Source: Acidimicrobiaceae bacterium
GTDB lineage: Bacteria; Actinomycetota; Acidimicrobiia; Acidimicrobiales; Poriferisodalaceae
Assembly: GCA_905182565.1 (NCBI GenBank)
Contig: CAJJCB010000015.1
Location: 62,001 to 126,000, forward strand
Direction: 5' to 3'
Length of the DNA: 64,000 bases
The notes under the pieces are model-generated. The model did no database searches. It had not been told where the DNA came from and saw only the letters and a program-made list of their open reading frames with translations. The stretch's first letter is position 1, and the number at the start of each line of letters is the position of its first letter. This document shows, piece by piece, positions 1 to 64,000 of the stretch. The position numbers were made by a program, and so were the translations under genes.

Positions 1-165
1 ACTGTTCGCGGATTTGCGTTGTATCTAGGGATAGCGACGCTTATTGACATTGCAGTGTCCTACTTCTTTATGCGACCTCTGGTAGTAGTGATTGCGCGTA
101 AGCTAGTCGGAGAAAAACCAAAACGAATAGGCATGTCTCATATCGATGCTGAGGTGACCCAGTGA
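1..165 (+). CDS. secD: SecD, C-terminal end (partial)
   Basis: The frame is open from the left edge to a TGA at 163-165 and encodes 54 residues. It contains the last membrane segment (about residues 6-30, FALYLGIATLIDIAVSYFF) and a basic cytoplasmic tail, as in the C-terminus of the SecD export subunit. SecD and SecF form the RND-type proton-motive-force-driven accessory complex of the SecYEG translocon in the inner membrane. The stop codon overlaps the GTG start of secF by four bases (GTGA), so the two are translationally coupled. The call rests on this short tail plus the secF neighbour. The rest of the gene lies outside the window. Confidence 0.85.
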   Translation, partial: TVRGFALYLGIATLIDIAVSYFFMRPLVVVIARKLVGEKPKRIGMSHIDAEVTQ

Positions 166-1217
166 TTAAAATACTTCGATCGATGTACCGAGGCGATAAC
201 AAGTGGGACTTTATGTCTGCTTGCCGACGCGTCGCCATTGGGTCAGCAGCGGTAGTTCTTGTTTGCCTGATAGCTATTCTAGCCAGAGGGCTCAATCTCG
301 GAATTGAGTTCGAAGGTGGTTCCGTTTGGGAGATTCCCGCCAAGGCCTCTGTTGAACTAGAAACAATTGAAAATGCTGCTTTAAATGCCGGCCTTACAGA
401 CTCTCGCGTTCAAAAAATAACCGGAGGCGAAGATATCTTTAGAGTACGAGCAGGGTCGACATCAATAGAGAAAGAAAATTCTATTGTTTCTACTTTGGCC
501 ACAGCTGCTTCAGTAGATGCAGAGTCGATCAGCACGCGAGCAGTTAGCGCTTCCTTCGGTGATCAAGTGGCCGGTAAAGCCCGCAGGGCCTTAGCAGTAT
601 TCCTTGTTTTGATATCTTTGTACCTGACACTTCGATTCGAATGGAGAATGGCTTTGGGAGCTCTTGTAGCTCTGTTTCATGACCTCGCAATCACGGTTGG
701 TGTATATGCCATATTCCAAATTGAAGTCACTCCAGCAACCGTTGTCGCCTTCTTGACGATTATGGGTTACTCGCTGTACGACACAATCGTTGTGTTCGAC
801 CGCGCTAGTGAAAATAAAAAATCGCTGTCGGCGAAAAGTCGGATTACATACCGAAACTTGGCGAACGTCTCATTGAACCAAGTAATAATGCGATCGATAA
901 ACACCACTATTACTTCGGTTCTACCGGTTGTCTCACTTCTAGTTGTTGGCTCTTTAATCATGGGTGCTACAAGCCTTCAAGAGTTTGCTATTGCCTTGCT
1001 TGTAGGACTTGTAGCCGGAGCTTATAGCTCTTTGTTCGTGGCGATGCCTATTGTGACTGTGCTCAAAGAAAGAGAGCCGCACTGGGTGGCGATGCAAGAA
1101 GCTGCCGATATTCGAGGAACAGAGGACACTTCCAGCGAAGCAGCTGCATTGTTAGCAGCTGGTCAATACAAACGGAACGTGTCACCGCGCCCTCGCAAGA
1201 TCGGTAAAAAACGCTAA
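162..1217 (+). CDS. secF: Protein translocase subunit SecF
   Basis: 351 residues, GTG start overlapping secD. SecF pairs with SecD to pull preproteins through SecYEG using the proton gradient. The sequence shows an N-terminal membrane helix (about residues 24-43), a periplasmic segment with the family-typical GIEFEGGSVWEI near residue 47, and then a block of five membrane helices from about residue 145. The block contains the signature MGYSLYDTIVVFDRASENKK (about 201-220), which corresponds to the conserved GYSxxDTIVVFDRxREN motif. The C-terminal tail is basic and cytoplasmic. Length is normal for actinobacterial SecF. The gene sits upstream of rsh, a conserved order in Actinobacteria. Confidence 0.96.
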   Translation: MIKILRSMYRGDNKWDFMSACRRVAIGSAAVVLVCLIAILARGLNLGIEFEGGSVWEIPAKASVELETIENAALNAGLTDSRVQKITGGEDIFRVRAGSTSIEKENSIVSTLATAASVDAESISTRAVSASFGDQVAGKARRALAVFLVLISLYLTLRFEWRMALGALVALFHDLAITVGVYAIFQIEVTPATVVAFLTIMGYSLYDTIVVFDRASENKKSLSAKSRITYRNLANVSLNQVIMRSINTTITSVLPVVSLLVVGSLIMGATSLQEFAIALLVGLVAGAYSSLFVAMPIVTVLKEREPHWVAMQEAADIRGTEDTSSEAAALLAAGQYKRNVSPRPRKIGKKR

Positions 1218-1343
1218 ATAGTCAATCAAGTTATGAGTCAGTAATCCAGTTGCAGATGACCTATACGAGCTCTTTGTTAGCTATAGAAATAAAAGCGGAT
1301 CTGGTCCCGAAGACGGCTCCTCAAGAAAACTAATTTTTCGCGT

Positions 1344-1415
1344 CCGAAGGAATAGATACCCACAAGAGAAGATTTGTGATCCACTATGACTCATACCTAT
1401 TTCTTATTCCTTCGG
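1344..1415 (+). promoter_or_regulatory. Inverted repeat in the rsh leader
   Basis: The 220-base gap between secF and rsh contains two perfect 11-base arms, CCGAAGGAATA at 1344-1354 and TATTCCTTCGG at 1405-1415, about 50 bases apart. The second arm lies just upstream of the rsh ribosome-binding site. The RNA could fold into a large stem-loop, or the arms could be a two-site operator. No T-run follows, so it is not a simple terminator. Function is not established. Confidence 0.45.
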
Positions 1416-1437
1416 CCTAAGTGGAAAGGAGGTAACG

Positions 1438-3663
1438 ATGGCGGCTGTTTCGAGAGTACTTCCATGGCGACGCGCATCTGCACCTGTTCACACTGAGATC
1501 CAAGGAGTGGTTGATCGCTATAAAGCCAGATGGCCTCGCTACCCAACAGATCTGATTAACGATGCCTATGGAACCGCACTATTAGCCCATCAAGGTCAAC
1601 GAAGAAAATCAGGCGAAAGTTACATCATTCACCCAGTCGCGGTGGCGTCGGTAGTCGCTGAAATGGGGCTTGATGACGTGTCGATAGCCGCGGCGCTGCT
1701 TCACGACGCAGTCGAAGACACAGGAATTGAACTAATTGAAATACGGAATAAGTTCGGCGCGGACGTAGCAGCAATAGTCGATGGGGTAACCAAACTTGAT
1801 CGAGTCAGTTTCGCTACGAAAGAGGCGCAACAGGCAGCGACGCTGAGAAAAATGCTTTTGGCAATGGCACGCGATATGCGGGTCCTGTTAATAAAACTTG
1901 CAGACAGATTGCATAACATGCGAACGATAGGAGCGTTAGAAATATCTAAACAAGAACAGATAGCAAGAGAAACGTTGGATATATACGCTCCGTTAGCTCA
2001 CCGACTTGGAATGCAAGAAGTGAGAACCGAGCTAGAGGACCTTGCTTTCGCTGCGTTGTACCCAAAAAGATATGCTGAAATTGACCGTCTCTTGGCTGAA
2101 CGGACCGTGGAACAAGACAGATACGTCGACAAACTATTAATAGAAATTCGTAGTCGACTAGAAAAAACGTCTGTAAAGGGCACAGTCACGGGTCGCGAGA
2201 AACACCATTGGGGTGTCTACGAAAAGATGGTGGTGAACGGCCGTTCCTTTGATGAAATTTTTGATTTAGTTGGAATCAGAGTAATCGTCCCGACTGTGCG
2301 AGAGGCCTACGCTGCTTTAGGCACTATTCATGCTACTTGGAGGCCTGTCGCCGGTCGTTTCAAAGACTACATAGCGATGCCTAAGTTCAACTTTTACCAG
2401 TCCCTGCACACCACCGTCGTCGGGCCTGCAGGAACTGCAGTTGAATTACAAATAAGAACAATTGAGATGCACCATCGAGCCGAACATGGTGTTGCCGCTC
2501 ATTGGCGTTACAAGGATTTAACGGATTCTAACTCAGAAGATATGCCTTGGCTAACAAATATCGTTAACTGGCAAAATGAGACTGATGATCCAGAAGAGTT
2601 CATGGAGACTCTTAAAGTTGATCTTGAGCAAGACGAAGTATACGTATTTACGCCTGAGGGTGATGTCGTGACCCTTGCCACTCGTGCTACCCCTATCGAT
2701 TTCGCTTATGCTATTCACACTGATATTGGCGACGCTACAATTGGGGCAAAAATCGATGGCAGACTAGTTCCTTTGGATCGGGAATTACGCTCCGGTGACA
2801 CGGTAGAAATTTTTACTTCCAAAATTGAAAACCCCCACCCGTCCCGAGACTGGCTGAATATAGCTACGACGCCCAAAGCGCAGAATCGAATCAGACAATG
2901 GTTCGCTAGGTCCGAGCGCGAAGAAATAGTTGAACTTGGACGTGACCTTGTTACCGATGCATTGAGGGCAGAAGGTCTCACAGCTCAGCCTCTCATTGAC
3001 AGTGAAGAACTCCGCCAAGTTGGCCAAGACTTTGGCCGTAACGAACTTGAACTTCTTTTCGAGTCGGTAGCCAAGGAAGATCTGCAGGCTGAGATTATAG
3101 CTAAAAAACTAGTTGCTCACCTAAGAGGCGACAGCGCAGATCAAAAATTACCTGCTCAACCAGCGCAACACCGTGGGACCCGAAGGCGTCGAACGACAGG
3201 AGTTCACGTAGAAGGATCAGACGATTCTCTAGTGCGTCTTGCTGGCTGCTGCAACCCGGTTCCTGGAGATGAGATACTCGGATTCGCTACTCGCGGTCGA
3301 GGCATCTCGATTCACAGAGATGATTGCAGCAATGCTACGGAACTTGTAGATGCGTCTGGCGCGCGTCAGATGGAAGCCGTTTGGGACAATGCATTTAGTG
3401 GGCAATTTATTGTTTCAATCGAAATTCGCGCTCTTGACCGTGACCACCTTTTAGTTGATGTCGTAAGAGTAATTTCTGAACACTATGTGAGTATTGCTAG
3501 CGCAACTACGTTTACTGGCGATGACCAAGTCTCGGTTATGCAATTCGAAATTGAGATAGGAGACCCAATACTCCTTGACCAGTTACTAGCAGCAGTCAGA
3601 GAAATAGCTGGAGTATTTGATGCGTATCGGATTCTTTCCAGTGCTTCACGAAGGTCTTCGTGA
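1438..3663 (+). CDS. rsh: Bifunctional (p)ppGpp synthetase/hydrolase (Rel/Rsh)
   Basis: 741 residues, the usual length of the single long RSH enzyme of Actinobacteria. It makes and degrades the stringent-response alarmone (p)ppGpp. Domains in order: an HD hydrolase with metal ligands visible as H51, H65, H89-D90 (ALLHDAVEDT) and the LADRLHNMRT helix near 154-163; a synthetase domain with DLVGIRVIV near 276-284 and KDYIAMPKFNFYQSLHTTV at about 309-327; a TGS domain (about 400-460); the conserved-cysteine/zinc-finger region with AGCCNPVPGD; and a C-terminal ACT domain. Both catalytic halves look intact, so both activities are expected. A strong Shine-Dalgarno (AAAGGAGG at 1424-1431) precedes the ATG. 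An 11-base inverted repeat lies in the leader. Confidence 0.97.
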   Translation: MAAVSRVLPWRRASAPVHTEIQGVVDRYKARWPRYPTDLINDAYGTALLAHQGQRRKSGESYIIHPVAVASVVAEMGLDDVSIAAALLHDAVEDTGIELIEIRNKFGADVAAIVDGVTKLDRVSFATKEAQQAATLRKMLLAMARDMRVLLIKLADRLHNMRTIGALEISKQEQIARETLDIYAPLAHRLGMQEVRTELEDLAFAALYPKRYAEIDRLLAERTVEQDRYVDKLLIEIRSRLEKTSVKGTVTGREKHHWGVYEKMVVNGRSFDEIFDLVGIRVIVPTVREAYAALGTIHATWRPVAGRFKDYIAMPKFNFYQSLHTTVVGPAGTAVELQIRTIEMHHRAEHGVAAHWRYKDLTDSNSEDMPWLTNIVNWQNETDDPEEFMETLKVDLEQDEVYVFTPEGDVVTLATRATPIDFAYAIHTDIGDATIGAKIDGRLVPLDRELRSGDTVEIFTSKIENPHPSRDWLNIATTPKAQNRIRQWFARSEREEIVELGRDLVTDALRAEGLTAQPLIDSEELRQVGQDFGRNELELLFESVAKEDLQAEIIAKKLVAHLRGDSADQKLPAQPAQHRGTRRRRTTGVHVEGSDDSLVRLAGCCNPVPGDEILGFATRGRGISIHRDDCSNATELVDASGARQMEAVWDNAFSGQFIVSIEIRALDRDHLLVDVVRVISEHYVSIASATTFTGDDQVSVMQFEIEIGDPILLDQLLAAVREIAGVFDAYRILSSASRRSS

Positions 3664-3789
3664 AAGCTATGCCAGAAAATGCAGAAATAAATATCTGACG
3701 GTCAGCTGTCGCGGAGATAGGCCCTCAACCGCCTAACATGGACTAGTCAGCGGTCCACCTTCTTTCATCCGGGTACAGAGTATTCTTGC

Positions 3790-5067
3790 ATGTCCACAAA
3801 GCCCAATAGCTTCCAAACACCAATCGGCACGAGCGATTTATTGCCGCTTGGCTCAGCTCGTTGGCAGGCCACTTTGCAATTGTTTGATGAGGTGTCTACT
3901 CGTTCTGGTTTCGGTTACCTCAGCACCCCAATCTTTGAAGACATTGGTGTCTTCTCGCGAGTTGGAGAAGGTACCGATGTGGTCCGAAAAGAGATGTACG
4001 AATTTTTAGACAAAAGTGATCGTCGATTAGCTTTACGTCCAGAAGGCACGGCTGCGGTATGTAGAGCTTTTGTTCAGCACCATCCAGTCACGCCCTGGAA
4101 AGTTTACTATCACGGTCCTTTCTTTCGATACGAAGCACCTCAGGCAGGTCGTTATAGACAGTTTCACCAACTCGGAATTGAAACTCTTGGGTCCGATGAC
4201 CCGGACGCAGACGTCGAGGTAATGGCTCTGGCCTGGGAAATGTTTCAAAAAATGGGGCTAAAGCAGGTCGAACTTTCATTAAATTCGATGGGTGATGGCG
4301 ACACTAGGCTGCAATACGCTGAGGCACTGACGGAGTATTTGAATCAGCACAGAGATGCTATCGATGAAGAAGATCGAGAAAAAATTTCTGACCACCCAAT
4401 GCGCGTTTTGGATTCAAAGCGAAGAGCTACGAGAAAAGTTACTGACGAAGCCCCAAAGATAAGCGACTTCTTAAGTGCGAGCGCGATAGCTCATTTCGAT
4501 CGAGTGCAAGATGGATTGACAGCACTAGACATTCCTTACAAAGTCGAGCCTCGTTTAGTACGAGGACTTGACTACTACACCCACACAACTTTCGAATTTC
4601 AAAGCAAAGCACTTTCAGCAGCTCAGAATACGATCTGTGGTGGAGGGCGCTATAACGGACTAGTCGAAGAGCTAGGTGGTCCCGTTACCCCCGGAATCGG
4701 ATTTGGCATGGGTATAGAAAGACTATTACTAGCCTGTGACGCTGAAGAAGTTTTTCCTGCTCCGAAATCGAGCCTTGATGTTTGGGTAATTGATGTGGCA
4801 GGAGGCTCCCATGCTCGAGATATAACCTATGAGCTACGAAGTCACGGCATCAACGCGGATCGCTCTTTCGATAGTCGGTCGATGCGGAGCCAGATGCGCA
4901 GTGCAAATAGATCTGGAGCTCCTATAGCTTTGATCATTGGTGAAGACGAAGTAGCCGCTGGCAACGTTGCGCTTAGATCTATGTTGGATAATGGCGTAGA
5001 GCAAATTTTGATACCCCGTGACCAAATCGCTGTTGAGGTACTTCGTTCCCTCGGCAGTCGGTCCTAA
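3790..5067 (+). CDS. hisS: Histidyl-tRNA synthetase
   Basis: 425 residues, class II synthetase charging tRNA-His. Motif 2 is visible at about 111-130 (FFRYEAPQAGRYRQFHQLG). The histidine-binding HisA motif is LVRGLDYYTHTTFEF and is followed by GGGRYNGLVEELGG. Motif 3 is GIGFGMGIERLLL. The C-terminal anticodon-binding domain follows from about residue 330. Length matches the bacterial family. The ATG was chosen because the protein then starts with the normal short lead into the first helix; no strong ribosome-binding site is seen. The hisS-aspS pair after rsh is a common actinobacterial order. Confidence 0.97.
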   Translation: MSTKPNSFQTPIGTSDLLPLGSARWQATLQLFDEVSTRSGFGYLSTPIFEDIGVFSRVGEGTDVVRKEMYEFLDKSDRRLALRPEGTAAVCRAFVQHHPVTPWKVYYHGPFFRYEAPQAGRYRQFHQLGIETLGSDDPDADVEVMALAWEMFQKMGLKQVELSLNSMGDGDTRLQYAEALTEYLNQHRDAIDEEDREKISDHPMRVLDSKRRATRKVTDEAPKISDFLSASAIAHFDRVQDGLTALDIPYKVEPRLVRGLDYYTHTTFEFQSKALSAAQNTICGGGRYNGLVEELGGPVTPGIGFGMGIERLLLACDAEEVFPAPKSSLDVWVIDVAGGSHARDITYELRSHGINADRSFDSRSMRSQMRSANRSGAPIALIIGEDEVAAGNVALRSMLDNGVEQILIPRDQIAVEVLRSLGSRS

Positions 5068-5099
5068 TAGTAGAGCCTAACTAGCTTTCGGAGCCCTTA

Positions 5100-6842
5100 A
5101 TGACTATGAGAACTGATTACTGCGGTCGACTTTCCAGTGAGGATATTGGTCGTACTGTCACTGTTTGCGGCTGGGTCGCGAAGAGACGCGAGCACGGAGA
5201 ATTTTTGGCGTTTGTTGATTTACGTGACCATACAGGTTTGATCCAGTGTGTCGTAGATCACGCACACGAGATAAGAAGTGAATACGTCCTTGCTGTTACC
5301 GGAGTTGTTCGCCCTAGACCTGACGACACAATTAACGCGGACTTGGCCACAGGTGAGATTGAGATCGGTGACGCTAGCGTCAAAATTTTGTCGCAATCAG
5401 ATCCAGTGCCATTCCAGATCGACCGAGCTGGAGAAGTTGACGAAACACTTCGAATGAGACACCGTTATCTTGATCTCCGTACTCAACGGATGCAAACTAA
5501 TCTGCGGAGGCGAGCCGTAGTAAACGGCGCCATTAGGCGCTCAATGGAGTCTCAAGAGTTCCTGGAAGTTGAAACTCCAATGTTGATTGCCTCTACCCCA
5601 GAAGGGGCAAGAGATTTCGTTGTGCCCAGTAGATTGCATGCCGGCACCTTCTACGCCCTTCCGCAAAGCCCTCAGCTGTTTAAGCAACTGTGCATGGTAG
5701 GTGGAATCGATCGGTACTACCAAATAGCAAGATGTATGCGCGATGAGGATTTGCGTGCGGACAGACAATTCGAATTTAGTCAACTAGATATGGAGATGAG
5801 TTTCGCCGATGGTGATGATGTTCGGGAAATAGTTTCGGTAGCGATAGCTGACGCAACTGAAGTTGTTACCGGTGAACGGCCAGGGCTAATTCCATCTATG
5901 ACCTGGTTGGATGCAATGAACAACTATGGCTCAGATAAACCTGACATTCGTTTTGGCATGCAGCTAACAGAACTCTCCGAAGTATTTGCACAAACTGATT
6001 TCAATGCTTTTAAAGCACCTTCCGTGAAGGGCATTCGATTGCCCGGCGGCGGTGATACAACCAGAAATCGTTTAGACCAACTCACTGATCGGGCAAAAGG
6101 CTGGGGAGCTAAAGGTCTCGTATGGATCAAAGTAGGAGCTAACGGAGAAGTTAATTCTCCGGTTGCGAAATTTATGAGCGAAACTGAAATCGCTGGAGTG
6201 CTAAAAGCGCTGGATGCCGAAGAGGGAGATATCTGTTTCATTGTCGCCGACAAATGGCGCCGAACTGTCCATGTGCTCGGTCTGCTTCGATTAGAACTCG
6301 GCCGTCCTCCGGTGAATGAAGGCGGATACAACTTTTTGTGGGTCACTGATTTCCCATTGTTCGAGTCAATTAACGAAGACGGTTCGCCAGTGCCGGCGCA
6401 CCATCCGTTTACGATGCCACATGAAGAAGATATTTCACTCTTGAACGCAAAACATGATGACCCGGAAAAACTTTTGGAGATTCGATCGCAGGCTTATGAT
6501 CTGGTTTTGAACGGTTGGGAACTCGGTTCAGGAAGCGTTCGTATTCATAAACGTGAATTGCAGCAGCAAATATTTGAACTCTTAGGAATAAACGAAGAGG
6601 AGGCACAGGCTAAGTTCGGTTTCTTGATGAACGCATTCCGATATGGTGCACCGCCTCACGCTGGCTTTGCATTTGGTATAGACAGGCTGACGGCTCTGCT
6701 ATCAGGCGAAGAGAACATTCGAGAAGTTATCGCCTTCCCTAAAAGCCAATCTGGTTCTGACCCATTGACCGAAGCGCCGACAGAAATTGACCCTGCGCAG
6801 CTCAAAGAACTTGGTTTGCGTCTACTACCTCCGGTTACGTGA
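5100..6842 (+). CDS. aspS: Aspartyl-tRNA synthetase, probably non-discriminating
   Basis: 580 residues, bacterial-type class II AspRS. An N-terminal OB-fold anticodon domain (about 1-105) is followed by motif 2 in the YYQIARCMRDEDLRADRQFE region, an inserted GAD domain (about 290-410), HHPFTMP, and motif 3 AFGIDRLTALL near the end. The OB-fold reads KRREHGEFLAFVDLRD. A histidine at this position (RDHG-type rather than the RDLG of E. coli) and a glycine in TGVVRPRP are the residues associated with non-discriminating AspRS in the literature on Pseudomonas. If so, the enzyme would also charge tRNA-Asn and depend on GatCAB, which is not in this window. That last point is inference. Confidence 0.96.
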   Translation: MTMRTDYCGRLSSEDIGRTVTVCGWVAKRREHGEFLAFVDLRDHTGLIQCVVDHAHEIRSEYVLAVTGVVRPRPDDTINADLATGEIEIGDASVKILSQSDPVPFQIDRAGEVDETLRMRHRYLDLRTQRMQTNLRRRAVVNGAIRRSMESQEFLEVETPMLIASTPEGARDFVVPSRLHAGTFYALPQSPQLFKQLCMVGGIDRYYQIARCMRDEDLRADRQFEFSQLDMEMSFADGDDVREIVSVAIADATEVVTGERPGLIPSMTWLDAMNNYGSDKPDIRFGMQLTELSEVFAQTDFNAFKAPSVKGIRLPGGGDTTRNRLDQLTDRAKGWGAKGLVWIKVGANGEVNSPVAKFMSETEIAGVLKALDAEEGDICFIVADKWRRTVHVLGLLRLELGRPPVNEGGYNFLWVTDFPLFESINEDGSPVPAHHPFTMPHEEDISLLNAKHDDPEKLLEIRSQAYDLVLNGWELGSGSVRIHKRELQQQIFELLGINEEEAQAKFGFLMNAFRYGAPPHAGFAFGIDRLTALLSGEENIREVIAFPKSQSGSDPLTEAPTEIDPAQLKELGLRLLPPVT

Positions 6843-6877
6843 CCCAAAAAGGTCGTCGCACCTACTAAGTTCGTGGT

Positions 6878-8182
6878 GTGGAAGATCTGTTTAGTGCTGC
6901 TGCATCGGAAAAACTACGGCTAAGCGCTCCTCTCGCTGCGAGGTTGCGCCCGCAGTCGTTGAAGGAGATAGTAGGCCAAGAGCATCTCCTTAGTGAGTCC
7001 GCGCCGCTAAAGGCCCTCATCGAAGCAGACAAGCTGACCTCGGTCATCCTTTGGGGACCCCCAGGGTGCGGTAAAACTAGTTTGGCGAGACTTATAGCGC
7101 GTCACACGGCAAAAGATTTCGTGACGCTGTCAGCGGTGTCAGCCTCTGTAAAAGATGTGCGATCAATTATTGAAACTGCAGGTAGAAGGCTTGGTGAACA
7201 CGGAATTGGAACAATTCTCTTTCTAGATGAAGTCCACAGGTTTAACAAAAGCCAACAGGATGCGCTGCTTCCATCAGTCGAGGATGGCTTACTGGTTCTA
7301 ATCGGTGCAACAACTGAAAACCCATATTTTGAAGTGAACGCGCCTTTGCTTTCCCGATCAAATTTGTTTCGTATGAACCCTCTTAGTGGAACGGCTGTTT
7401 CGAAGTTGTTGCACAAAGCAGTCGAAGCCGAGGGTTCTCAAGCTAACGAAGACGCGATCGAACATCTGGCCGAGCGAGCAGGTGGCGACGCCCGAAGAGC
7501 CCTGACTGCGCTGGAAGTAGCTCTCGTCCTAGCAGCGCAAAACAATGAGACCGTTAGTCTGAGACACGCAGAACTGGCATTAGATGAAAGAGCTCATCGG
7601 TATGGCAGTGACGAGCATTACGACGTTATTTCTGCGTTCATTAAGTCCATTAGAGGTTCGGATGTAGATGCAGGACTCTATTGGCTCGCTCGTATGTTAG
7701 AGGCTGGTGAAGACGCAAAGTACATTGCTCGGCGTCTAGTAATTCTTGCATCTGAAGACATTGGTATGGCCGACCCTCAGTCATTGCTGATCGCCGACGC
7801 AGCAGCTAGAGCAGTGGATTTCGTGGGATTGCCAGAGGCGCAACTTAGTCTCGCTCAAGCAGTAATTCATCTGGCTACTGCACCTAAATCATGCACTACT
7901 AAGACGGCGTTGCATCTAGCTATTTCTGATGTTCGTAATGGTAAAGGACGAGAAGTTCCAATCCACTTACGCGATGGAACTTACGCAGGCGCAAAAGGGT
8001 TAGGACACGGAGAGGGATACGTCTATCCCCATAATGATCCAAAGGGGTGGGTCGAACAGCGGCATTTACCGGTTGAAATGACTGGCACTATTTATTATCA
8101 GCCGACAAACCATGGATTTGAAGCAAAAATTAGTGAACGGATGGCGGAATTGAGCCCAGATGAGGAGATGCCAGACCTATGA
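6878..8182 (+). CDS. rarA: Replication-associated AAA+ ATPase RarA (MgsA)
   Basis: 434 residues, GTG start. RarA is a clamp-loader-like AAA+ ATPase acting at stalled replication forks. Visible motifs: Walker A GPPGCGKTS at about 60-68, Walker B ILFLDEVHRF near 113-122, sensor 1 GATTENPYF, the C-terminal tetramerisation domain containing ASEDIGMADP, and the ending typical of the family (YVYPHNDPKGWVEQ and YYQPTNHG). Its stop overlaps the next ATG by four bases (ATGA), so it is coupled with the DUF948-like gene. The order rarA, small membrane proteins, alaS is conserved in Actinobacteria. Confidence 0.96.
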   Translation: MEDLFSAAASEKLRLSAPLAARLRPQSLKEIVGQEHLLSESAPLKALIEADKLTSVILWGPPGCGKTSLARLIARHTAKDFVTLSAVSASVKDVRSIIETAGRRLGEHGIGTILFLDEVHRFNKSQQDALLPSVEDGLLVLIGATTENPYFEVNAPLLSRSNLFRMNPLSGTAVSKLLHKAVEAEGSQANEDAIEHLAERAGGDARRALTALEVALVLAAQNNETVSLRHAELALDERAHRYGSDEHYDVISAFIKSIRGSDVDAGLYWLARMLEAGEDAKYIARRLVILASEDIGMADPQSLLIADAAARAVDFVGLPEAQLSLAQAVIHLATAPKSCTTKTALHLAISDVRNGKGREVPIHLRDGTYAGAKGLGHGEGYVYPHNDPKGWVEQRHLPVEMTGTIYYQPTNHGFEAKISERMAELSPDEEMPDL

Positions 8183-8529
8183 GCACCGGTGATCTTGTGG
8201 CTGTCGTAGTTACTATTACAGCCATTTTTGGTATGGCTATTTTGCTAATAGTACTGAATCGGCTGATTGTCGTTTTGAGAGACTTGAGAGCTGCTGCTGA
8301 TCGATTGACCAAAGAGGCATGGCCTGTGGTTAATGATCTTCGCTCGACTGTAGACCTAGCTGATAGAGAACTTGAGAGACTAAGCGATGTAATAGGAAGC
8401 GCTGAGATTGTTTCAAAAAATTTATTTTCTGTCGGTCGAAAGATTTCTAAATCAGCTGCGCTGCCTTTCATAAAGGCTAAATCGCTCCTAGCGGGATTTC
8501 GATCGGCACTATCACGTCTCACTAATTGA
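8179..8529 (+). CDS. DUF948-like single-pass membrane protein
   Basis: 116 residues. One N-terminal membrane helix (about 6-28, VVVTITAIFGMAILLIVLNRL) is followed by a long charged helical stretch with heptad-like spacing and a short basic tail. This architecture and the position between rarA and alaS match the actinobacterial DUF948 family. The molecular function of that family is not known; it is probably a membrane-anchored coiled-coil protein facing the cytoplasm. The start overlaps the rarA stop (ATGA). Function should be treated as unknown. Confidence 0.75.
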   Translation: MSTGDLVAVVVTITAIFGMAILLIVLNRLIVVLRDLRAAADRLTKEAWPVVNDLRSTVDLADRELERLSDVIGSAEIVSKNLFSVGRKISKSAALPFIKAKSLLAGFRSALSRLTN

Positions 8530-8564
8530 ACTAGTATTTCGCCTCGATTCGCTATGATTATGAG

Positions 8565-8798
8565 GTGCTTAAACGTTTGCGATGGATGCTCCTTGGGTCT
8601 TTATTCGGCGCTGGTGGTTCCGTGTGGCTCAAAAACCGTTACCGACACCTAGCTAATAGGTATGCCCCCGTGCGTGGCACTGCCACTGTCGCCGGAGCCG
8701 CTCGACGAGTCTCTCGAGACCTAAGAGATGCTTGGTCAGACGGTAGAAAGGAAATGAAAAGCACCGAAACTAGGCTAAAAGATTCAAGATTCAATTAA
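8565..8798 (+). CDS. Small basic membrane-associated protein upstream of alaS
   Basis: 77 residues, GTG start. A short hydrophobic glycine-rich segment near residues 8-22 (MLLGSLFGAGGSVWL) is followed by a strongly basic helical region. It occupies the slot where other Actinobacteria have a small uncharacterised protein between the DUF948 gene and alaS (DUF6167-like position). I cannot assign a function. Coding potential is supported by conserved context and by the tight packing of neighbours rather than by a recognised domain. Confidence 0.6.
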   Translation: MLKRLRWMLLGSLFGAGGSVWLKNRYRHLANRYAPVRGTATVAGAARRVSRDLRDAWSDGRKEMKSTETRLKDSRFN

Positions 8799-8822
8799 AT
8801 AGTGCAGACTTCGGTCAGATAA

Positions 8823-8849
8823 TAGCGGCGAGGGCTAGACCCATCGCTA
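8823..8849 (+). promoter_or_regulatory. Hairpin in the alaS leader
   Basis: Arms TAGCG (8823-8827) and CGCTA (8845-8849) enclose a second short stem GGG/CCC, ending 12 bases before the alaS ATG. It could influence alaS translation. It is short and may be incidental. Confidence 0.25.
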
Positions 8850-8861
8850 CGCTCTTCTTAC

Positions 8862-11450
8862 ATGGAAGCAGCACAGCTACGCGATGCGTTCTCCACATTT
8901 TGGGCAGACCGAGGTCACCAAGTGCGGGAATCAGCGAGCCTGATACCTCATGAACCATCACTTTTATTTACCGTCGCTGGCATGGTTCCGTTCATGCCCT
9001 ATTTTTTGGGGGAAGAAACTCCACCAGCTACTCGGCTATGCACAGTGCAGAAGTGCGTTCGCGCAGGGGGAAAGCACAACGACCTTGATGACATAGGAAG
9101 AACTAATAGGCATTTCACTTTTTTTGAGATGATGGGCAATTTTAGTTTTGGTGACTATTTCAAAAAAGAAGCTATCCCATGGGCCTGGGAATTTGTTACT
9201 GAGGTCCTGGGGTTAGACCCAGAGAAGCTGTGGGTAACAGTTCACGTCAGTGATAATGATGCAGAAGAAATTTGGAAAAATTCAGTTGGAGTGGCTAGCG
9301 AACGAATCCAACGTTTAGACAAGGATAATTGGTGGGCGGCAGGCGACACAGGCCCGTGCGGGCCTTGCAGCGAAATCTTCTATGACTTGGGCGCTGAATT
9401 TGGTGAAGATGGGGGACCGGCTGATGGAAGCGAAGATCGTTTCATTGAAGTGTGGAACCTGGTTTTTATGCAGTACGCAAACGATGGTACTGGTAAGTTA
9501 ACAGATCTCCCTAAAACCGGAATCGATACAGGCGCTGGGTTAGAACGACTCTTAGCAGTTCTTCAAGGCAAGTCCTCTGCTTGGGATATTGACCTCTTCG
9601 CCCCGCTACTTCGAGAAGCAGAAGCCATTACTGGTATTGCTTACGGACAAAACATCGAGAGCGATGTTTCAATGCGGATCTTCGCTGATCATGCGCGTGC
9701 CACAGCAATGCTGATAAACGACGGCGTTTTTCCCTCGAACGAAGACCGAGGATACGTATTACGAAGAATTATTCGGCGGGCAGTCAGACACGCATGGGTG
9801 CTTGGAGTAACAGAAGTCGTGATGCCGCGATTGGTTGATGTAGTCGCGGAGGTTATGGGTAGTCAGTATCCTGATCTGCACAAAAACATTGCCTTTATTC
9901 GTGACGTTGTAGAGCGAGAAGAAGAACGTTTTCGACGCACGTTGGCAACGGGATCCGAGATTCTTGATACTGCTTTGAGAGCTATGAACACTGGAGATTC
10001 ATTGCCTGGGCAAATAGCATTTCAACTACACGACACATTTGGTTTCCCAGTTGAAGTTACAGAAGAAATACTCGGCGAGCGAGGTTTTTCTTTAGATAAG
10101 CACTCATTTGAGATAGCGATGACTGAGCAGAGAGATCGAGCTCGTGCTGCTCGAGCAGATGGACCATCTGCTGGAAAAAATATTTACAGAGATATTCTCG
10201 ATGAATTCGGCCCCACTGAATTCTTGAGAGACACACCGGTTTTTGCAACAGCTGAAGTGTTAGCAGTTATTCCTCTCGACGATACGCGTGTCGAAATTTT
10301 CCTCGATAAGACACCTTTTTACGCTGAGAGCGGAGGCCAGGTAGGCGACACTGGAACTTTGACTACAGATAGCGGGGTCTTTGAAGTTTCGGACTGCACA
10401 CTTGCACTTCCTAGCCTGCATCGTCACTTAGGTAAAGTGGTATCAGGCAATATAAGGCCAGGCGCCGTTGCTAATGCAGCTATAAACGACGATCGTCGAT
10501 CCTCTATCCGTCGGAATCACACTGCCACCCACATTTTGCATTGGGCTCTTCGTGAAATTTTGGGTGAGCACGTTAAGCAAGCAGGTTCTCTGGTTGCCCC
10601 CGAACGTTTGCGTTTTGATTTTAGCCACTTTGAGGCTGTGACAGTTGAACAACTCAATCAGATAGAAGATTTAGTCAACCTAGAGGTGCTTGGGAATGAC
10701 CAATGCCGACACTTTGAAACGACGATGAAAGATGCGCAGGACCTCGGAGCGGTAGCTTTCTTCGGCGACAAGTATGGAGACATTGTTCGGGTTCTCGAAG
10801 CTGGAGGCCATTCGCTGGAACTCTGCGGCGGAACTCATGTAAACGCCCTTGGAGATATCGGGCACATTCGAATAGTAGGTGAAAGCAGCATAGGCTCGAA
10901 CCTTCGCCGGATAGAAGCTGTTACAGGAGTGGCCACCGTTGAGAGACACAGAAAGGCGGAGGACACTCTTGGGAAAATCGCAGATGTTCTTAATGCGACT
11001 AGTGAAGAAATAATTGATGTCTTAGAAAAAAGACTTCTCGAAAATAAAGATTTACGAAACCAAATAAAAATGCTCCAACAAAAAGAAGCAGGATCTCGAT
11101 CAGTTGAGTTAGCTGCGTCGGCAGTTGATGGAATTGTGGTAACCAGAGTGGATTCAATGTCTAGAGACAGTCTGCGTGACCTTGCTGCTGCGATTCAGAA
11201 AGAAAATGGTATAAAAGCCGTTGTTCTGGCCGGAGCACCAGATGAAGGAGGCGTCGCTTTAGTCGCTTCAGTAAGTGCAGAGAGTGGGCTGCTAGCCGGA
11301 GATTTGTTGGACCAGGCCGCTAAAACTGTGCAAGGGGGGTTTGGTCGTAAAGGAGAACCATCATTAATCCTAGCTGGTGGTAAAAATATTGCCGGAATTG
11401 ATGATGCTTTGCAACAGGCTCGCCTGGCCGCAGGGTTATCACAAGATTAG
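8862..11450 (+). CDS. alaS: Alanyl-tRNA synthetase
   Basis: 862 residues, the normal length. The class II catalytic core comes first, with FFEMMGNFSFGDYFK, GPCGPCSEIFYD and TGAGLERLLAVLQ. The editing domain follows with zinc/active-site motifs HTATHILHWALRE and CGGTHV, then the C-terminal C-Ala (DHHA1-like) domain that ends in GGRK-type residues (GGFGRKGEPSLILAGG). It charges tRNA-Ala and clears mischarged Ser/Gly. It is followed immediately by ruvX, as in most Actinobacteria. Confidence 0.97.
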   Translation: MEAAQLRDAFSTFWADRGHQVRESASLIPHEPSLLFTVAGMVPFMPYFLGEETPPATRLCTVQKCVRAGGKHNDLDDIGRTNRHFTFFEMMGNFSFGDYFKKEAIPWAWEFVTEVLGLDPEKLWVTVHVSDNDAEEIWKNSVGVASERIQRLDKDNWWAAGDTGPCGPCSEIFYDLGAEFGEDGGPADGSEDRFIEVWNLVFMQYANDGTGKLTDLPKTGIDTGAGLERLLAVLQGKSSAWDIDLFAPLLREAEAITGIAYGQNIESDVSMRIFADHARATAMLINDGVFPSNEDRGYVLRRIIRRAVRHAWVLGVTEVVMPRLVDVVAEVMGSQYPDLHKNIAFIRDVVEREEERFRRTLATGSEILDTALRAMNTGDSLPGQIAFQLHDTFGFPVEVTEEILGERGFSLDKHSFEIAMTEQRDRARAARADGPSAGKNIYRDILDEFGPTEFLRDTPVFATAEVLAVIPLDDTRVEIFLDKTPFYAESGGQVGDTGTLTTDSGVFEVSDCTLALPSLHRHLGKVVSGNIRPGAVANAAINDDRRSSIRRNHTATHILHWALREILGEHVKQAGSLVAPERLRFDFSHFEAVTVEQLNQIEDLVNLEVLGNDQCRHFETTMKDAQDLGAVAFFGDKYGDIVRVLEAGGHSLELCGGTHVNALGDIGHIRIVGESSIGSNLRRIEAVTGVATVERHRKAEDTLGKIADVLNATSEEIIDVLEKRLLENKDLRNQIKMLQQKEAGSRSVELAASAVDGIVVTRVDSMSRDSLRDLAAAIQKENGIKAVVLAGAPDEGGVALVASVSAESGLLAGDLLDQAAKTVQGGFGRKGEPSLILAGGKNIAGIDDALQQARLAAGLSQD

Positions 11451-11459
11451 TTGGCAACA

Positions 11460-11870
11460 ATGAGAGCAGTTGGAGTCGATCTAGGTTCAAAACGAATAGG
11501 TATAGCTATTTCAGATAGCGACGGGCTTGTGGCCACTCCGTATGAGGTGGTGAAACGATCCGGGGATCGCAAACAAGATCATCGCAAAATTAATAGTATT
11601 ATTTTGGAAGTGGAAGCAGAGATATTAGTCGTGGGGTTGCCGTTATCTCTTAACGGTGACGAAGGAAGAGCGGCACAAGGAGCGCGCCATGAAGCCGAAG
11701 AAATTCAAAAAAACCTTATTATCCCGGTAGTCATGCACGATGAGCGATTCACGACCGTGGAGGCAGAAAGATCTCTCAAAGAGCAAGATCTGAACGCTGT
11801 TCAGCGACGGAAAATAATTGACAAAGTAGCTGCTACTGTTTTACTGCAAGCGTGGTTAGATGGCCAGTAA
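11460..11870 (+). CDS. ruvX: Putative pre-16S rRNA nuclease RuvX/YqgF
   Basis: 136 residues from the ATG at 11460. A TTG at 11451, directly after the alaS stop, would add three residues; the ATG is preferred because the family starts right before the first strand. Motifs: VGVDLGSKRIGIAIS (RNase H-fold first strand with catalytic Asp), VVGLPLSLNGDEG, and DERFTTVEAE near residue 97. The family matures the 5' end of 16S rRNA. The downstream partner is mltG, the standard order. Confidence 0.93.
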   Translation: MRAVGVDLGSKRIGIAISDSDGLVATPYEVVKRSGDRKQDHRKINSIILEVEAEILVVGLPLSLNGDEGRAAQGARHEAEEIQKNLIIPVVMHDERFTTVEAERSLKEQDLNAVQRRKIIDKVAATVLLQAWLDGQ

Positions 11871-11919
11871 GAGAAAGACAAAAAACGTTGTTGCTCCCTT
11901 TTCCGATGAAGAACTATAA
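11860..11919 (+). CDS. Possible 19-residue peptide between ruvX and mltG
   Basis: An ATG at 11860, inside the last codons of ruvX, opens a 19-codon frame that ends at TAA 11917-11919, two bases before the mltG GTG. The peptide is MASKRKTKNVVAPFSDEEL, with a basic front and acidic end. There is no clear ribosome-binding site. It could serve translational coupling into mltG, or be chance. Confidence 0.25.
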   Translation: MASKRKTKNVVAPFSDEEL

Positions 11920-11921
11920 CG

Positions 11922-13067
11922 GTGTCAAAACCTAGCTCGAGAGATCTAACATCAAAGCCTTCCGGTAAGGAAGGAGTTGATTATGAAACTATTTTTGTTA
12001 GAAAAAACCGAGGAACTCTGCTGTCCTTAGTCGTTCTTCTCATGGTGCTAATGGCGAGTTTTTTCTTTCTGAATAAGACCATAAATTGGGCGAAAGAGCT
12101 GCTGGATCCTCCAGGCGAGCGGGGCGCAGCGGTCAGTCTGACTCTCCCGCCAGGCGCAACTACGTCGGGTATCTCTGGAACATTGGCTGATCTCGACATC
12201 ATTCCGAACGCAAGCGCCTATGAGTGGTACATCCGACTAAAGGGCGGTCCTGAATTTCAAGCTGGCTCGTATACCTTTCACACTAACTCTTCGATATCTC
12301 AAGCCCTAGAAGTTCTGAGTTCTGGTCCTAACACCCCGGAACAGGCCGTGCAGCTTCGACTAACCATCCCAGAAGGTTTCACAGTTTCTCGAATGATAGA
12401 TCTAATAAACAACACTCCTGGCTTGGCTTTCAGCGGGTTTGATTTCGAAAACGAATTACGCGTTGGGTATAACAGTTCAGGCGTTCTATCAAACCAAGCG
12501 ATGGTCGCTACAGGAGTTATCGAGCCATATGAGGGACTACTGTTTCCAGATACTTATTTCCTAACTGAAGAATCTTCTGCGGAGGATCTGGTTGTACAAA
12601 TGATCTCCCGCTTTGATCAAGTACTTTTGGAACTTGGCTATTCGGAAGCTATCGAAAGAGTTGGTCTAAGCGCTTACGAGGTCCTCACTATCGCAAGTTT
12701 GATTGAACGAGAAGCTCGAATCCCAGAAGAAAGAGGAAAGGTTTCGCGCGTAATCCATAACCGTGTTGCTTCAAATTGGTTTCTTGGAATTGACGCGACA
12801 ATCGTATATGCGACGGGCAATAACAATTTGTCAGCTGCTGACCTCAGAGTAGATTCTCCCTACAACTCTCGACTTGTTCGTGGTCTGCCTCCAGGGCCCA
12901 TAAGCTCACCCGGGAGAGCTGCATTAGAAGCTGCTATTGAGCCTGCTTCCGGGCTATGGCTGTATTATGTACTTGTTTCAGAAGATGGTCGACACTCCTT
13001 CTCAACCAATAATCAAGATTTTCAGCGAGATAAAGCAAAATGTGTAGAGAGAAACCTTTGCGGATGA
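11922..13067 (+). CDS. mltG: Endolytic murein transglycosylase MltG (YceG family)
   Basis: 381 residues, GTG start. MltG is a membrane-bound lytic transglycosylase that cleaves nascent peptidoglycan strands and is thought to set glycan length. Visible: a basic cytoplasmic head, one membrane helix (about 31-50), a LysM-like region, and the YceG catalytic domain with the active-site segment IASLIEREA (catalytic Glu) followed by ERGKVSRVIHNR. NSRLVRGLPPGPISSPG near the C-terminus is also family-typical. The stop overlaps the preferred aroE start (ATGA). Confidence 0.95.
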   Translation: MSKPSSRDLTSKPSGKEGVDYETIFVRKNRGTLLSLVVLLMVLMASFFFLNKTINWAKELLDPPGERGAAVSLTLPPGATTSGISGTLADLDIIPNASAYEWYIRLKGGPEFQAGSYTFHTNSSISQALEVLSSGPNTPEQAVQLRLTIPEGFTVSRMIDLINNTPGLAFSGFDFENELRVGYNSSGVLSNQAMVATGVIEPYEGLLFPDTYFLTEESSAEDLVVQMISRFDQVLLELGYSEAIERVGLSAYEVLTIASLIEREARIPEERGKVSRVIHNRVASNWFLGIDATIVYATGNNNLSAADLRVDSPYNSRLVRGLPPGPISSPGRAALEAAIEPASGLWLYYVLVSEDGRHSFSTNNQDFQRDKAKCVERNLCG

Positions 13068-13915
13068 ATGAATTTGCGTTACCCACAGCGACAACGAAGT
13101 TAGTGGCAGTTATAGGAGATCCTGTTCGTCACTCACTAAGCCCAGTAATGTTTAATGCTGCATTTCGCACTTTGAATATGGACTGGCTCTATGTTGCCTT
13201 GCCGGTAAAGCTAGGTTCGAGCAGAGCTGCGATTGATGGAATCCGTGCCCTCGACATTGCGGGCCTATCAGTAACGACTCCTCACAAGGAAGCAGTTGCG
13301 GCGGCAGTTGACCAACTTTCTCCCGTCGCAATGAAATTAGGTGCTGTTAACTGCGTGCGCAGGAACGGTGAAGTTCTAATCGGAGAGAATACAGATGGCA
13401 AAGGATTCGTTGAATCAGTTCGATCCAGCCTAGGCATTGAACCCGAGAACAGTAACGTCGTGGTGGTTGGCGCTGGAGGTGCTGCCCGTGCGGTGATTCT
13501 AGCGTTGGCTGAAGCTGGGGCGACCGTCGCTGTGGTTAACAGAACTAAAGATAAAGCAGAAAAAATAGTTAACCAGATGGCTATGGAAAATATTTCCACA
13601 AGTGGATTCGAATCGATCAGCGACGCGGACCTAATAGTGCAAGCGACTCCATTGGGTATGCGTAACGACGACCCATTACCGTTCGACCCCAATCTAATCG
13701 GACAAGGGCAAACGTTGGTTGACCTGATATATCATCCCCAGCGCACACCAATTGCAGAATCAGCGGCAGCGCGTGGAGCTCAGATTGCCAACGGAGTTGG
13801 AATGTTGCTATATCAAGCTGGTGAACAATTTCGTATTTGGACGGGCGAAGAACCCCCTCTCCACGTTATGGCTGCTGCTGTCGGCCTTGACTTGTCTCAG
13901 AATACAGGCGAGTAG
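13064..13915 (+). CDS. aroE: Shikimate 5-dehydrogenase
   Basis: 283 residues from the ATG at 13064, which overlaps the mltG TGA by three bases. A further in-frame ATG at 13040 would add eight residues but reach well into mltG. Motifs: GDPVRHSLSPVMFNAAF (shikimate binding), TTPHKEAV with the catalytic Lys, ENTDGKGF, and the NADP loop GAGGAARAVILAL followed by VNRTKDKA. It reduces 3-dehydroshikimate in aromatic amino acid synthesis. The local cluster is aroE-aroB-aroQ; aroK and aroC are not present here. Confidence 0.95.
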   Translation: MNEFALPTATTKLVAVIGDPVRHSLSPVMFNAAFRTLNMDWLYVALPVKLGSSRAAIDGIRALDIAGLSVTTPHKEAVAAAVDQLSPVAMKLGAVNCVRRNGEVLIGENTDGKGFVESVRSSLGIEPENSNVVVVGAGGAARAVILALAEAGATVAVVNRTKDKAEKIVNQMAMENISTSGFESISDADLIVQATPLGMRNDDPLPFDPNLIGQGQTLVDLIYHPQRTPIAESAAARGAQIANGVGMLLYQAGEQFRIWTGEEPPLHVMAAAVGLDLSQNTGE

Positions 13916-13995
13916 GCCTTCGAAATTGAAGCTCGGAGGCTGAAGCCGGGTAAGACAGTAAAAATCGGTACGATGTAGCGTGTGAGCGTGAAGCA

Positions 13996-15006
13996 GTGAT
14001 AAAGGTCGAGGTCCCGCTGGGTGATCGTTCTTACTCGGTTCTAGTAGGACCTGGAGCGGTTAATAAACTGAATTCACTGATACCGGCAGATGCTGAAAGA
14101 GCATTCGTAGTTACTCAGGCAGGAGTAGGCGTCACCGTTGACCCAGGGATTCCATACCAAGTAGCGCATATTCCAGACGGGGAAGAAGCCAAAATTCTTA
14201 CAACAGTGGGAAATTTGTGTTCATCGTTTGCAGAGTTTGGGATAACTCGTCGCGATATTATTATTGGGGTCGGAGGCGGTGTTGTAACCGACGTCGCTGG
14301 ATTCGCTGCGTCGGTGTATCACCGAGGAGTGAGAGTCATCCACGTTGCCACGACTCTTTTGGCTCAGATTGATGCTGCTATCGGGGGCAAAACGGGAGTC
14401 AACCTTCCCGAAGGGAAAAATTTAGTTGGAACGTTTTGGCAACCATCTGGAGTCATCTGCGACACCTCTGTCCTAAATAATCTCCCGGAACGCGAGATGA
14501 TCGCAGCAATGGGTGAACTAGCAAAATATCACTTCTTAGGTGGCAGTCAGCTAGACAAATTGCCTTTAGATCAACGAATTGCTGCCTGTATACAAATCAA
14601 GGCTGATGTAGTTGCTTTGGACGAGCGAGAAGGCGCCGGTCGCGCGCTATTGAACTATGGACATACACTTGGGCACGCTCTGGAAATTGCTGGCAGCTTC
14701 GATCTTAGACATGGCGAAGCTGTTGCAATCGGCCTTAAGTATGCTGCGTTGCTAGCTCTCACTTTGGGCCGTATAGACGAGAGCCGAGTTGCCGCACATC
14801 AGGCAGTGCTTGATGCTTATTCCTTGTCGTCACGTCTTCCGCCCAAAGCAAATCATGAAGACCTAGTTGATTTGTGTGGCAAAGACAAAAAAGCTTTTGA
14901 TGGTTTCACATTCGTTTTAGATAGCTCTGATGGCCTAGAGGTCGTTTCTGGGATACCGAGAGAAGCATTACTTTCTGCACTCAAACTCATGGAAATCAGT
15001 GAATGA
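13996..15006 (+). CDS. aroB: 3-dehydroquinate synthase
   Basis: 336 residues, GTG start. It converts DAHP to 3-dehydroquinate using NAD and a divalent metal. Visible: the glycine-rich NAD site GVGGGVVTDVAGFAASVY, TTLLAQIDAAIGGKTGVN, GELAKYHFLGG, metal ligands in LNYGHTLGHALE, and HGEAVAIGLKYAA. It is slightly short for the family but complete. The 80-base gap to aroE has no gene. Confidence 0.95.
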   Translation: MIKVEVPLGDRSYSVLVGPGAVNKLNSLIPADAERAFVVTQAGVGVTVDPGIPYQVAHIPDGEEAKILTTVGNLCSSFAEFGITRRDIIIGVGGGVVTDVAGFAASVYHRGVRVIHVATTLLAQIDAAIGGKTGVNLPEGKNLVGTFWQPSGVICDTSVLNNLPEREMIAAMGELAKYHFLGGSQLDKLPLDQRIAACIQIKADVVALDEREGAGRALLNYGHTLGHALEIAGSFDLRHGEAVAIGLKYAALLALTLGRIDESRVAAHQAVLDAYSLSSRLPPKANHEDLVDLCGKDKKAFDGFTFVLDSSDGLEVVSGIPREALLSALKLMEISE

Positions 15007-15047
15007 ATTGACCTGGTGTCGCCTAATGGCCAAATGTCTGGCAATCT

Positions 15048-15518
15048 ATGAGTGTGTCTAAGGCTGTTCTGCTTCTCTTATCCGGAGTTAATTTAAATCT
15101 ACTCGGAACGAGAGAGCCTGAAATTTATGGCCGGTCAACGCTAGATGACCATGTTCAGGTTGCTCGCACACAAGCTAATACCGCTGGCTATGACCTTGAG
15201 CATCTGCAAACCAACTTCGAAGGAGTTTTAGTAGAAGCCATCCAGGCTGCGCGCGGCAGCGCTGCGGCAATAATTATAAATCCCGGAGCTTTCACTCATT
15301 ACGCTTGGTCAATTCACGATGCTCTAGCAGCTTTTGATGGTCCAGTTGTCGAGCTGCACCTATCAAACCCCAAAAAAAGAGAAGCTTGGAGACATGTCTC
15401 AGTAGTGGAACCAGTGGCGATAGCTACTGTGTCTGGCGAAGGCGGATCCGGGTACGCTCGAGCCGTTGAGATAGCAGTAGAAGCCATTGAGGGTACCAGT
15501 GCTAAAAACAACTCCTAG
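15048..15518 (+). CDS. aroQ: 3-dehydroquinate dehydratase, type II
   Basis: 156 residues. This is the small dodecameric type II dehydroquinase that follows AroB. Motifs: LLSGVNLNLLGTREPEIYG, with the active-site Arg and Tyr, IINPGAFTHYAWSIHDAL, and the closing HLSNPKKREAWRHVS with the catalytic His region. The gene overlaps the start of the following peptidase. Confidence 0.95.
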   Translation: MSVSKAVLLLLSGVNLNLLGTREPEIYGRSTLDDHVQVARTQANTAGYDLEHLQTNFEGVLVEAIQAARGSAAAIIINPGAFTHYAWSIHDALAAFDGPVVELHLSNPKKREAWRHVSVVEPVAIATVSGEGGSGYARAVEIAVEAIEGTSAKNNS

Positions 15519-16590
15519 CAGACCTCAAAGAGTCGAACGACTCCGAACGCTGTTGAAGGATTCCAAAATTGATGGATTAATGATCAATGATTTGAACAAC
15601 ATCTTTTATCTGACCGGTTTCACGGGGTCCTCTGCTCGAGTATTCGTCAGCGAAAATAAAGCCAAAATCTATACGGACAAACGCTACGAGGAACAAGTCG
15701 GCGCTGAGACCGATAGCAAAGTTTTCGCTGTCAATATTGGAAGTGGACCACAGCAAGAACTCGTACTACTTGCTGATATGAAATCTTGTCGCAGCGTTGG
15801 GTTCGAGTCGGACAGCCTTAGTTGGACAGAAGCTAGAAAGTATTTAGAGCTGCTTGACGATAGGGCAGTGGTTCCAACTGTTGGGATAGTAGAAGGTCTG
15901 AGAGCTGTAAAAGACGATGGAGAAATAGAACGGATTACGACTGCAGCAACAATTGCAGACGCTGCTTTGGCTGCAGTTAAACAAGAATTGGCTAATAAAC
16001 CAACAGAATCTGAGTTTGCGAGATTGCTGGACCAAACAATGTTTATGCAAGGCGCGAATGCTCTTTCTTTTGAGACAATATGCGCTAGCGGCCCAAATAG
16101 TGCGCTTCCGCATGCGAGACCTTCGGATAGAACTATCCAAACTGGTGATTTAGTAGTTCTAGATTTTGGTGCGGTTATAGATGGCTACCATTCAGATATG
16201 AGCAGAACCTTTTGTGTTGGTGAACCAAGCTCAGAATCCCAGCTTCTGCTTGATGCAGTAGCTATAGCTCAAGAAGCTGGGGTTGTGGCTGTGCGTCCGA
16301 GCGTAGAGTGTGCAGCAATCGATGCAGCTTGCAGAAATAAACTCGCTGACTACGGGCTTGAAGAACTGTTTGTTCATGGCACCGGGCATGGAGTGGGTCT
16401 CGTAATCCATGAGGCGCCATGGTTGAATTCCAGAAATGAAACAAAACTTCAAGCCGGGCATGTAGTGACTGTGGAGCCAGGGGTGTACCGTCCCGGGTTT
16501 GGAGGTGTTCGTATAGAGGACACCATTTTGGTTACCCAGGAGGGTGGCCGGCTCTTAACACTTGCGCCTAAAGACCCAGTTATCGCATAA
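15499..16590 (+). CDS. pepQ: Xaa-Pro aminopeptidase (M24 family)
   Basis: 363 residues from the GTG at 15499. A TTG at 15487 would add four residues; neither has a good ribosome-binding site and both overlap aroQ. An N-terminal creatinase-like domain (about 1-125) is followed by the M24 pita-bread domain. All five metal ligands are visible: Asp in [16 protein letters not shown] (two), His in [13 protein letters not shown], Glu in VTVEPGVY and Glu in [10 protein letters not shown]. It releases N-terminal residues before proline in the cytoplasm. Its place directly before efp is conserved in Actinobacteria and Firmicutes. Confidence 0.93.
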
Positions 16591-16613
16591 GCGCTAACAT
16601 TAAAGGACTCCAT

Positions 16614-17180
16614 ATGTCGATATCGACTAGTGACTTCAAAAATGGAATAACTATTGACCTTAGTGAGGGTTTGTTTCAAATATCTGAGTTTCAACATGTG
16701 AAACCAGGAAAAGGCGGCGCGTTTGTTCGTACTACGCTTCGTAACGTTAGGACTGGAGCAGTTGTAGAACGCACTTTTCGATCAGGTGAAAAAATGGAAC
16801 AAGCCGTAATTGATAAGCGAGAGATGCAATTCTTATACAACGATGGCTCTGATCTAGTTTTTATGGACACAGAAAATTATGAACAACTCGAGGTCGAGAA
16901 ATCAGCCCTAGGCAATGCACCTGATTTTTTAGTCGAAGGAAATGCTGTCGTGCTGCAGATGTATGGCACAGAAATAGTAGGCACAGACTTGCCTGCTGCA
17001 GTTGTACTTGCAGTAACAGAAACTGAGCCTGGACTTCAAGGAGATCGAGTCTCCGGTGCTCGAAAATCAGCGACAATGGAAACAGGCTTAGCTGTTCAGG
17101 TTCCATTATTTATCGAAATTGGAGAACGGCTTCGCATTGATACGCGTAGCGGAGACTACATAGAACGAGCCAACGGGTGA
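16614..17180 (+). CDS. efp: Elongation factor P
   Basis: 188 residues, three OB-like domains. It relieves ribosome stalling at polyproline stretches. The tip loop reads KPGKGGAF with Lys33 as the residue reaching towards the peptidyl-transferase centre. Many Actinobacteria use an unmodified lysine here, and no EpmA/EpmB or EarP homologue is nearby. The C-terminal signature [16 protein letters not shown] is intact. A ribosome-binding site (AAAGGA) precedes the ATG. Stop and nusB start overlap (GTGA). Confidence 0.96.
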
Positions 17181-17602
17181 CAGAATTTGAAGGCGATCCG
17201 TTTGCCGGTGATCTAGCTACTCAACGCCGAGAAGCTCGAGAGCGAGTAATAGAAATGCTTTACGAGGCCGATTTCAAAGAGGGTAATATTTCTGAGGTAA
17301 TAGACAGTCAGATTGTCGAACCTGATGCGTTCGCGATTCGACTCGCTGTAGGAGTCTACGAAAATATTTCAAATCTTGATCAACAAATTGAAGCGCTTCT
17401 GCATGAAGGTTGGTCATTGGAGCGTTTGGGTAAACTCGACCGTTGGATTCTGAGGCTCGGACTCTACGAGTTGAATAATGCTGAGGTGCCTGCTGCTGTA
17501 ATCATCAATGAAGCAGTTGAACTAGCCCATCAATATGGGGCGACTGATGAAAGCGGCCGATTCGTGAATGGATTATTGGCGGCTCAGGTAAACCAACAAT
17601 AA
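17177..17602 (+). CDS. nusB: Transcription antitermination factor NusB
   Basis: 141 residues, GTG start overlapping efp. The all-helical NusB fold is recognisable: RREARERVIEMLYEADF at the front and the C-terminal signature VPAAVIINEAVELAHQYG with SGRFVNGLLA. With NusE (S10) it binds boxA RNA and supports rRNA antitermination. It is the last gene before the pyr operon leader. Confidence 0.93.
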   Translation: MTEFEGDPFAGDLATQRREARERVIEMLYEADFKEGNISEVIDSQIVEPDAFAIRLAVGVYENISNLDQQIEALLHEGWSLERLGKLDRWILRLGLYELNNAEVPAAVIINEAVELAHQYGATDESGRFVNGLLAAQVNQQ

Positions 17603-17668
17603 TTTTATTGAATAGGTGAGATACCATGAGCGGAAACTTCGGTAACTGCGACTAGCATGCGATTCTGA

Positions 17669-17699
17669 CCGTGAAGTGAGTCCTGTGAGGCTCAAACGG
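17669..17699 (+). promoter_or_regulatory. PyrR-binding RNA hairpin
   Basis: The segment AGTCCTGTGAGGCT at 17679-17692 matches the PyrR-binding loop consensus (ARUCCNGNGAGGYU). It sits in a stem made of CCGT/ACGG (17669-17672 with 17696-17699), an internal bulge, and GAG/CTC (17678-17680 with 17691-17693). The hairpin ends two bases before the Shine-Dalgarno GGAGG at 17702-17706 of pyrR. In mycobacteria PyrR represses pyr translation through such a site; in Bacillus it controls termination. UMP-loaded PyrR is expected to bind here. Confidence 0.85.
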
Positions 17700-17713
17700 C
17701 TGGAGGAATGCGC

Positions 17714-18280
17714 GTGGCAGATCGCGAAAGAAGAATGACGCCCCCATTCGGGGGCGTTTTTGTTGCCACGTCAACCGTTCTAGACCAAGCGCAAGTTCAT
17801 AGAGCCTTAACGCGTATTAGCCACGAGATAATAGAAAAAAACCGTGGGCTAGACAATATCGTTCTCGTTGCCCTTCAAACTGGTGGAGCTCAGGTAGCTG
17901 AACACATTGCACAGCTGCTGTTTGAAATTGAAGGCGTCGATGTACCTACCGGAACAATCGATGTGGCTCTGTATAGAGATGACATTGGCCTTCGTCCAGT
18001 GATGCCGGAGGCAGAGACTACGATTCCAGTGGATCTCACTGCCAAGACTGTGGTGCTTGTAGACGATGTTCTGTTTACCGGACGAACAATTCGCGCTGCT
18101 TTAGACGCATTAAATGATTTTGGTAGACCTCGAGCTGTACAACTTGCGGTTGTCATAGACAGAGGTCACAGGGAACTGCCTATACGGCCAGACTTTGTGG
18201 GCAAAAATCTTCCGACACGACGCGAAGAAGTAGTGGACGTAAATCCTGAAGGAGTACTCCTTGGGGTGATGAGGAAATGA
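17714..18280 (+). CDS. pyrR: Pyrimidine operon regulator PyrR / uracil phosphoribosyltransferase fold
   Basis: 188 residues from the GTG at 17714, which lies seven bases after GGAGG. The ATG at 17708 is only one base from that site, and another in-frame ATG is at 17735. The core begins at STVLDQAQVHRALTRISHEI and contains the PRPP motif VVLVDDVLFTGRTIRAALDAL. PyrR is an RNA-binding attenuator that often has weak UPRTase activity. No usable start codon exists downstream of the 17738-17761 terminator, so translation must begin upstream of it and the first codons run through the hairpin. That gives an unusual N-terminal extension of about 20 residues. Confidence 0.93.
   Translation: MADRERRMTPPFGGVFVATSTVLDQAQVHRALTRISHEIIEKNRGLDNIVLVALQTGGAQVAEHIAQLLFEIEGVDVPTGTIDVALYRDDIGLRPVMPEAETTIPVDLTAKTVVLVDDVLFTGRTIRAALDALNDFGRPRAVQLAVVIDRGHRELPIRPDFVGKNLPTRREEVVDVNPEGVLLGVMRK
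17738..17761 (+). terminator. Intrinsic terminator inside the 5' end of pyrR
   Basis: Perfect 8-base stem ACGCCCCC/GGGGGCGT (17738-17745 with 17750-17757), tetraloop ATTC, and T-run at 17757-17761. It lies in the first codons of pyrR, 24 bases after the likely start. A ribosome engaged at the start would disrupt it; blocking translation by PyrR would let it form. This suggests that attenuation is coupled to translation. Confidence 0.8.
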
Positions 18281-19230
18281 TTAGACATCTTCTCGAACTT
18301 GAAGAGCTTGGCGTTGAAGGTATCCAAGCAATTCTTCAGCTCACAGATCGATTCGTCGAAGTCGGGGAAAGGGCAATCCCGAAAGTACCGGCTTTGCGAG
18401 GGAAAACTGTAGCCAACATGTTTTTTGAAGACTCGACTCGCACTCGACTCTCATTTGATGTCGCTGCGAAGCGGCTATCTGCAGACGTACTGACTTTTTC
18501 TGCAAGCTCTTCGTCATTGAATAAGGGTGAGTCGATTCGAGATAGCGTTGAAACGCTCGAAGCGATGGGAATCAATGCGATAGTCGTGAGGCACGGCTCC
18601 TCTGGAGTTCCTCAACAGATAACTCGCTGGGTAAATGAAGGCATTTCGGTCATAAACGCAGGCGATGGATGGCATGCGCACCCTACGCAAGGACTTCTCG
18701 ATGCTTACACAGTATGCGAGCACTTCAGAGGACCGGCTGGTCCCGCAGCTTCGTTGCAAGGACTACATGTTGGTTTAGTCGGAGATATTTTGCATAGTCG
18801 GGTAGCTCGAAGTGACATCCAGGCATACACGGCTTTAGGGGCTACAGTCACTCTGATAGCACCAGCTACGTTGCTGCCAGCAGATATTTCGACCTGGCCA
18901 GTTCGAGTGAGTCAAGACCTAGATCAAGTTCTTCCGACGCTAGATGTTTTGGGTCTTTTGAGAGTGCAAAAAGAACGGATGGTAGAAGGATCAATTGGTT
19001 CGATACGTGAATACATCGAAGAATTCAGCTTGACTCAAAGGCGAGTAAAACTATTATCCGATACTGCTGTAATTACTCATCCAGGTCCAGTTGTTCGCGG
19101 GGTGGAGGTAACTGGATCCGTTCTTGATGAGTATCCGAGAGTTCTCAAAAATCGCCAAGTATCAAATGGTGTTGCTGTTCGAATGGCTGTGCTTTTCCTC
19201 CTACTGGGATCCGGAGCAGAACTTGCCTAA
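18277..19230 (+). CDS. pyrB: Aspartate carbamoyltransferase catalytic subunit
   Basis: 317 residues, overlapping pyrR by four bases. It catalyses the committed step of pyrimidine synthesis. The carbamoyl-phosphate motif STRTR is at 53-57, with FFEDSTRTRLSFDVAAKRL around it. HPTQGLLDAYT and GDILHSRVARSD are also present. There is no pyrI regulatory subunit; control is presumably through PyrR and, in ATCases of this class, through association with a dihydroorotase-like partner. The next gene encodes a DHOase-like protein lacking its catalytic residues. Confidence 0.96.
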   Translation: MIRHLLELEELGVEGIQAILQLTDRFVEVGERAIPKVPALRGKTVANMFFEDSTRTRLSFDVAAKRLSADVLTFSASSSSLNKGESIRDSVETLEAMGINAIVVRHGSSGVPQQITRWVNEGISVINAGDGWHAHPTQGLLDAYTVCEHFRGPAGPAASLQGLHVGLVGDILHSRVARSDIQAYTALGATVTLIAPATLLPADISTWPVRVSQDLDQVLPTLDVLGLLRVQKERMVEGSIGSIREYIEEFSLTQRRVKLLSDTAVITHPGPVVRGVEVTGSVLDEYPRVLKNRQVSNGVAVRMAVLFLLLGSGAELA

Positions 19231-20494
19231 TCGACTTGTTTCCTATTTTTTTAAAGGTGGAGAAGTAGTAGATCAGAATGGTCGACGTTATGAAAATGTT
19301 GCTGTTTCAAATGGAATGATTGTCAAAGAACCAAGCGACGATGCCACAGAAATAGATATCAACGGGTGTGTCATATCTGCTGGGTTAGTAGACCTTTCAG
19401 TGAACTTTGGTGAGCCGGGTTCTGAGGATGTTGAGTGCATCGACAGTGGCTCGAGAGCGGCGGCACGAGGCGGATTTACTGCAGTTCTAAATAGTTCAGA
19501 TATCTTCCCTGTTCTAGACTCAGCGCCAGTGCTAGCTGAAGCCGAGCGGTTATTCACTAAGAGCGTTTGTGAGATGAGACCGAGCGCCACCATTACAGTT
19601 GGAGCCAAGGGTCTAGCTTTGGCTCCGCTGCGGGAGCTAAGCGCTAAAGGTGTCCGCTGGTTCAGCGATCGCGGAACTATAGAAAATAAAAATTTGTTGC
19701 GTAAAGCAATGGAATATTCCTTAAGTGGCTCTGTGATCTCAGTTCGGCCTCAATCGGGATCTCTGAATGGTAACGGGGCAATGCACGAGGGGAAGTGGTC
19801 AGCAATATTAGGTCTCCCTGGGGAGCCAAGTATTAGTGAAACATCAGAAGTTGCTGCCATTATTGACCTAGCGCACGTCACCGGAGCTCGTGTTCATCTA
19901 GATCGGATTAGTACAGCTGAATCCGTTCAGCTGCTGCGAGAAGCCAAACGTAACGGGATCGAAATAACTTCTTCTGTGACTATCCAACACCTAATGTTCA
20001 CAGATTCAGATTGTGTCGCCTATGACCCGATGTACCGTGCGGACCCTCCGTACCGTTCCGATGAAGATCGAGAAGCTCTTATCGTTGGGGTTAAGGACAG
20101 AACTATCGATGTCGTGGTGAGTGACCACCGCCCAGCTACTGCTGAAGCTAAAGAACTTCCCTTTGATCAATCGGTAAAAGGCGTAGCAGGAATTGAAGCT
20201 ACTGCAGCTCTCTTAATGGGCTCCTGTGGCTTAGATCTGGAAGTGGCCTTAGATGCCCTATCTTGGAGCCCGGCCAAAGTCGCTGGTTTTGTAAACCATG
20301 GGAACTTAATCCTTCCGGGGAATGTCGCCAATTTGACTGTGTTTAACCCAAGAATCTCATGGAAGTACGAATCCAGAGAGCAAATTTCCCTAGGTCGAAA
20401 CAATCCTTATTTTGAAAAAATGCTTACGGGTCGCGTGATCCACACGATATATCGAGGAGAGCTAGTGGTTACTGATAGTGAGGTCGTCATATGA
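19223..20494 (+). CDS. Dihydroorotase homologue lacking metal ligands (PyrC-like)
   Basis: 423 residues from the TTG at 19223, which overlaps pyrB by eight bases; the next in-frame ATG (19316) would cut off the N-terminal strand domain. The fold is clearly type I dihydroorotase, but catalytic positions have changed. The usual DLHVHFREPG is DLSVNFGEPG (Ser59, Asn61, Gly63). The AHCED segment reads VRPQS. The second His of VHxxHIST is Arg228. TDHAPH reads SDHRPA, keeping Asp301 but not the final His. No metal centre can form, so it is unlikely to be an active dihydroorotase. Pseudomonas has a similar inactive PyrC' that is needed for ATCase assembly; a scaffold role with PyrB is plausible. The active enzyme must be encoded elsewhere. 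Confidence 0.85.
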   Translation: MPNRLVSYFFKGGEVVDQNGRRYENVAVSNGMIVKEPSDDATEIDINGCVISAGLVDLSVNFGEPGSEDVECIDSGSRAAARGGFTAVLNSSDIFPVLDSAPVLAEAERLFTKSVCEMRPSATITVGAKGLALAPLRELSAKGVRWFSDRGTIENKNLLRKAMEYSLSGSVISVRPQSGSLNGNGAMHEGKWSAILGLPGEPSISETSEVAAIIDLAHVTGARVHLDRISTAESVQLLREAKRNGIEITSSVTIQHLMFTDSDCVAYDPMYRADPPYRSDEDREALIVGVKDRTIDVVVSDHRPATAEAKELPFDQSVKGVAGIEATAALLMGSCGLDLEVALDALSWSPAKVAGFVNHGNLILPGNVANLTVFNPRISWKYESREQISLGRNNPYFEKMLTGRVIHTIYRGELVVTDSEVVI

Positions 20495-21579
20495 GCGCGA
20501 TTAGATATGGTTGTCTAGTCCTTGCAGATGGAAGTGTTTTCGAAGGCGAACTCATAGGTGCAGAGCGAGAGGTGGCTTCAGGAGAAGTCGTATTCAATAC
20601 CTCTATGAGCGGCTACCAGGAAATTATCACTGATCCGTCTTACGCCGGCCAGATAATAAACTTTACTTACCCTCACATCGGTAACTACGGAGTCAACAGC
20701 AGCGACGTTGAAAGCCAGCGTCCTCATTGTCGAGGGATCATCATTCGCGAGTTAGCTCGGCGACACTCGAACTGGAGAAGCGAGGGAGATCTTGATTCGT
20801 ACCTGAAATTTGAAGGCGTTCCCGGTATCGCCGGTATTGATACTCGCCGGCTGACACGTCATATCCGAAATCATGGATCAATGTCTGGGGCCTTTGGAGA
20901 ACTGAACGAAAAAAAATTAGGTGCGGTTGCTGCTGCGGAACTCGGAACGAGTGGTATCGATTTAGTTAGCCAGGTCACTACAAATACTCCGTACACAGTA
21001 GGTAATGGACCATGGCGAGTAGTGGTATATGACCTTGGAGTTAAGCAGTCGATTCTTGAACAGCTCGGTAAAATTGCGACGATTGAGGTCGTTCCAGCAG
21101 ATACGACAGCTGAAGAGGTCATTGAAAGAAATCCGCACGGTGTTTTTTTGTCCAATGGGCCCGGAGACCCAGAAATGGCAGGCGCTGTTGTTTCTGCGAT
21201 AAAAGATTTTTTAGGAGTAATTCCTGTGTTTGGCATTTGTCTTGGGCACCAAGTGTTGTCTTTGGCACTTGGAGGCCGCTCATTCAAAATGAAGTTTGGT
21301 CACCATGGCGGGAATGTTCCCGTTCAGAATGAATTGACAGGCAAGGTTGAGATAACTAGCCAAAACCACAACTTTGCAATTGAGTCGGGATCAGTACCGG
21401 GAGTCGTGGAAACCCACGTTTGTCTAAATGACGGCACCCTTGAAGGGCTTCGATGTCAAGACTTACCAGCCTTCAGCGTTCAATACCATCCAGAGGCGAG
21501 CCCAGGTCCGCATGACTCCAGATATTTATTCGATCAATTCGCAGAGCTTATGAGTTCATTCCATGGAGATCAAAGTTAA
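20491..21579 (+). CDS. carA: Carbamoyl-phosphate synthase small subunit
   Basis: 362 residues, overlapping the previous gene by four bases. CarA hydrolyses glutamine and passes ammonia to CarB. An N-terminal CPSase small-chain domain ([20 protein letters not shown]) precedes a class I glutamine amidotransferase with the catalytic Cys in [16 protein letters not shown] and the His-Glu pair in [13 protein letters not shown]. Length is normal. The stop shares one base with the carB ATG (TAATG). Confidence 0.97.
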
Positions 21580-24500
21580 TGCCGCGCAGAGATGATATTA
21601 AAAGCATTCTTATAATCGGCTCTGGCCCGATCGTAATTGGTCAAGCTTGTGAATTCGACTACTCAGGGACACAAGCTTGTCGAGTGTTGAGAGATGAGGG
21701 TTACCGAGTGATTCTCGCTAACTCGAACCCGGCGACAATTATGACTGATCCTGAATTTGCTGACGCGACTTATATAGAACCGTTAGACGTCGCTGTGCTG
21801 ACGGCGATTATTGAAAAAGAGCGTCCTGACGCATTATTACCAACTCTTGGTGGACAGACCGCTCTCAACCTTGCGACAGAGCTCGCCAACGCAGGCGTTC
21901 TAGACAAACATCAAGTTGAGATGATTGGCGCTAGCAATGAGGCTATTAAGACTGCGGAAGACCGTGATCTTTTTCGCAAAGCAATGGCTGAAATTGGGAT
22001 TGAATGCGCTCGGTCTGAGATAGCTCATAACATCGAAGAAGCGCGTGAGGCAATAAACGAAATTGGTCTTCCAGTCATTATCCGACCGGCTTACATTCTT
22101 GGAGGCAAAGGAACCGCTTTCGCTTACACATTAGAAGAATATGAAAAAGTAGCGGCTCTGGGGTTAGAGGCGAGTCCTATTTCTGAGATTTTAGTAGAGC
22201 AATCCATTAAGGGCTGGAAAGAGTTTGAGCTTGAGGTGATGCGTGATCATGAAGATAACTGCGTAGTTATCTGCTCGATCGAAAACGTCGACGCGATGGG
22301 TGTTCATACAGGGGACTCGATCACTGTTGCGCCCGCTCAAACACTTTCTGATGTTGAGTACCAAACGATGCGAGACTCAGCCTTCGCTTGCATTCGCCGT
22401 GTTGGTGTTGAGACTGGCGGTTCGAACGTTCAATTTGCGGTGCACCCAGAAACCGGACAGCAAATAGTTATCGAAATGAATCCACGCGTTAGTCGCAGCT
22501 CAGCCTTAGCGTCTAAAGCCACAGGTTTCCCAATAGCAAAAATTGCTGCCCGCCTGGCCGTGGGTTATACCCTCGCTGAGATCCCCAACGATATTACCGA
22601 GAAGACTCCAGCAAGTTTTGAACCATCGATTGATTACGTAGTAACAAAGATTCCACGCTGGGCATTCGAAAAACTTCCAGGAGCTCCAGCCGTATTAGGT
22701 CCTCAAATGCAATCTGTCGGTGAAGCGATGGCCATAGGTCGAACTTTTCCTGAGAGTCTTCAAAAGGGTATTCGTTCGCTAGAACAGGGACGTAGCGGAC
22801 TTAACGCTGACATTGGTGAAGCTCAGTACGAAAACAGAACAGACTCGCAACTGATAGCTGAGATCGCTATAGCGACCCCTGACCGGCTATTCGAAATAGC
22901 TGAATTGTTTCGACGAGGAATTTCCTTAGACGTAATTCATGAAGCTTCCGAAATAGACCCCTGGTTCTTAGATCAGATCGAAATGATCGTAGAAGAAAGA
23001 CATCTGATCGAGAATTCTAAGATTGCCGATTTAGATAGAAGAGCATGGCGGCGAGTTAAGCAGCTTGGATTCTCTGACGCGCAGCTTGGATACTTGTTGA
23101 ATGTCGAAGAATCAAATATTAGGTCCACTCGACTTGGGTTTGGGGTTAAAGCAACTTTCAAAACTGTCGACACCTGCGCAGCGGAATTTGATGCAGAAAC
23201 TCCATACCACTACTCGACTTATGAAGATGAAGATGAGATACAACCAGGTACTAAACCTCGAATAGTCATCCTCGGATCCGGACCCAATCGAATTGGTCAA
23301 GGTATTGAATTTGACTACTGTTGTGTCCACGCTAGTTTCGCCTTGGCTGACGCTGGCTATGAGACAGTTATGGTTAACTGCAACCCTGAAACTGTCTCAA
23401 CAGATTACGACACCTCAGATCGCCTGTACTTCGAACCACTGACTCACGAAGATGTTCTGAATATCATTGAAGCAGAAAATCCGATCGGAGTAATGGTAAG
23501 TCTAGGCGGCCAGACACCTTTGAAACTGGCATCAGAGCTACCCGCAGATTTAGTGTTTGGAACCCCCCCCGATTCAATTGACCTGGCTGAAGATCGTGAG
23601 AGGTGGAATGCGCTGTGTGCTCAGCTTGAAATTCCTCAACCACCAGGCGGAACTGCTGTCAACGCTGAAGAGGCAGTAGTCATTTGCGAAAGAATTGGGT
23701 TCCCTGCGTTGGTGCGTCCAAGCTATGTGCTCGGCGGACGGGCAATGACCATAGTTTATGACTTCGAGGGACTTACGAAAGCGATGAAACAGCTAGCTTC
23801 TTTTGGGTCGTTAGGGCGTGAAGGTGGCCTATCTGCTGGCCGACCTGTACTAATTGACCGCTTCTTGGAAGATGCGACCGAAGTCGATGTCGACTCGATT
23901 CGTGATAATTCTGGTGACTTTGTGTTAGGCGGGATACTTGAGCATGTCGAGGAAGCCGGCGTTCATTCTGGCGACAGCGCCTGCGCTATACCGCCACCGA
24001 ATCTTTCAATCGAAACTCAGTCAGTAATCGTTGACTATGCCAAGCGAATTGCCGAAAGACTAAAAGTGGTCGGCCTTCTAAATGTCCAGTTTGCTGTAAA
24101 GCAGGGTCAGGTCTTCGTAATCGAAGCTAACCCCAGGGCTTCAAGAACGGTGCCATTTGTGGCCAAGGCGACTGGTGTGCAACTCGCCAAGGTCGCAGCT
24201 CGTGTCATGGCCGGTGAAACGCTCTCGGACCTTCGCCGTCTAGGAGTCTTGACCGAAGCCATCAGAGATGGGCACGTTGCTGTGAAAGAGGCGGTTCTTC
24301 CCTTCCAGCGATTCCCTGATGTGGACACAGTCCTAGGGCCAGAAATGCGATCGACCGGTGAAGTAATGGGTATCGATCGGACTTTCGGCTTAGCTTTCGC
24401 TAAAAGCCAAATAGCAGCGGGTGAAGGCTTACCGGTTAATGGAACAATTTTCATATCCCTAGCTGATCGAGATAAAGATGCTGGTATCCCAGTAGCTAAG

Positions 24501-24872
24501 GATTTCATTGACTTAGGGTTCCAGATCGCAGCGACCTCTGGAACAGCAGCTTTCTTAAAAGAACACTTGATCGAAGTAGACGCAGTTGTGGCCAAGCTTA
24601 GTGATGAAGGTCGAGAGATAAGCGCTGGCATTGATGCCGTTGAGCTAATTGCTGCCGGCCAAGTTCGATTAGTGATTAACACTCCTAGAGGAAGCGGACC
24701 CAGAGTAGATGGGTACCGTATTAGGCAGGCAGCCACGGCACATAAAATACCTTGCCTTACTACGGTGGCAGCTGCGCGAGCTGCAGCTGTTGGAATCGGT
24801 GAGTGGATTGCTAATCCACTCAGGGTTAGGTCGCTCCAAGAGTACCTTTCTCCAAAGTCAGAACTGTTATGA
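21579..24872 (+). CDS. carB: Carbamoyl-phosphate synthase large subunit
   Basis: 1097 residues, the full-length two-half enzyme. Each half carries an ATP-grasp domain. The first has [20 protein letters not shown] at its front and [19 protein letters not shown]-type residues near 310; the second has [19 protein letters not shown] and [20 protein letters not shown]. The C-terminal MGS-like allosteric domain begins near 950. It makes carbamoyl phosphate for pyrimidines and arginine. It overlaps pyrD by four bases. Confidence 0.98.
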
Positions 24873-25789
24873 AAGCTGTTGCTGATCTCTCTGTAGAGGT
24901 AGGCTCAATCTCTTTACCAAACCCGGTTATTACTGCGTCAGGTACTACTGGGCAATCAGCTGAATTAAGAAAGTATGTGGATCTAAGCCAGCTCGGTGCT
25001 GTCGTGGTGAAATCACTATCACCATATCCATGGCAAGGTAACCCACCTCCAAGAGTTCATAGTTCTGGAGCTGGAATGATTAACGCCGTAGGCCTTCAAA
25101 ATCCTGGTGTTGAAGCCTGGAAAAAATCGTACCTGCCAGCGCTCAGAGAAACCGGCGCACGAATAGTTGCAAGTATCTGGGGGCGTTCAGTAGACGAATA
25201 CAGGCAAGCAGCGAAACAACTCCGAGGAGTAGAAGGAATAGTTGCCGTAGAAGTAAACATTAGCTGCCCTAACCTCGAGGGCCGAGGCGAAATGTTTGCT
25301 CACTCTCCAGAGCTAACTCGGTTAGCAATTAAGGCATCAGCAGAGGCAAATTTGCCGATATGGGCGAAGCTAAGTCCTAATGTGACTGATATTTCTGAGA
25401 TAGCTTTTGCGGCGATTGAAAGTGGGGCAGAAGCACTGACACTTTCAAACACGTTAATGGGAATGGTGATCGACACCTCGACCCGTCGCCCAGTGCTGGG
25501 AAACGGAGGAGGCGGGGTTTCGGGGCCCGGCATCCGGCCGGTGGCAGTGCGCGCTGTATATGAGATGCGGCAAAAACTAGGTGATTTTCCGATTATTGGA
25601 GTTGGTGGAATTTCAAAACCAGAGCATGCAATCGAATTCATTGCTGCAGGAGCAAATGCCATACAAATAGGAACAGCCCATTTTGCTGACCCGCGTGCCT
25701 CAAAAAAAGTGCTTAAGGGTTTAGGAAAGTGGTGTAGTAAAAACAAAATCAAAAATATTTCGACGTTGATTGGCGAGGCCCATGGTTAA
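24869..25789 (+). CDS. pyrD: Dihydroorotate dehydrogenase, class 1B-like catalytic subunit
   Basis: 306 residues. The TIM barrel carries the class 1 catalytic Cys in [11 protein letters not shown]. The family-1B style core includes [44 protein letters not shown] and [15 protein letters not shown]. Class 1B enzymes normally work with PyrK, an FAD/2Fe-2S subunit usually encoded just upstream. Here carB is directly adjacent and no pyrK is visible, so the electron acceptor is uncertain. The short overlap with carB and the eight-base overlap with pyrF place it firmly in the operon. Confidence 0.94.
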
Positions 25790-26492
25790 TTCAGAGCTCG
25801 AAGAAAACACTCGCAAAAGGCTTGCCCTAGCGCTTGATTTGGACGACTTGGTAGCGGCTACAAGAATGGCGAAGCGTCTGAAGCCCTGGTTTGGAGTAGC
25901 AAAAGTCGGCTTAGAGTTGTTCGCTGCTGCTGGCCCTGAAGCAATTAGTGCTTTTACCGATATGGGATATGAAGTGTTTCTGGATCTCAAGTTGCACGAT
26001 ATTCCCACGACAGTGCGAAAAGCATCTCAAGTAATCGGAAGCTTAGGAGTCTCTTATCTTACAGTTCACACCTCGGGAGGTGTTGAAATGCTTAGCGCAG
26101 CAGTAGAAGGACTTAAAGCTGGCGCTGAAGCGGTAGATGTGGAACCTGGAAAAGTTCTTGGAGTGACAATTCTCACCTCTGATGTCAGTGCGCCAAGAGA
26201 AGAGTTCGAACTCCGAGTCGGCAGAGCCGTAGAAGCTGGATGCGGAGGGCTGGTATGTGCCGTTACTGACTTAGTCGATGCCTCTCTCCTGGCCCCTAAT
26301 TTAATGAAGATGGTGCCAGGGATAAGGCCCGTTGGGAGCGCTGCTGATGACCAAGCTCGAATCGGAACGCCGTCTTCAGCCATCGAACAAGGGGCTGACG
26401 TTTTAGTGATCGGAAGAGCTGTGACCGCAGCCATTGAACCAGAACTGGTTTCAGCAGCGATACACAAAGAAATAACTCCCCTCATCAGGTAG
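25782..26492 (+). CDS. pyrF: Orotidine 5'-phosphate decarboxylase
   Basis: 236 residues from the ATG at 25782; a TTG at 25770 would add four residues. It converts OMP to UMP. Motifs: LALDLDDLVAAT, the catalytic DLKLHDIPTTVRKA (Lys-Asp dyad), and VPGIRPVG followed by DQARIGTPSSAIEQGADVLV at the phosphate site. It is the last gene of the pyr operon. pyrE is not in the window. Confidence 0.95.
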   Translation: MVNSELEENTRKRLALALDLDDLVAATRMAKRLKPWFGVAKVGLELFAAAGPEAISAFTDMGYEVFLDLKLHDIPTTVRKASQVIGSLGVSYLTVHTSGGVEMLSAAVEGLKAGAEAVDVEPGKVLGVTILTSDVSAPREEFELRVGRAVEAGCGGLVCAVTDLVDASLLAPNLMKMVPGIRPVGSAADDQARIGTPSSAIEQGADVLVIGRAVTAAIEPELVSAAIHKEITPLIR

Positions 26493-26527
26493 TAGCTCTA
26501 TGCAGCCTCCCGGCTACAATCAGCTAC

Positions 26528-26863
26528 ATGTCTCAGCCGCCAACGCTCTCGAGTGAGCAGCGCCAAGAAGCGCTTAACCAAGCAGCGATAGCGCGACGCA
26601 TCCGAGCTGAAACAAAAGACGAATTGAAGCTTGGTTTGCTGAACTTCGATGCTCTACTGGACCTAGCGAAGCACGATGAGATGATCGGGAAAATGAAAGT
26701 CTTAGCAGTTCTTGAATCTATGCCGGGTTTGGGGAAAGTTAAGTCCCGACGTCTCATGACCGAAATCGGAATAGCTTCGAACAGGCGCTTACGTGGTCTT
26801 GGCGAAACACAAAAAGTGCTCCTCGCTGAGTTCTTTGGCTCAGTCATTCCTGCGAGCGAATAG
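26528..26863 (+). CDS. mihF: Actinobacterial integration host factor (mIHF)
   Basis: 111 residues. A charged N-terminal helix is followed by the helix-two-turn-helix-like DNA-binding core MPGLGKVKSRRLMTEIG and RRLRGLGETQ, the hallmark of mycobacterial-type IHF. It is a nucleoid protein unrelated to enteric IHF. Its position directly upstream of gmk is a conserved actinobacterial feature and a useful taxonomic marker for this window. Confidence 0.9.
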   Translation: MSQPPTLSSEQRQEALNQAAIARRIRAETKDELKLGLLNFDALLDLAKHDEMIGKMKVLAVLESMPGLGKVKSRRLMTEIGIASNRRLRGLGETQKVLLAEFFGSVIPASE

Positions 26864-26870
26864 CAGTTAG

Positions 26871-27446
26871 ATGCTTGATCAAGAGCCCGCTAAAGCCCCG
26901 ATCACATTTGTTATCTGCGGAGCGGGGGGTGCAGGAAAAGGCTCAATCGTAGAAGAATTAATGAAGTCGGACCCGGCTCTTTGGCTTAGTAGGTCATGGA
27001 CAACCAGGCCACGAAGAGAAGGAGAATCTGAAAATGCCTATGTTTTCGTTTCGCCGAGTGAATTTCAAGCTCGAGTAGATCGAAATGGATTCTATGAGTG
27101 GGCCCAATTTTTTGAGCATCGTTATGGCACGCCAATCCCTGAAGTTCCTTTCGGCTCGGACCTCGTCTTGGAGATTGATGTCCAGGGAGCGGTGCAAGTA
27201 ATAGAACGAGAACCGAAGGCAGTAGTGATTCTGGTACTCCCGCCTAGCCGTGAAGAGCAAAAAAAACGGATGCGTATTCGAGGAGATAAAACAACCGACA
27301 TCAGTAAAAGGCTGGCCAAATCTGACGCAGAGGAAAAAATCGGCAAAAAATTAGCTAATTTAATTGTCGTTAACGTCAACCTCGTGGAAGCAGTTTCTGA
27401 GGTTTCATTGCTGATCACAGAAATGCGTAGACTAAGAAAAACTTGA
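26871..27446 (+). CDS. gmk: Guanylate kinase
   Basis: 191 residues. GMP to GDP phosphorylation. The P-loop is GAGGAGKGSIVEEL; the GMP-binding region is SRSWTTRPRREGESENAYVFV; the lid region has RIRGDKTTDISKRL. The P-loop differs slightly from the usual GPSGVGKGT, with Ala at the middle position, but keeps GKGS. It starts seven bases after mihF. A 13-base imperfect palindrome (GATTCT-A-AGAATC, 27445-27457) spans the stop region. Confidence 0.93.
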   Translation: MLDQEPAKAPITFVICGAGGAGKGSIVEELMKSDPALWLSRSWTTRPRREGESENAYVFVSPSEFQARVDRNGFYEWAQFFEHRYGTPIPEVPFGSDLVLEIDVQGAVQVIEREPKAVVILVLPPSREEQKKRMRIRGDKTTDISKRLAKSDAEEKIGKKLANLIVVNVNLVEAVSEVSLLITEMRRLRKT

Positions 27447-27539
27447 TTCTAAGAATCATGGACCTAAAAAATTTCGGAATCGGCTGGTAGAGTTAGACAA
27501 TTAACTTGTAGCACCACAAATCTCACAGAGGTCTTCCAT

Positions 27540-27893
27540 ATGGCTGAATCACAGGACACCATGATTAACCCAGGTCTTGAGGCTTTACTCGAGAAAGTTG
27601 ATTCAAAGTTCACTCTCGTCGGACTTGCAGCAATGAGAGCTAGACAAATCAACTCATACTACAACCAGCTAGACGGAGGCATTGGCTCAATCGTTCCTCC
27701 ACAAGTCACATCGACCGCCCGGAAGCCGCTTTCAATAGCGTTCGAAGAAATTGATGCAGACAAGATTAGTTATGAACGGTTTGACCCAGTAGAGCGGGCA
27801 CGTAAAGCGGCAAATAAGGCTGCAGCAGCTGTCAAAGCAGAGAATGCTGCCAAGAAGGCTCTCGCTGAGTCAGCATCTGAAAAAGACAAGTAA
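27540..27893 (+). CDS. rpoZ: RNA polymerase omega subunit
   Basis: 117 residues. The conserved omega core is visible in VDSKFTLVGLAAMRARQINSYY and KPLSIAFEEIDADKISYER. The C-terminal tail is Ala/Lys-rich. It helps assemble the beta' subunit. The gene order gmk-rpoZ-coaBC is widely conserved. Confidence 0.93.
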   Translation: MAESQDTMINPGLEALLEKVDSKFTLVGLAAMRARQINSYYNQLDGGIGSIVPPQVTSTARKPLSIAFEEIDADKISYERFDPVERARKAANKAAAAVKAENAAKKALAESASEKDK

Positions 27894-27910
27894 CAGAATT
27901 AGGAAGACTC

Positions 27911-29095
27911 ATGTTTGGCGGACGTCGAATCGTCTTAGGTGTTACAGGGGGAGTAGCCGCTTATAAGGCTGTTCTGCTCTGCCGGCTTCTTGTAGACGCC
28001 AATGCTCATGTAATCCCGGTAATGACTGAGTCAGCCCAAAAATTCGTAGGGCGAGCAACTTTTGATGCGTTGGCATCAGAAGCCGTGAAGACCTCTATCT
28101 TCGATGATGTAGACCCAATTCCTCATACAACCTTGGGACAAAAAGCGGACTTAATCATAGTTGCACCGGCGACTGCACGATCAATCGCCAGTTATGCTGC
28201 CGGTCTTTCAGACGACTTGTTGACCGCAACGCTAATAGCGACTCGGGCGCCGGTGATTATGTGTCCTGCTATGCACACAGAAATGTGGGAGCACCCTTCT
28301 GTACGTGAGAATTTAGAAATTCTGTCGAGTCGGGGAGTCCACATAATTTCTCCCGAAGAGGGAAGATTAGCAGGTGGCGATATCGGCTCGGGACGGCTTG
28401 CCTCACCAGAGAGTATTTTTGCAGCAGCAAAAAAATTACTTTGTGAAGGAGACCTGAGCGGCCGCAGCGTTGTAGTCACTGCAGGAGGAACACGTGAGTC
28501 GATTGACCCAGTGCGGTTTATCGGAAATAGATCATCTGGTAAACAAGGTTATGCCATTGCGGAAGCAGCTCAAAAACGTGGAGCAGAAGTAACTCTGATA
28601 ACAACAGTTGATGCTCCGACTATTTTTGGAACCAAAGTAATTAAAGTTGAGTCCGCTGCGGAAATGGATGCAGCTGTAACGAAAAATAGTGAAGCTGACA
28701 TAGTAATTATGGCTGCAGCTGTAGCAGATTTTCGGCCGTCACAAAGTGTGACCAAAAAACTCAAAAAAGATGCTGGCGCCCCCGTCATCATTTTGGAAGA
28801 AACCAACGATATTCTAGCCGGCCTTGGAGCTTCGAAAAAGAAGGGCCAGGTCCTAGTGGGTTTTGCGGCTGAGACTGATGACTTGATAAAAAACGCAAAC
28901 AAAAAATTAGTGGAAAAAAATATTGATGCAATAGTGGCAAATGATGTCTCGGCCGAGGGCGTTGGGTTTACTCACGAAACCAATGCTGTAACTATTTTGA
29001 CGTCTGATGGACAGTCTCGGTCTATCTCCTTGCGCTCCAAAAGAGAAATTGCAGAAGAAGTCATAAATACCGTAGTTGATCTAGTTAAGCGCTAG
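27911..29095 (+). CDS. coaBC: Bifunctional phosphopantothenoylcysteine decarboxylase / phosphopantothenate-cysteine ligase
   Basis: 394 residues. The N-terminal flavoprotein CoaC domain shows GVTGGVAAYKAVLLCRLL, ATARSIASYAAGLSDDLLT and PAMHTEMWEHP. The C-terminal CoaB domain starts near 190 with VVTAGGTRESIDPVRFIGNR and SSGKQGYAIAEAA. Together they make 4'-phosphopantetheine for CoA. The CoaC substrate-lid segment reads GRLAGGDIGSGRL, lacking the Cys of the E. coli enzyme, as I recall for other actinobacterial CoaBC proteins. Confidence 0.96.
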   Translation: MFGGRRIVLGVTGGVAAYKAVLLCRLLVDANAHVIPVMTESAQKFVGRATFDALASEAVKTSIFDDVDPIPHTTLGQKADLIIVAPATARSIASYAAGLSDDLLTATLIATRAPVIMCPAMHTEMWEHPSVRENLEILSSRGVHIISPEEGRLAGGDIGSGRLASPESIFAAAKKLLCEGDLSGRSVVVTAGGTRESIDPVRFIGNRSSGKQGYAIAEAAQKRGAEVTLITTVDAPTIFGTKVIKVESAAEMDAAVTKNSEADIVIMAAAVADFRPSQSVTKKLKKDAGAPVIILEETNDILAGLGASKKKGQVLVGFAAETDDLIKNANKKLVEKNIDAIVANDVSAEGVGFTHETNAVTILTSDGQSRSISLRSKREIAEEVINTVVDLVKR

Positions 29096-29100
29096 TTTCT

Positions 29101-29167
29101 AGTTAGGAGCTAAAGTCGAGTGGCACGGTTACTTAGATGAAAGCTAACTTCGGTATTGTTCCTAACT
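29101..29167 (+). promoter_or_regulatory. Candidate structured leader RNA of metK
   Basis: The coaBC-metK gap (29096-29201) contains a closing stem AGTTAGGA (29101-29108) with TCCTAACT (29160-29167), perfect over eight bases. Inside it a bulged stem CTAAAGT/ACTTAG (29110-29116 with 29131-29136) can form. The metK ribosome-binding site AGGAG is at 29190-29194. I compared it by eye with known SAM riboswitch consensus cores and saw no match, so it is either an unrelated element or a divergent one. Confidence 0.4.
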
Positions 29168-29201
29168 GTCATATCCCTCGATCCATATCAGGAGTCTCAC
29201 C

Positions 29202-30404
29202 GTGAGTCGATCTACTTTTACTTCTGAGTCAGTTACTGAAGGCCATCCGGACAAGATGGCAGATCAAATTTCTGATGCCATTCTCGATGCCATGCTGCAA
29301 GAGGATCCATATAGCCGTGTGGCATGCGAAACGCTTGTGACTACCGGAATAGTAGTTGTAGCAGGAGAAGTCACGACTAAAGGGTTTGTCGACATTCCCA
29401 AAGTAGTTCGTAACACAGTTCGAGGCATCGGCTATGACCGAGGCGACCTTGGATTCGACGGCAAAACTTGCGGTGTCATGGTGACGCTAGATGAACAATC
29501 ACCAGATATAGCTCAGGGAGTGAACGATTCTGAGGAGATGAGATCGGGTAAAGCTGATGGAGGAGATGATCTCGATCGTCAAGGAGCCGGCGATCAAGGA
29601 ATGATGTTTGGTTATGCTTGTAAGGAAACAGATGTGCTTATGCCTCTGCCAATTCATGTAGCTCACCGAATGGCAGAACAATTAACTGAAGCACGTAAAT
29701 CGGGACAAGTTCCTTATCTTCGACCTGATGGCAAAACACAGGTTAGTTTTGAGTATGAGAATGGCCGGCCTGTTCGTTTAAAGACAGTCCTAGTGTCAAC
29801 TCAACACAATCCCGGGATTGACCGTGACGGAACTATCCGCCCCGACTTGATAGAGCATGTTATTCGCCCGGCTGTTCCAGCTGAGTTTGCTGATGATGAT
29901 TATGAAGTATTTGTAAACCCAACCGGCAATTTCGTAGTTGGCGGCCCAGTTGGCGATGCTGGATTAACAGGCAGAAAAATTATTGTCGATACCTACGGTG
30001 GGTATGCGCGACACGGTGGTGGTGCTTTCTCGGGTAAAGACCCTTCTAAAGTTGACCGGTCTGCAGCTTATGCGACTCGATGGGTAGCGAAAAATTTAGT
30101 AGCGGCGGGCGCCGCTGAGCGGTGTGAAGTCCAAGTTGCCTATGCCATAGGCGTTGCGAGACCAATTTCGGTGTTAGTCGAAACCTTTGGTACCGAGAAC
30201 GTCGACACAAATCTTATTTCAGCAGCCGTAAGCGAGGTCTTTGATCTTCGACCAGCCGCAATACTTAGAGATCTAGATCTTCGAAGGCCGATATATCAGC
30301 AGACCGCAGCGTACGGGCATTTCGGGCGTGAGGCTTCTGATGGGCTCTTCACTTGGGAGAGACTGGATCAGGTTGATAATATCCGGTCTGTGCTAGGCCT
30401 CTAA
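29202..30404 (+). CDS. metK: S-adenosylmethionine synthetase
   Basis: 400 residues, GTG start seven bases after AGGAG. It makes SAM from methionine and ATP. Motifs: [36 protein letters not shown] (the GAGDQG loop), [20 protein letters not shown] (phosphate-binding), and [15 protein letters not shown]. Length is normal. A possible structured leader precedes it. Confidence 0.97.
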
Positions 30405-30432
30405 TCGATTTTGAATTAATCAGAACAACAAA

Positions 30433-32166
30433 GTGCCTTTAATCGTTCGAATTTTACCAGACGAACCAGCGATTGATAGAGAGTTCATATATCTGATTCC
30501 TGACCGGTTGATAGACTCTCTCGGTGGTCTTAGCATTGAGCTCGGAACTATTGTTCGGGTTCCCCTCAAAGGTAGAAAAGTTCGAGGATGGGTAACTGGT
30601 ATTGGCGTTGATCCGCCTCTGGGAGTTGAACTTCAATCAGTCACGAAAATCAGCGGCATCGGGCCACCCAGCTCAGTTCTAGGATTAGCAGACTGGGCGA
30701 GCGTTAGATGGGTTGGCACGAGACCTAAATTCTTGCGGACTGCTACTGCTGACCGAATAGTGTCATTTGTTCCCTCGGCAGTGGAGAACCGCCCTGAGAT
30801 AGCAGCATTGGATTCACTGTCGGTTGAAGCTTTTAGCCGCAAAAAAGCCATAGTTCGGATGGGCCCCAATAGCGATGACTGGCCTTTGATCTCTGCAGCT
30901 GCCTCGTTCGGAAGCGCGTTAATCTTGACACCGACAGTCGCTCAAGCAAAAAGAGTGCTTCTTAAACTCAAAAGGGCCGGGTTTGATGCGGCGCTAGCTC
31001 AACGCGACTGGGAAAAGTCTGCGGCGGGAAATGTAACAGTTGGCTCCCGAGCGGCTGCATGGGCCCCAATCCCTAAAGTAGATTCTGTGCTGGTCCTAGA
31101 TGAGCACGATGAGTCGTACCAAGAAGAGGCAGCCCCAACGTGGAATGCTCGTGACGTAGCGATCGAACGGGCAAGAAGAGATGGTTCTCCTTGGGTAGTC
31201 GCTTCTTCCTGCCCTTCTTTAGAAATGCTTACGTCAGGAGCACCACTTCTGACGATGACCCGTCAAGCTGAACGTGCTAGTTGGCCAACGATAGAGATCG
31301 CCGACCGTCGCGTTGAGGCGCCCTCCGCTGGCGAATGGTGCTCAGAGCCCCTGACTCGCGCCCTAAGACTAGGCAAACGAGTAGTTTGTGTCGTTAACCG
31401 AAAAGGACGAGCGCGATTCGCCTATTGCGGACAGTGCGGCGAGCTGGCCAGATCAGAAGTAACCGGCCAAATAATGGGTTTAGATAAAGAACTCCTCATT
31501 GATGCGCTCAGCGGAGAAACTCGTCCGGCAGTGTGTGCTGAATGCGGTTCGACTCGTTTTCGCAGAGTGAAACTCGGCGTAAAAGGCATTGCCGAAGAAC
31601 TTGCTGTTGTGGCACGACGTGAAGTCATTGAGGTGACCAGCGAAGATGGACCACTTCCAGAAAAATCAGATCTGTACGTCGGCACCGAGGCGGTTCTGCA
31701 CCGAGTGGAATCAACGGACATCGTCGCTTTCTTAGACTTTGACCAAGAACTTTTAGCAGCGCGATATCGTGCCTCGGAGCAAGCTATGGCCTTATTAGTT
31801 AAAGCCGCACGGCTTGTCGGACGACGAGAAAAAAATGGGCGCATCATCGTTCAGACACGTGTTCCTGACCATCCAGTTTTAGATGCCGCCTACCATTCTG
31901 ATCCTGGCCGACTCGCACGAAGTGAGCTAGAAGCCCGACAAATGCTGCAACAGCCACCAATCTCAAATTGGGCGATCGTATCAGGAAGTTCCGCCAAAGA
32001 GTTTATGAGTCGGATAGGCAACGCTGAAGGGGTAGAGATATCGTCGACGGTTGAAGGTACATGGCGACTCCGATCACAAGATAGACAAAAATTACTTAAT
32101 CTGCTCAAAGATACTGAGAGGCCACCTGGTCGTTTGAGAATAGAGATTGATCCGTTGAGAGCCTAA
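30433..32166 (+). CDS. priA: Primosomal protein PriA-like, lacking Walker A (actinobacterial type)
   Basis: 577 residues, GTG start; shorter than helicase-active PriA (650-730). PriA restarts collapsed replication forks. The N-terminal DNA-binding domain and the helicase-like core are recognisable. However, the segment where Walker A (GVTGSGKTEVY) should be reads VRMGPNSDDWPLISAAAS. The DEAH box is DEHDESYQEEA. Only two of the four zinc-binding cysteine pairs remain (CGQC and CAEC). Such a degenerate PriA is typical for Actinobacteria, so this is a lineage trait rather than a local pseudogene. It lies between metK and def as usual. Confidence 0.85.
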   Translation: MPLIVRILPDEPAIDREFIYLIPDRLIDSLGGLSIELGTIVRVPLKGRKVRGWVTGIGVDPPLGVELQSVTKISGIGPPSSVLGLADWASVRWVGTRPKFLRTATADRIVSFVPSAVENRPEIAALDSLSVEAFSRKKAIVRMGPNSDDWPLISAAASFGSALILTPTVAQAKRVLLKLKRAGFDAALAQRDWEKSAAGNVTVGSRAAAWAPIPKVDSVLVLDEHDESYQEEAAPTWNARDVAIERARRDGSPWVVASSCPSLEMLTSGAPLLTMTRQAERASWPTIEIADRRVEAPSAGEWCSEPLTRALRLGKRVVCVVNRKGRARFAYCGQCGELARSEVTGQIMGLDKELLIDALSGETRPAVCAECGSTRFRRVKLGVKGIAEELAVVARREVIEVTSEDGPLPEKSDLYVGTEAVLHRVESTDIVAFLDFDQELLAARYRASEQAMALLVKAARLVGRREKNGRIIVQTRVPDHPVLDAAYHSDPGRLARSELEARQMLQQPPISNWAIVSGSSAKEFMSRIGNAEGVEISSTVEGTWRLRSQDRQKLLNLLKDTERPPGRLRIEIDPLRA

Positions 32167-32195
32167 AGGCTTTTGGGCGGTATCGTTAAATAGGT

Positions 32196-32726
32196 ATGCC
32201 TTTTGAAATAAGAGTCCTCGGTGACCCGGTGCTTCGTCAAACTGCGGCCACAATCGAAGAAATCGATGGCCGAATAGCGCAGATGGTTACTGACCTTGTA
32301 CCTGCGATGTACCAAGCAGAAGGTATTGGATTAGCAGCCCCACAGGTAGGAATCCAAAAGAGACTATTCGTATACGACATCGGAGAGGGCCCCGAAGTCT
32401 TAATCAATCCAGAAATTTTAGAATCACATGGCGAGTGGGTATTTGAAGAAGGTTGTTTGTCTGTCCCAGGCATGTCGTTCGAAATAGTCCGACCGAAAGA
32501 GATTCATATAATCGGTAGAAACTTAGATGGAAGCGAAGTTTCTATTGAAGCTGACGAGTTATTATCTCGTTTATTCCAACATGAGCTTGATCATTTAGAC
32601 GGTGTTCTGCTCCTCGACCACCTTGACAAGCCTGAAAGAAAAGCGGCGCTTCGGCAATGGCGTGAGATGCGTAGCCCTATTTCTGATGGTGGAGACTTGC
32701 GTGACCCAACGTCATTACTTCCATGA
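32196..32726 (+). CDS. def: Peptide deformylase
   Basis: 176 residues. It removes the N-formyl group from new polypeptides. All three motifs are present: GIGLAAPQVG, EEGCLSVPG (metal-ligand Cys) and QHELDHLDG (HExxH type, two His ligands). Overlaps fmt by four bases, so the enzymes that add and remove the formyl group are coupled. Confidence 0.97.
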   Translation: MPFEIRVLGDPVLRQTAATIEEIDGRIAQMVTDLVPAMYQAEGIGLAAPQVGIQKRLFVYDIGEGPEVLINPEILESHGEWVFEEGCLSVPGMSFEIVRPKEIHIIGRNLDGSEVSIEADELLSRLFQHELDHLDGVLLLDHLDKPERKAALRQWREMRSPISDGGDLRDPTSLLP

Positions 32727-33619
32727 GTGGACTTCTTCCCAACCCACCACTACACCCTAAACGGATAGTGTTTTTTGGAACACCTGAAGATGCTGTGCCC
32801 GTGTTGAGAGAGCTCAAGATTTCCGGCATTGATATTCCGTTGGTAGTGACTAGACCTGAACGCCGCAGAGGGCGTCGGGAGTTACCGTCGGTAAGTGCTG
32901 TTGCCAAAGCAGCGGCAGAGTTAGAGCTAGAGGTTTCAACTGAGATTGGAGATGCGCTCCAAGTAGGTGCTGACTGCGGCGTCGTTGTTGCATACGGAAA
33001 GCTCATCCCAAAGGCTGTCCTAGAGCAATTACCAATGGTCAATTTACACTTTTCAATTTTGCCTCGGTGGCGCGGAGCTGCACCAGTAGAGAGAGCTATC
33101 ATAGCCGGCGACCTTCAAACTGGAATTTGCGTGATGGGTTTAGAAGAAGGGCTTGATACCGGACCAATTTACCGAATGTGTGAAACGCGTATAGGAGAAA
33201 AAGAGACGGCAGTATCATTGAGGAAACGACTCAGCGCATTGGGAAGCAAAGAATTGATAGCAGCTTTCAAGCTCGGCTTGACCAATCCCACGCCGCAATC
33301 CGGTCAAATCAATTACGCAGAGAAAATACAGAGAGTAGACCTAGAACTGAAGTGGACTGCTTCAGCAGAAGATCTGAACCGTATCATTAGAGTGGGTGGA
33401 GCATGGACAACGTTTCGTGGTCATGTCTTAAAAATTCATGAGGCTCAAGTGGAGTCTGTGAGTGATCTTCGACACGGCATGGTGCGGCGGGATTCAGTTG
33501 GAACCGCTACTCATAATCTGAAATATTTAGTAGTTCAGCCTGAGGGTAAAAGCCCTTTAGCAGCTAAAGACTGGCTAAATGGGGCCAGATTAGCTGATGA
33601 AGAAATGTTTGGCGTATGA
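32723..33619 (+). CDS. fmt: Methionyl-tRNA formyltransferase
   Basis: 298 residues. N-terminal formyl-transfer domain with NLHFSILPRWRGAAPVERA (Asn-His catalytic pair and the SLLPRWRG-type loop) and GLEEGLDTGPIY (catalytic Asp). A smaller C-terminal OB-like domain follows. Slightly shorter than the E. coli enzyme but complete. Overlaps rsmB by four bases. Confidence 0.95.
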   Translation: MSGLLPNPPLHPKRIVFFGTPEDAVPVLRELKISGIDIPLVVTRPERRRGRRELPSVSAVAKAAAELELEVSTEIGDALQVGADCGVVVAYGKLIPKAVLEQLPMVNLHFSILPRWRGAAPVERAIIAGDLQTGICVMGLEEGLDTGPIYRMCETRIGEKETAVSLRKRLSALGSKELIAAFKLGLTNPTPQSGQINYAEKIQRVDLELKWTASAEDLNRIIRVGGAWTTFRGHVLKIHEAQVESVSDLRHGMVRRDSVGTATHNLKYLVVQPEGKSPLAAKDWLNGARLADEEMFGV

Positions 33620-34743
33620 GTGACCTACTGTCGAGCCGCCAAGTCGCCTTAGCAGCTTTGTGTGAAGTTGAGGAAGGCAGACAAGCCAATTCTGCTCTGG
33701 CAGATGCTCTTAATAGAGTAGATGAAGACTTAAGTTCTCGGGACAAAAACTTTGTAACCGAACTGGTTCAGGGAACAACTCGGATGCGGCGCGCTTTAGA
33801 CCATGTATGGGCACCGTTTGTTAAACGAGAACTTGATATTGATGTGAAAGTGGCGGTGCGCCTTGGGGTGTACCAACTCGTTTTTCTTGGGACGCCTCCT
33901 CATGCAGCATTAAACGCGACAGTAGATATTGTGCCCCGACGTGCAAGAGGTTTAGTTAACGCTGTGCTAAGACGCATTTCAGAAACCCAACCAAGTTTTC
34001 CTACAGATGCATTAAAAAATAGCTATCCAGATTGGATTTGGGACTGGGCAAAAAAAGAATGGGGATTAGACGGTCAAGCAGCTCTTATAGCGATGAATAG
34101 CCCAGAGCGTCCTGAGAAAAGACCAGATGGGTATATACAAGGTAATGCATCTAGATGGGTCTGTTCAGAAGTAGATGCTGCTTCTCCCGACGGTGGACTG
34201 CTTATAGATGTCTGTGCAGCTCCAGGTGGGAAAACAACCGGTCTCGGCGACCAATGGAAAACAGTTGTGGGCGCAGACTATTCATCGGCTAGGGCTAGGG
34301 TTCTAGCAGAGTTACAACACCGATTGAATCATCCTAGGCGGGCTGTGCAGGCAGATGCTGGATTCCCACCGTTTCGATCTCAGTGCGCTGATGCTGTACT
34401 AGTTGACGCACCATGCACCGGGCTTGGTGCTCTGGGAAGGAGAAGCGATGCCCGTTGGCATATCGAGAAAGCAGCGATAGAACGCCTCGCCGAGCAACAG
34501 CTAAGAATACTCAACGCGTCTTGTCAGCTTCTCAAACCCGGTGGAATACTGACTTACAGTGTTTGCACTTTCACCAAAGAAGAAACTATCGGCGTAGCTG
34601 AAGCTTTCGCATCGCAGAACACAAATATGAAACCGGTTATTTTAGAGGGTCAGCGATGGCGGCATCTGGGAACAGGCGGAATCATTTTGCCACAAGACTA
34701 TGGGACGGATGGAATGTCGGTATTTCAGTGGAGACTGGCTTGA
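33616..34743 (+). CDS. rsmB: 16S rRNA m5C967 methyltransferase (RsmB/Sun)
   Basis: 375 residues. An N-terminal NusB-like RNA-binding domain (about 1-130) precedes the SAM-dependent methyltransferase domain. The latter shows DVCAAPGGKTTGLGD (SAM site), VDAPCTGLGALGRR (catalytic Cys region) and TYSVCTFTKEE (second Cys). It is shorter than typical (about 430), with reduction mainly between the two domains. It is the last gene of the long conserved block; the accessory region starts after it. Confidence 0.93.
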   Translation: MSDLLSSRQVALAALCEVEEGRQANSALADALNRVDEDLSSRDKNFVTELVQGTTRMRRALDHVWAPFVKRELDIDVKVAVRLGVYQLVFLGTPPHAALNATVDIVPRRARGLVNAVLRRISETQPSFPTDALKNSYPDWIWDWAKKEWGLDGQAALIAMNSPERPEKRPDGYIQGNASRWVCSEVDAASPDGGLLIDVCAAPGGKTTGLGDQWKTVVGADYSSARARVLAELQHRLNHPRRAVQADAGFPPFRSQCADAVLVDAPCTGLGALGRRSDARWHIEKAAIERLAEQQLRILNASCQLLKPGGILTYSVCTFTKEETIGVAEAFASQNTNMKPVILEGQRWRHLGTGGIILPQDYGTDGMSVFQWRLA

Positions 34744-35046
34744 AATTCTCGTTACCGGGCCGCCGCTCTTGTTAACTATTAGTCAAGACCGGAGGCTGAA
34801 TTACCGTCTTCGAAGCCACGAGCAGGTCATTGGCAAGAAACGTTTACCCCCAACAACGCAGGCCGTCTATGGCGTTACTCTGCTTTTGGATATGACAATG
34901 TTTGTGGGGGCTTGCAAAAAGCTTTTGTACTCAGCCAGAACTTCAGACCTAAAGAAACACAAAATAATTTAAAACTTCATACGGAATAGTCTTCTGAAAG
35001 ATCGCACCCTAGTGAGCGCTCTTGAGCGATTCCGACCTATTGTCTG
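34744..35046. other. Intergenic stretch after rsmB, no gene seen
   Basis: About 300 bases at the boundary between the housekeeping block and the accessory block. In many Actinobacteria the gene rpe follows rsmB; I could not find a recognisable Rpe fragment here. A 90-codon frame crossing this gap has no recognisable sequence and overlaps rsmB. I see no strong terminator. Confidence 0.6.
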
Positions 35047-35628
35047 ATGATGCGAATCGGCTTAATATCTGACACTCACATTCCGGAGGCTATGCCTGAA
35101 CTGTGGCCTCACGTGTATACAGCTTTCGACGGTTGCGAAGCGATTCTACATGCCGGAGATATTTACGATACAGACGTAATCGACCGTTTGATGATGGTTG
35201 CCCCGACTTGGGGAGCACGTGGCAATGGAGATGATGGTTCTTCGGGTCGAGACGTTCAGCCGGACCATGCATCTCTCGCCCCATCATGGGTCAAGGATTT
35301 CGGTGGACTGAAGGTTGGTTTAACTCACCACATGCCAATTCCGGAGCTCAAAAGCTATGGAGTGCAAGATGCAATAAATCGCCATTTCGATGGGGTGGAA
35401 CTCGATGTTGTGGTCTACGGAGATACCCATGTTGAGCATATTACGACAATCGGTGGCGTGCTTTGTGTGAACCCAGGGTCGCCCACATTTCCACATAATT
35501 TACAGGTCCAATATGGGACAATTGGTTTTCTTGAGATCAATAATGGTTCTGTAGACGCAAGCATCTGGAGATTAAACGAAACAGGGATAGAACCTTTCGA
35601 TTGGGATACCTGGGGCCGGCCTTGGTAA
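35047..35628 (+). CDS. YfcE/MJ0936-type metallophosphoesterase
   Basis: 193 residues; an ATG three bases further on is an equally good start. The calcineurin-like fold shows all five metal-binding motifs: ISDTHIPE, HAGDIYD, GARGNGDDG (GNGD instead of GNCD), LTHHMP and YGDTHVEH. NPGSPTFPHN follows, the typical end of the family. Members hydrolyse phosphodiester or phosphoesters of small molecules; the physiological substrate is not known. First gene of the accessory block. Confidence 0.88.
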   Translation: MMRIGLISDTHIPEAMPELWPHVYTAFDGCEAILHAGDIYDTDVIDRLMMVAPTWGARGNGDDGSSGRDVQPDHASLAPSWVKDFGGLKVGLTHHMPIPELKSYGVQDAINRHFDGVELDVVVYGDTHVEHITTIGGVLCVNPGSPTFPHNLQVQYGTIGFLEINNGSVDASIWRLNETGIEPFDWDTWGRPW

Positions 35629-35682
35629 AGAACCACCGGATCGAGCTAGCGCATTTAAAGCAACTAATAGGAGAGGCTAACA

Positions 35683-36687
35683 ATGACAGATAAAAGCGAA
35701 TGGTTGAATGCGACGATAGAAACAGCAATTGACCCCGAAGAGGTGATTGTTGATCCGCATCACCATTTATGGGACTTCCCAACCGGCACTTATTTGGTGC
35801 CAGAACTGCACGAAGATACAGGTGCGGGACACAACGTAGTTCAGACAGTATTCGTTGAGTGCGGTTCGGCTTACTTCGAAGATGGCCCTGACGAAATGAA
35901 ACCAGTGGGTGAAACAGAATTTGTGCTGCGTCAAGCGCTGGAGTCAGAAGCCAGAGGCGGCGCTGTTATCAGTGGAATCGTAAGTTTCGCAGATATGACA
36001 CTTGGAGACAAGGTTGAGGACGTGCTGGAAGCACACGACGTGGCCGGCGGTGGACGGTTTCGCGGTATCAGGCATGCAGTCGCTTGGGACGCAAGTACGG
36101 CTATACGCGAATCGCACACTAAACCACCCGAAAAATTACTTCGGAATGACAACTTTCGCGCAGGGTTTAAAAAATTAGGAGAGATGGGGTTCAGTTTTGA
36201 TGCGTGGATGTTCCACCCGCAACTAGCAGACCTTGTAGACCTCGTAGCTGAATTGCCCGATACCCCCGTGGTGCTAGACCACCTGGGAGGCCCTTTGGGG
36301 ATTGGTCCATACGCAGGAGACCGCGATGAAGTCCGAAAGGTATTACGACCGGCACTGGAAACGTTGGCGCGGCATGAGCAGGTCGTGGTCAAGGTAGGTG
36401 GAATAGGAATGAGTATCTATGGGGTTGGTCTAAATCGTTTGCCTGAAGCTCCTACGTCCGAACACGTAGCAAGTCTCTGGAGCGAAGACATAAGACACTG
36501 TGTGGAAACCTTCGGGCCCGAAAGATGCATGTTCGAAAGTAATTTTCCTGTCGATAAACAAGGGTGTTCTTACACGGTTTTGTTCAATGCGTTTCAACGT
36601 ATTGCAGATGAAGCTGGGTGGAGTCTTTCGGAGAGAGCCGAACTGTTCTCTGGAACAGCGCGTCGTTTCTACCGGCTAGAAGCCTGA
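35683..36687 (+). CDS. Amidohydrolase-2 family (COG3618) TIM-barrel hydrolase
   Basis: 334 residues with a ribosome-binding site (AGGAGAGG) before the ATG. The front motif DPHHHLWDFP gives the metal-binding HxH, VVLDHLGGP a barrel His, and CMFESNFPVD the catalytic Asp. This matches the COG3618 group, which includes lactonases and decarboxylase-like enzymes acting on ring or sugar lactone substrates. The substrate cannot be predicted. It lies four bases upstream of a GNAT gene. Confidence 0.85.
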   Translation: MTDKSEWLNATIETAIDPEEVIVDPHHHLWDFPTGTYLVPELHEDTGAGHNVVQTVFVECGSAYFEDGPDEMKPVGETEFVLRQALESEARGGAVISGIVSFADMTLGDKVEDVLEAHDVAGGGRFRGIRHAVAWDASTAIRESHTKPPEKLLRNDNFRAGFKKLGEMGFSFDAWMFHPQLADLVDLVAELPDTPVVLDHLGGPLGIGPYAGDRDEVRKVLRPALETLARHEQVVVKVGGIGMSIYGVGLNRLPEAPTSEHVASLWSEDIRHCVETFGPERCMFESNFPVDKQGCSYTVLFNAFQRIADEAGWSLSERAELFSGTARRFYRLEA

Positions 36688-36691
36688 CCTC

Positions 36692-37273
36692 GTGTCTGCG
36701 CCTTTGCTGTCTAGCCCAAGACTGGTCTTACGGCACTGGCGTTCGACAGATTTCGAACCTTTCGCGTCGATGAATGCTGACCCATCTGTAATGCAATTTT
36801 TTCCTTCGATGCTTAATACCGCCCAAAGTGACTTATTCGCAGAGACCATGCAAATTGGTCTTGAACAAAAAAAATACGGTTTATGGGCCGTAGAACTAAA
36901 AGACACAAACGGTGCCCAAGACGGAACGTTTATAGGTTTCGTTGGCCTGTCTGAGCCAAGTTGGAAAGCACCTTTCACTCCATGTATCGAGATTGGATGG
37001 AGACTCGCCCGAACACATTGGGGCTTTGGGTACGCAACTGAAGCTGCAACTGAAGTTCTTGCTTACAGTTTTGGACTACTCGAACTAGCTGAAATAGTCT
37101 CGTTTACGGCACTATTAAATACAAGGTCTCTAGCAGTAATGGAGCGACTAGGCATGTTCCGTGAGGTCAGCGAAGATTTTGACCACCCACTAATTGAGCC
37201 CGGAGACACGTTGGGTCCTCATGCCCTCTATCGTATTTCGTCTGAAGAATGGGCCGCTCAACGCCACAGCTAA
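36692..37273 (+). CDS. GNAT-family N-acetyltransferase (RimJ/RimL-like)
   Basis: 193 residues, GTG start. The opening SSPRLVLRHWRSTDFEPF and the acetyl-CoA loop region RTHWGFGYATEAATEVL place it in the RimJ/RimL branch of GNAT enzymes. LNTRSLAVMERLGM is the family-typical third motif. It probably acetylates an amine of a protein N-terminus or small molecule; the target is unknown. It converges on the following minus-strand gene with an eight-base gap. Confidence 0.85.
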   Translation: MSAPLLSSPRLVLRHWRSTDFEPFASMNADPSVMQFFPSMLNTAQSDLFAETMQIGLEQKKYGLWAVELKDTNGAQDGTFIGFVGLSEPSWKAPFTPCIEIGWRLARTHWGFGYATEAATEVLAYSFGLLELAEIVSFTALLNTRSLAVMERLGMFREVSEDFDHPLIEPGDTLGPHALYRISSEEWAAQRHS

Positions 37274-37281
37274 CTGGCGGC

Positions 37282-38052
37282 TTAAGACAGGCCCATCGGT
37301 GAGAGTTCCAGCTTTTCCCATTGAGCTTGATCATGCCCAAAAAGAAGTCGACAGCCTTGGGTGTCTTGCAATGATTTAAGGTGACGCATAGACGATAATT
37401 GCATTTCGTGATCGAACCCAAATGGCGGTAACAGCATTTTTTCGAGTACCTCCTGCCAATAAACACAGTCACCGGTCAGAACTACGGGGCCGCTCTCTAA
37501 ATTCACTCTTAGCGACTGATGCCCCGCAGTGTGACCAGGCGTTGGTATGCAAAGAACTGACCCATCCGAAAAGACATCGTGTTGCCCCTCGACCTGCAAC
37601 ACATCATGGCCTAGGTCGAAGTCCGCAGGATTATATACCTCGTGTTCTATAAGTTTGGGGCGGTGAGCTGACTCCCACTCTGAACGTTGCACAATTATTT
37701 GTGCGTTAGGTATAAGCGCAGTTCCTCCGCAGTGATCAAAATGAAGGTGGCTAAATACAATCTTGTCAACTGACGATGAGTCAATCTGGATGTTTTCTAA
37801 TCGAGCTGAGACGCTGTCTTCAGGACGAAACGTTGATTCAAACTGTCGGGCCATCAACGGATATCGTGCCGACACGCCATTAACTAAATCTTGGTGGAGC
37901 CCTGTATCGAAAAGAAGAGTTTGCCCACTTGGGTGTATCACTAACCAGCTGGGGATCGGAAGATTAACGTTACCGCTTAGACCAGCAACTACAGACGACG
38001 CTGAAGTGGAAAGCCACCCGCATTCGAGAGGAACAAGACGTAGCTTCGACAT
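37282..38052 (-). CDS. Metallo-beta-lactamase fold hydrolase (AHL lactonase-like)
   Basis: 256 residues. The zinc motif HLHFDHCGG is followed by TPGHTAGHQSLRV (His), TGDCVYWQE (bridging Asp) and FGHDQAQW (last His). The order and spacing fit the AHL-lactonase/AttM-type group in the glyoxalase-II superfamily. Substrates in this group include lactones and esters. The real quorum-signal role is not implied. No companion genes indicate a pathway beyond the nearby hydrolases. Confidence 0.85.
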   Translation of the reverse strand: MSKLRLVPLECGWLSTSASSVVAGLSGNVNLPIPSWLVIHPSGQTLLFDTGLHQDLVNGVSARYPLMARQFESTFRPEDSVSARLENIQIDSSSVDKIVFSHLHFDHCGGTALIPNAQIIVQRSEWESAHRPKLIEHEVYNPADFDLGHDVLQVEGQHDVFSDGSVLCIPTPGHTAGHQSLRVNLESGPVVLTGDCVYWQEVLEKMLLPPFGFDHEMQLSSMRHLKSLQDTQGCRLLFGHDQAQWEKLELSPMGLS

Positions 38053-38253
38053 AGTCTCGACGGTAGTTGGTATTTGTTTAGAATGTCTACCGGTTAGTTA
38101 ATCTCTCTAACAATGCCAGAGCCGATACGTGAGTATGTGAAACAAGGATGCAGGTCGCTAGTGGAACCAACCTGCTAGAACTAATATTCCTTTCACTAAT
38201 TCCTGATGCTGTGTCTGTTGCAGAAAATTTCCAAAGATCAAAAAAACCTATTC

Positions 38254-39096
38254 CTATAGATCGCTTCTGTTTCGCAGATGATTGGGGAATTCAGCGTCCC
38301 GTCTATCGCTGGTTGCCACGAATGCTTCGTCCATATCATCCGTGTCAAACATGGCTGCATTCCATGTGGCTATGTACTCGAGGCCGTCAGCTACTGAATG
38401 ATCACGACTAAAGTTCATGCTTTGCTTTGTTCCCCAAATAGCCATTGGGCTCTTGCTTGCAATCTCTTTAGCTATCTCGTTAACAGCAGTAAGAAGCTCC
38501 TCATGGGTGTCAAAGACTTCATTAATAAAACCGCGTTCTTTGCCTTCAGCAGCGTGCATCTTACGGCCGGTGTAGGCGAGCTCCCTCACGACACCTTCGG
38601 GCACTAATTTTGGCATTCTTTGGAGAGTGCCTACATCGGCAGTCATCCCAATATTGATTTCTGCAATACAAAAATAAGCATCACTGGTAGCGTAACGAAG
38701 ATCGGCTGCTGAAACCATGTCGATGCCGCCTCCTACACAGGCTCCCTGGATAGCTGCGAGCACGGGTAGTCTGCTTTCTTCCATCGAGCTAAAACTCCGC
38801 TGTAATCGTAAAGCTGTTGATCTGAAGCTGGCGCGCGTTCGGCTCGGGAACTTTGAAGATCCTATGTTGATGGTATTATCGCCACCGAAAAACGAAAGGT
38901 CCATACCTGAGCAAAAATGGCGACCTTCTGCCGAGATAACTATGACTCGAGCATCTCCTTGATCTGAGAGATCGTTAATGATTTCCGGTAATTCTTTCCA
39001 AAATTCTGGAATCATCGAGTTAGCTTTTTCAGGCCGAATCATTCGAACCTGTGCGACCATGTCGGTGACTTCTACATCAAAACATTTGTAATTCAC
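38254..39096 (-). CDS. Enoyl-CoA hydratase/isomerase, probable dienoyl-CoA isomerase type
   Basis: 280 residues, crotonase fold. The CoA-binding stretch GRHFCSGMDLSFF and the oxyanion segment IQGACVGGGIDMVSAADLRY are clear. The segment EINIGMTADVGTLQRMPKL closely resembles the ECH1 (delta3,5-delta2,4-dienoyl-CoA isomerase) pattern, including its catalytic acidic residues. That suggests a role in oxidation of unsaturated fatty acids. The neighbouring acyl-CoA ligase gives the same impression. Specificity is inferred from motif resemblance only. Confidence 0.82.
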   Translation of the reverse strand: MNYKCFDVEVTDMVAQVRMIRPEKANSMIPEFWKELPEIINDLSDQGDARVIVISAEGRHFCSGMDLSFFGGDNTINIGSSKFPSRTRASFRSTALRLQRSFSSMEESRLPVLAAIQGACVGGGIDMVSAADLRYATSDAYFCIAEINIGMTADVGTLQRMPKLVPEGVVRELAYTGRKMHAAEGKERGFINEVFDTHEELLTAVNEIAKEIASKSPMAIWGTKQSMNFSRDHSVADGLEYIATWNAAMFDTDDMDEAFVATSDRRDAEFPNHLRNRSDL

Positions 39097-39151
39097 GCCC
39101 CTGACACTACGCTCCCTTGGATTATTAAGCTCACGCTTTGGGGGTTTTTAT

Positions 39152-39577
39152 CTACGCAGAGAGTGCTACGCCCATACAAAGAGCTACCAGTGATGAGCTG
39201 AGGGCAATAACGGCACCGGCTGCTGCAACGGGAGGCTTACTAGTATTTTGATGTATTAATGCTGCGCCTCCTGCAAGTAGAACGAAAAGCATTTTTATTC
39301 CCAGCAAGGCCTGCCATCCTATTGTCGTCGCCGAAGAGTCAATAGCGGTCAGATTCCATATTCCTGTGAAAACTGCTAGGCCAAAGAACGGCCAAGCTAT
39401 TCGTGCGAACCCCCGAGAGATAGCGGATAGGGCCTCTGGGTTAGTTTTCCTTATCATCGGAACTATCGCGCCCATAACGATTTGACCACCTAACCAAACT
39501 GAGACGGACAAAACATGAAGAATGATCCGAAAATCTTCGCCGTCAATTTGTGCGTTACGCATTCTTGCCTCCAGCAA
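39152..39577 (-). CDS. Four-helix integral membrane protein (CopD-like)
   Basis: 141 residues, with an alternative Met at residue 6. Four hydrophobic helices at about 17-38, 57-77, 90-108 and 118-140. The first contains LHVLSVSVWLGGQI, a His-Trp-Gly pattern seen in CopD and related heme/copper membrane proteins. This is a resemblance, not proof; a role in metal or heme handling is possible. Confidence 0.6.
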   Translation of the reverse strand: MLEARMRNAQIDGEDFRIILHVLSVSVWLGGQIVMGAIVPMIRKTNPEALSAISRGFARIAWPFFGLAVFTGIWNLTAIDSSATTIGWQALLGIKMLFVLLAGGAALIHQNTSKPPVAAAGAVIALSSSLVALCMGVALSA

Positions 39578-39640
39578 TTAAAAGCCTGTCGCTCTGACTG
39601 TCAAGCCATCTGGGGCAGGTCTGGTATTATATTTTTCTTA

Positions 39641-40798
39641 TTAGGGGTTAAGGAGATCCGCCATATTGTTCTCAAAAAATTTATCGAGAACCTCTTCGCT
39701 CATGCCATGTAGAGATGATTCGAATCGGCCGAGAGGGTTTCGTCCTCCCTCTATGTGAGGGTAGTCCGATGAAAAAAGATATAGATCGGCATTTGATTCT
39801 CTGATCATCGCCCCGACGTCTTCAAAGGGGTATGGCGTGAACGCCATTTGTCGTCGTATCTGCTCCGAAGGTGGCTCGTTTAGAGAAGCCAAATCAGGTT
39901 CAGACTTCTTCCATATTTCAGCTATTAGATCTAACCGCCGCAGAAGTGCTGGAACCCAACCAGCCCCTAATTCTATTACCCCGCCACGAAGGGTTGGGTG
40001 ACGCTGCAAGACTCCATCTAAGACGAGGCTGCCCACGAAAGTTTCCGCCGCTTGATGGAGAGCAATCATGTCTTTACCTCGAACATTTTCACCACCGCCT
40101 AGCCAATCTGTCGGTTCTGGCCGACCAGTGTTCATCCAATCAGGTTGTATCTGTAGAGGGTCGCCACCGACATGAATAACAAAAGGTACTTCAGCTTTGG
40201 CCATTAGAGCCCAAACTGGGTCTAAGTCAGTGTGGCCCGGGGAACGCCCACCTGCGGGACGGTGAGGGACCCACATTGCCCCTAAGCCCATGCTCAACGC
40301 AGCCTCCATTTCTTGGATTGCTCTATCTGGATCATCGAGTGGTAAAAGCGCAACTCCTATAAGCCGTTCGTCGTCTGCGCAGAATTCAGCCATAGCGCGG
40401 TTGTGCGCTCGTGTGGCACCATAACGGAGCTCAGCATCTGCAGTTAGATCAAAGGCAATCCCTGCGCTAAAGGTTGAGAAAACAAATTGCTGATTAAACC
40501 CGAGCATGTTTAGAGCTGTTGTTCGCTCTTGTTTATTAAACGCTCCTAATGCAAAATACCCTTTAGGCCCGGATAGCAGTTCATCGCCGAGCGCTACTAG
40601 CTCAGCTACTGTTTCTGGAGAGTGACCTCCCGATAGCGCTGCTTCGCGCCATGATTCACTACTCCGGCCACCGCCATCAAAATTAATTTCAGGTAAGCGC
40701 TTCTTAAGTTCAGGGTCTGCGTGCGCCGTTAAAAAATCCGGTAATTCCATCAAGTGGCTATCGGCGTCTAGGTAACGTCTCTGTTTCGCATGGGCCAT
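39641..40798 (-). CDS. Amidohydrolase-2 family metal-dependent hydrolase
   Basis: 385 residues. The front has LDADSHLMELPDF (metal-binding DxH), the middle FVIHVGGDPLQ (His), and the end LFSSDYPHIEGGRNPLGRFE (catalytic Asp with the usual SDYPH), typical of the ACMSD-like/amidohydrolase-2 group. Relatives act as decarboxylases or hydrolases on aromatic and lipid-derived substrates. It is divergent in sequence from the 35683-36687 protein, so the two are not recent duplicates. An 18-base palindrome lies 124 bases upstream of its start. Confidence 0.85.
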   Translation of the reverse strand: MAHAKQRRYLDADSHLMELPDFLTAHADPELKKRLPEINFDGGGRSSESWREAALSGGHSPETVAELVALGDELLSGPKGYFALGAFNKQERTTALNMLGFNQQFVFSTFSAGIAFDLTADAELRYGATRAHNRAMAEFCADDERLIGVALLPLDDPDRAIQEMEAALSMGLGAMWVPHRPAGGRSPGHTDLDPVWALMAKAEVPFVIHVGGDPLQIQPDWMNTGRPEPTDWLGGGENVRGKDMIALHQAAETFVGSLVLDGVLQRHPTLRGGVIELGAGWVPALLRRLDLIAEIWKKSEPDLASLNEPPSEQIRRQMAFTPYPFEDVGAMIRESNADLYLFSSDYPHIEGGRNPLGRFESSLHGMSEEVLDKFFENNMADLLNP

Positions 40799-41211
40799 GG
40801 GAAAATACTAGCAAATATCTATTGACCCCGATGAGATTGGTACAGCTAAAAAATGCGGTTTGAGCAAAAGCCAAGCGGTGTTATTTTTGAGGGTTGCTGT
40901 TGTTTAGCGCTCATGTTTGCTGTTGCAAATATTTGCAACTTTTCGCAACAGTGTTTGTAGGTGCTCGACCTTCAGGATTCTTCAGACCAACAACGATAAC
41001 TCGTGTGCCTCTGTTGTCGAGCCCTCATTGAGTCTCTGGTCCTTCATGTGATTTGATCAGTTCCTCATAACAGAACTAAGTGTGGGGTCTACATTTGTGA
41101 AACTAGCGCTGTCAGTTCGCAGGAATCATAAACCGGGGGAGGGCAGCGGTTGTCGCTGATACGTCTGAAATTTCGATATTCGCCATCTGCTCCTCTGTAG
41201 AGCGCATCTAG
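40799..41211. other. Intergenic region with palindrome, no gene seen
   Basis: About 410 bases between two minus-strand genes. Apart from the 18-base palindrome at 40922-40939 and a nearby partial copy of its half-site (TTTTCGCAACA, about 40940-40950), I see no gene, RNA or terminator. It is expected to contain the promoter of the 39641-40798 gene. Confidence 0.6.
40922..40939. promoter_or_regulatory. Perfect 18-base palindrome, likely operator
   Basis: GTTGCAAATATTTGCAAC reads the same on both strands without a spacer. A further half-site-like TTCGCAAC follows six bases later. The site lies upstream of the minus-strand amidohydrolase gene. Its size and symmetry suit a dimeric repressor such as TetR or LacI type, but no regulator gene is adjacent. 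Confidence 0.5.
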
Positions 41212-42750
41212 CTACGCCTCGACCTGACTGTAGCGCTCGCGAAGTTCACGTTTGAGTACTTTACCGGTTGCGTTGTGAGGAATTTCTCTAACAAAAAGCA
41301 CTGATCGAGGAACTTTGAAAGGAGCCAAATTCTTACGACAGTGGTTCATGATCTCCTCAACGGTTAATTTTTCGCCTTCTCTGAGGACCACCAACGCTCG
41401 ACCCACTTCAACCCATTTTTCATCAGGAATACCAATTATAGCGACCTCACCTATCTGTGGGATTTGGTATATGACGCTTTCCACTTCTGCCGGGTAGACG
41501 TTTTCGCCGCCTGAGATATACATGTCTTTCCAACGGTCCACGACGTAGTAGTAGCCATCTTCATCACGTTTCACAGCATCACCTGTTTTGAGCCAGTCAT
41601 CTTCAAAGGAATCTGCTGTAGCTTCAGGTTTATTCCAGTACCCAGGAGTGACATTTGGGCCTTTGCACCAAAGCTCCCCGGTCTCACCCACTTCAGCTTC
41701 ACGCCCATCCTCCGTGACGATCCGAACTGCAGTATGCATCGCTGGTATTCCGGCAGAACCTATTTTTTCTTCGCATTTATCTGCAGGAAGAGCCAAGACA
41801 AGAGGGCTAGTCTCAGTCATGCCGAACGCCTGCTGTAGGGGTAAACCTTTCTCGGCCCAGGTTTTGATAAGGGAAACAGGAGTCGGAGAGCCAGCAACGG
41901 AAGATCCGACGATCGTAGGAAAAACGGCATCTTCAAACTCTGGAACTTGGCTCATTAGAAGCCAGTTGGTAGGAACACCAATCAAATGAGTGATACCGAT
42001 TTTTGGATCACTCATTACAGCAAGCACCTGAGACGGATCAAATGTTTTCATTACAATATTCGTGCCGCCGAAATGAAAAGCGGGGTTAGCGTACGCGTTC
42101 AGGCCACCGGTATGGAAAAGAGGTAAGAAAACCAGATTCACCATGGATGCGTTTAGCGAATAAAATTCTACGCAATTGATTGTGTTCCAAAAAATCATTC
42201 CCTGGGTGATTATCGCCCCTTTAGGCAAACCAGTGGTCCCTGAGGTGTACATGATGCTGATCGGGTCATCGTGTGTGCACGCCACTGACGATTTCATTGG
42301 CTCATGCAAATCAAGGATTTCTTCATATGGAACGGCCGCTCCAGCAGATAATCCCCAAGTTACTCGGTGAGAAATTTGACAAATTTTAGCGAGTTCTGTA
42401 CTTGGTTCGCTATAGGCATCATCGTGAATGATTACTGATGGATCTGCATCGCTAACTATGTATCTGAGCTCTGGGATTGTTAGACGCCAATTAAGTGGCA
42501 CAAATATGGCACCGAGTTTCCAGCAAGCAAACTGGACTTCGAGGGTGTTGCTATCGTTCTCTGCGAGAACTGCGACTCTGTCACCTCTGTTGATTCCGAA
42601 CTTGGATCGTAATGCAGTTGCTAGTCTGCTAGTTCGGTCATTCATCTGTCTATAAGTAAATTTGCGCCCTGAGGCCATGTCGCTGACAGCTAACTTATTG
42701 CCGCGAGTCAGCGCATGGTGGGCGAGCCAGTCATAAGAAGGGGTACTCAT
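41212..42750 (-). CDS. Acyl-CoA synthetase (AMP-forming, FadD-like)
   Basis: 512 residues. ANL superfamily ligase with the P-loop IMYTSGTTGLPKGA, the adenylate motif FGMTETSPLVLA, the hinge region DRWKDMYISGGENVYPAEVE, and the C-terminal catalytic Lys in NATGKVLKRELRE. It activates a carboxylic acid through an acyl-AMP to acyl-CoA. Substrate is probably a fatty or aromatic acid. Together with the dienoyl-CoA isomerase-like gene it suggests a local beta-oxidation-type function. Confidence 0.92.
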   Translation of the reverse strand: MSTPSYDWLAHHALTRGNKLAVSDMASGRKFTYRQMNDRTSRLATALRSKFGINRGDRVAVLAENDSNTLEVQFACWKLGAIFVPLNWRLTIPELRYIVSDADPSVIIHDDAYSEPSTELAKICQISHRVTWGLSAGAAVPYEEILDLHEPMKSSVACTHDDPISIMYTSGTTGLPKGAIITQGMIFWNTINCVEFYSLNASMVNLVFLPLFHTGGLNAYANPAFHFGGTNIVMKTFDPSQVLAVMSDPKIGITHLIGVPTNWLLMSQVPEFEDAVFPTIVGSSVAGSPTPVSLIKTWAEKGLPLQQAFGMTETSPLVLALPADKCEEKIGSAGIPAMHTAVRIVTEDGREAEVGETGELWCKGPNVTPGYWNKPEATADSFEDDWLKTGDAVKRDEDGYYYVVDRWKDMYISGGENVYPAEVESVIYQIPQIGEVAIIGIPDEKWVEVGRALVVLREGEKLTVEEIMNHCRKNLAPFKVPRSVLFVREIPHNATGKVLKRELRERYSQVEA

Positions 42751-43149
42751 GAGGAAAAGTTAGCTAATTCAAGTCATCGACGTAGTGGCTTTGCCATTTT
42801 TGGTATTGATATCGTTGCTTTTCATCTAACTGTGAGTTTCCCTTATCGCTAGCGCATACGTCCAGGGCTTTTGCAAGCTTCATCAATATTGAAAACCTTA
42901 AGAAGATTTGATGAACCTAGAATATGCTTTGGCAGAGATTCTGATTGGCATATGAGTAATATATTTTATGGCATTTACACGCTCATCTAAGCGTTACACA
43001 CTCAACGATAGAGTTTAGGCCTCAGGAATCAGAAGCTAAACCGAAGTCCTCGACAGTAAACCGCTGAAGTTATTGGGTTCTATTGACACTCGTGTAGCTG
43101 GGAGAAAACGCCTCATGCTGTGGGGCTAGTAACGGCTAGCCTCTCAGAG
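42751..43149. other. Divergent intergenic region upstream of mog-rib
   Basis: About 400 bases separating the minus-strand ligase from the plus-strand mog-rib operon. It should contain both promoters. I looked for the FMN riboswitch expected upstream of riboflavin genes and found no match to its conserved core. No gene is evident. Confidence 0.55.
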
Positions 43150-43656
43150 ATGAGCGGTGAAATAAAAAATATGGATTCAACGAATGAGATTCAGTTGTTC
43201 GCCAAAGTCTTGACGGCTAGCGATGGAGTTGTTGCCGGCACGCGAGAAAATTTAAGTAGTGTCGCTCTGGCTGAGACTCTGAAAGCATCTGGATTTGAGG
43301 TCACTCAGCAAAGAGTCGTGTCTGATGGCGTAGAAAGCGTCGCAGCGGCGTTGCAAGAGATGACTGAAAACTTTGCAGGCTTAGTAGTTACGACCGGTGG
43401 AACTGGATTTACTTCACGTGACTTAACGCCAGAGGGAACTCGTAAAGTCATTGAGCGAGAGGCTCCAGGTCTAGCTGAAGCGATGCGACTAGTGAATCCC
43501 CTCGGTCGTCTTTCGCGAGGACTTGCAGGAATCAGAGGTAACTCTATAATTCTTAATACTCCTGGTTCTACTAAGGGGTGTGTCGAGTGTCTGAATGCTG
43601 TGATAGACGTTGTTCCCCATGCGCTTCGTCTTCTTAATGGTGAGAGGTTGCATTGA
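43150..43656 (+). CDS. mog: Molybdenum cofactor biosynthesis MogA/MoaB family protein
   Basis: 168 residues from the ATG at 43150. A GTG at 43120 and an ATG at 43171 are alternatives, none with a strong ribosome-binding site. The MoCF-binding fold shows LTASDGVVAGTRENLS, the signature VVTTGGTGFTSRDLTPEGT, and LNTPGSTKGCVECL. MogA adenylylates molybdopterin; MoaB-type homologues may be inactive, and the two cannot be separated here. It overlaps ribD by four bases, so it is the first gene of the riboflavin operon, an uncommon partner. Confidence 0.85.
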   Translation: MSGEIKNMDSTNEIQLFAKVLTASDGVVAGTRENLSSVALAETLKASGFEVTQQRVVSDGVESVAAALQEMTENFAGLVVTTGGTGFTSRDLTPEGTRKVIEREAPGLAEAMRLVNPLGRLSRGLAGIRGNSIILNTPGSTKGCVECLNAVIDVVPHALRLLNGERLH

Positions 43657-44681
43657 CCAAATCAAGATCTAAATTGTTGTCCGATACGGCTCTGATGGAG
43701 CGAGCGTTAGTAAATGCTGACGCAGTAAGGGGATCTACGGCTCCTAACCCATGGGTTGGAGCAGTATTGCAGACTTTGGACGGCGAAATTTTTGAGGGTG
43801 GTACTCAGCCCGTAGGAGAGGATCACGCAGAGCGGGTGGCAATAAAAATGGCTGCTGCGAAGGCAAAGGGAGCAACAGTAGCCACAACACTTGAGCCCTG
43901 TTGCCATCAAGGCAGAACGGCTCCGTGCACGGAAGCTCTCATAGAGGCGCAAGTAGCGAGGGTCGTAGTTGGACTTACTGATCCAGACGAGAACGTGAAC
44001 GGACAGGGCATAGCTGATCTTCGAAAAGCAGGAATCGAAGTCATTGAAGGCGTCCTCGAAGAGAAGGTAGCTGAGCAGCTTGCGCCCTATCTCCATCATC
44101 GGAGAACTGGAAAGCCCTGGGTGGTTTTGAAAATGGCTTTGACGTTAGACGGACGGAGTTCGGCGGCGGATGGGAGCTCTCAATGGATAACAGGAGAGGC
44201 GGCTCGAGCTGATGCCCACCTGCTAAGAGCTCGGTGCGATGGGATTTTAGTGGGGGCCCAAACAGTGAGGTCTGACAATCCTTCGCTTACTGTTCGTCAT
44301 GTAACTGGGAAAGATCCAATTCGTATAGTCCTAGGGATAGCGCCTCCGGATGCAGCGATTCACCCATGTTGGGAAGTCGATGGAGATTTTGAAAAAGTCC
44401 TTCAGTTGCTAGGTGAACGAGGAATTGTAGATTTGTTAGTGGAAGGCGGCGCTAATGTTGCATCGAATGTTCACCGTGCAGGCCTGGTCAATGAATACGT
44501 TTTTTATCTCGCCCCTGCTCTAATGGGCGGCGATGATGGTCGGCCCTTGTTCACTGGTGCTGGTGCGCCAACTATTGGTGATCTGCGGCGCGGTAGAATA
44601 ACTAGTGCGCGGATGGTAGGAGAAGATGTTCGAATTGATCTTCGAATGGCTGCACCAAATACTTCCACGGAGGGAATCTGA
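43653..44681 (+). CDS. ribD: Riboflavin deaminase/reductase RibD
   Basis: 342 residues, TTG start overlapping the mog stop. The N-terminal deaminase has the zinc site HAE (EDHAERVAIKMA) and EPCCHQGRTAPC. The C-terminal reductase carries KPWVVLKMALTLDGRSS, SSQWITGEAARADAHLLRA and LLVEGGANVASN. The two steps convert the pyrimidine formed by RibA. The reductase half is a little shorter than average but has its motifs. The stop shares one base with the ribE ATG. Confidence 0.95.
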   Translation: MTKSRSKLLSDTALMERALVNADAVRGSTAPNPWVGAVLQTLDGEIFEGGTQPVGEDHAERVAIKMAAAKAKGATVATTLEPCCHQGRTAPCTEALIEAQVARVVVGLTDPDENVNGQGIADLRKAGIEVIEGVLEEKVAEQLAPYLHHRRTGKPWVVLKMALTLDGRSSAADGSSQWITGEAARADAHLLRARCDGILVGAQTVRSDNPSLTVRHVTGKDPIRIVLGIAPPDAAIHPCWEVDGDFEKVLQLLGERGIVDLLVEGGANVASNVHRAGLVNEYVFYLAPALMGGDDGRPLFTGAGAPTIGDLRRGRITSARMVGEDVRIDLRMAAPNTSTEGI

Positions 44682-45259
44682 TGTTCACAGGTTTGATCGA
44701 AGAGCTTGGCTCGTTTCTGTATCGAGAAGGTGAGAGGTTTCGATTCGAAGCCGAACTTGTTTTAGAAGAAACCAAAATAGATGACTCGATTTCTGTCAAC
44801 GGCTGCTGTCTAACGGTGGTCGATATCGGAGATGACTGGTGGGAAGCAGATGCGGTTGAAGAAACAGTTTCCAGAACGTCATTAGGTGATCTTGTGCCAG
44901 GAGATTCAATAAACCTTGAAAGAGCTGTCAGATCCATTGACCGACTCGGTGGCCACATGGTTCAAGGACACGTAGACGGAGTCGGCACAATCATTTCGCC
45001 AGGGCCTGATTTAAGGGTTCGGATGCCAAAGGAAATGGCACGGTATTTGGTGGAGAAAGGTTCCATCACCGTTGACGGGGTGAGTCTCACCTGTTTTGAT
45101 GTCCTAGACGATTCGTTTGCGATTGCCTTAATTCCCCATACTATGAATGTGACATCACTCGGTAGCCGTAATGTTGGAGATCGAGTTAATCTTGAGGTGG
45201 ACGTAATCGCAAAATATGTGGAACGCTTACTGATACCCCATAATGGTGAAGTTAAATAA
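44681..45259 (+). CDS. ribE: Riboflavin synthase alpha chain
   Basis: 192 residues, starting MFTGLIEELG as usual. Two lumazine-binding barrels in tandem are visible: SVNGCCLTVVD in the first and TVDGVSLTCFD in the second, with MVQGHVDGVG between. It forms riboflavin from two molecules of lumazine. The companion lumazine synthase gene ribH is not in the window. Confidence 0.95.
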   Translation: MFTGLIEELGSFLYREGERFRFEAELVLEETKIDDSISVNGCCLTVVDIGDDWWEADAVEETVSRTSLGDLVPGDSINLERAVRSIDRLGGHMVQGHVDGVGTIISPGPDLRVRMPKEMARYLVEKGSITVDGVSLTCFDVLDDSFAIALIPHTMNVTSLGSRNVGDRVNLEVDVIAKYVERLLIPHNGEVK

Positions 45260-45288
45260 TTTTTTCCTGCCCTGGAAGGCCCAAGATA

Positions 45289-46539
45289 ATGAGAAGCTTC
45301 GAATCCGGTGATCCTGAATCGCCACTGGCGTCAATAGAAGACGCTATTTCCGCTATAGGGCGAGGTGAAATTGTCGTTGTCGTAGATGACGAAGATCGAG
45401 AAAACGAAGGCGATCTCATAATGGCAGCTCAGTATGCGACTCCAGAAACGATCGCATTCTTTGTTCGGTACACATCAGGAGTCTTATGCGCCCCTCTTCT
45501 TGGTGAGCGGCTAGACCAATTAGCTTTACCTCTAATGGTGGCAGTAAATACCGAGCCAATGCGAACCGCTTATACAATCACAGTAGATGCGGCCGAGGGA
45601 ACGACCACTGGAATCTCAGCTGCCGATAGGGCTAAGACTCTCAACCTGTTAGCGTCAAAAACAAGTGAACCCCATGAGTTTGTTCGGCCCGGTCATGTCC
45701 TGCCGTTGAGGTACAGCCCAGGTGGCGTTCTGAAACGCGCTGGCCACACCGAGGCAGCCGTAGATCTAGCACGGCTAGCTGGTTGCGAGCCGGCAGGGGT
45801 GCTTGCAGAAGTTGTAAACGATGACGGCACTATGTCACGTATGCCGGAGTTGGTTGAGTTTTGTCGTGAGCACGATTTGTTGCTCATCTCGATAGCGGAT
45901 TTGATTCGCTACCGGCGATCCAATGAGCGCCTCGTTGACCCTGTATCACAGGCCCGCATTCCGACTATATATGGCGACTTCACGGGGCATGTCTTCCGTG
46001 ATTTTGATGGAACAGAGCACCTTGCCTTGGTGTACGGCCAAATAATGGGTAGTGAGCCTGTCATGGTTCGTGTTCATAGCGAATGCCTTACAGGAGATAT
46101 TTTGTCTTCGCTTCGATGCGATTGCGGAACACAGTTGCATATGGCCATGGAGCGGATTGCTAAAGAAGGGGCTGGGGTTTTAGTTTATCTGCGTGGCCAC
46201 GAGGGCCGTGGCATAGGCATAGGTCATAAAATTGCGGCATATTCATTGCAGGATCAAGGCCACGACACAGTCGATGCCAATCTTGAGCTGGGCCTGCCGG
46301 TCGACAGCAGAGAATATGGGATTGGCGCTCAAATACTTGTAGAACTTGGCGTTAACAAAATGCGCTTAATGACCAACAACCCGAAGAAAATCGGTGGTCT
46401 AGCTGGCTATGGCCTCGAAATTGTGGAGAGGGTCCCGACTGGGGCAGCTCCAAATCCAGAGAATTTAGCTTACCTACGAACTAAACAATTGAGAATGGGT
46501 CATCTAATAGATGGTCTAGATGACCTAGTTAAAGAGTAA
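45289..46539 (+). CDS. ribBA: Bifunctional DHBP synthase / GTP cyclohydrolase II
   Basis: 416 residues. The RibB half shows VVDDEDRENEGDLIMAA and RPGHVLPLRYSPGGVLKR with TEAAVDLARLAG. The RibA half has the zinc ligands in SECLTGDILSSLRCDCGTQL and RGHEGRGIGIGHK. It feeds riboflavin synthesis from both GTP and ribulose 5-phosphate. The last rib gene of the cluster, followed by a hairpin and hisG. Confidence 0.96.
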   Translation: MRSFESGDPESPLASIEDAISAIGRGEIVVVVDDEDRENEGDLIMAAQYATPETIAFFVRYTSGVLCAPLLGERLDQLALPLMVAVNTEPMRTAYTITVDAAEGTTTGISAADRAKTLNLLASKTSEPHEFVRPGHVLPLRYSPGGVLKRAGHTEAAVDLARLAGCEPAGVLAEVVNDDGTMSRMPELVEFCREHDLLLISIADLIRYRRSNERLVDPVSQARIPTIYGDFTGHVFRDFDGTEHLALVYGQIMGSEPVMVRVHSECLTGDILSSLRCDCGTQLHMAMERIAKEGAGVLVYLRGHEGRGIGIGHKIAAYSLQDQGHDTVDANLELGLPVDSREYGIGAQILVELGVNKMRLMTNNPKKIGGLAGYGLEIVERVPTGAAPNPENLAYLRTKQLRMGHLIDGLDDLVKE

Positions 46540-46561
46540 ACGCGCTGAGTTTGTTGTCTAA

Positions 46562-46594
46562 ATACCCAAAGTCATCGCAAATTACTTTGGGTAT
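46562..46594 (+). promoter_or_regulatory. Perfect 11-base hairpin between ribBA and hisG
   Basis: ATACCCAAAGT (46562-46572) pairs with ACTTTGGGTAT (46584-46594) across an 11-base loop. There is no T-run, so it is not a standard terminator. It might be a processing or attenuation element separating the rib genes from hisG. The spacing to the hisG ATG is 29 bases. Confidence 0.5.
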
Positions 46595-46623
46595 CTGCTT
46601 CTGGGACCGCTACGGTCAAAGCC

Positions 46624-47499
46624 ATGTTGAAACTTGTACTCCCGAAGGGCTCTCTTGAAAAGGCCACTCTGCAATTGTTTGGCGAGGCTGATCTCACTGT
46701 TAGCAGAAGCTCTGAAGTTGACTATCGAGCGACAATCAATGATCCACGCGTCGATGACGTTCGGATTCTGCGCCCACAAGAAATTCCAGGCTATGTAGCT
46801 GAAGGACTATTTGATCTTGGCATTGCTGGCCGTGATTGGATCGAGGAGACAAGCAGTGACGTAGTTTCTCTCGGCCAAATGAAGTATTCCAAAGCAACGG
46901 CGCGCCCTGTGCGAATAGTAGTAGCCGTGCCCGCTACCAGTAGTTATGAATCAATTTCTGATTTACCTAATGGAGTGAAGGTTTCAAGTGAATACCCAGA
47001 ATTGACCCGCCGACATTTTCTAGCTGCAGGAGTTCAGGCTGATATTCGATTGAGCTACGGAGCGACTGAGGCGAAAGCGCCAGATATTGTTGACGCAGTT
47101 GTCGATTTGACTGAAACTGGAAGTGCGCTGAAGGCAGCAGGTCTAAAAATTATTGACGAGATATTGACTAGCTATACTGAACTATTCGCTAATCGAAAAT
47201 CTTATGAAGACCCGATTAAACGAAAAGCAATGGAACAGATCAAAACGCTGCTAGATGGTGTTCTTGATGCTCGCGGCAGAGTCTTAATGAAACTTAACGT
47301 GGCAAGAGAAAATCTAGATGGAGTAATAAAAGTTTTACCATCCATGAAATCTCCGACCGTGAATGAATTATGGGGGGGTGGAGGGTTTGCAGTGGAAACT
47401 GTCGTAAATAAAGCAGATATAAACCTGCTTATTCCTGAACTCCTAGAACTGGGAGCTACGGACGTGATTGAGCTACCAATATCTAAAATCGTGCCGTAA
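46624..47499 (+). CDS. hisG: ATP phosphoribosyltransferase, long form
   Basis: 291 residues, the long HisG type with a C-terminal ACT-like regulatory domain (about 210-291), so no HisZ is required. It catalyses the first histidine step and is feedback-inhibited by histidine. Motifs: LVLPKGSLEKATLQLFGEAD, GLFDLGIAGRDWIEE, and VVDLTETGSALKAAGLKI, the PRPP site. hisE, usually next to hisG and ribH in Actinobacteria, is missing here. Confidence 0.95.
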   Translation: MLKLVLPKGSLEKATLQLFGEADLTVSRSSEVDYRATINDPRVDDVRILRPQEIPGYVAEGLFDLGIAGRDWIEETSSDVVSLGQMKYSKATARPVRIVVAVPATSSYESISDLPNGVKVSSEYPELTRRHFLAAGVQADIRLSYGATEAKAPDIVDAVVDLTETGSALKAAGLKIIDEILTSYTELFANRKSYEDPIKRKAMEQIKTLLDGVLDARGRVLMKLNVARENLDGVIKVLPSMKSPTVNELWGGGGFAVETVVNKADINLLIPELLELGATDVIELPISKIVP

Positions 47500-47515
47500 A
47501 TTAAGGAAACAGTAA

Positions 47516-47962
47516 CTAATCGTCGTCAACGTCTGACTGAAATTCTTTCTGGACTTCTACATAAGCGAGCCGAATCTGTTGAAGAGCCATTTTGATAGTG
47601 TCTGCATCGGGAAGTTGAGATCCCAGGTTGTCGACGACTAACCCCATAGCGTCTATAGGAAGCCGTGCTTCTTCAAGATTCGGTGGATCAACCCTTAGGT
47701 GAAGTGCCGCAAGTTCAAATAATCCGATCATGTGATTAGCGACGACCTGACTAGCTGGGACAGATAGAAGTTGTTCTTGGGCTTCTCTCATTCGCTGTTC
47801 CATGGCAGCGGCCATTTGAGGGTCGACGTCGGCTCCATATGGATTATCTACCGGGTCGCTGTCATCGATTTCTATGTCTTGAGATGGCGGCGATTCTGCG
47901 CCCGGGACTTTGTGTTCACCTGAAGGTGTCCAAAAACTACTCACACTTACCTCACTATTCAT
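47516..47962 (-). CDS. DUF1844 family protein divergent from infC
   Basis: 148 residues. The acidic, low-complexity N-terminal half (to about residue 60) has no fold signal. The C-terminal helical part, VVANHMIGLFELAALHL followed by LEEARLPIDAMGLVVDNLG, matches the DUF1844 pattern. A DUF1844 gene beside infC is a regular actinobacterial arrangement. The family function is not known. It ends with a DDD tail. It converges with hisG and is divergent from infC. Confidence 0.75.
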   Translation of the reverse strand: MNSEVSVSSFWTPSGEHKVPGAESPPSQDIEIDDSDPVDNPYGADVDPQMAAAMEQRMREAQEQLLSVPASQVVANHMIGLFELAALHLRVDPPNLEEARLPIDAMGLVVDNLGSQLPDADTIKMALQQIRLAYVEVQKEFQSDVDDD

Positions 47963-47980
47963 GTACGAAAATAATATAGA

Positions 47981-48222
47981 AGGTGGAGGCTCCCACCATT
48001 ACCTGATACCCTATTGGATCTACAACAGATACAAGCGGGGTCCGTCCTCCACCAAGCCGCTTTCTAGCGCGTCTTGGTAACTCCTAGCAAATATATCGGC
48101 TTTTCGGAGCCTGTATAAGTGCGAAAGTTTGGGCGGATTACTTAATGTATCCGCCTTTCGTAATTCTGCGTCGGGTGCCACTGCGGACCAGGAGACTGTC
48201 CTTTGGTTAAGCGAGTAAGGTC
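47981..48222 (+). promoter_or_regulatory. Structured 5' leader of the infC operon
   Basis: A 240-base leader with competing pairings. GGTGGAGG (47982-47989) can pair locally with CCACC (47993-47997) or over eight bases with CCTCCACC (48046-48053). The latter overlaps ACCAAG (48051-48056), which pairs with CTTGGT (48073-48078). Further hairpins are GGCT/AGCC (48098-48111) and GGCGGAT/ATCCGCC (48132-48138 with 48149-48155) followed by TTT, which could act as a weak terminator. The start region follows at 48223. This fits an autoregulatory leader, possibly for L20 or IF3, although it does not match a named motif that I can recall. Confidence 0.5.
48132..48158 (+). terminator. Attenuator-like hairpin before infC
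   Basis: Seven-base stem GGCGGAT/ATCCGCC with a ten-base loop and a short TTT, 65 bases upstream of the infC start. The T-run is weak, so termination would be partial at best. Confidence 0.35.
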
Positions 48223-48789
48223 ATAGCACGCCCAGAAGAAGGCGAAGCCCGAATCAATGATGAGATTCGAGCAAGGGAAGTACGGCTTGTAGCCCCTGAT
48301 GGGGAGCAAATCGGTATTAAACCATTGCCAGAAGCGCTCAATATCGCTCGAGATTTAGATCTTGATTTAGTGGAGGTTGCGGCTCAGGCCAATCCTCCGG
48401 TTTGTCGGATCATGGACTATGGAAAATTCAAATACGAGACTTCTCAACGAGCGAAAGAATCTCGAAAAAAGTCGGGGAGCGCTTCCCTAAAAGAAATGAA
48501 ATATAGACCAAAAATTGGCCAGGGAGATTTCGATACTAAAACGGCTGCGGTCGGGAAATTTCTTTCAGAAGGTCACAAAGTAAAAATAACGATCATGTTC
48601 AGAGGGCGCGAGGTCTTCCATCCAGAGCTAGGTAGAGATATTTTAGAGCGAGTAGCAGTACTTATAGAAAATGTGGGAAAGGTAGACCAATTCCCAAAGT
48701 TAGATGGTCGAAATATGACCATGGTTTTGAGCCCAGATAAGCAGGCTCAGTTGAAGAGCAAGAATACTGACGCCGAAAGCGTTGACTAA
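48223..48789 (+). CDS. infC: Translation initiation factor IF-3 with probable ATA start
   Basis: 188 residues if started at ATA 48223. The first usual start codon in frame, TTG 48325, would remove the conserved N-domain opening [18 protein letters not shown]. The frame is open only after a TAA at 48208-48210, and between that and 48325 there is no ATG, GTG or TTG. The ATA gives a natural N-terminus (M)[16 protein letters not shown]-3 has two domains; [13 protein letters not shown] ends the N-domain and the C-domain carries [12 protein letters not shown] and [12 protein letters not shown]. coli infC uses AUU and is repressed by its own product for that reason; the same logic is likely here. 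Confidence 0.9.
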
Positions 48790-48865
48790 CCAAACTAAAA
48801 ATAAGTCTCAGCAAGAGTCTTATCATCTGTATTTACCCATCAATCATCTTCGACAAGGAGATCCC

Positions 48866-49060
48866 ATGCCCAAGATGAAAACTCATAGTGGCGCTAAGAA
48901 GCGTTTCAAGACTACTGGCACCGGCAAGCTCGTTCGACGCAAGCAAGGCCGAAATCATATTCTTGAGAAGAAGTCCTCGAAAAGAAAGCGTCAACTCGCT
49001 ATCGAGGGCGAAATTAGCAAAGCTGACCTTCCCCGCATCAATCAGATGCTGGGCAAATAA
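48866..49060 (+). CDS. rpmI: 50S ribosomal protein L35
   Basis: 64 residues starting [20 protein letters not shown], the usual N-terminus. The ATG at 48866 is preceded by AAGGAG six bases earlier, so it is chosen over an upstream in-frame start at 48782 that would add 28 non-conserved residues. Small basic protein of the large subunit. Second gene of the infC-rpmI-rplT operon. Confidence 0.96.
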
Positions 49061-49089
49061 TTATTACGATCTGTACTGGAGATTGAACT

Positions 49090-49452
49090 ATGGCGAGAGT
49101 CAAGCGTTCTGTAGCGGGTCGCAAGAGTCGCAAGGCAACCCTAGTAAAAGCAAAGGGTTATTACGGGAATAAGAGCCGTTCCTACCGAGCTGCTAATGAG
49201 CAAGTTATGCATAGTGGGAACTACGCATTTCGTGATCGACGTGCCCGCAAAGGTGAATTTCGGAGACTGTGGATACAACGTATTAACGCTGCAGCACGAC
49301 TAAACGGCACGACTTACAGCAAACTAGTAAGTGATTTGCATGCTGCCGGTATAGAAATAGACCGGAAAATTTTAGCTGAGTTAGCCGTTTCTGATCCAGA
49401 AGCGTTTACTAAAATTGTTGAGGCCGCTCAGATGACCCCTAAAGCGAGCTGA
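49090..49452 (+). CDS. rplT: 50S ribosomal protein L20
   Basis: 120 residues, beginning [20 protein letters not shown]. The helical N-terminal extension and globular C-domain with [19 protein letters not shown] are intact. L20 binds 23S rRNA early in assembly and represses its own operon in several bacteria, which could involve the leader above. The gene ends at TGA 49450-49452, inside the possible CTGA overlap with the methyltransferase gene. Confidence 0.96.
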
Positions 49453-50225
49453 ATCTTTCTCCGAGCTCCAAACGCCTCGCCCACCTTGGTCGGCTGGTGC
49501 GCGACCGAAAGTATCGGGATGCTGAAGGGGCAATCGTAATCGACGGGCCGCGCTCGCTCGCGACCGCTGTGCAATGCGGTGCGGAGATTGAAGAAATTTT
49601 CGTTCGTGCGAATGAGTATGAGAGATTCTCTCATCTCTACAGCCTTGAGATGCAGGTGTCAGAAGTTGACGTCCGCTCGTTTGATTCCCTCGCTGACAGC
49701 GCTACTCCGCAGGGGGTTCTAGCCATCGCTCGACGTGTTGACGCTGATTTCGGTAGTTTGGCTCAGGAGCATCGAGTTGTCGTGATGGATGCCATTCAAG
49801 ATCCAGGAAACGTCGGAGCAATCATCAGAACTGCTGCTGCAGCTGGCTTTGGTGCAGTGGTCGGTTGCGTAGGAACAGCAGATTTGTGGAGCCCTCGATC
49901 TGTGCGGGCCAGCGCTGGAACGATTTTTTCCTTAAACGTTCATAGGCAAGCGGACCTTGTGGAAGTTCTAGAAAGCGTTGCCGAGGCTGGACACACTCGA
50001 GTAGTTACTCTCGCTTCTGGTACTACTCCTCTTGATCAGCTTAAAGTAGATGAGCGTATGACGCTCGTTCTAGGTAGCGAAGCGCATGGCGTTTCAGATG
50101 AGGCAATTGAAAGATCGGAATTAAAAGTTGCCGTTCCAATGGCCCATCCAGTTGAGTCACTTAACGTTTCGGTAACCGCAGGAATAGTTATGTATCAGAT
50201 GTCAGGAAGCTTTAATGGTCGATGA
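49449..50225 (+). CDS. SpoU/TrmH-family RNA 2'-O-methyltransferase
   Basis: The first ordinary start is GTG 49497 (242 residues). The frame upstream is open to 49443 and encodes [15 protein letters not shown], which aligns with the usual N-terminal helix of this family before [20 protein letters not shown]. That suggests initiation at CTG 49449, overlapping the rplT stop as CTGA (258 residues). The SPOUT knot is clear: [35 protein letters not shown] and [17 protein letters not shown]. It methylates a ribose in rRNA or tRNA; the exact target is unknown. The position between rplT and pheS is conserved. Confidence 0.85.
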
Positions 50226-50294
50226 AAGTAACTCTGCTAGACAAGTGTCGATAAGTCATCGAAACTGTCGCGCTGGTCACGTATCCTTTAAGTC

Positions 50295-51368
50295 GTGAGC
50301 GTTTACGAAGAAATAATCTCAGCCAGAGATCAGGCTTTATCGAGTATCCAAAATGTGGCGGATCTATCTAACTTGGTTGATCTGGAGCCGGCGTTGTTTG
50401 GCAAAAAATCAACTTTGGGCAGCCTGAAAGGGCTTATGGGCAAACTTGATGCTTCAGAGCGAGCGTCAGTTGGCCAAGCCTTAAACCAAGCTCAGAAAGA
50501 AGTGCAGGAAGCGCATCAACAGTCTAAGAAGCATTTCCTCGAACACGAGCGAACCCTTCAGTTAAGCGCAGAAGGAATAGATTTAACAGAAACGCTGAGA
50601 AACCCTAACCATAGAGGCCATCTCCACCTTGTAACTCAGACCATGGAACGTCTAGAAGATGTCTTTGTCGGTATGGGTTTCACAGTTTCTGAGGGGCCGC
50701 AGGCTGAGAGCGATTGGTATAACTTCGAAGCATTGAATTTGCCTGAGGCTCATGTTGCTAGGTCAATGTTTGACACGCTATACCTTGATTTAGGTGAAAG
50801 AACTGAGATCGGTGATGGCGAGGGTGGAGAAGCGACTAAGTTTTTGCTTCGGACACATACCTCCCCAGTTCAAATCCGAGTGATGGAGTCACAGGAACCA
50901 CCAATTTATACGGTGTGCCCGGGGAGGGTCTTTCGGAGGGATACTGCTGATGCAAGCCATATGCCAGTTTTTCATCAGATAGAAGGCCTCGTTATCGACG
51001 AAGGAATAAGTTTCACGGATTTGGCTGGAACTCTAAATGACTTCACAAGTGCGTATTTTGGTGGAGCAATTAAAAGCCGATTGAGGCCCTCATACTTTCC
51101 ATTTACAGAACCAAGTGCAGAGTTTGATATAACTTGCGTCATATGTGAGGGCTCAGGCTGCCAAACTTGTCAACGAACGGGCTGGATAGAGTTAGGTGGA
51201 TGCGGAATGGTACACCCTAACGTATTGCGAAATTGCGGCATAGACAGTGAACAATGGACTGGGTTCGCGTTCGGTTTCGGTATTGACCGTTTAGCTCTGA
51301 TGCGACACGGAATTAAGGATTTAAGAGATATGTACACCAATGATGTTCGCTTTTTGAGTCAGTTCTAG
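50295..51368 (+). CDS. pheS: Phenylalanyl-tRNA synthetase alpha subunit
   Basis: 357 residues, GTG start. N-terminal coiled coil (about 30-100) for tRNA binding, then the class II core: HLVTQTMERLEDVFVGMGF, RTHTSPVQIR, PGRVFRRDTADASHMPVFHQ and the motif 3 region FAFGFGIDRLALMRHG. It forms an alpha2-beta2 enzyme with PheT. The extra CxxC-type segment ICEGSGCQTC near 280 is common in bacterial PheS. Confidence 0.96.
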   Translation: MSVYEEIISARDQALSSIQNVADLSNLVDLEPALFGKKSTLGSLKGLMGKLDASERASVGQALNQAQKEVQEAHQQSKKHFLEHERTLQLSAEGIDLTETLRNPNHRGHLHLVTQTMERLEDVFVGMGFTVSEGPQAESDWYNFEALNLPEAHVARSMFDTLYLDLGERTEIGDGEGGEATKFLLRTHTSPVQIRVMESQEPPIYTVCPGRVFRRDTADASHMPVFHQIEGLVIDEGISFTDLAGTLNDFTSAYFGGAIKSRLRPSYFPFTEPSAEFDITCVICEGSGCQTCQRTGWIELGGCGMVHPNVLRNCGIDSEQWTGFAFGFGIDRLALMRHGIKDLRDMYTNDVRFLSQF

Positions 51369-51380
51369 AACGGGTTTTTG

Positions 51381-53753
51381 ATGAAAGTACTTCTTTCCTG
51401 GCTGCGTGAGTTCGCCCCAATCGAGGGTGACCCCGTTGAGCTGGGTAATCAGATGAGCGACCTTGGCATGGCCGTCGAAGAGATGACGATTATCGACCTG
51501 ATCGATGGAATCGTTGTTGCCGAAGTAGTCGGATTGCGACCACACCCCAAAGCTGATCGGATTCAGATCGTAGATGTAGACCCTGGAGATGGGGTTCCAC
51601 TACAGGTGTGTTGTGGAGCTTTTAACATGGCCGTGGGAGATAAAATTCCGTTCGCGACCATTGGCACGACCATGCCTGATGGAATGGAAATTTCTCAACG
51701 CAAGATGCGCGGTGAATTTTCGAACGGTATGTGTTGTTCTGCTTCTGAAATCGGGCTGGGAAGCGATCATGAAGGTATTCTTATTCTATCTCCGGAACTA
51801 GTTGTCGGCGAGCCTGTAATGGCTCAGCTAGGCGCACAGGCTGATGTTCTGTGGGACCTGGAAATTAATCCGAATCGTCCCGACGCTATGTCAATCGCAG
51901 GTGTGGCAAGAGACCTGGCAGCTCGGCTAAACATTCCATTTCAGATACCTAAATGGTCCGTCGATCATTTGGCTACTAGCGAGATTTCAGAAACTTCGGT
52001 TAGCGTTACCGACTCAGAGCTCTGCCCTCGTTTCACAGCTCGAGTGCTTGAGGGTGTGAGCGTTGGTGTTTCACCTCTGTGGATGCAAACGCGTCTCCAG
52101 CTTCTGGGCATGAGATCAATTAATTCGGTAGTCGATGTATCTAATTACGTGATGCTCGAGCTGGGGACACCAAACCACACTTACGACTTGTCGTTAGTAG
52201 ATGGAAATGCGATAGGAGTGCGGCGAGCAAAGACTGGTGAGTCAATTAAAACATTAGATGGACAAGAGAGATTCTTAGCTCCGGGCGATGGGGTCATCGT
52301 AGACGGATCTGACGTTGCGATCGGCGTAGCCGGTGTAATGGGAGGATCTAGCACAGAAATTTCTGATTCAACCAATACGATTCTACTTGAATTGGCTTGC
52401 TGGGACAGGACTGCTATCGCTCGAACTTCGCAGCGGATGGGTCTTCGTTCTGAAGCTTCGTCACGCTTTGAAAGAGGCACTGATATAAATTTAAGTGTCA
52501 CAGCTGTGGAACGTTTTTGCTATCTCTTAAATGAAATAACGCCAGGCGGCATTCAGACTGAAGAGAAGATAAGCGATGTGCAAGTTACTAAAGAAAAGCA
52601 AACAACTATCAGCGTGCGCACTTCTCGCATCAACCTGTTACTTGGACAAAAGTTTTCTGGCGAAGATGTAGCTAATCTACTTATTCCTATTGGGTTCGAA
52701 GTTGTCCAGACAGATGATGCTGATGTTCAACTTGTGACAATTCCAAGTTTTCGCCCTGACTCAGAGACAGAAACAGACATAGCTGAAGAGGTCGGTCGCC
52801 ATTTTGGTTACGGGCGTTTAGGAGCTACAGTACCCCGCTCTCCTAATGCTGGTCATCTTACATTTCATCAAAAAGCCCGCAGGCTTATCCGTCAGGTAAT
52901 GGTCGGGGCAGGTTTGGATGAGGCTATGCCGAGCCCGTTTTTAGCCCCAGATGCGGTTGCCAACACCGGCCTCTCTTCAGCCAATGTAGTTCATCTACTT
53001 AACCCTTTAGCTATCGAAGAGTCAGTTCTAAGACCATCGCTGCGCTCTGGGCTGCTGACGGCGCTTGCCTACAATCAGTCGCACCGAAATGAAAATGTTA
53101 AACTTTTCGAGATCGGATCAGTTTTTGCTCCTTCATCAGCGGGCTCTGGATTACCAGATGAGCACGAAATGCTGGGAGTCATTCTCGGCGACAACGACGC
53201 CTTAGCAGCCAAACAGCTTTGGGACGTAATCGCTGCTGGCCTAGGAATCAACGGAGAATTACGTAACGCTATCGACCTTCCTGGACTTCACCCTCGACGT
53301 GCAGGGCAGCTAATCGTTGATGATCAAGAGGTAGGAGTTGTAGGTGAACTAGACCCAAGGGTTCTAGAGAACTACGGGGTCAGTAACCGCTGCGGCTGGT
53401 TAGAGTTACGACTCGACCTGTTAATTCAATCTATGAGTCAAAATTCGACTCGTCTATATGGTCTAGTGTCCACGTACCCGTCAAGCGATTTGGATTTAGC
53501 GTTCGTCGTGAAAGATGAAATCCAAGCATCTGATGTTGAACGAACTATCCGTTCTTTGGTCGGCTCGGAACTAGCGTCTCTTGAACTCTTCGACGTTTTT
53601 CGAGGTGAAAAATTGGGCGAAGGAAAACGATCGTTGGCGTTTTCCTTGCGACTCCAATCAGCGGAGCGAACTCTGACTCATGATCAGTTAGCCAGTATCC
53701 AAGAGCGATGTATCGAAGCAGTAGAGACAACTCATGATGCTCGACTCAGGTAG
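51381..53753 (+). CDS. pheT: Phenylalanyl-tRNA synthetase beta subunit
   Basis: 790 residues from the ATG at 51381; a TTG just before it adds one residue. Domains: an EMAP/tRNA-binding OB fold (about 40-150, with HPKADRIQIVDVDPGDG), the B3/B4 editing domain near 210-370 with GTPNHTYDLS, a B5 domain (about 410-490), a catalytic-like core, and the C-terminal FDX-ACB anticodon domain that starts VSTYPSSDLDLAFVV. It edits mischarged tyrosine. It ends one base before the converging minus-strand gene. Confidence 0.96.
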   Translation: MKVLLSWLREFAPIEGDPVELGNQMSDLGMAVEEMTIIDLIDGIVVAEVVGLRPHPKADRIQIVDVDPGDGVPLQVCCGAFNMAVGDKIPFATIGTTMPDGMEISQRKMRGEFSNGMCCSASEIGLGSDHEGILILSPELVVGEPVMAQLGAQADVLWDLEINPNRPDAMSIAGVARDLAARLNIPFQIPKWSVDHLATSEISETSVSVTDSELCPRFTARVLEGVSVGVSPLWMQTRLQLLGMRSINSVVDVSNYVMLELGTPNHTYDLSLVDGNAIGVRRAKTGESIKTLDGQERFLAPGDGVIVDGSDVAIGVAGVMGGSSTEISDSTNTILLELACWDRTAIARTSQRMGLRSEASSRFERGTDINLSVTAVERFCYLLNEITPGGIQTEEKISDVQVTKEKQTTISVRTSRINLLLGQKFSGEDVANLLIPIGFEVVQTDDADVQLVTIPSFRPDSETETDIAEEVGRHFGYGRLGATVPRSPNAGHLTFHQKARRLIRQVMVGAGLDEAMPSPFLAPDAVANTGLSSANVVHLLNPLAIEESVLRPSLRSGLLTALAYNQSHRNENVKLFEIGSVFAPSSAGSGLPDEHEMLGVILGDNDALAAKQLWDVIAAGLGINGELRNAIDLPGLHPRRAGQLIVDDQEVGVVGELDPRVLENYGVSNRCGWLELRLDLLIQSMSQNSTRLYGLVSTYPSSDLDLAFVVKDEIQASDVERTIRSLVGSELASLELFDVFRGEKLGEGKRSLAFSLRLQSAERTLTHDQLASIQERCIEAVETTHDARLR

Positions 53754-53754
53754 T

Positions 53755-54678
53755 TTAGTACCCAGCTTTTACATCTACTAAACCAATCAGTTGTTCCCCG
53801 TCTACTCTCGCACGAACATTTTTTGTAACCCTTTCTGCGAGGAGTGGCAGGCCCATCTCGGGCGTGTTGCCGACATGTGGGGTAATAATGCAGTTGTCGA
53901 TTGCCCACAACGGATGATCGATGCCTAACGGCTCAGGATCAGTAACATCGAGCGCAGCTCCACCAATGGACTTAGCTAATAGCGCCTCGACTAAGTCATC
54001 GGTCACGACATGTTTGCCTCGAGCAACATTGATTAGCCAAGCATGAGCCGGCAATAGAGAGAGTTCCTTGGCACTAATAATTCCCTCTGTTTCAGGAGTT
54101 AACGCAAGCGCAAGTATCAGTACGTCTGTTTCGGGTAACTTTTGATAGAGGTTAGCGAGTGAAGTTACATCTGACGATCCGGGCATTCGCTGAACATTTT
54201 TTCGGATGACAGTTATTCGACATTTAAAAGGTTCGAGGTACTTTAGAAGGAACTCTGTGATTCCACCGCCGCCCACTATTGTTACGCGCGCGCCATATAA
54301 ATTTTTTCCTTGGGGATCGCCCCACTGGTTTGCTCTACCGTAGACGTGGAGGTTTCTTAAACCTGCAAGCGTCAGGGCGAGAGCGTGTTCGGCAACTGGC
54401 TCTGAATAAACGCCCTTTCCGCATGTCCAGATAAGATTTGGTCTTTCTTGGAGCATCGGGAGGAAAGGCTCTATGCCAGCATATGGAAGTTGAACCCATC
54501 GAATACCCGGGTTCTCGTCTAACATTTTGGGCAGTAAATCTGCTCGTGAGGGTTCGGCCCAGACTAGTGCTTGAGCTTCGGAAGGCTTCGTTATAAGTCC
54601 GCCTCCAGAAAGAACCGCATCACTTAATGCTTGCTGACGCCAGCAAGCAGGCTCTACAGCGACGTAAAGAGATGTCAT
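53755..54678 (-). CDS. D-isomer-specific 2-hydroxyacid dehydrogenase
   Basis: 307 residues. The NAD-binding Rossmann loop is IVGGGGITEFLLKYL, and the catalytic residues lie in INVARGKHVVTDDLVEAL (Arg) and DVTDPEPLGIDHPLW (Glu) with TPHVGNTPEM (His). It resembles the hydroxypyruvate/glyoxylate reductase branch. The substrate is unknown. It is one base downstream (tail-to-tail) of pheT and heads an accessory minus-strand cluster. Confidence 0.88.
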   Translation of the reverse strand: MTSLYVAVEPACWRQQALSDAVLSGGGLITKPSEAQALVWAEPSRADLLPKMLDENPGIRWVQLPYAGIEPFLPMLQERPNLIWTCGKGVYSEPVAEHALALTLAGLRNLHVYGRANQWGDPQGKNLYGARVTIVGGGGITEFLLKYLEPFKCRITVIRKNVQRMPGSSDVTSLANLYQKLPETDVLILALALTPETEGIISAKELSLLPAHAWLINVARGKHVVTDDLVEALLAKSIGGAALDVTDPEPLGIDHPLWAIDNCIITPHVGNTPEMGLPLLAERVTKNVRARVDGEQLIGLVDVKAGY

Positions 54679-54836
54679 GAAGACAAAGTTATCGCGCTCC
54701 GCGGCTTAGCGTTAAATCTTTGGAAGTTGTATGTGCCCATTGTATAGCGCATGCAAAAGTCTTTTGAATGGATCTAAAGCGACTAGTCGGGTTTGGTTTG
54801 CCGCTCCTAAGATTCATGGCTGCGGGGAGCTATTCT

Positions 54837-55718
54837 TTAAAGAACTAAGTGAGATAGAACAGCCCAACTCTCTAAGTCTTCTTGAAGCGTGCGAGTTCCA
54901 AGAACCTGAATGCAAACGTGATCTGCTCCATTAACGCGGTGAGCGGTCAGTCGGTTTCTGATCGCATCAGAGCCAAATGTAACTAGTTCTGAAACTAATC
55001 TGTCGCTGGGTCCGTCAAGGAAATCTTTGTCCTCAAAACCCAACATCTTAAATTTTCGCTGGTTGCTCTTAGAACTGGTGTACTTCTGCAAGTGATCTCG
55101 ACCTATTTCGATAGCCACTTGAGAGTCTTGGGTTAGAACCACAGCCATCTCTGCTGCAATGACTGGGTCGGGTCCCATTGCTAACCGGGTCAGTTTAGTA
55201 TGTTCGGGGTTCGCCAAGTATGTGTGAGCGCCGAGAGTGTGGCTTCCCGCTAAGGCGCTCATCTTCGGTCCATAAGCTGCGAGGCAAATAAGCGGAGGTG
55301 ACGTATCGTCAGCTCTTTGCTCTTCCCACAAGTCAGTAAATTCGTTGAGGTAGCTAGTAGCGATAGAAAGCGGTTCTATCTGATTACTTAAAGCGCCACC
55401 TAAGCCAAGACCGAGAATATGACGACCGCCCGACTTCATTTGTAAATATCTGTGTCCTGCCACAGCTGCTCCGGGGGAGCGGTCACTCATCCTTGCGATG
55501 CCGTTGGCGACTGTCAATGACCATGTGCCTTCTAACAGTTGGGAAGCCAGAGACAGAGCTTCAGTTGGGCCGACCTCTGGAACCCATAAGGACGGGTAGC
55601 CGAGCCGTTCAATTTCCTGTGCAGCAATAGTAGCTTCAGATGGCGTGAGGTAATCAAACCTAAATGACCACACGCCGACCGGACCCAGTTTTTTTCTCAG
55701 CTGAGCAAAATCAGACAA
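54837..55718 (-). CDS. LLM-class oxidoreductase, probably F420-dependent
   Basis: 293 residues. Luciferase-like TIM barrel with the opening GPVGVWSFRFDYLTP, SLWVPEVGPTEALSLA, and GRHILGLGLGG. The pattern fits the TIGR03620-type F420-dependent group abundant in Actinobacteria, which suggests that the organism makes coenzyme F420. No substrate can be predicted. It is adjacent to the HD-fold gene at 55794-56417. Confidence 0.85.
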   Translation of the reverse strand: MSDFAQLRKKLGPVGVWSFRFDYLTPSEATIAAQEIERLGYPSLWVPEVGPTEALSLASQLLEGTWSLTVANGIARMSDRSPGAAVAGHRYLQMKSGGRHILGLGLGGALSNQIEPLSIATSYLNEFTDLWEEQRADDTSPPLICLAAYGPKMSALAGSHTLGAHTYLANPEHTKLTRLAMGPDPVIAAEMAVVLTQDSQVAIEIGRDHLQKYTSSKSNQRKFKMLGFEDKDFLDGPSDRLVSELVTFGSDAIRNRLTAHRVNGADHVCIQVLGTRTLQEDLESWAVLSHLVL

Positions 55719-55793
55719 CTCTTCTCCATCGATATAGATGCTTAAACGTCTATCTGCGCTTCGCTATCTTGTAGCAACGCAAACCTAGGTCTC

Positions 55794-56417
55794 CTAATTT
55801 TCGCCCATCATTACTCCGTCAGACTTCAGATAAATAGAGTTCTTAGGACTTTTGAAGAGGTCCTGAACAGCAGGCAGAAATTCTTCAAGCTGCATGGATT
55901 GGTAAGTGGGATCGAAAGCAGGCTGATCATATTCTTGGCAAAATTCCACTGTGAGGTCATAGGCCTGATGTCCGGAAAAATCATCTCTCATGTTTCTGTC
56001 CATACCAAAATGGTGGAAGAAATTATAACCCTGAAAAATGCCGTGCTTCTCTACCATCCATAAATGGTCTTCAGACACAAAGGGCTTGAGAATTGCTACT
56101 GCAACATCAGGATGATTATAGGAGCCTAATGTATCGCCGATATCGTGTAACAACGCGCACACGACGTACTCGTCAGACTTATTCGCTCGCGCAGCGCGGG
56201 TAGCGGTTTGGACACTGTGCTCTAAGCGGTCAACTGAAAAGCCGCCGCAGTCTCCGTCTAGCAGTCGAAGGTGATCGATGACTCGATCTGTGAGACTCGC
56301 AGAAAAAACCTTGTTATGGGCTGCGATAATATCCCAATCAAGCTTGGTGGCTTCAGTCATTGCGCCAAACGTGGCACTTTGGGTAAGTAGTTCACTTGCT
56401 TCAGTTACGTCGGTCAT
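55794..56417 (-). CDS. HD-domain protein, possible PhnZ-like oxygenase
   Basis: 207 residues. An HD fold with candidate metal ligands H67, H91-D92 (VCALLHDIGD), H102 (YNHP), H125 (EKHGIFQ) and an Asp in YDQPAFDPTYQS near 164-169. This extra-His arrangement resembles mixed-valent diiron HD oxygenases such as PhnZ more than plain phosphohydrolases, but the assignment is by eye. No other phosphonate gene is nearby. Confidence 0.65.
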   Translation of the reverse strand: MTDVTEASELLTQSATFGAMTEATKLDWDIIAAHNKVFSASLTDRVIDHLRLLDGDCGGFSVDRLEHSVQTATRAARANKSDEYVVCALLHDIGDTLGSYNHPDVAVAILKPFVSEDHLWMVEKHGIFQGYNFFHHFGMDRNMRDDFSGHQAYDLTVEFCQEYDQPAFDPTYQSMQLEEFLPAVQDLFKSPKNSIYLKSDGVMMGEN

Positions 56418-56503
56418 GTTTCCCCCAGGAGACTAGAATCTATTAACCATGATAGATGCTGGCAACTGATGATGGTCGGGTCAGCTTGTTTTTCAACGGA
56501 TTA

Positions 56504-57328
56504 CTAGGGACGACTATCGGCCATCAATCCACCATCTGGGAAAATTATTTCTCCGGTCACAAAGCTCGATTCATCGCTACACAAGTATAGGCAAGCATTG
56601 GCGATGTCAGATGGCTCTCCAAGACGACGCAACGGTGTTTCTTTTGTTCTTGCTGTTACCCAAGCTTCATTATTTGTGGCTGCACCACTCATCGAAGTTC
56701 TGATGTATCCGGGTCCAACTGCGTTTACTCTTATGTTGTGTCGCGCTAACTCAATGGCCCCGCACTTTGTGAGCATCCAAACTCCAGCTTTTGAGACGCA
56801 ATAGTCAGAGGAACCCATCAATGCAGTTCGACCGGCCACTGAAGCTATATTGACTATCGCCCCACCGCCTGTGTTGATCATTTGGTTTGCCACCGCTTGA
56901 TTCGTGAGCATCACTCCCGTGAGGTTCACATCAATAACTCGTTGCCAATTCTCGAGTGACTTATTCAGTAGAAGCATGTCGCCCTTGTCATAACGGTCAG
57001 CCTTAGCTTGCTCATCGGGCTCTCTGCTCACATAGGCAGCGTGCGAAATCCCGGCGGCGGCAACACATACATCTATTCGCCCGAACTTCTCTACAGCACC
57101 TTGGACCATTGAGCTAACTTCTTCTGGCTGTGAGGTGTCTACGCCAATCCCGATTGCTTCACCGCCTGCGGCTATGACTTCGTCTACAACGGCATCTGCC
57201 CGTTCTGAGTTAAGGTCTGCAACAACTAGAGATGCTCCTTCAGCTGCGAACTTTAAGGCACACTCGCGTCCGATGCCTGATGCACCTCCTGTTATTAAAG
57301 CAACCTTATTTTCTAAACGTTGGCTCAT
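56504..57328 (-). CDS. Short-chain dehydrogenase/reductase
   Basis: 274 residues. Classical SDR: cofactor loop LITGGASGIGRECALKFA, acidic residue in VVADLN that suggests NAD preference, NIASVAGR, catalytic Tyr-Lys in YCVSKAG, and the end SFVTGEIIFPDGG. There is an insertion of about 15 residues near 100-125 (REPDEQAKADRYDKGDMLL). The substrate is unknown. It is the last gene of the minus-strand accessory cluster in transcriptional order. Confidence 0.9.
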   Translation of the reverse strand: MSQRLENKVALITGGASGIGRECALKFAAEGASLVVADLNSERADAVVDEVIAAGGEAIGIGVDTSQPEEVSSMVQGAVEKFGRIDVCVAAAGISHAAYVSREPDEQAKADRYDKGDMLLLNKSLENWQRVIDVNLTGVMLTNQAVANQMINTGGGAIVNIASVAGRTALMGSSDYCVSKAGVWMLTKCGAIELARHNIRVNAVGPGYIRTSMSGAATNNEAWVTARTKETPLRRLGEPSDIANACLYLCSDESSFVTGEIIFPDGGLMADSRP

Positions 57329-57760
57329 GATTCTCCCATGTAGCTAGTAATAGAACTACATTACGCAATTAGCCATGTCTTTGTCGCTCAACGCTGGTGG
57401 TAATGCGTCAGTGTCGCTACAAAACAGCCGTTCGTGTGTGCATAAAAATACAACACGAAAACTAAGCTGCGCAAGGGTTTAAGGCCAAGGGCTTCGGTTG
57501 TATTACTGGTTGGTGAGTCCAAACGCCGCAGTGTTGACATGGCTGCACCGCATTCACTAGTACACGTTGAGGTGCTCCTGACTAGAGAAGAAGCGTTGAG
57601 TGGCCTTCTCGCCATGCAAATGATTGTCAGCCGCAGGCATGAAGCGGCATAAACAAAAGAAGATCGGCCCCGAAGGACCGGAGAGATCTCGATGATATGA
57701 GAAGATTAACTTAGTGAACTAATGGAGTTCACAAAAATACTTTAAATTGAAGGCGGATAT
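57329..57760. other. Intergenic region with orphan minus-strand terminator
   Basis: A 430-base stretch without a recognised gene. A 37-codon plus-strand frame (57539-57652) and a longer minus-strand frame have no recognisable sequence. The region contains repeat copy A and a terminator-like hairpin that faces the minus strand but has no minus-strand gene upstream of it. Confidence 0.55.
57630..57681 (-). terminator. Repeat copy A with TTCG-loop terminator (orphan)
   Basis: On the minus strand a six-base stem CGGTCC/GGGCCG with TTCG tetraloop (plus-strand 57665-57680) is followed by a T-rich tract. The flanking segment CCGCAGGCATGAAGCGGCAT (57631-57650) is nearly repeated at copy B (58127 on). 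The nearest gene to its right (57761) is on the plus strand, so this terminator has no obvious client. Confidence 0.55.
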
Positions 57761-58024
57761 ATGCGATTCATGGTTGAGTACACAATCACTCCTGAGGCTA
57801 GAAATGAAGTACAAGCTCTATTCAAAGCAACCGGTGCAATGCCTCCGGCAGGTGTCGAACTGTTGGGTCGCTGGCATGACGCCGCATCTCTGAAAGGTTA
57901 CATGCTTTGCGAAACAGTTGACCCAGTGGGAATTGCAGTATGGCTCCAAGATTGGACCCATATGATGACTTTTAACGCCGTCTCAGTTGTTGATGATGAG
58001 CAGATGGCAGGAGTAATAAGCTAA
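57761..58024 (+). CDS. DUF3303-family small protein
   Basis: 87 residues, ribosome-binding site AAGGCGG before the ATG. It begins MRFMVEYTITPEARNEVQAL and has LLGRWHDAASLKGYMLCE and WLQDWTHMMTFNAVSVV, matching DUF3303, a predicted dimeric alpha/beta-barrel (ferredoxin-like) fold. The biochemical role is unknown. A strong terminator follows. It is one of several small barrel-like proteins in this part of the window. Confidence 0.75.
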   Translation: MRFMVEYTITPEARNEVQALFKATGAMPPAGVELLGRWHDAASLKGYMLCETVDPVGIAVWLQDWTHMMTFNAVSVVDDEQMAGVIS

Positions 58025-58050
58025 GACAGATATACCTCACAGAGCGTAAA

Positions 58051-58086
58051 TGGCTGGCCCTGCTGGGTCAGCCATCGTTTGTTTTG
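58051..58086 (+). terminator. Strong intrinsic terminator after the DUF3303 gene
   Basis: A ten-base stem (58051-58060 with 58065-58074, one G-T pair) and tetraloop TGCT are followed by a T-rich tract TCGTTTGTTTTG. Orientation and position fit the plus-strand gene ending at 58024. Confidence 0.85.
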
Positions 58087-58121
58087 CGCTCCCGCAAGGG
58101 GTGGTCTTATCAAATCGGTTT

Positions 58122-58177
58122 CCGTACCGCAGACATGAAGCTGCGTAAACAACAAAAGACCGCCCCGAAGGGCGGCC
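58122..58177 (-). terminator. Repeat copy B with TTCG-loop terminator
   Basis: On the minus strand a stem of about eight bases with TTCG loop (plus-strand arms 58158-58165 and 58170-58177) is followed by TCTTTTGTTG. It lies 37 bases after the minus-strand gene 58214-58813 and is its terminator. The adjacent sequence CCGCAGACATGAAGCTGCGT (58127 on) resembles copy A. Confidence 0.8.
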
Positions 58178-58213
58178 CAGTGCTCTATTGATACAAGTAT
58201 TTTTTTTCTTGTT

Positions 58214-58813
58214 TTAGGCTTTCCGGCTGAAGGATCGCTCCACGACTGTCAGTCCATTCGACGCAGCCGCGGCTTGAAAATCAGCATTTGCATAGAGGCC
58301 CTGAATTGCGCCTGCATATGCATCAAGTGAATCAACATAAAAGATTCCCAGGTATGTGCCCGTGGCTTGCCCAGCAGCTAACCCACGAATCGCGCGTGTG
58401 CCGTTCACGCCATTACCTACCAACGTTGCATCCACTACATCCATAACTCGTTGCGTGGCTTCTAAAGAGTGGTCTGTAGCTGTTTGGAAAACGCTGACTG
58501 CGTAAGCACCATCGCAGTCACCTCGTTCGTCAAGAATCTGACCGACGTTGGTCATCAACGGAACAGTTCCTGAAGCTTCCATCACGGCCACGAAACCTGG
58601 GTCCGTCATCCAAAGATGACGATGTGCATAATAAGAGTCCATGGAGTCCCAGATAGAACTAATCACTCCTTTGCCCGTCATTTCTCCGGTCAACGTAACT
58701 GAACCACGAACGGAACTAGCGCCTGCCTCTTTCATGAGGGGTGTTGCTGCCGCTGTTACATCGCCCACTTTGGACGGATCTCCGTCTCCCACAGTAAAAA
58801 ACATATACGACAC
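58214..58813 (-). CDS. Tandem dimeric alpha/beta-barrel (ABM-like) protein
   Basis: 199 residues made of two related halves of about 95 residues. The first has YMFFTVGDGDPSKVGDV, the second YAVSVFQTATDHSLEATQ; both continue with a strand-helix-strand pattern and end near DPGFVAVM and ADFQAAA respectively. This is the layout of fused ferredoxin-like ABM domains, as found in monooxygenase-like and NIPSNAP-like proteins. I recognise no named family. Function unknown; the fused halves would form an intramolecular barrel. Confidence 0.65.
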   Translation of the reverse strand: MSYMFFTVGDGDPSKVGDVTAAATPLMKEAGASSVRGSVTLTGEMTGKGVISSIWDSMDSYYAHRHLWMTDPGFVAVMEASGTVPLMTNVGQILDERGDCDGAYAVSVFQTATDHSLEATQRVMDVVDATLVGNGVNGTRAIRGLAAGQATGTYLGIFYVDSLDAYAGAIQGLYANADFQAAAASNGLTVVERSFSRKA

Positions 58814-58941
58814 GATTTACACCTTTCCAACTATCAGTTATGCGAATGGCCCACGACCAATCAGTAGGGCGCAACCTTAGCCTTGATTTGTATCGCAAGA
58901 ACAAGAACAACGGCAGTTCAGATATCTTTCGCTAGCACAAC

Positions 58942-58970
58942 AAAAAAAGACCGGCCCCGAAGGACCGGCC
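58942..58970 (-). terminator. Repeat copy C: TTCG-loop terminator
   Basis: On the minus strand GGCCGGTCC-TTCG-GGGCCGGTC is followed by seven T residues, a textbook terminator. It follows the short minus-strand frame at 58995-59267. Confidence 0.88.
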
Positions 58971-58994
58971 AAATTTCAGCTCAAAAGACCTCAG

Positions 58995-59267
58995 CTATTT
59001 CATGAACATGACTATACCGATCGACCCACTGACGCTTTCTACAGGAGCATCGGGACCGAGAGCCCGGTCTCCAAATAGCTCTTGGAATTCAGGGTCCTCA
59101 AAGAATACGTCAGTTGCCTTTCCGTACTCCTCTAGAAAGGTTCGAAAGGCCGCAACTCTGCAACTGCTAGTTTGCACTCTTGAGACACTAGAAGTTGATA
59201 AACCAACCTCGGATGTCGCATGTTCAGCTGAGCATTGCGGCTCAACATGTTTTTGATTGCCGCTCAA
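58995..59267 (-). pseudogene. Probable C-terminal remnant of an ABM-like protein
   Basis: A 90-codon frame. Only the last 55 residues look like protein: FRTFLEEYGKATDVFFEDPE, then a short loop and the ending VSGSIGIVMFMK, which resembles the end of an alpha/beta-barrel domain (compare DPGFVAVM in the gene at 58214). The first 35 residues are low-quality and give no fold. The next gene begins about 110 bases away, leaving no room for the missing N-terminus. The terminator behind it is intact. Either a truncated gene or a short functional one. Confidence 0.4.
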
Positions 59268-59379
59268 CTTTGATGTTCTCTTAACGCCTATACAGTAGTT
59301 GTTGGATGAGAAAATATGCTGCTACTCGCAACGCCTGTCTGGTTTTTGGCGATGGTCCTCCTGATTGCATGGTGAGGCC

Positions 59380-60879
59380 ATGAGCAACGACGCTAAAAAG
59401 ACCATCTGGATTTTCGGAGATCAACTCAATCTTAACATCAGCTCACTTCACGGCCAGATGCCAGATGACTGTCGAATTTTGATAGTAGAAAGCCTGCAAA
59501 AGATACAGTCCAAGAATTGGCATGCCCAACGACAGCATGTAGTCATCTCAGCGATGATGCACTTCGCTGAAGAACTCCGAGAAAAGGGGTTTGAGGTTGA
59601 TTACCAATTGGCGACGTCTTTTCAGAAGGGCTTAGAAAAACACCGTCAAGATAATGCGGTAACTGAAGTCTCAGCGATGGAGCCGTCAAGTTGGAAATGT
59701 CGTGAATTCCTTGAAAAAAACGGAATTCGGATAATCCCTAATAATCAGTTTCTCTGCAGCTATTTCGATTTTGCTGAATGGTCCAAGTCTCGTAAACAGC
59801 TGCGACTCGAAGATTTTTATAGGTGGCAACGCAAGCGTCTCGGAATATTAATGGGCGATGGAGGGCCAGCGGGTGGAAATTGGAACTTCGATTCCGAGAA
59901 CAGAGAACCGCCCCCAAAAGATGGGAGAGACTGGCCCTCACTGGCAAAGTTTCCTCTAGATACAATCGACGAAGTTGTCCTCCGTCGATTATCTGATGGG
60001 TGGGGTAAATCTCCAGAAGGAATATGGCCAGTCACGAGGGCACAAGCACTAGTCAGACTGCAAGAATTTATAGATACTGGACTGCCCCAATTTGGAATTT
60101 ATGAAGACGCCATGTTGGCAAGCGAATGGAAGTTATCCCACTCCTGCCTAAGTTCATCACTTAATTTAGGTTTGTTGCACCCACGCGAAGTATTGGCAGC
60201 GGCCGAAAAAGCATACAGTGACGGTGCTGCACCGCTAAATAGCGTGGAAGGCTTCATACGTCAGATACTGGGTTGGCGGGAGTACGTCTGGGGTTTGTAT
60301 TGGCTTTGGATGCCTGACTACGCAGAATCTAATTTTTTTGGTGCGGATCAGGCTGTTCCGCCGGTGTTTTTGGGGGTCACTGAGACCAACATGAGGTGTG
60401 TCAGCTCAGCCGTGGGTCACCTTCGAGACTACGGATATACACATCACATAGAACGGCTCATGATCTTCGGAAATCTCGCCCTTACGGCAGGGATAAACCC
60501 ACAAGCGATGACAGAGTGGATGACTGCCGCATTTGTCGATAGCTCGCAGTGGGTAATGGTCCCAAACGTAGTTGGGATGGCGTTGTACGCCGATGGTGGT
60601 TCGATGTCTACCAAGCCCTACGCGAGCGGTGGTGCCTACATCAATCGAATGAGCGATTCTTGTCAAACCTGCAGCTTCAATCCTAAGAAGCGCGTCGGGG
60701 AAGACGCATGCCCCTTCACCACTCTCTACTGGGACTTCTTGGACCGCAACAGGGACCAGTTAAGTTCTAACCATCGGCTAGCACTTCAATATGGCAACCT
60801 CGATCGCCTCAATGACATAGATCAAATTCGCGAAAGAGCCATTGACGTGCGCGAACGTCTAGCAATCGGAGATTTATGA
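59380..60879 (+). CDS. FeS-type bacterial photolyase/cryptochrome (DPRP family)
   Basis: 499 residues from the ATG at 59380; a TTG at 59365 would add five. It matches the deoxyribodipyrimidine photolyase-related (FeS-BCP) family, which repairs (6-4) photoproducts with FAD, a lumazine-type antenna and a 4Fe-4S cluster. Visible: N-terminal antenna domain (WIFGDQLNLNISSL), then the helical FAD domain with FIRQILGWREYVWGLYWLWM, HHIERLMIFGNLALTAG, and GGAYINRMSDSC. Four Cys are in place for the cluster: NMRCVSS, CQTC and DACPF. It suggests exposure to sunlight. Confidence 0.92.
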   Translation: MSNDAKKTIWIFGDQLNLNISSLHGQMPDDCRILIVESLQKIQSKNWHAQRQHVVISAMMHFAEELREKGFEVDYQLATSFQKGLEKHRQDNAVTEVSAMEPSSWKCREFLEKNGIRIIPNNQFLCSYFDFAEWSKSRKQLRLEDFYRWQRKRLGILMGDGGPAGGNWNFDSENREPPPKDGRDWPSLAKFPLDTIDEVVLRRLSDGWGKSPEGIWPVTRAQALVRLQEFIDTGLPQFGIYEDAMLASEWKLSHSCLSSSLNLGLLHPREVLAAAEKAYSDGAAPLNSVEGFIRQILGWREYVWGLYWLWMPDYAESNFFGADQAVPPVFLGVTETNMRCVSSAVGHLRDYGYTHHIERLMIFGNLALTAGINPQAMTEWMTAAFVDSSQWVMVPNVVGMALYADGGSMSTKPYASGGAYINRMSDSCQTCSFNPKKRVGEDACPFTTLYWDFLDRNRDQLSSNHRLALQYGNLDRLNDIDQIRERAIDVRERLAIGDL

Positions 60880-61339
60880 GTTACTTGCGAGAAGTAAGGC
60901 AACGAATCCGACATAAACAGGCTTAACTCTTTTGAGTTCTTCCGCAGGTTTCACCCCGCTTAGCCAAATATCAACTTAGGACCATAAACATTATTTAGTG
61001 GTGCGGGATTCTCGGCGCACCCCCAGGTAACTCAGCGCAGATTTAAGTTGTTAGTCGAGTTGTTGGCGAGCCTGTGGGGAGCGAGACACCTATAAACCAT
61101 TCGAAATAGCCATAGCTCACTTGAAGTCAAATCGCAGTGTCTATAAGAAAAGCCTTGCAATCAATGGGTTAGTCAAAGTGCCAGACAATGCATAGATCAC
61201 AGGAAGGTGCACTAGTGTCTATAGATCATCCCGGGTGTCACCAGATTACCTATATCTATGAAACATAAATAAGAGGCTGTCTATGACAAAACGCTAAGAC
61301 CTTAAGCTAAGAGTTCTACCATTTTAGAAAACCCAGAGA
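60880..61339. other. Intergenic region, no gene seen
   Basis: About 460 bases between the photolyase and the lipoprotein gene. I find no gene, tRNA or clear terminator. The only regularity is the word GTGTCTATA at 61138-61146 and 61215-61223, with TGTCTAT again at 61279. Confidence 0.55.
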
Positions 61340-62161
61340 CTAAGACTCTTCGATTTTCTCAACAGCATCGCTATCGAGTCCCATCGCATGACCGAGAGGT
61401 TGCGACACCTGGCCGTAGTTGCACCAGTAGGCGCCATCTGAAAGCGGGAAAAGAACTCCCTCCCCGAGTTCGCTGTCAGCACAGTCGGCAGAGGAGTAAC
61501 CATCGAGGTCGCCGAAGGGTATACAAAGGAAACCTTGCTCGGTTCCGAAGCCGCCAACACCCCAACATGTGCCCTCGCCGGTTGAGGTAGTAGTGATCAC
61601 AGCGACACCGTCGCTGTCGAAGGTGGCTATAGCAGGTGGGGAGCACTGCTGTTGGCCGGCCTGGGCGGCGAAGAAATCCCAGGCAGAAGTTGTAGTACAT
61701 GCTAAGGCATAAATTGGCGATTCCGTGAAGTTTTCCAGCGTCAACGTGACCGAGAAATCGGTGCCTTCGGGCACATTAATCGATTCGATATCGGCTGAAA
61801 CCCAGGGTTGGGTGTCCCAGTCCCAGCTTTGCAGGGAGCGGATGAGAGCCTGATCGATGTAACTGAGAGCCGCAAATTCCGGAGTAGCATCGCCGGCGAT
61901 TGCTGGTCCCTCAGACCCAATCTGATCGCTTTCTTGGTCCTCCTCAACCATCGCCCCAGATTCTTCTGTGGAGCCCTCGTCTGAATCATCTGCGCCTGAA
62001 TCATCTGCGCCTGAATCATCCGGCTCTGAATCAGCTGCGACCGCCTCTTGAACTGCCTCAGGGGGACTTGCAGGCTCCGCAGTCTCAGATGTTCCACAAG
62101 AAGAGAGCACGCAAAGAGCAACGAGAAGCGGCAAAAACAGAAGCGGGGATTTTTTCGGCAC
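61340..62161 (-). CDS. Secreted lipoprotein with acidic repeats
   Basis: 273 residues. Lipoprotein signal peptide with positive PKK start, hydrophobic core and lipobox LSSC (Cys22). A long acidic linker (about 25-95) is rich in Glu, Asp, Ser and Ala, with five-residue repeats PDDSG-ADDSG-ADDSD. A Cys-rich globular C-domain (about 100-265) follows with at least five Cys, which suggests disulfide bonds outside the membrane. I do not recognise the domain. Confidence 0.7.
   Translation of the reverse strand: MPKKSPLLFLPLLVALCVLSSCGTSETAEPASPPEAVQEAVAADSEPDDSGADDSGADDSDEGSTEESGAMVEEDQESDQIGSEGPAIAGDATPEFAALSYIDQALIRSLQSWDWDTQPWVSADIESINVPEGTDFSVTLTLENFTESPIYALACTTTSAWDFFAAQAGQQQCSPPAIATFDSDGVAVITTTSTGEGTCWGVGGFGTEQGFLCIPFGDLDGYSSADCADSELGEGVLFPLSDGAYWCNYGQVSQPLGHAMGLDSDAVEKIEES
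61981..62040 (-). repeat. 15-base tandem repeat in the lipoprotein gene
   Basis: Four 15-base units starting CTGAATCA; the first two are identical (CTGAATCATCTGCGC) and the others degenerate. They encode the five-residue acidic repeat of the lipoprotein linker. The period is a multiple of three, so slippage would change linker length without breaking the frame. Confidence 0.8.
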
Positions 62162-62545
62162 AATACCACCTTAGATCGTTGGGAATAAGCGAATTCTAAC
62201 AGGCTTGGTTGAGTTTGGAGTTCCCCCGCTTTGTGAGATGGGGTTGTTTGTTAGTTCGTCATGCTGCTGATGCATGCGTAATCTCTACATAAAAACTCGC
62301 TCTATGTTCACGGCCTAGTGTTCACAGCTAGAAACGCTAAAAATGCTCCTTCTGTACTGGCTCCTAAGAGATTTCTACGAGAGTTAAGCGGTACTTCTAC
62401 CTCAGTTCTCCATTGTAAATAGACCTCTTTCTGAGGAGGGGGACACAGGTTCGAGTCCTACAGCGCTAGTAACGGTAAACGTAACCCCCCTCAATAATCA
62501 GACTTCATTAGTGCATGCAAGAATCCAACACAAGAGCCCTATGTA
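62162..62545. other. Non-coding stretch at the mobile-element boundary
   Basis: About 380 bases with no gene. It holds the tRNA-3'-end-like sequence described below. I see no complete tRNA and no terminator for the lipoprotein gene here because that gene reads in the opposite direction. Confidence 0.5.
62439..62468 (+). other. tRNA-3'-end-like segment, possible attachment site
   Basis: The sequence around GGTTCGAGTCC (62448-62458) has the T-loop TTCGAGT closed by AGG/CCT. The two outer base pairs of the T-stem are mismatched, and no matching acceptor, D or anticodon arms could be built upstream. It is followed at 62546 by a recombinase fragment. Such partial tRNA ends typically mark integration sites. 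Confidence 0.35.
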
Positions 62546-62656
62546 ATGGGTATGAAACGAGATTCCACAGCAGCGATCTATATTCGCAAGAGCACTAAGC
62601 AAGAAGATGGTCGCTCATTAAAAGGTCAGGAGCAGGACTGTCAGGACAGGGCCTAG
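62546..62656 (+). pseudogene. Truncated serine recombinase (resolvase/integrase) N-terminus
   Basis: 36 codons ending at TAG 62654-62656. The peptide has AAIYIRKSTKQ and RSLKGQEQDCQ, the start of the serine recombinase catalytic domain; the Ser of RKST is the nucleophile position. Full-length enzymes have 180 to over 500 residues; here the rest of the catalytic domain and the DNA-binding part are missing after the stop. It is a decayed integrase or resolvase and supports a mobile-element origin for the region to its right. Confidence 0.7.
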
Positions 62657-62741
62657 GTAAAAACAAAGTAATTAACTTTCATAGGGTTAACAGGAGATGG
62701 GGGCCGCTCCAATATTGAGGCAAGCTGCCGCCATGACCCAC

Positions 62742-62757
62742 CCCCCGTTTTTGGGGG
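62742..62757. other. Short GC hairpin between recombinase remnant and small membrane ORFs
   Basis: CCCCC-GTTTTT-GGGGG at 62742-62757 without a T-run on the plus strand. It may be a terminator remnant or a chance hairpin. Confidence 0.3.
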
Positions 62758-62850
62758 AATAGTTGCTCTACTATTTATTTCCCTAAACAATCGCCAGGTG
62801 TTCAGATTGCAGAACTAATATCTGTTCATGAAGGACAACGACGGAACATC

Positions 62851-63021
62851 ATGATCAACCTGAAAAATGTTGGTAACGGCATGATGATTGCGTCTTGCGT
62901 CCTATTAGTCGTAAAGAGTGGGCAATTACGACCAGGACCAGGTTGGTTTATTCCGGCTCTGTTCGTTGGAGGATTTGTTATGGTCATCGCCAACGGAATG
63001 AAAGGCAGACGCCGAGCATGA
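62851..63021 (+). CDS. Small two-helix membrane protein, copy 1
   Basis: 56 residues from ATG 62851. Two hydrophobic segments, about residues 10-22 and 32-50, with a basic end (GMKGRRRA). It resembles the next gene in layout and in sequence around the second helix (GFVMVIANGMKG versus GFVLMVINNFKG). An ATG at 62828 starts MKDND like copy 2, but a one-base deletion relative to copy 2 sends it to a stop after eight codons, so this copy now starts 23 bases later. It overlaps copy 2 by ATGA. Confidence 0.5.
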   Translation: MINLKNVGNGMMIASCVLLVVKSGQLRPGPGWFIPALFVGGFVMVIANGMKGRRRA

Positions 63022-63200
63022 AAGACAACGACCGCAACGCGATAATCAACTTCAGATATGTTGGCGGGTTTCTGCTAGTTGCAGCGATTGTCTTATCTTT
63101 TATTTTGGAGAAGTCGCCACTATCTCAAGGCGCTGTTTTTTTCATGGGTCTTACAGGATTCGTTCTGATGGTCATTAATAACTTCAAAGGCACACGCTGA
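63018..63200 (+). CDS. Small two-helix membrane protein, copy 2
   Basis: 60 residues, starting MKDNDRNAIINFRYVGG. Two membrane helices (about 15-31 and 39-54) separated by a short loop, basic end KGTR. Its ATG overlaps the stop of copy 1. The family is not recognised; small two-helix proteins of this type occur in mobile elements as holin-like or toxin-like peptides, but nothing here decides that. Confidence 0.55.
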   Translation: MKDNDRNAIINFRYVGGFLLVAAIVLSFILEKSPLSQGAVFFMGLTGFVLMVINNFKGTR

Positions 63201-63207
63201 AGAATTA

Positions 63208-63237
63208 AAACAACGGGGCGCTACTACCGCACCCCGC
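63208..63237 (-). terminator. Minus-strand terminator after the 52-residue ORF
   Basis: On the minus strand CGGGG and CCCCG arms enclose a 13-base loop and are followed by TTGTTTTAA. It follows the 63241-63399 frame by a few bases. Confidence 0.5.
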
Positions 63238-63240
63238 TGT

Positions 63241-63399
63241 CTAAACCGTGCGGTCGCCTTTAGGGCGTAACCCTGAGCCACCATCTATTAGGTATTTCAC
63301 AATCTCGCCAACAAATCTGCTCTTTGCAGGATCTTTCACATCAACAATTACTTTCTTGATAACTGATTCAAGCAAGACGCGCTTTTGAGCCGAAAGCAA
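63241..63399 (-). CDS. Small protein or fragment, 52 residues
   Basis: A minus-strand frame from TTG 63399 to TAG 63241-63243. It contains KRVLLESVIKKVIVDVKDPA and GEIVKYLIDGGSG, with an amphipathic helix, protein-like composition and an adjacent minus-strand terminator. There is no ribosome-binding site before the TTG. It could be a complete small gene or the end of a longer one disrupted at 63400-63420. I do not recognise the family. Confidence 0.45.
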   Translation of the reverse strand: MLSAQKRVLLESVIKKVIVDVKDPAKSRFVGEIVKYLIDGGSGLRPKGDRTV

Positions 63400-63474
63400 A
63401 ATGAATGTCTATGTGTCAACGGACGTCCAGAAATCTATGAGACAATTTTTAGGTACCCAACCAAAGGCTTAGTT

Positions 63475-63855
63475 ATGAAGATGGATGCCGAAGACTACAT
63501 TGATATTCTCTCAGCGAGAGCAGCAGACGCTCGTGCCATAATCATGTTCTTTGCCGTCTTTCATACAGGACTACTTGTCGTGTTGGGATTTGCGGGCACC
63601 GGGTTGCAAGACTCAGGAACTCAACTTGCGTTAACAGCTGTAACGGTCCTTACCTCGCTTTGGACGCTGTTCTTCCTTGACGACTGTATGCAAGATATCT
63701 TTGCCTGCGGGAAAGATCTTTCTGATGGTTCTGAAGATTTCAAAGCCAGTCATATCGGTCGCCGTTTCACAGCAGTTCCACTACCTGCGTTTAGGGTCGT
63801 GAGCACAGTTGTTATCGCGTTAATCGTGTTGGCTGAAGTGTTAGCCATCTACTAG
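63475..63855 (+). CDS. Three-helix membrane protein of unknown function
   Basis: 126 residues from ATG 63475 (another ATG two codons on). An in-frame TTG at 63385 would add 30 poor-quality residues and overlap the minus-strand ORF, so it is not chosen. Three hydrophobic helices: about 22-42 (IIMFFAVFHTGLLVVLGF), 52-66 and 104-124. A Cys pair in the middle region (DDCMQDIFACGKDL). Function unknown. Confidence 0.55.
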   Translation: MKMDAEDYIDILSARAADARAIIMFFAVFHTGLLVVLGFAGTGLQDSGTQLALTAVTVLTSLWTLFFLDDCMQDIFACGKDLSDGSEDFKASHIGRRFTAVPLPAFRVVSTVVIALIVLAEVLAIY

Positions 63856-63917
63856 CCAGCAACAATCACTTCAACTATTGAGAATAGTTTTGCAGGGTGT
63901 AAATCTTTCAAGTTCAT
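63852..63917 (-). CDS. Very short ORF overlapping an upstream partial gene
   Basis: 21 residues (MNLKDLHPAKLFSIVEVIVAG). Its ATG overlaps the stop of the partial gene to its right (ATGA), which suggests real translation coupling. No family recognised. Confidence 0.35.
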   Translation of the reverse strand: MNLKDLHPAKLFSIVEVIVAG

Positions 63918-64000
63918 GAAACCTCCACTAGCTGGTTGTTCTTCTTTGCCTTTTCTGTTTTTGTTAGTGGTTGAACAAATTCGATTGTGACCTGGCCTTC
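63914..64000 (-). CDS. C-terminal end of a gene cut by the window edge (partial)
   Basis: The minus-strand frame is open from the right edge to TGA at 63914-63916 and encodes 28 residues with a Lys-rich segment (TKTEKAKKNNQLVEVS). Tight overlap with the next short ORF resembles the packed organisation of phage or mobile-element genes. Too short to assign. Confidence 0.4.
   Translation of the reverse strand, partial: EGQVTIEFVQPLTKTEKAKKNNQLVEVS

Follow-up and report, generated by a model that had tools for sequence, protein, structure and literature searches.

A tRNA-Val(TAC)-derived junction with a truncated serine recombinase in an Acidimicrobiaceae genome and its probable relation to tandem tRNA-end arrays

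Small gene cassettes at the side of tRNA genes have been described as a route of gene gain in small aquatic genomes, for which the closest paper names no enzyme in its main text (PMC7771536). In the available text of that paper, flexible genomic island 1 of the Actinomarinales is described as containing gene cassettes at tRNAs with partial tRNA repeats, and a prophage in tRNA-Val is mentioned as well (PMC7771536). The use of tRNA genes by serine recombinases has been called rare (PMC3218068), and the sixteen attB sites of Mycobacterium prophages that lie over tRNA or tmRNA genes are, in the accessible part of the report, all assigned to tyrosine integrases (PMC10654092). Within the accessible text of the open-licence literature, no paper was found that links tRNA cassettes to serine recombinases.

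The window analysed here is a stretch of 64,000 nucleotides (G000:C15:62001-126000) from an Acidimicrobiaceae genome of 2.65 Mb in 27 contigs. A sequence-only reading of this window had described a tRNA-end-like site near its right end, consisting of a T-loop-like TTCGAGT with a degenerate stem, followed by the start of a serine recombinase cut short by TAG; it took the place for the decayed border of one integrated element running on beyond the window. The features found at this place are as follows (window positions).
62305-62431, plus strand: repeat R1, matching contig C5 at 72% (L010:8901-8796), part of G001:C252 at 78% and G001:C13 at 85%.
62434-62466, plus strand: decayed piece of the 3' half of tRNA-Val(TAC), 91% over 33 bases against the genome's own tRNA, with 25/26 over 62434-62459.
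62452-62469, plus strand: 18-base core read from the sequence, in which AC at 62460-62461 separates the T-arm half CGAGTCCT from the recombinase-side half downstream.
62470-62551, plus strand: spacer of 82 bases between core and recombinase start, read from the sequence.
62552-62656, plus strand: N-terminal stub of a serine recombinase, 34 codons and TAG, with a tblastn match to a relative's stub (E 6.6e-5) and an end-profile match at 62538-62604 (E 5.5e-4).
62641-64000, strand not assigned: start of a second element that extends beyond the right end of the window as far as about C15:127510 and matches contig C17 at 91% over 358 bp, with an intact 528-aa serine recombinase.

Both halves of the described site were confirmed. 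TTCGAGT is located at 62450-62456, and the stem is indeed degenerate, with CCTAC where tRNA-Val has CCTGT. Bases 62434-62459 correspond to bases 39-64 of the genome's own tRNA-Val(TAC) with an E value of 8.9e-7 in a search across 26 loci. The window piece is a decayed repeat without an intact tRNA alongside, and ARAGORN detected no tRNA gene in the window; contigs C21 and C16 each have an intact tRNA-Val at one end, with 141 identical bases in common there. The coding part of the stub runs from 62552 to 62653 with TAG at 62654-62656, and the N-terminus of a relative's recombinase aligns with it at 50% over 30 aa. The 34 residues alone gave no Pfam match, and where an intact gene would encode Resolvase and Recombinase domains the window element contains only this stub. 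The site at 62434-62656 marks a border of mobile DNA. A second and better preserved copy of the tRNA piece, of the kind that the earlier reading had proposed to look for, lies 8.3 kb rightward on the same strand (C15:132759-132796 or L008:10759-10796, 38/38 bases), and conserved synteny across 62400 was not seen, the similarity of the same-genus genome G001 to the left flank (92.4% over 813 bp) ending at 62431. The contigs of G001 are short and do not show whether its two flanks adjoin.

The sequence to the right does change in gene style, as had been noted, and the change has a further cause in a second repeat and its minus-strand recombinase. This second element begins at about 62641, at codon 30 of the stub, and has a decayed counterpart on C17. 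Its 528-aa serine recombinase is encoded on the minus strand at L008:3914-5500 (C15:125914-127500) and contains Resolvase and Recombinase domains (Pfam); the 3' end of the gene enters the window at 63914-64000. The intact gene belongs to the next element and not to that of the stub, and no tRNA-like end was seen beside it. On C17, decayed sister stretches (L009:7812-8168, 12092-12143 and 12252-12369) flank a gene for a 1193-aa ABC transporter, and window positions 62829-63200 contain two similar small membrane-protein-like frames in tandem, the first of which is frameshifted relative to the C17 copy. No phage or ICE structural or conjugation genes were seen among the ORFs of at least 80 aa in L008:2000-14000, and of eight chosen proteins from L008, L009, L041 and the window that were scanned with Pfam, in addition to the large CoA-transferase and the stub, none was phage- or conjugation-like. 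The reading as a decayed mobile-DNA border at a tRNA-derived site is supported, with no phage or ICE genes seen to its right among these ORFs and proteins. The left flank R1 is itself a repeat, so the place looks like two pieces of mobile DNA meeting rather than the edge of one large element.

About 3 kb rightward, a MerB-like gene is followed by CoA-transferase and carboxylase genes (L008:5582-10755). The three occur together in G020 and G012, and the last two also in G004, G006, G007 and G033. A reading of the 9.2-kb interval from one tRNA piece to the other as a single island was considered and dropped, since the stretch consists mostly of these genes, which are clustered in relatives too. 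In G001 the carboxylase stretch is present at 92% and is followed by a piece read as a decayed tRNA; no MerB match is listed for this genome. A 12-base direct repeat GTCAGGACAGGG at positions 2640 and 5639 of L008 was likewise rejected as an att pair, because its right copy lies within the MerB-like gene, which aligns full length with relatives in five of six compared loci and is thus not interrupted. Proteins with weak similarity to DUF6854 recur at window positions 58214-58813, at L010:4969-5565 and at L055:10781-11401; one of them is the cargo of a G006 module.

Further tRNA-Val pieces are present at C5:19075-19122 and G001:C252:4058-4110, and the pairing of site and stub recurs in the own genome at C5, C21 and C15:133598. 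At C15:132759-133612, tRNA bases through CCTGT stand on one side and CTGTAGCG on the other, which fits a crossover at the central dinucleotide. The 808-bp segment L008:10796-11603 has the look of an insertion once its flanks are joined, the first 46 bases agreeing with relatives and 61 and 62 of 96 overall. From L008:11603 onward, where the own genome has CTGTAGCGCCCAC, G001 tracks the right side at 83-85%. The two flanks of this segment lie on different G001 contigs with other neighbours, so the segment is at most a candidate for a single clean insertion. A second recombinase type was observed at the ends of contigs C2 and C5 (L041:4673-5041, L010:13294-13785, L052:1-1000), where it runs into the contig ends; its continuation on C25 has a frame shift and looks broken, and site variants such as CCTGTATCGCCCAC occur nearby. 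L058:894-1298 may represent a recombinase start fused to a C-terminal part (tblastn E 0.004, no Pfam match).

The 18-mer CGAGTCCTGTAGCGCCCA was counted in 39 family genomes with at most two mismatches. It was matched in 28 of them, many with only one to three copies; G004 contains 14, G012 eight, G006 six, the own genome (G000) three and G001 two. A control 18-mer from the 3' end of tRNA-Asn gave one copy in each of these five genomes and more than one match in some others (five in G003, four in G010), and the tRNA-Val pattern read backwards gave no copies in the same five. On G006:C36 six copies of the 18-mer follow one another in direct order, the first belonging to the intact tRNA at 29621 and the others lying at 35043, 36599, 37516, 40669 and 47983. 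Repeats of the tRNA end also stand behind intact tRNA-Val on G012:C8 and on the own C21, and G004:C27 carries seven copies on a contig with no tRNA gene (L109, L054, L110). The assemblies, some of them built from metagenomes, are fragmented, with contigs often ending near tRNA-Val sites.

Recombinase N-termini accompany a part of these sites at a near-constant distance in several genera. One was found within 300 bases upstream of 10 of 50 sites and downstream of none, in loci that had been fetched for a site or a recombinase match and are therefore no random sample; seven of the 40 sites without a stub are intact tRNA genes. The start codon lies 68-77 bases from the 15-mer TCCTGTAGCGCCCAC in nine sites and 128 in the tenth, as calculated from match positions with two extrapolated to residue 1, and the stub is always directed away from the site. 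Among 2000 control stretches 25 matched; 20 of these fall on recombinase genes or fragments at other places in the loci, including the fragment of the window, and five are weak (E 0.027-0.048). Counted from the central dinucleotide, AC in the window, the start codon is 90 bases away in the window, 72-81 in nine array ends and 77 in the C5 copy. A profile built from the nine array ends, with the window and C5 copies excluded, gave 41 places at E <= 1e-3, of which nine are the ends used to build it, two are the window counted twice and 30 are further places, against a best E of 0.21 in reversed sequence; the window match covers the start-codon region only and not the core. The stub type has 18 matches in 6 of the 39 family genomes, eight of them in the own genome, and no full-length recombinase of this type was found in the 39. 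A wider search returned seven loci in genome contigs, several already known, and one weak match in viral contigs.

The sequences outside the core are in part related by symmetry. Twenty pairs of neighbouring sites were compared at both ends of the intervening stretch with a threshold of at least 9 of 15 positions; such pairs may span sites missed by the filter (one at about L109:2424). About a centre between G and T of CCTGTAG, the arms matched in 7 of 20 neighbour pairs, the other 13 falling below the threshold, as opposed to 33 of 358 cross pairings (permutation p ~0.0002). A first arm score had given 6 of 20 against 1.7% of the 358 cross pairings. The seven matching pairs average 12.4 at that centre versus 3.0-4.7 at twelve other centres within six bases, a mean inflated by their selection at that centre, which leaves the permutation value unaffected. 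The arms differ between modules. For the element of the window, no opposite end was found. Arms that are symmetric about GT and match more within than between modules are as expected of the attP of a serine integrase; the attP of A118 is pseudo-palindromic about its central dinucleotide, according to the available account of the A118-family serine integrases (PMC3783163).

The centre of the window core was placed from this module symmetry in relatives, and the window differs from the usual join. Where an array site has a stub, its recombinase side adjoins the acceptor half of the tRNA end. The window and C5 instead have the recombinase side adjoining the T-arm half (GAGTCCT, AC, recombinase side), with the switch at the dinucleotide located by symmetry; in C5 the profile match (E 1.5e-17) starts at the base where the similarity to the tRNA ends. 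We infer that the window core is a reversed junction, opposite to the usual one. In the accessible account of the A118 family, att sites synapse in either alignment and only the parallel one proceeds (PMC3783163). The window, C5 and G001:C252 agree in the sequence that precedes the tRNA piece and in carrying the CCTACAG variant, so they possibly go back to one old event that was copied later.

We consider it likely that the window site is a decayed junction left by a large serine recombinase that used the 3' end of tRNA-Val(TAC) as its attB. The attP of the element would adjoin its recombinase gene, whose start codon would lie some 70-80 bases away from the crossover, and attP and attB would be joined at the central GT, within the T-stem on its 3' strand. 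With the final bases of the tRNA carried by attP itself, the tRNA would stay whole and further modules could enter beside it, giving rise to tandem arrays. Many copies would then have been reduced to the site and a recombinase stub; copies that retain only these would have needed an enzyme from elsewhere for any continued movement. In the window, a recombinase end would have become fused to the T-arm half of the tRNA, with the second serine-recombinase element following at codon 30. The near-constant stub distance and the symmetry of the arms around a single dinucleotide point to serine recombinases as the joining enzymes. Several observations count against this reading: the failure to find a full-length recombinase of the stub type in the 39 family genomes, the 13 of 20 neighbour pairs below the symmetry threshold, the 40 of 50 sites lacking a stub, the restriction of the window's profile match to the surroundings of the start codon, the unexpected orientation of the window's join, the tyrosine integrases beside the site on both viral contigs that carry it exactly, and the fragmentation of the assemblies.

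The best surviving alternative, to which we assign a rather low probability, is that the tRNA piece is the attachment site of a tyrosine integrase, as in phages or tycheposon-like elements, and that the serine stub arrived separately. The tRNA piece of the window exceeds the 18-base core, and some array ends retain 39-44 tRNA bases. Moreover, two viral contigs with an exact 19-base match to the tRNA-Val end both have a Phage_integrase gene adjacent to it (L159:2885-3892; L158:5662-6730), which indicates that a second class of enzyme also uses tRNA-Val. A separately arrived stub is nevertheless hard to reconcile with its near-constant distance from the site across genera and with a symmetry centre that is a single dinucleotide, and a tyrosine recombinase, as carried by tycheposons, was absent from the six module genes of L055, L061 and L011 that were scanned.

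Two enzyme classes may be at work at this one tRNA, tyrosine integrases on the long ends and serine recombinases on the 18-base ends that have arms. In the window, the tRNA piece belongs to the long kind and its right-hand neighbour to the serine kind, and R1 is probably the right end of a module with a long tRNA end. R1 (window 62305-62431; L010:8901-8796; L036:2622-2698) directly adjoins the tRNA piece here, but C5 and G001:C252 have a single gene between the two, which by eye is luciferase-like or P450-like.

It is less probable still that ordinary rearrangement, with no site-specific enzyme, spread the tRNA pieces and stubs as passive repeats. Contigs often terminate in such repeats, and the upstream bases and CCTACAG variant common to the window, C5 and G001:C252 could be copies of one old junction. 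Passive spread does not account for matched arms that are specific to a module or for the direct tandem order beside an intact tRNA in G006. Nor does it account for C21, where a second tRNA 3' end lies 1613 bases past tRNA-Val and is followed by the sequence that directly follows the tRNA in G007. This 1613-base segment contains a DUF418 gene and a recombinase stub beside the second site, and joining its flanks without it restores the G007 sequence at 92 of 104 positions. Chance resemblance, with neither a tRNA piece nor a recombinase, would suit a fragment of 34 codons lacking a Pfam match in a window with no tRNA gene, but is highly improbable given the 25/26 identity to the own tRNA, the E value of the fragment and the repeated pairing of site and stub at C5, C21 and C15:133598.

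If the junction is indeed the work of a serine recombinase, it provides a testable enzyme-site pair and a signature for finding arrays, namely an 18-base tRNA end with matched arms; perhaps there is a set of recombinases with a common target and differing own sites. Integron arrays consist of direct tandem sites that delimit small gene modules and are served by a tyrosine integrase acting on folded attC sites. The arrays described here resemble them in their tandem direct sites bounding small modules, the sites here being a tRNA-end core with symmetric arms. More tentatively, and less likely than not, the system could be a serine-recombinase counterpart of the integron, in which a tRNA serves as the dock for stacked modules (gene, stub and attP half-site) with arms diverged between modules and matched within them, moved perhaps by many orthogonal recombinases in trans.

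Other described systems share single traits with these arrays. Tycheposons are likewise cargo elements of aquatic bacteria bounded by tRNAs, and are described in the available text as having a tyrosine recombinase and a size of 4-200 kb (PMC10872708). The serine-recombinase AICEs of Mycobacterium at tRNA-Leu and phage phiRSM1 at tRNA-Ser are similar in placing a serine recombinase at a tRNA gene; those are, as far as the accessible text describes them, whole elements with their recombinase, whereas the present ones are small tandem modules with mostly a stub or none (PMC3218068). The cassettes of 'Candidatus Actinomarinales' are alike in kind and come from the same actinobacterial class (PMC7771536). 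Unlike that report, whose main text does not contain the words recombinase or integrase, the arrays presented here have their ends marked by serine recombinase stubs and symmetric arms (PMC7771536).
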